Part shown: positions 1 to 6,503 of the stretch, in pieces
How the letters are laid out: each line of letters opens with the position of its first letter
Numbering within the stretch: the first letter of the stretch is position 1
Assembly (NCBI GenBank): GCA_017411665.1
Contig: JAFQPT010000388.1
Location: 1-6,503, forward strand
DNA length: 6,503 nt
From: Oscillospiraceae bacterium
Lineage (GTDB): Bacteria; Bacillota_A; Clostridia; Oscillospirales; Oscillospiraceae
Reading direction: 5' to 3'
The notes under the pieces: generated by a model
The model's input: only the letters and a program-made list of their open reading frames with translations
Databases searched by the model: none
Told to the model about the DNA's origin: nothing
Program-made: the position numbers and the translations under genes

Positions 1-92
1 GGTTGGCGTTACTTTTCATGCACCTTCAGGTGCGGCTGGTATTATGGCCCTTATAGGGCCGTTATTCAAACCCCACGTTTTACGTGGGGTTT
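1..92. ncRNA. Run of three perfect hairpins, possible 3' end of a structured RNA
   Basis: Three perfect inverted repeats follow one another: GCACCT (20-25) with AGGTGC (28-33), GGCCCT (46-51) with AGGGCC (55-60), and AAACCCCACGT (68-78) with ACGTGGGGTTT (82-92). Loops are only 2-3 bases and the linkers are short (12 and 7 bases). Three uninterrupted stems in 73 bases, the last terminator-like, fit the 3' part of a small structured RNA or regulatory element whose 5' part lies outside the window. The strand cannot be fixed, because perfect palindromes read both ways; plus is slightly favoured by the T-rich tail after the last stem. A plus-strand frame is open from base 2 to the stop at 140-142, but it runs through all three stems and I do not think it is a gene. 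Family not recognised. Confidence 0.4.
68..92. terminator. Bidirectional intrinsic terminator-like hairpin
   Basis: An 11-bp perfect stem (AAACCCCACGT/ACGTGGGGTTT) with a TTT loop, flanked by T-rich sequence on the plus side (TTTATGATTTT) and by AAA on the other, which reads as TTT on the minus strand. It lies 40 bases beyond the stop codon of the minus-strand esterase gene and would end that transcript. It may also end whatever plus-strand RNA enters from the left edge. Confidence 0.6.
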
Positions 93-131
93 ATGATTTT
101 AGTGGAAAGATAATTGATAAAAAAGATTGGT

Positions 132-797
132 TTATTGAGTGATTTGAGGAATCAAGTGCCCCAGAATTTCTGCCAATCTAGCGTGACTTGCCTTAGTCAG
201 ATGCATGAAGTCTATTTCATTAAATTTTATTCCGGCGGTGCCTGCATCAAGAAAATGCACATCATTTTCTTCACACATGGATTTGTAGTATGAGGCTAAT
301 TCGCGGCTTTTTTCGATGGCCGCGTTGCCCATTTCGGGGTAAACAGATGAGCTTGTCAGTCCGTCTCCGATGGGGGGAGGGCATATAATAAGAATATTTG
401 GAGTTCCTTTTGGACCCCAACAATCAGTTGCTTTTGCATATTGCACCAGACGACGCATGCCGATTGCAATCGCATGTGCACTTGCACAAAATCGTTCCTT
501 TACATCGTTGGTGCCCAGCATGATAATCAATAAGCTGACAGGCTCATGACTTTTCAGACAGGGCCACAAATAATGAAGTGCATCAAGTCCATCATACAGA
601 GGGTCAACAAAAACTGTGGTACGTCCACTTAGACCTTCTTCACATACCAAATACTCATCGCCAAGTTTTCTCTGTAGCAGACAAGTCCAGCGTTCCGATT
701 CATTGAAACGAGCGAGCGCGCTGTCTGCACAGTCGTTTGGATCTGCGCAGTAGCCGTGTGTGTTGGAGTCGCCCAGACAAATAATATGTTTTTTCAT
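132..797 (-). CDS. SGNH/GDSL-family hydrolase (esterase), 221 aa
   Basis: A serine hydrolase of the SGNH superfamily, which cleaves ester or acyl groups. All four family blocks are visible: GDS at residues 9-11 (S11 the likely nucleophile, in the N-terminal GDSNTHG), the block II glycine in EEGLSGRT (G55), GTND at 95-98 (N97) and the C-terminal D196-x-x-H199 pair of the triad. The EEGLSGRT-type block II and about 220 residues are typical of the arylesterase/acyltransferase-like branch. There is no signal peptide or membrane segment, so it should be cytoplasmic. I chose the ATG at 795-797 because GGGAGG lies 7 bases upstream; an ATG 15 bases earlier would translate the ribosome binding site itself. 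It is transcribed away from a YhcH-type sugar gene, suggesting removal of acyl groups from an imported sugar, but that is inferred from context. The true substrate is unknown. Confidence 0.9.
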   Translation of the reverse strand: MKKHIICLGDSNTHGYCADPNDCADSALARFNESERWTCLLQRKLGDEYLVCEEGLSGRTTVFVDPLYDGLDALHYLWPCLKSHEPVSLLIIMLGTNDVKERFCASAHAIAIGMRRLVQYAKATDCWGPKGTPNILIICPPPIGDGLTSSSVYPEMGNAAIEKSRELASYYKSMCEENDVHFLDAGTAGIKFNEIDFMHLTKASHARLAEILGHLIPQITQ

Positions 798-804
798 GAC
801 TGTA

Positions 805-810
805 CCTCCC
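805..810 (-). promoter_or_regulatory. Ribosome binding site of the SGNH hydrolase
   Basis: On the minus strand this reads GGGAGG, 7 bases before the ATG at 797-795. It decides that start over the in-frame ATG at 812-810, which overlaps the binding site. Confidence 0.8.
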
Positions 811-824
811 AATGTGTTTTTTTA

Positions 825-853
825 AAGCTATTGTGTTTTCTTTCTTTTGTCAA
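825..853 (-). promoter_or_regulatory. Promoter of the SGNH hydrolase
   Basis: Minus strand: a perfect -35 TTGACA (853-848), a 17-base spacer and a weak -10 TAGCTT (830-825). The start of transcription would be near 818, giving a leader of only about 20 bases that carries the ribosome binding site. The consensus -35 and poor -10 suggest an activator or a moderate promoter. Confidence 0.5.
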
Positions 854-871
854 GTGTTTTTATGAAAGTTC

Positions 872-901
872 TTGACAATGTGGAATTGGAAATAACATAA
901 T
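872..901 (+). promoter_or_regulatory. Promoter toward the YhcH-family gene (distal)
   Basis: TTGACA (872-877), an 18-base spacer and CATAAT (896-901). Transcription from about 908 would give a leader of about 135 bases. In that leader TGAGAT (915-920) can pair with ATCTCA (950-955), and GAAACCC (984-990) can pair with GGGCTTC (1008-1014) with one mismatch; neither is strong. The -35 faces that of the divergent esterase promoter. Confidence 0.55.
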
Positions 902-991
902 GATAAAAAAGGAATGAGATGCTATGTGCACTTATTCTGTACGATGTTAATCTCACCGAGCAGGTTGGCGTTTTAAACAATGAGAAACCCT

Positions 992-1020
992 TTTGCAGTG
1001 TGTTTTTGGGCTTCTATAAC
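992..1020 (+). promoter_or_regulatory. Alternative proximal promoter of the YhcH-family gene
   Basis: TTTGCA (992-997, 4 of 6 matches), a 17-base spacer and TATAAC (1015-1020, 5 of 6). Transcription would begin around 1027, just before the AGGAGG at 1031-1036. It competes with the distal promoter as an explanation and the sequence cannot decide between them. Confidence 0.3.
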
Positions 1021-1043
1021 ATGATTTTTTAGGAGGTACTGTT

Positions 1044-1487
1044 GTGATTCTTGACCGCATTGAAAATTGGAAGCAGTATGCTGTGGGCAATGATGCTTTT
1101 GAAAAAGCATTTATGTTTTTGGTGGACTATATTGAGCATCCCGAGGAACCCGGTCGCTATGAAATCGATGGAGACACGGTATATGCTATGGTGTCAGATG
1201 CTGTTACCAAAAAAGAGGGTGTATTGGAAGCCCATGAACGATATATTGATATTCAATTCCTTGATGGGGCTTGCGAAAAAATTGAATATGTTAACCGTAG
1301 AGATTTAACTGTCAAGGTGCCTTATGTGGAGGATATTGTGTTCTATGAGGATGCACCAATCCACAGTAACTTGATACTTGGTCGACATGACTTTGCAGTA
1401 TTTTATCCGGAAGATGCCCATAAGCCGGGCATGGCTGTGGAACAGCCCATTACAATTCGAAAGGTCGTTGTTAAGGTTAAGCTCTAA
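1044..1487 (+). CDS. YhcH/YjgK/YiaL (DUF386) family protein, 147 aa
   Basis: A single-domain cupin-like protein of the YhcH/YjgK/YiaL family, the family that also holds EbgC. Characterised relatives act on sugar anomers; E. coli YhcH has been reported as a sialic acid anomerase. The two diagnostic stretches are present: L-E-A-H-E-R-Y-I-D-I-Q at residues 61-71 (E62 and H64 candidate metal ligands) and F-Y-P-E-D-A-H-K-P-G at 120-129 (H126), followed by the conserved lysine-rich end K-V-V-V-K-V. Its length is usual for the family. The start is GTG at 1044, 7 bases after a perfect AGGAGG (1031-1036); no ATG fits better. It lies between a divergent esterase and a CUT1 sugar importer but has its own terminator, so it is probably a separate transcript. 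A role in opening or interconverting the imported sugar is inferred; the exact sugar is unknown. Confidence 0.92.
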   Translation: MILDRIENWKQYAVGNDAFEKAFMFLVDYIEHPEEPGRYEIDGDTVYAMVSDAVTKKEGVLEAHERYIDIQFLDGACEKIEYVNRRDLTVKVPYVEDIVFYEDAPIHSNLILGRHDFAVFYPEDAHKPGMAVEQPITIRKVVVKVKL

Positions 1488-1498
1488 CCATAATTTCA

Positions 1499-1530
1499 AT
1501 GCACCCATCATAGCGTGGGTGCATTTATAT
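1499..1530 (+). terminator. Intrinsic terminator after the YhcH-family gene
   Basis: ATGCACCCA (1499-1507) pairs perfectly with TGGGTGCAT (1516-1524) around an 8-base loop and is followed by TTATATGTTTATT. It starts 12 bases after the stop codon and separates this gene from the transporter operon. Confidence 0.7.
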
Positions 1531-1535
1531 GTTTA

Positions 1536-1563
1536 TTGACAATAGGGAGTTTGAAAATAAATA
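1536..1563 (+). promoter_or_regulatory. Possible upstream promoter of the transporter operon
   Basis: A perfect TTGACA (1536-1541) lies 16 bases before TAAATA (1558-1563), a poor -10. It would be a second, distal promoter about 180 bases from the binding-protein gene. The AT-rich stretch between it and the main promoter (1564-1650) shows no gene, only short AT palindromes such as AATTT (1585-1589) with AAATT (1592-1596) and GAAAAA (1621-1626) with TTTTTC (1632-1637). Confidence 0.25.
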
Positions 1564-1650
1564 TGAAATACTGTCTACTGTGAGAATTTACAAATTGTTA
1601 AAAAAATATTGTTTGAAATGGAAAAATTTATTTTTTCACAATAAATCTCG

Positions 1651-1665
1651 TTGATTGTGTATCAA
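1651..1665. promoter_or_regulatory. Candidate operator overlapping the -35 box
   Basis: The inverted repeat TTGAT-TGTGT-ATCAA covers the -35 box and the first part of the spacer, where a bound repressor would block RNA polymerase. The arms are only 5 bases, so chance is possible. No regulator gene is in the window and I do not recognise the site as that of a known family. Confidence 0.35.
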
Positions 1666-1679
1666 TAAAATTGTATAAT
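1651..1679 (+). promoter_or_regulatory. Main promoter of the sugar ABC transporter operon
   Basis: TTGATT (1651-1656), a 17-base spacer and a perfect TATAAT (1674-1679), with a very AT-rich upstream region that could act as an UP element. Transcription should start near 1686, leaving a leader of about 56 bases before the binding-protein gene. Confidence 0.75.
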
Positions 1680-1692
1680 GTGTACATCAACG

Positions 1693-1711
1693 TGCAGACA
1701 TAGGGTCTGCA
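1693..1711 (+). promoter_or_regulatory. 5' leader hairpin of the binding-protein mRNA
   Basis: TGCAGAC (1693-1699) pairs with GTCTGCA (1705-1711) around a 5-base loop, close to the expected 5' end of the mRNA and 16 bases before the AAGGAGG at 1728-1734. A stem this near the 5' end could protect the transcript from decay. No T tract follows, so it is not a terminator. Confidence 0.4.
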
Positions 1712-1741
1712 GGAGAGAACATATTTTAAGGAGGCAATCTC

Positions 1742-3016
1742 ATGAACAAGATGAAGAAACTGCTTGCTCTCATGCTTGCTCTGCTGATGGTATTCAGCCT
1801 GGTAGCATGCGGTGGCGGAGACGACGCTGATGCAGGCGATTCTGACAAGCTCGAAATCGTATGGTGGGCATTCCCCACTTTCGGTGTAGACAGCGGCTAC
1901 GAACAGCAAGTTGCTGATGCTTTCATGGCAGCTAACCCCGACATTAAGGTTACTGTTGAAATCATCGACTTCCAGGCAGGTCCTGACAAGCTGACTGCAG
2001 CTATGACTTCCGGTACTGCACCTGACGTTCTGTTCGACGCTCCCGGTAGAATTATTGAATACGGCAACGGCGGCTATCTGGTAGCTCTGGATGACATGGT
2101 TGACGCTCTGGAATCCGACCTGACCAGCGCGTCTCTGGTAGAAACCTGTGTTGGTGCTGACGGCACTGCATGGATGTACCCCATCTCTGCTGCTCCCTTC
2201 TACATGGGCCTGAACAAGGAAGCTCTGGAAGCAGCTGACGCTCTGCAGTACGTAAACCTGGAAGGCGAACGTCTGTGGACCACCGACAACTTTGTAAAGA
2301 TGTGTGAAGCTCTGGCGAAGTCCGGTGCTACCACCGTTCCCGGCATCGTTTACTGTGGCGCACAGGGCGGCGACCAGGGTACTCGTGCACTGGTTAACAA
2401 CCTGTACGGCTCCTCCATCGTTGGCGCTGACGGCAAGTGGAACATTGACGCTAACGGCGTTAAGTCTCTGGAACTGCTGAAGTCCATGTATGACAACAAG
2501 TCCATGGATGCTGGCTTCGACATGGCTGCTGCAGACGAACTGCAGAAGTTCCAGAACGAAACCTGCGCAATGACCTTCTGCTGGGGCACTTCCAACGCAA
2601 AGAGCTATGCTTCCGAAGACTACACCCAGATTTCCGTTCCCTTCCCCTCCGATGACGGCGTTCCCTCTCTGGAATACCTGGTAAACGGCTTCTGCGTATT
2701 TGACAACAAGGACGAAGCTCGTGCAGAAGCAGCTAAGAAGCTGATTGCTTTCATCTGTGATGACGCTACTTGGGGTCCCAAGTCCGTTCTGCAGTCCGGT
2801 GCATTCCCCGTTCGCGCTTCCTACGGCAACCTGTATGAAGGCAACGAAGAAATGTCCCTGCTGTCCAGCTGGACTAAGTACTATGGTCCTTACTACAATA
2901 CCCGTGCAGGCTTTGCTACCATGCGTACCGAATGGTGGAATATGCTGCAGCGTGTATTCCAGGAAGGCGATGTACAGGCACAGGTTGACATCTTCAACAC
3001 CAACTCCAACAAGTAA
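1742..3016 (+). CDS. Sugar ABC transporter substrate-binding lipoprotein, CUT1 class, 424 aa
   Basis: The extracellular solute-binding protein (family 1) of a carbohydrate importer. Residues 1-22 form a lipoprotein signal peptide (positive NKMKK, hydrophobic core, lipobox L20-V21-A22) with C23 as the lipidated cysteine, then a flexible G/D-rich linker to about residue 35. The mature part begins with the strand LEIVWWAF (37-44). The stretch G-T-A-P-D-V at 91-96 followed by G-Y-L-V-A-L-D-D (111-118) is typical of this family. Length matches the usual 400-450 residues. AAGGAGG (1728-1734) lies 7 bases before the ATG, an optimal site. Leucine is coded almost only by CTG and GCT/GAC codons abound, suggesting strong expression. 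First gene of the operon; a stable hairpin separates it from the permeases. The bound sugar cannot be told from sequence; exposed tryptophans fit a carbohydrate. Confidence 0.93.
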   Translation: MNKMKKLLALMLALLMVFSLVACGGGDDADAGDSDKLEIVWWAFPTFGVDSGYEQQVADAFMAANPDIKVTVEIIDFQAGPDKLTAAMTSGTAPDVLFDAPGRIIEYGNGGYLVALDDMVDALESDLTSASLVETCVGADGTAWMYPISAAPFYMGLNKEALEAADALQYVNLEGERLWTTDNFVKMCEALAKSGATTVPGIVYCGAQGGDQGTRALVNNLYGSSIVGADGKWNIDANGVKSLELLKSMYDNKSMDAGFDMAAADELQKFQNETCAMTFCWGTSNAKSYASEDYTQISVPFPSDDGVPSLEYLVNGFCVFDNKDEARAEAAKKLIAFICDDATWGPKSVLQSGAFPVRASYGNLYEGNEEMSLLSSWTKYYGPYYNTRAGFATMRTEWWNMLQRVFQEGDVQAQVDIFNTNSNK

Positions 3017-3029
3017 TTTTTGAGTAATG

Positions 3030-3080
3030 AACTCCCTCCTCCTTCCATGGGGGGAGGGAGTTTGTGCATTTTGATTTTTT
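3030..3080 (+). terminator. Strong hairpin between binding protein and permease (attenuator or mRNA stabiliser)
   Basis: AACTCCCTCC (3030-3039) pairs perfectly with GGAGGGAGTT (3053-3062). The stem extends inward by TCCT (3040-3043) with GGGG (3049-3052), including two G-T wobbles, around a 5-base loop. T-rich sequence follows, ending in a run of seven T at 3074-3080. Placed 14 bases after the binding-protein stop, it probably stops part of the transcripts and protects the upstream mRNA, giving more binding protein than permease. Confidence 0.65.
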
Positions 3081-3087
3081 TGAGAAT

Positions 3088-3092
3088 GGAGG
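3088..3092 (+). promoter_or_regulatory. Ribosome binding site of the first permease
   Basis: GGAGG, 8 bases before the GTG at 3101. It decides the start: an in-frame ATG at 3086 overlaps it, and an in-frame ATG at 3020 would translate the intergenic hairpin. Confidence 0.75.
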
Positions 3093-3100
3093 GCAATTCA

Positions 3101-4012
3101 GTGAGTAAATCTCCTTTGTCATCCCGTAGCCATGCTTTGATGCGGCATGAAACGATTGTGTCTTATCTGTTTCTGTTTCCTGCATTATTCTTCTTTGTTG
3201 GTTTTGTAATTACTCCTATGGCAATGGGGGTTATTACAAGCTTTACCGACGCAAGTCTGGCTAACGGCAATAAAGGTACTTTTGTCGGTTTTGCGAACTA
3301 TGTACGCCTGTTCCAAGACCCCATCTTTATTAAATCTGCAATTAATACCGTTATTATTGTATTGGTATCCGTTCCTGTAGTTACATTCTTCTCTCTGTGG
3401 GTTGGCGCAAGCATCTACAAGATGAAGTCTGTTTATCGCAGTTTCTTCCGCTGTGTATTTTATCTGCCTGTTGTTACAGGTTCTGTTGCGGTTGTTGTTG
3501 TTTGGAAGTGGATGTTCGACAAGTATGACGGTTTGTTTAACTACGCTATCAGAGCTTTTGGCGGCGAAGGTCTGGCATGGACCGGTGACCCCAATCTGGC
3601 GCTGTGGTGTATTATTCTGATTCTTTTTACAACCTCTATCGGTCAGCCTATCGTTTTGTATGTTGCTGCTCTGGGTAATGTAGACCAGTCTCTTGTTGAA
3701 GCAGCACAGGTTGACGGTGCAAACAATATGCAGGTATTCTGGAAGATCAAGTGGCCTTCCATCCTGCCCACCACTCTGTACGTTGCGGTTATTACCACCA
3801 TTAACAGCTTCCAGTGCTTTGCACTGATTCAGCTGCTGACCTCCGGTGGTCCCAATTACAGTACAAGCACGGTTATGTATTACCTATACGAAATTGCATT
3901 CCGAACTACCAAGGAATTCGGTTATGCAGACGCAATGGGTGTCATACTGGCTATCGTCATTGCCTTGTTCAGTGCTTTGCAGTTCAAGGTCATGGCGACG
4001 GATAATTCTTAA
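3101..4012 (+). CDS. Sugar ABC transporter permease, MalF/UgpA type, 303 aa
   Basis: One half of the membrane channel of the CUT1 importer. About six hydrophobic membrane segments are visible, roughly at residues 18-44, 80-102, 115-138, 166-190, 224-244 and 276-297. Between segments 4 and 5 lies the cytoplasmic coupling loop that docks on the ATPase, with the EAA motif at 200-206 (E-A-A-Q-V-D-G) and I-L-P at 221-223. The C-terminal L-T-S-G-G-P stretch (246-251) and Y-E-I-A-F (263-267) are typical of MalF/UgpA-like permeases. The GTG start is chosen from the GGAGG 8 bases upstream; longer versions would add a proline- and glycine-rich tail encoded by the hairpin. Length is usual for the family. 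The second permease follows after 12 bases, so the two are translated from one message. Its first codons are more AT-rich than the binding-protein gene. Confidence 0.93.
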   Translation: MSKSPLSSRSHALMRHETIVSYLFLFPALFFFVGFVITPMAMGVITSFTDASLANGNKGTFVGFANYVRLFQDPIFIKSAINTVIIVLVSVPVVTFFSLWVGASIYKMKSVYRSFFRCVFYLPVVTGSVAVVVVWKWMFDKYDGLFNYAIRAFGGEGLAWTGDPNLALWCIILILFTTSIGQPIVLYVAALGNVDQSLVEAAQVDGANNMQVFWKIKWPSILPTTLYVAVITTINSFQCFALIQLLTSGGPNYSTSTVMYYLYEIAFRTTKEFGYADAMGVILAIVIALFSALQFKVMATDNS

Positions 4013-4024
4013 CGGAGGTGCACC

Positions 4025-4906
4025 ATGTTAAATGAAAAGCGACTGACTCCGTATAAGCTGATTTGCATCATTTTGCTGATTGCTTTGGCAATCTTTTTCC
4101 TGTTCCCTTTGTACTGGATTGTAACAGGCTCCGTAAAAGAAAAGAGCGATATCATCATTAAGGCAGGCGAAGCAATCAAGTGGTGGCCTACTGTAATTTC
4201 CTGGGATAATTTTGGACGTCTGTTCAAGAGCCAGACCGAATTGTTTGGCGCAAAGATTCCTCTGGCAATTCGTTGGCTGTTTAACTCTGTATTTATCTCC
4301 GTTGTTACTATGGGTATAACCTGTGTAACCGCTTCTATGGCCGGTTATGTTCTGGCAAAGAAGCGTTTCTACGGTCGTGCGTTCGTATTTGGATTGTTTG
4401 TTTGTGCGATGGCACTGCCCAAGCAGGTTATTTTGATTCCTCTGCTGTCCGAAATGAACACTATCGGTTTGCTTAAGAGCACTTGGGGCTCGCTGTTTGC
4501 GGTTATTTGTCCTGTGGTTGGTTGGCCCTTCGGTGTGTTTATGATGAAACAGTTCTCGGAAACCATTCCTTCAGAAATTTTGGAAGCAGCAAGGATTGAC
4601 GGAGCAAGTGAACTGAAAACCTTTACCAGCGTTGTTCTTCCTATGATTAAGCCCGGTATTGGTGCTCTGGCGATCTTTACATTCGTTAACTCCTGGAACG
4701 AATACCCTCTGCAGCTGGTTATGCTGACCAAGAGCGAAGCAAAGACCATCGCACTGGGTATTGCAGGTCTGCAATCTGAAATGTCCAATGACTTCGGTCT
4801 GATTATGGCAGGTGCGGCACTCGCAGCAGTTCCCATTATTATTGTATTTATTGCTTTCCAGAAATACTTTACTCAGGGTATTACAATGGGTGCTGTTAAG
4901 GGTTAA
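4025..4906 (+). CDS. Sugar ABC transporter permease, MalG/UgpE type, 293 aa
   Basis: The second half of the CUT1 channel. The N-terminal segment (about 11-34) ends in F-P-L-Y-W-I, followed by an extracytoplasmic W-P-T-V-I-S-W-D-N-F stretch (54-63), the usual MalG-like start. Further membrane segments lie near 86-111, 118-142, 155-174, 209-228 and 258-279. The EAA coupling motif is at 187-193 (E-A-A-R-I-D-G), followed by L-P at 205-206, and N-S-W-N-E-Y (222-227) is a strong MalG/UgpE signature. GGAGG (4014-4018) lies 6 bases before the ATG and 12 bases separate it from the first permease, so the pair is an obvious operon and heterodimer. The stop codon overlaps the -35 of a likely promoter for the ATPase gene. 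Length is normal. Confidence 0.94.
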   Translation: MLNEKRLTPYKLICIILLIALAIFFLFPLYWIVTGSVKEKSDIIIKAGEAIKWWPTVISWDNFGRLFKSQTELFGAKIPLAIRWLFNSVFISVVTMGITCVTASMAGYVLAKKRFYGRAFVFGLFVCAMALPKQVILIPLLSEMNTIGLLKSTWGSLFAVICPVVGWPFGVFMMKQFSETIPSEILEAARIDGASELKTFTSVVLPMIKPGIGALAIFTFVNSWNEYPLQLVMLTKSEAKTIALGIAGLQSEMSNDFGLIMAGAALAAVPIIIVFIAFQKYFTQGITMGAVKG

Positions 4907-4931
4907 CATCCATAACCGAGCGGAGTGTAAT
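4903..4931 (+). promoter_or_regulatory. Own promoter of the ATPase gene
   Basis: TTAACA (4903-4908, 5 of 6 matches), exactly 17 bases, then TGTAAT (4926-4931, 5 of 6). The -35 overlaps the stop codon of the second permease. Transcription would start near 4938. A short inverted repeat, GGTTA (4901-4905) with TAACC (4913-4917), covers the -35 and could be an operator or a weak hairpin on read-through transcripts. No T tract follows the permease gene, so read-through from the operon is also likely. Confidence 0.5.
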
Positions 4932-4952
4932 TACCTATATTTAAATTTGGTG

Positions 4953-4983
4953 CCCAATGTTACTCCATTTCCATAGCGTTGGG
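4953..4983 (+). promoter_or_regulatory. Leader hairpin upstream of the ATPase gene
   Basis: CCCAATG (4953-4959) pairs with CGTTGGG (4977-4983), one wobble, around a 17-base loop. The loop contains CTCC (4963-4966) and ATTTCC (4967-4972), which can pair with GGAG (4998-5001) or GGAAAT (5001-5006) around the downstream Shine-Dalgarno-like sequence, as alternatives. No T tract follows, so it is not a terminator. Confidence 0.4.
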
Positions 4984-4986
4984 AGA

Positions 4987-5114
4987 ACCGTAAAAAAGGA
5001 GGAAATAATCCGCCCTGACCGGCGGTACAGCAGTGTGGAGACCTGCTGTAAAGCCACAGAGGTTTCGCTCTTCTGTGTGCGAGGAAGTACTTGCGGAGGC
5101 ATTGCTTCTACGGT
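4987..5114 (+). promoter_or_regulatory. Multi-helix structured leader before the ATPase gene (riboswitch-like, class unknown)
   Basis: A closing helix ACCGTA (4987-4992) with TACGGT (5109-5114) encloses four hairpins: CCGCC (5010-5014) with GGCGG (5021-5025); TACAGCAG (5026-5033) with CTGCTGTA (5043-5050); CACAGA (5055-5060) with TCTGTG (5072-5077); and GCGAG (5079-5083) with CTTGC (5090-5094, one wobble). The first two abut and could stack. Unpaired parts are an A-rich stretch with AAGGAGG (4996-5002) and a 14-base piece with GGAGG (5095-5099). The domain ends 3 bases before an in-frame ATG (5118) and 9 before the preferred one. The architecture resembles a riboswitch or protein-binding leader. 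It lacks a terminator, so control of translation is more likely. I recognise no known class. Confidence 0.5.
4996..5002 (+). promoter_or_regulatory. Displaced Shine-Dalgarno-like sequence
   Basis: AAGGAGG in an A-rich context, the best ribosome binding sequence in this spacer, yet 121 bases before the ATPase ATG at 5124. No ATG, GTG or TTG lies at the proper distance after it. The structured domain folds between it and the gene. Confidence 0.4.
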
Positions 5115-5123
5115 CAAATGTTT

Positions 5124-6257
5124 ATGGCAACTGTTAAACTTGAAGGTGTAAAGAAAGTATATGATAATGCTGTGACTGCAGTTCACAGCTTCGATTTGGA
5201 AATCGCTGACAAGGAATTTATCGTTCTGGTCGGTCCTTCCGGCTGTGGTAAGTCCACCACCCTGCGTATGATCGCAGGTCTGGAAGATATCTCCGATGGC
5301 GATCTGTTCATAGACGATGTTCGAGTCAATGATGTGGCTCCCAAGGATCGTGACATTGCGATGGTATTCCAGAGCTATGCGCTGTACCCCCACATGAGCG
5401 TTTATGACAATATGGCATTCGCTCTGAAGCTGCGCAAGATGGACAAGGAAGAAATTGATAGACGTGTACGTGTAGCGGCTGAAATTTTGGACATTACCCA
5501 GTATCTGGAACGCAAGCCCAAGGCTCTGTCCGGTGGTCAGCGTCAGCGTGTAGCCATCGGCCGTGCGATTGTTCGTGAACCCAAGGTATTCCTGATGGAC
5601 GAACCTCTGTCCAACCTGGATGCAAAGCTGCGTAACCAGATGCGCGCTGAGATTATCAAGCTGCGTCAGCGTATCGACACCACTTTCGTATATGTTACTC
5701 ACGACCAGACTGAAGCTATGACTCTGGGCGATCGTATTGTTATCATGAAGGACGGTTGGATCCAGCAGATCGGCACTCCTCAGGAAGTATTTGACCATCC
5801 CAACAACGTATTCGTAGCAGGCTTTATCGGCATGCCTCAGATGAATCTGTTCAACGGCAAGTTGAAGAACACCAAGGACGGCGGCTACTATGTGGAAGTT
5901 GGCGGTGCAAAAATCCCCGTCAGCGATGAAATCGCAAAGGGTTTGGCAAAGAAGGGCCATGTTTGGTCCGATGTTCTGGTTGGCATCCGTCCCGAACACA
6001 TTCTGCTCAAGGCAGAAGGGGAAGATGTCATCCACGGCAAGGTTGACGTATCCGAAATGATGGGTAGCGAAATTCATCTGCACGTTGCAGCAGCCGGCAA
6101 GGATGTTGTTGTACGCGTACCTACTGTTGATTTGTCTGCAGGCAACCGCGGTGGTTTCGCATACGGTAGTGACTTTAATTTCACTTTCCGTCCCAACGAA
6201 ATTCATTTGTTTGATCCTGCAAGTGAAAGAAACCTGCTTCCTTTGGTAAAGAAGTAA
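5124..6257 (+). CDS. Sugar ABC transporter ATP-binding protein, MsmX/UgpC/MalK type, 377 aa
   Basis: The ATPase that powers the CUT1 importer as a homodimer under the two permeases. All nucleotide-binding motifs are intact: Walker A G-P-S-G-C-G-K-S-T (37-45), Q-loop Q83, signature L-S-G-G-Q (135-139), Walker B V-F-L-M-D-E (155-160), D-loop S-N-L-D (163-166) and switch H193. Residues from about 240 form the C-terminal OB/TOBE regulatory domain, with V-G-I-R-P-E-H (286-292). Length is typical. I chose ATG 5124 because M-A-T-V-K-L-E is the usual family N-terminus; ATG 5118 adds two residues, and TTG 5091 (with GAGG 6 bases upstream) adds eleven unlike relatives. No normal Shine-Dalgarno sequence lies close to 5118 or 5124, which is odd for so well-conserved a gene. 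A separate promoter and structured leader suggest independent control, and it may also serve other importers, as MsmX-type ATPases do. Confidence 0.93.
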   Translation: MATVKLEGVKKVYDNAVTAVHSFDLEIADKEFIVLVGPSGCGKSTTLRMIAGLEDISDGDLFIDDVRVNDVAPKDRDIAMVFQSYALYPHMSVYDNMAFALKLRKMDKEEIDRRVRVAAEILDITQYLERKPKALSGGQRQRVAIGRAIVREPKVFLMDEPLSNLDAKLRNQMRAEIIKLRQRIDTTFVYVTHDQTEAMTLGDRIVIMKDGWIQQIGTPQEVFDHPNNVFVAGFIGMPQMNLFNGKLKNTKDGGYYVEVGGAKIPVSDEIAKGLAKKGHVWSDVLVGIRPEHILLKAEGEDVIHGKVDVSEMMGSEIHLHVAAAGKDVVVRVPTVDLSAGNRGGFAYGSDFNFTFRPNEIHLFDPASERNLLPLVKK

Positions 6258-6275
6258 TTTTAAAAGCTAAATAGG

Positions 6276-6310
6276 AAACTCCCACGATTCTCGCAATCGT
6301 GGGAGTTTTT
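6276..6310 (+). terminator. Strong intrinsic terminator of the transporter operon
   Basis: AAACTCCCACGATT (6276-6289) pairs perfectly over 14 bp with AATCGTGGGAGTTT (6295-6308) around a 5-base loop, and the right arm ends in a TTTTT run (6306-6310). It begins 18 bases after the ATPase stop codon. Confidence 0.9.
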
Positions 6311-6332
6311 GATAGGGAAAAGGCGCAACAAA

Positions 6333-6455
6333 ATGAAAAAATCGGATGATTTTGTCTTTGAAATTATAAGAAATAAGGATAGATCGGACTTGTTTGGCTG
6401 CAAAGTAGATGCATCCTTACTTATGCCTGCAGCAAATGCTGTCATTTTGGTTTAG
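6333..6455 (+). CDS. Doubtful small open frame, 40 codons
   Basis: An ATG-started frame encoding a 40-residue peptide beginning M-K-K-S-D-D-F-V-F-E and ending in a hydrophobic M-P-A-A-N-A-V-I-L-V. The only ribosome-binding-like sequence is AAAAGG (6318-6323), 9 bases upstream, weak for this genome. It follows the operon terminator and I see no convincing promoter before it. It may be a gene remnant or chance. The remaining bases to the right edge (6456-6503) are AT-rich, with a TATACT (6461-6466) lacking a matching -35 and a small repeat ATATCATATC (6474-6483). Confidence 0.2.
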   Translation: MKKSDDFVFEIIRNKDRSDLFGCKVDASLLMPAANAVILV

Positions 6456-6503
6456 TAAAATATACTATAGAAGATATCATATCATGGTTTATCTAAAATG
6501 TCA

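Follow-up and report, generated by a model that had tools for sequence, protein, structure and literature searches.

The leader of the malK/msmX-type ATPase gene in the window (the whole 6,503-nucleotide stretch of Oscillospiraceae DNA analysed) is, judged by covariance-model matching, a malK-I RNA, and we regard this identity as settled. Comparison of relatives shows that in malK-I the Shine-Dalgarno (SD) sequence is displaced from the AUG by a folded domain. On balance we favour the view that the two form a split ribosome-binding site which would be bridged by a folded pseudoknot, with kissing between the loops of hairpins P0 and P2 and with translation of malK switched by a signal. The leader is probably a switch and, we infer, one in which folding turns translation on under control of that signal. 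If this is true, an orphan RNA family gains a concrete, testable mechanism, in which a fold of about 107 nt brings a distant SD to the start codon, and with it control over a probable shared sugar-importer ATPase in gut and rumen bacteria.

Identification of the element

When the whole window was compared by cmscan with 4227 Rfam families, a single match exceeded its gathering score: RF03069, malK-I RNA (type Cis-reg), at 4945-5129 of the forward strand. The match is complete (model positions 1-181 of 181), scoring 128.6 bits against a gathering score of 60.3 with an E-value of 5.8e-25. Its 3' end lies six bases into malK, the AUG at 5124 of the UgpC/MalK-type ATPase gene thereby falling inside it. 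The original prediction, drawn on 4987-5114, had held that no known class motif fitted, which was wrong; since the element is already in Rfam, the claim of discovery falls. The boundaries were also misplaced, the conserved element beginning 42 nt ahead of 4987, with an extra 5' hairpin (P0), and ending beyond the start codon. No terminator was called on the forward strand within 4945-5123.

The downstream gene (5124-6257, forward strand, start ATGGCA) encodes a malK/msmX/ugpC-type ABC ATPase of 377 amino acids with ABC_tran, OB_MalK and TOBE_2 domains. It reaches 476 bits with the NCBIfam UgpC subfamily model (cut-off 432) and 424 bits with the MalK equivalog, below the cut-off of 568. The closest malK genes found are up to 78% identical, among them that of Flavonifractor sp. 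An92; that of Anaerotruncus colihominis is 76% identical.

malK-I has an existing entry among bacterial RNA families and no assigned function; the family reportedly stems from the Weinberg 2017 survey. The example in the window agrees with it in its full-length match of 128.6 bits and in its place ahead of malK. Among the papers searched, by the family names and by the accession RF03069, no functional study of it was found; one, PMC11507696, names malK-I as training data. The displacement of the SD and the kissing of P0 and P2 are readings made in the present analysis.

Conserved structure

The element consists, in order, of P0, an unpaired SD sequence, a pseudoknotted domain and the AUG, which usually follows 5-8 nt after the pseudoknot helix PK (101/111 elements). 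Over the whole malK-I structure, comprising 39 pairs, 80.4% of alignment cells are paired and 33 pairs show two-sided changes, with all five shuffle measures at 0/500; conservation and covariation in related leaders, a check that had been named beforehand, are therefore both present. P0, P1, PK, P2, P3 and P4 each contain pairs with two-sided changes among 46 divergent relatives; the four hairpins originally proposed, P1 to P4, are thus conserved. All the features described lie on the forward strand.

P0 (4949-4989) is made up of GGU 4949-4951 paired with ACC 4987-4989 and of 4953-4962 paired with 4974-4983. All 7/7 pairs counted have two-sided changes, and a swap test of its two ends gave 0/5000. 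P1 (5010-5025), the first hairpin of the original prediction, pairs CCGCC 5010-5014 with GGCGG 5021-5025. An earlier swap test of this helix used strands chosen for their pairing; the unselected swap, which is the fair test, gave 0/5000. P1 is in poor register on the MAFFT alignment, with 54.6% of cells paired.

The loop of P1 contains the 5' strand of PK, UGACC (5016-5020), whose partner, GGUCA (5112-5116), lies 7 nt ahead of the start codon. Relatives pair here through GACUC/GAGUC, GGCUU/AAGCC, UUACCU/AGGUAA and CGUUC/GAACG, among others. The helix score was 5.26 with own partners against 3.64 with swapped ones, a value reached in 0/2000 permutations, and swaps on 81, 46 and 32 divergent representatives gave 0/5000 each. 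A set of 48 further elements yielded 4.94 against 4.07 (0/5000). The three inner PK pairs are formed in 46/46 sequences, with 40 two-sided changes. For P1 and PK together on the MAFFT alignment, three of five shuffle measures were 0/500, the other two, at 23/500 and 68/500, not being extreme. Comparison of these sequences shows P1 and PK to form an H-type pseudoknot, a domain of about 107 nt that holds P2, P3 and P4 in its long loop. The cmscan consensus line, by contrast, makes PK the closing helix and shows no pairing for P1 (CCGC/GCGG); Rfam may annotate pseudoknots elsewhere.

Within that loop, P2 (5027-5049; stem 5027-5033/5043-5049) has 99.8% of cells paired and two-sided changes in 5/9 pairs. 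P3 (5055-5077; stem 5055-5060/5072-5077) has two-sided changes in 6/6 pairs and, because its length is variable, only 53% and 73% of cells paired. P4 (5084-5108) has stems 5084-5087/5105-5108 and 5092-5094/5099-5101, with 90% and 93% of cells paired and two-sided changes in 7/7 pairs.

The pairings of the original prediction can all be written on the sequence, and the stretch 4987-5114 does fold better than chance (MFE -51.8 kcal/mol against a shuffle mean of -37.4, z -4.1, 0/200 shuffles as good), its minus strand also giving z -3.1. The closed multibranch form did not survive comparison, the domain being an H-type pseudoknot, and nor did the 6-bp closing helix ACCGUA 4987-4992/UACGGU 5109-5114, which relatives fail to support. 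In 46 relatives of less than 65% identity, 31% of its cells are paired, fewer than in three of six slid registers; shuffles reached its pairing in 34/500 cases and its two-sided changes in 17/500. Own partners scored 3.72 and swapped ones 3.60, a result reached by 111/2000 permutations, and on 81, 46 and 32 divergent representatives the swap returned 1155, 3660 and 844 of 5000, respectively. Both strands have rival partners: for ACC 4987-4989 it is GGU 4949-4951, the two forming the base of P0, and for (C)GGUCA 5111-5116 it is UGACC(G) 5016-5021 in the loop of P1. When 4945-5123 is folded whole, the nested MFE structure adopts both of these alternatives and drops the closing helix (z -4.2, 0/200). 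Swap tests, slid registers and the fold including P0 being all against it, the helix was rejected.

A displaced Shine-Dalgarno sequence

Counts given out of 111 refer to all but one of the 112 distinct elements obtained from the first loci. The one omitted is L149, which carries AAAAGGAAAAA but in whose searched stretch the script detected no GGA. In the window the displaced SD, AAAAAAGGAGGA, occupies 4992-5003 between P0 and P1, with GGAGG at 4998-5002, 121 nt from the AUG. GGAGG is present in this stretch in 108/111 elements, and pairing of the far SD with CACCUCCUUU yields a median energy of -11.8 kcal/mol, the value being -6 or lower in 109/111. The two parts of the putative ribosome-binding site are separated by the conserved folded domain, the linear distance from far SD to AUG being 91-131 nt with a median of 118. 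The 22 nt ahead of the AUG, measured in the same way, have a median of -2.9 kcal/mol and reach -6 or lower in 15/111, which leaves 96/111 without a strong near SD.

Homologues of malK that lack malK-I behave differently. A strong SD lies near the AUG in 25/25 of them (median -10.5, p 1.7e-14), six control loci having been omitted from this first comparison because their match starts at residue 11. When these six were examined in turn, an ordinary SD was found in five. One of the five, L075, has it only if its start is TTG 1878, ATG 1920 having none; the sixth, L049, showed no in-frame start in the stretch examined. The ordinary SD of genes without malK-I makes the idea of a split site directly testable. 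In a second set of 48 elements the far SD was found in 47/48 and a near SD in 6/48; here whichever site between P0 and P1 was strongest counted as the far SD, a choice that favours it. Sequence comparison in this way shows the SD to be displaced from the AUG by the folded domain.

A leader gene served by the far SD was considered as a general feature and rejected: an ATG lies 3-12 nt behind the far SD in 1/111 elements and a start codon of any kind in 18/111.

Folding of PK leaves 7 + 7 unpaired nt (medians) between SD and AUG, the sum being 10.5-18 in the middle 90% of elements, as against a median spacing of 9 nt in ordinary genes (the 17/25 controls that have GGAGG). This arrangement is the basis of the split-site model. 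No significant compensation was seen between the two linker lengths (Spearman -0.17, p 0.08).

Proposed action of the leader

In the unfolded RNA the SD, some 120 nt away, would be unable to serve the AUG. In the folded RNA the pseudoknot would bulge out, leaving about 14 unpaired nt between the two, and a single 30S subunit could then use both SD and AUG across the folded domain. The P0 loop would kiss the P2 loop and so hold the two flanks of the SD strand to each other. Translation of malK would then be switched by a signal, be it a small molecule, a protein or a condition, that favoured or disfavoured the fold. Several points count against such a split site. The linkers, at a median of 14 nt, exceed the ordinary 9 nt, and a coaxial P1-PK helix may lengthen the path; PK ends near the AUG and could also block the ribosome; and a fair SD near the AUG is present in 15/111 and 6/48 leaders of the two sets.

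Related arrangements have been described in other systems. In T4 gene 38 a hairpin brings the SD and AUG closer, and in ColIb-P9 repZ a pseudoknot promotes translation; these are single small structures, whereas malK-I is a widespread multi-helix leader family. The preQ1-II and SAM-II riboswitches are compact, pseudoknotted translational riboswitches next to the start region in which the fold hides the SD; in malK-I, by contrast, the SD lies outside and upstream of the fold. For E. coli thrS, PMC3936740 describes how the ribosome landing site accommodates a folded hairpin, ribosome binding requiring a single-stranded region upstream of this one hairpin. In malK-I, unlike the arrangement described there, it is the SD itself that lies upstream, and what follows it is a multi-helix domain of about 107 nt containing a pseudoknot. 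Among the papers searched on split sites, or on pseudoknots placed between an SD and its start codon, no useful precedent was found beyond that one.

The main rival to the split site is an OFF-type riboswitch or protein-bound leader, in which the folded PK next to the AUG would block the 30S subunit and the upstream SD would act, in the unfolded state, as a standby site. Like a riboswitch, the malK-I element is a conserved structured leader in cis to its gene, and the majority of known translational riboswitches act by making the start region more or less accessible. The 5-8 nt by which PK precedes the AUG in 101/111 elements would place it inside the usual 30S footprint. Against this, the model leaves the far SD unpaired, and the MFE structure of the window puts most of it in nothing more than a weak hairpin. 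Moreover, with the SD about 118 nt from the AUG in the absence of the fold and 96/111 elements lacking a strong near SD, the unfolded state should initiate poorly. We consider blocking an unlikely explanation, albeit one to be taken seriously.

A probable contact between the loops of P0 and P2

In the window the P0 loop, CUCCAU (4963-4968), is complementary to the P2 loop, GUGGAG (5035-5040), its proposed partner. CUCC is found in the P0 loop of 110/111 elements, as CUCCAC in 56 and CUCCAU in 41, and the script found GUGGAG in the P2 loop of 109/111, a count that misplaces L151, whose loop does read GUGGAG. With G-U included, six pairs can be formed between the loops in 96/110 elements, five in 11 and four in 3. 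On alignment A2 the kissing helix is 100% paired with no two-sided change, the last two letters not adjoining CUCC in rows with long loop inserts, such as L020. Within the malK set, the complementarity shows conservation, not covariation.

A joint change is seen in the two Anaerobranca members described below, where the P0 loop is CUCUAC and the P2 loop GUAGAG, both altered with pairing kept; the two pairs drawn by Rfam inside P2 (GU/AC) become GU/AA in these sequences. The two species are close, their noc proteins being 95% identical, so the joint change is to be counted as one event. Counting against the contact, L190 and L209 have AUCCAC in P0 opposite an unchanged P2 loop. From the conservation and the one joint change, a kissing contact between the P0 loop (CUCCAY) and the P2 loop (GUGGAG) is likely.

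The same P0 loop could have another partner, CUCC (110/111) and GGAGG (108/111) being complementary over four bases: CUCC might serve as an anti-SD that sequesters GGAG in an off state, with the P2 loop as its competitor. This we think improbable, since the match with the P2 loop is longer, at six pairs in 96/110; since the P0 loop still fits that of P2 in L031, L103 and L190, whose SD stretch has no GGAG; and since P0 and P2 changed together in Anaerobranca while GGAGG stayed. Still less credible is that the loops containing GGA are CsrA binding sites. GGA does occur in the P2 loop and the SD, and GGAGG is also present in the P4 region of 80/111 elements, but CsrA (PF02599) was found in only 7/34 carrier genomes by a search whose control was positive in E. 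coli, B. subtilis and T. maritima (34 of 35 carriers were covered, G262, below cut-off, being omitted).

Gene context and distribution

Of 80 close malK homologues, 49 have malK-I above the gathering score; these carriers were assembled as 19 + 17 + 10 + 3 from 79 scanned loci, L080 being covered via its genome. Conversely, malK lies directly behind the element in 109/111 cases, and the original prediction was right to read it as a structured leader regulating an MsmX/UgpC-type ATPase gene in cis. The two exceptions are L136, which ends after 94 nt, and L138, where 197 nt yielded no match. Second copies fetched from 11 genomes have a malK paralogue behind them in 11/11. In the orders of a Christensenella and of a Solobacterium metagenome-assembled genome (MAG), BLAST placed malK behind the element in 37/39 loci, and in each of the remaining two a short frame opens with malK-like sequence. 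The second set of 48 elements excludes L160, which scores 47.3 bits, below the cut-off, and lacks malK; the re-analysis excludes L168-L171, which repeat earlier loci.

A malE/malF/malG-like gene, sought as homologues of those in the window, ends within 150 nt upstream in 3/111 cases and lies further off in 5. In most carriers, therefore, malK is not grouped with such genes, in keeping with an ATPase that, like MsmX, is shared by several importers.

Genome sets were also scanned. These overlap and the large ones were scored with stricter filters, and their counts are accordingly not rates for a clade. Among species-representative genomes malK-I was found in 31/394 from the order of Flavonifractor sp. 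An92 (30 over cut-off), in 189/400 from its family (187 over cut-off) and in 8/247 from the family of Anaerotruncus colihominis. A phylum sample gave 3/398, two over cut-off, one of them Flavonifractor sp. An92 itself, while the Christensenella order gave 16/238 and the order of the Solobacterium MAG 20/234. None was seen in the 14 control genomes of these scans, nor in viral contigs searched with an exact 18-base pattern.

An intergenic palindromic repeat without function at malK, which the original prediction had named as the main alternative, is refuted by this distribution and can be given next to no credence: beyond the palindromes themselves nothing speaks for it, whereas each genome has 1-3 copies instead of many at unrelated sites, malK follows nearly all of them (109/111, 11/11 of the second copies and 37/39) and the stems carry compensatory changes.

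Some members depart from the usual form. L160 (1501-1684, minus strand) has the 5' half of malK-I (P0, SD, P1 and P2) followed by unrelated sequence without a malK frame, and is perhaps a decayed or rearranged copy. L193-L210, from the order of the Solobacterium MAG, are shorter, at 148-174 nt, and several have a very short P0; CUCCAC and GUGGAG are kept in most. In L035, L033, L131, L154, L163 and L164, and in Erysipelotrichales loci such as L199-L208, the N-terminal part of MalK carries a lysine-rich insert, about 25 residues long or longer, which thus comes right after the malK-I start codon.

Members ahead of noc

The phylum-wide scan turned up two divergent members ahead of noc, the nucleoid occlusion gene: L166 (1501-1694, minus strand; 68.7 bits) and L167 (1501-1696, plus strand; 47.8 bits, below cut-off). 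The genes behind them match NCBIfam TIGR04285 at 342 and 341 bits (cut-off 315), and their products are identical to proteins of Anaerobranca gottschalkii (L166) and A. californiensis (L167). In L167 noc is flanked by rsmG (170 bits, cut-off 99.5) and a ParA-like gene, the latter assigned at family level, no equivalog cut-off being reached. No better Rfam family was found for either RNA by cmscan. SD, pseudoknot (AGCUC/GAGCU) and start codon follow one another in the same order as in the malK members. Two of 13 genomes from the class match, both of Anaerobranca, and no target gene besides noc was found in that class, nor in the loci from the Christensenella and Solobacterium MAG orders.

Since these divergent members precede noc, the signal need not be a sugar, as the original prediction of a sensor of sugar or energy state had suggested it might be, and the noc-linked member offers a lead to what it is. 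The noc members argue against a signal specific to sugars alone, but they represent a single lineage, in which the RNA may have been co-opted to answer a different signal. A fuller version of the split site, namely that it is clamped by the kissing loops and gives efficient translation only when folded, with the same device used before noc and maybe a general, non-sugar signal, we put forward tentatively, as plausible but somewhat short of an even chance.

Other features of the window

A strong inverted repeat at 3027-3065, in which 17 pairs were called, has the appearance of a terminator and lies between the genes for the solute-binding protein and the first permease; its effect may be a higher level of binding protein than of permeases. 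Positions 1044-1487, ahead of the transporter operon, carry a YhcH/YjgK/YiaL (DUF386) gene whose product scores 90 bits with the NCBIfam N-acetylneuraminate anomerase model, below the cut-off of 160, and the substrate of the importer may be an amino sugar or sialic-acid-like. On the opposite strand, 132-812 encodes a GDSL-like lipase/acylhydrolase.
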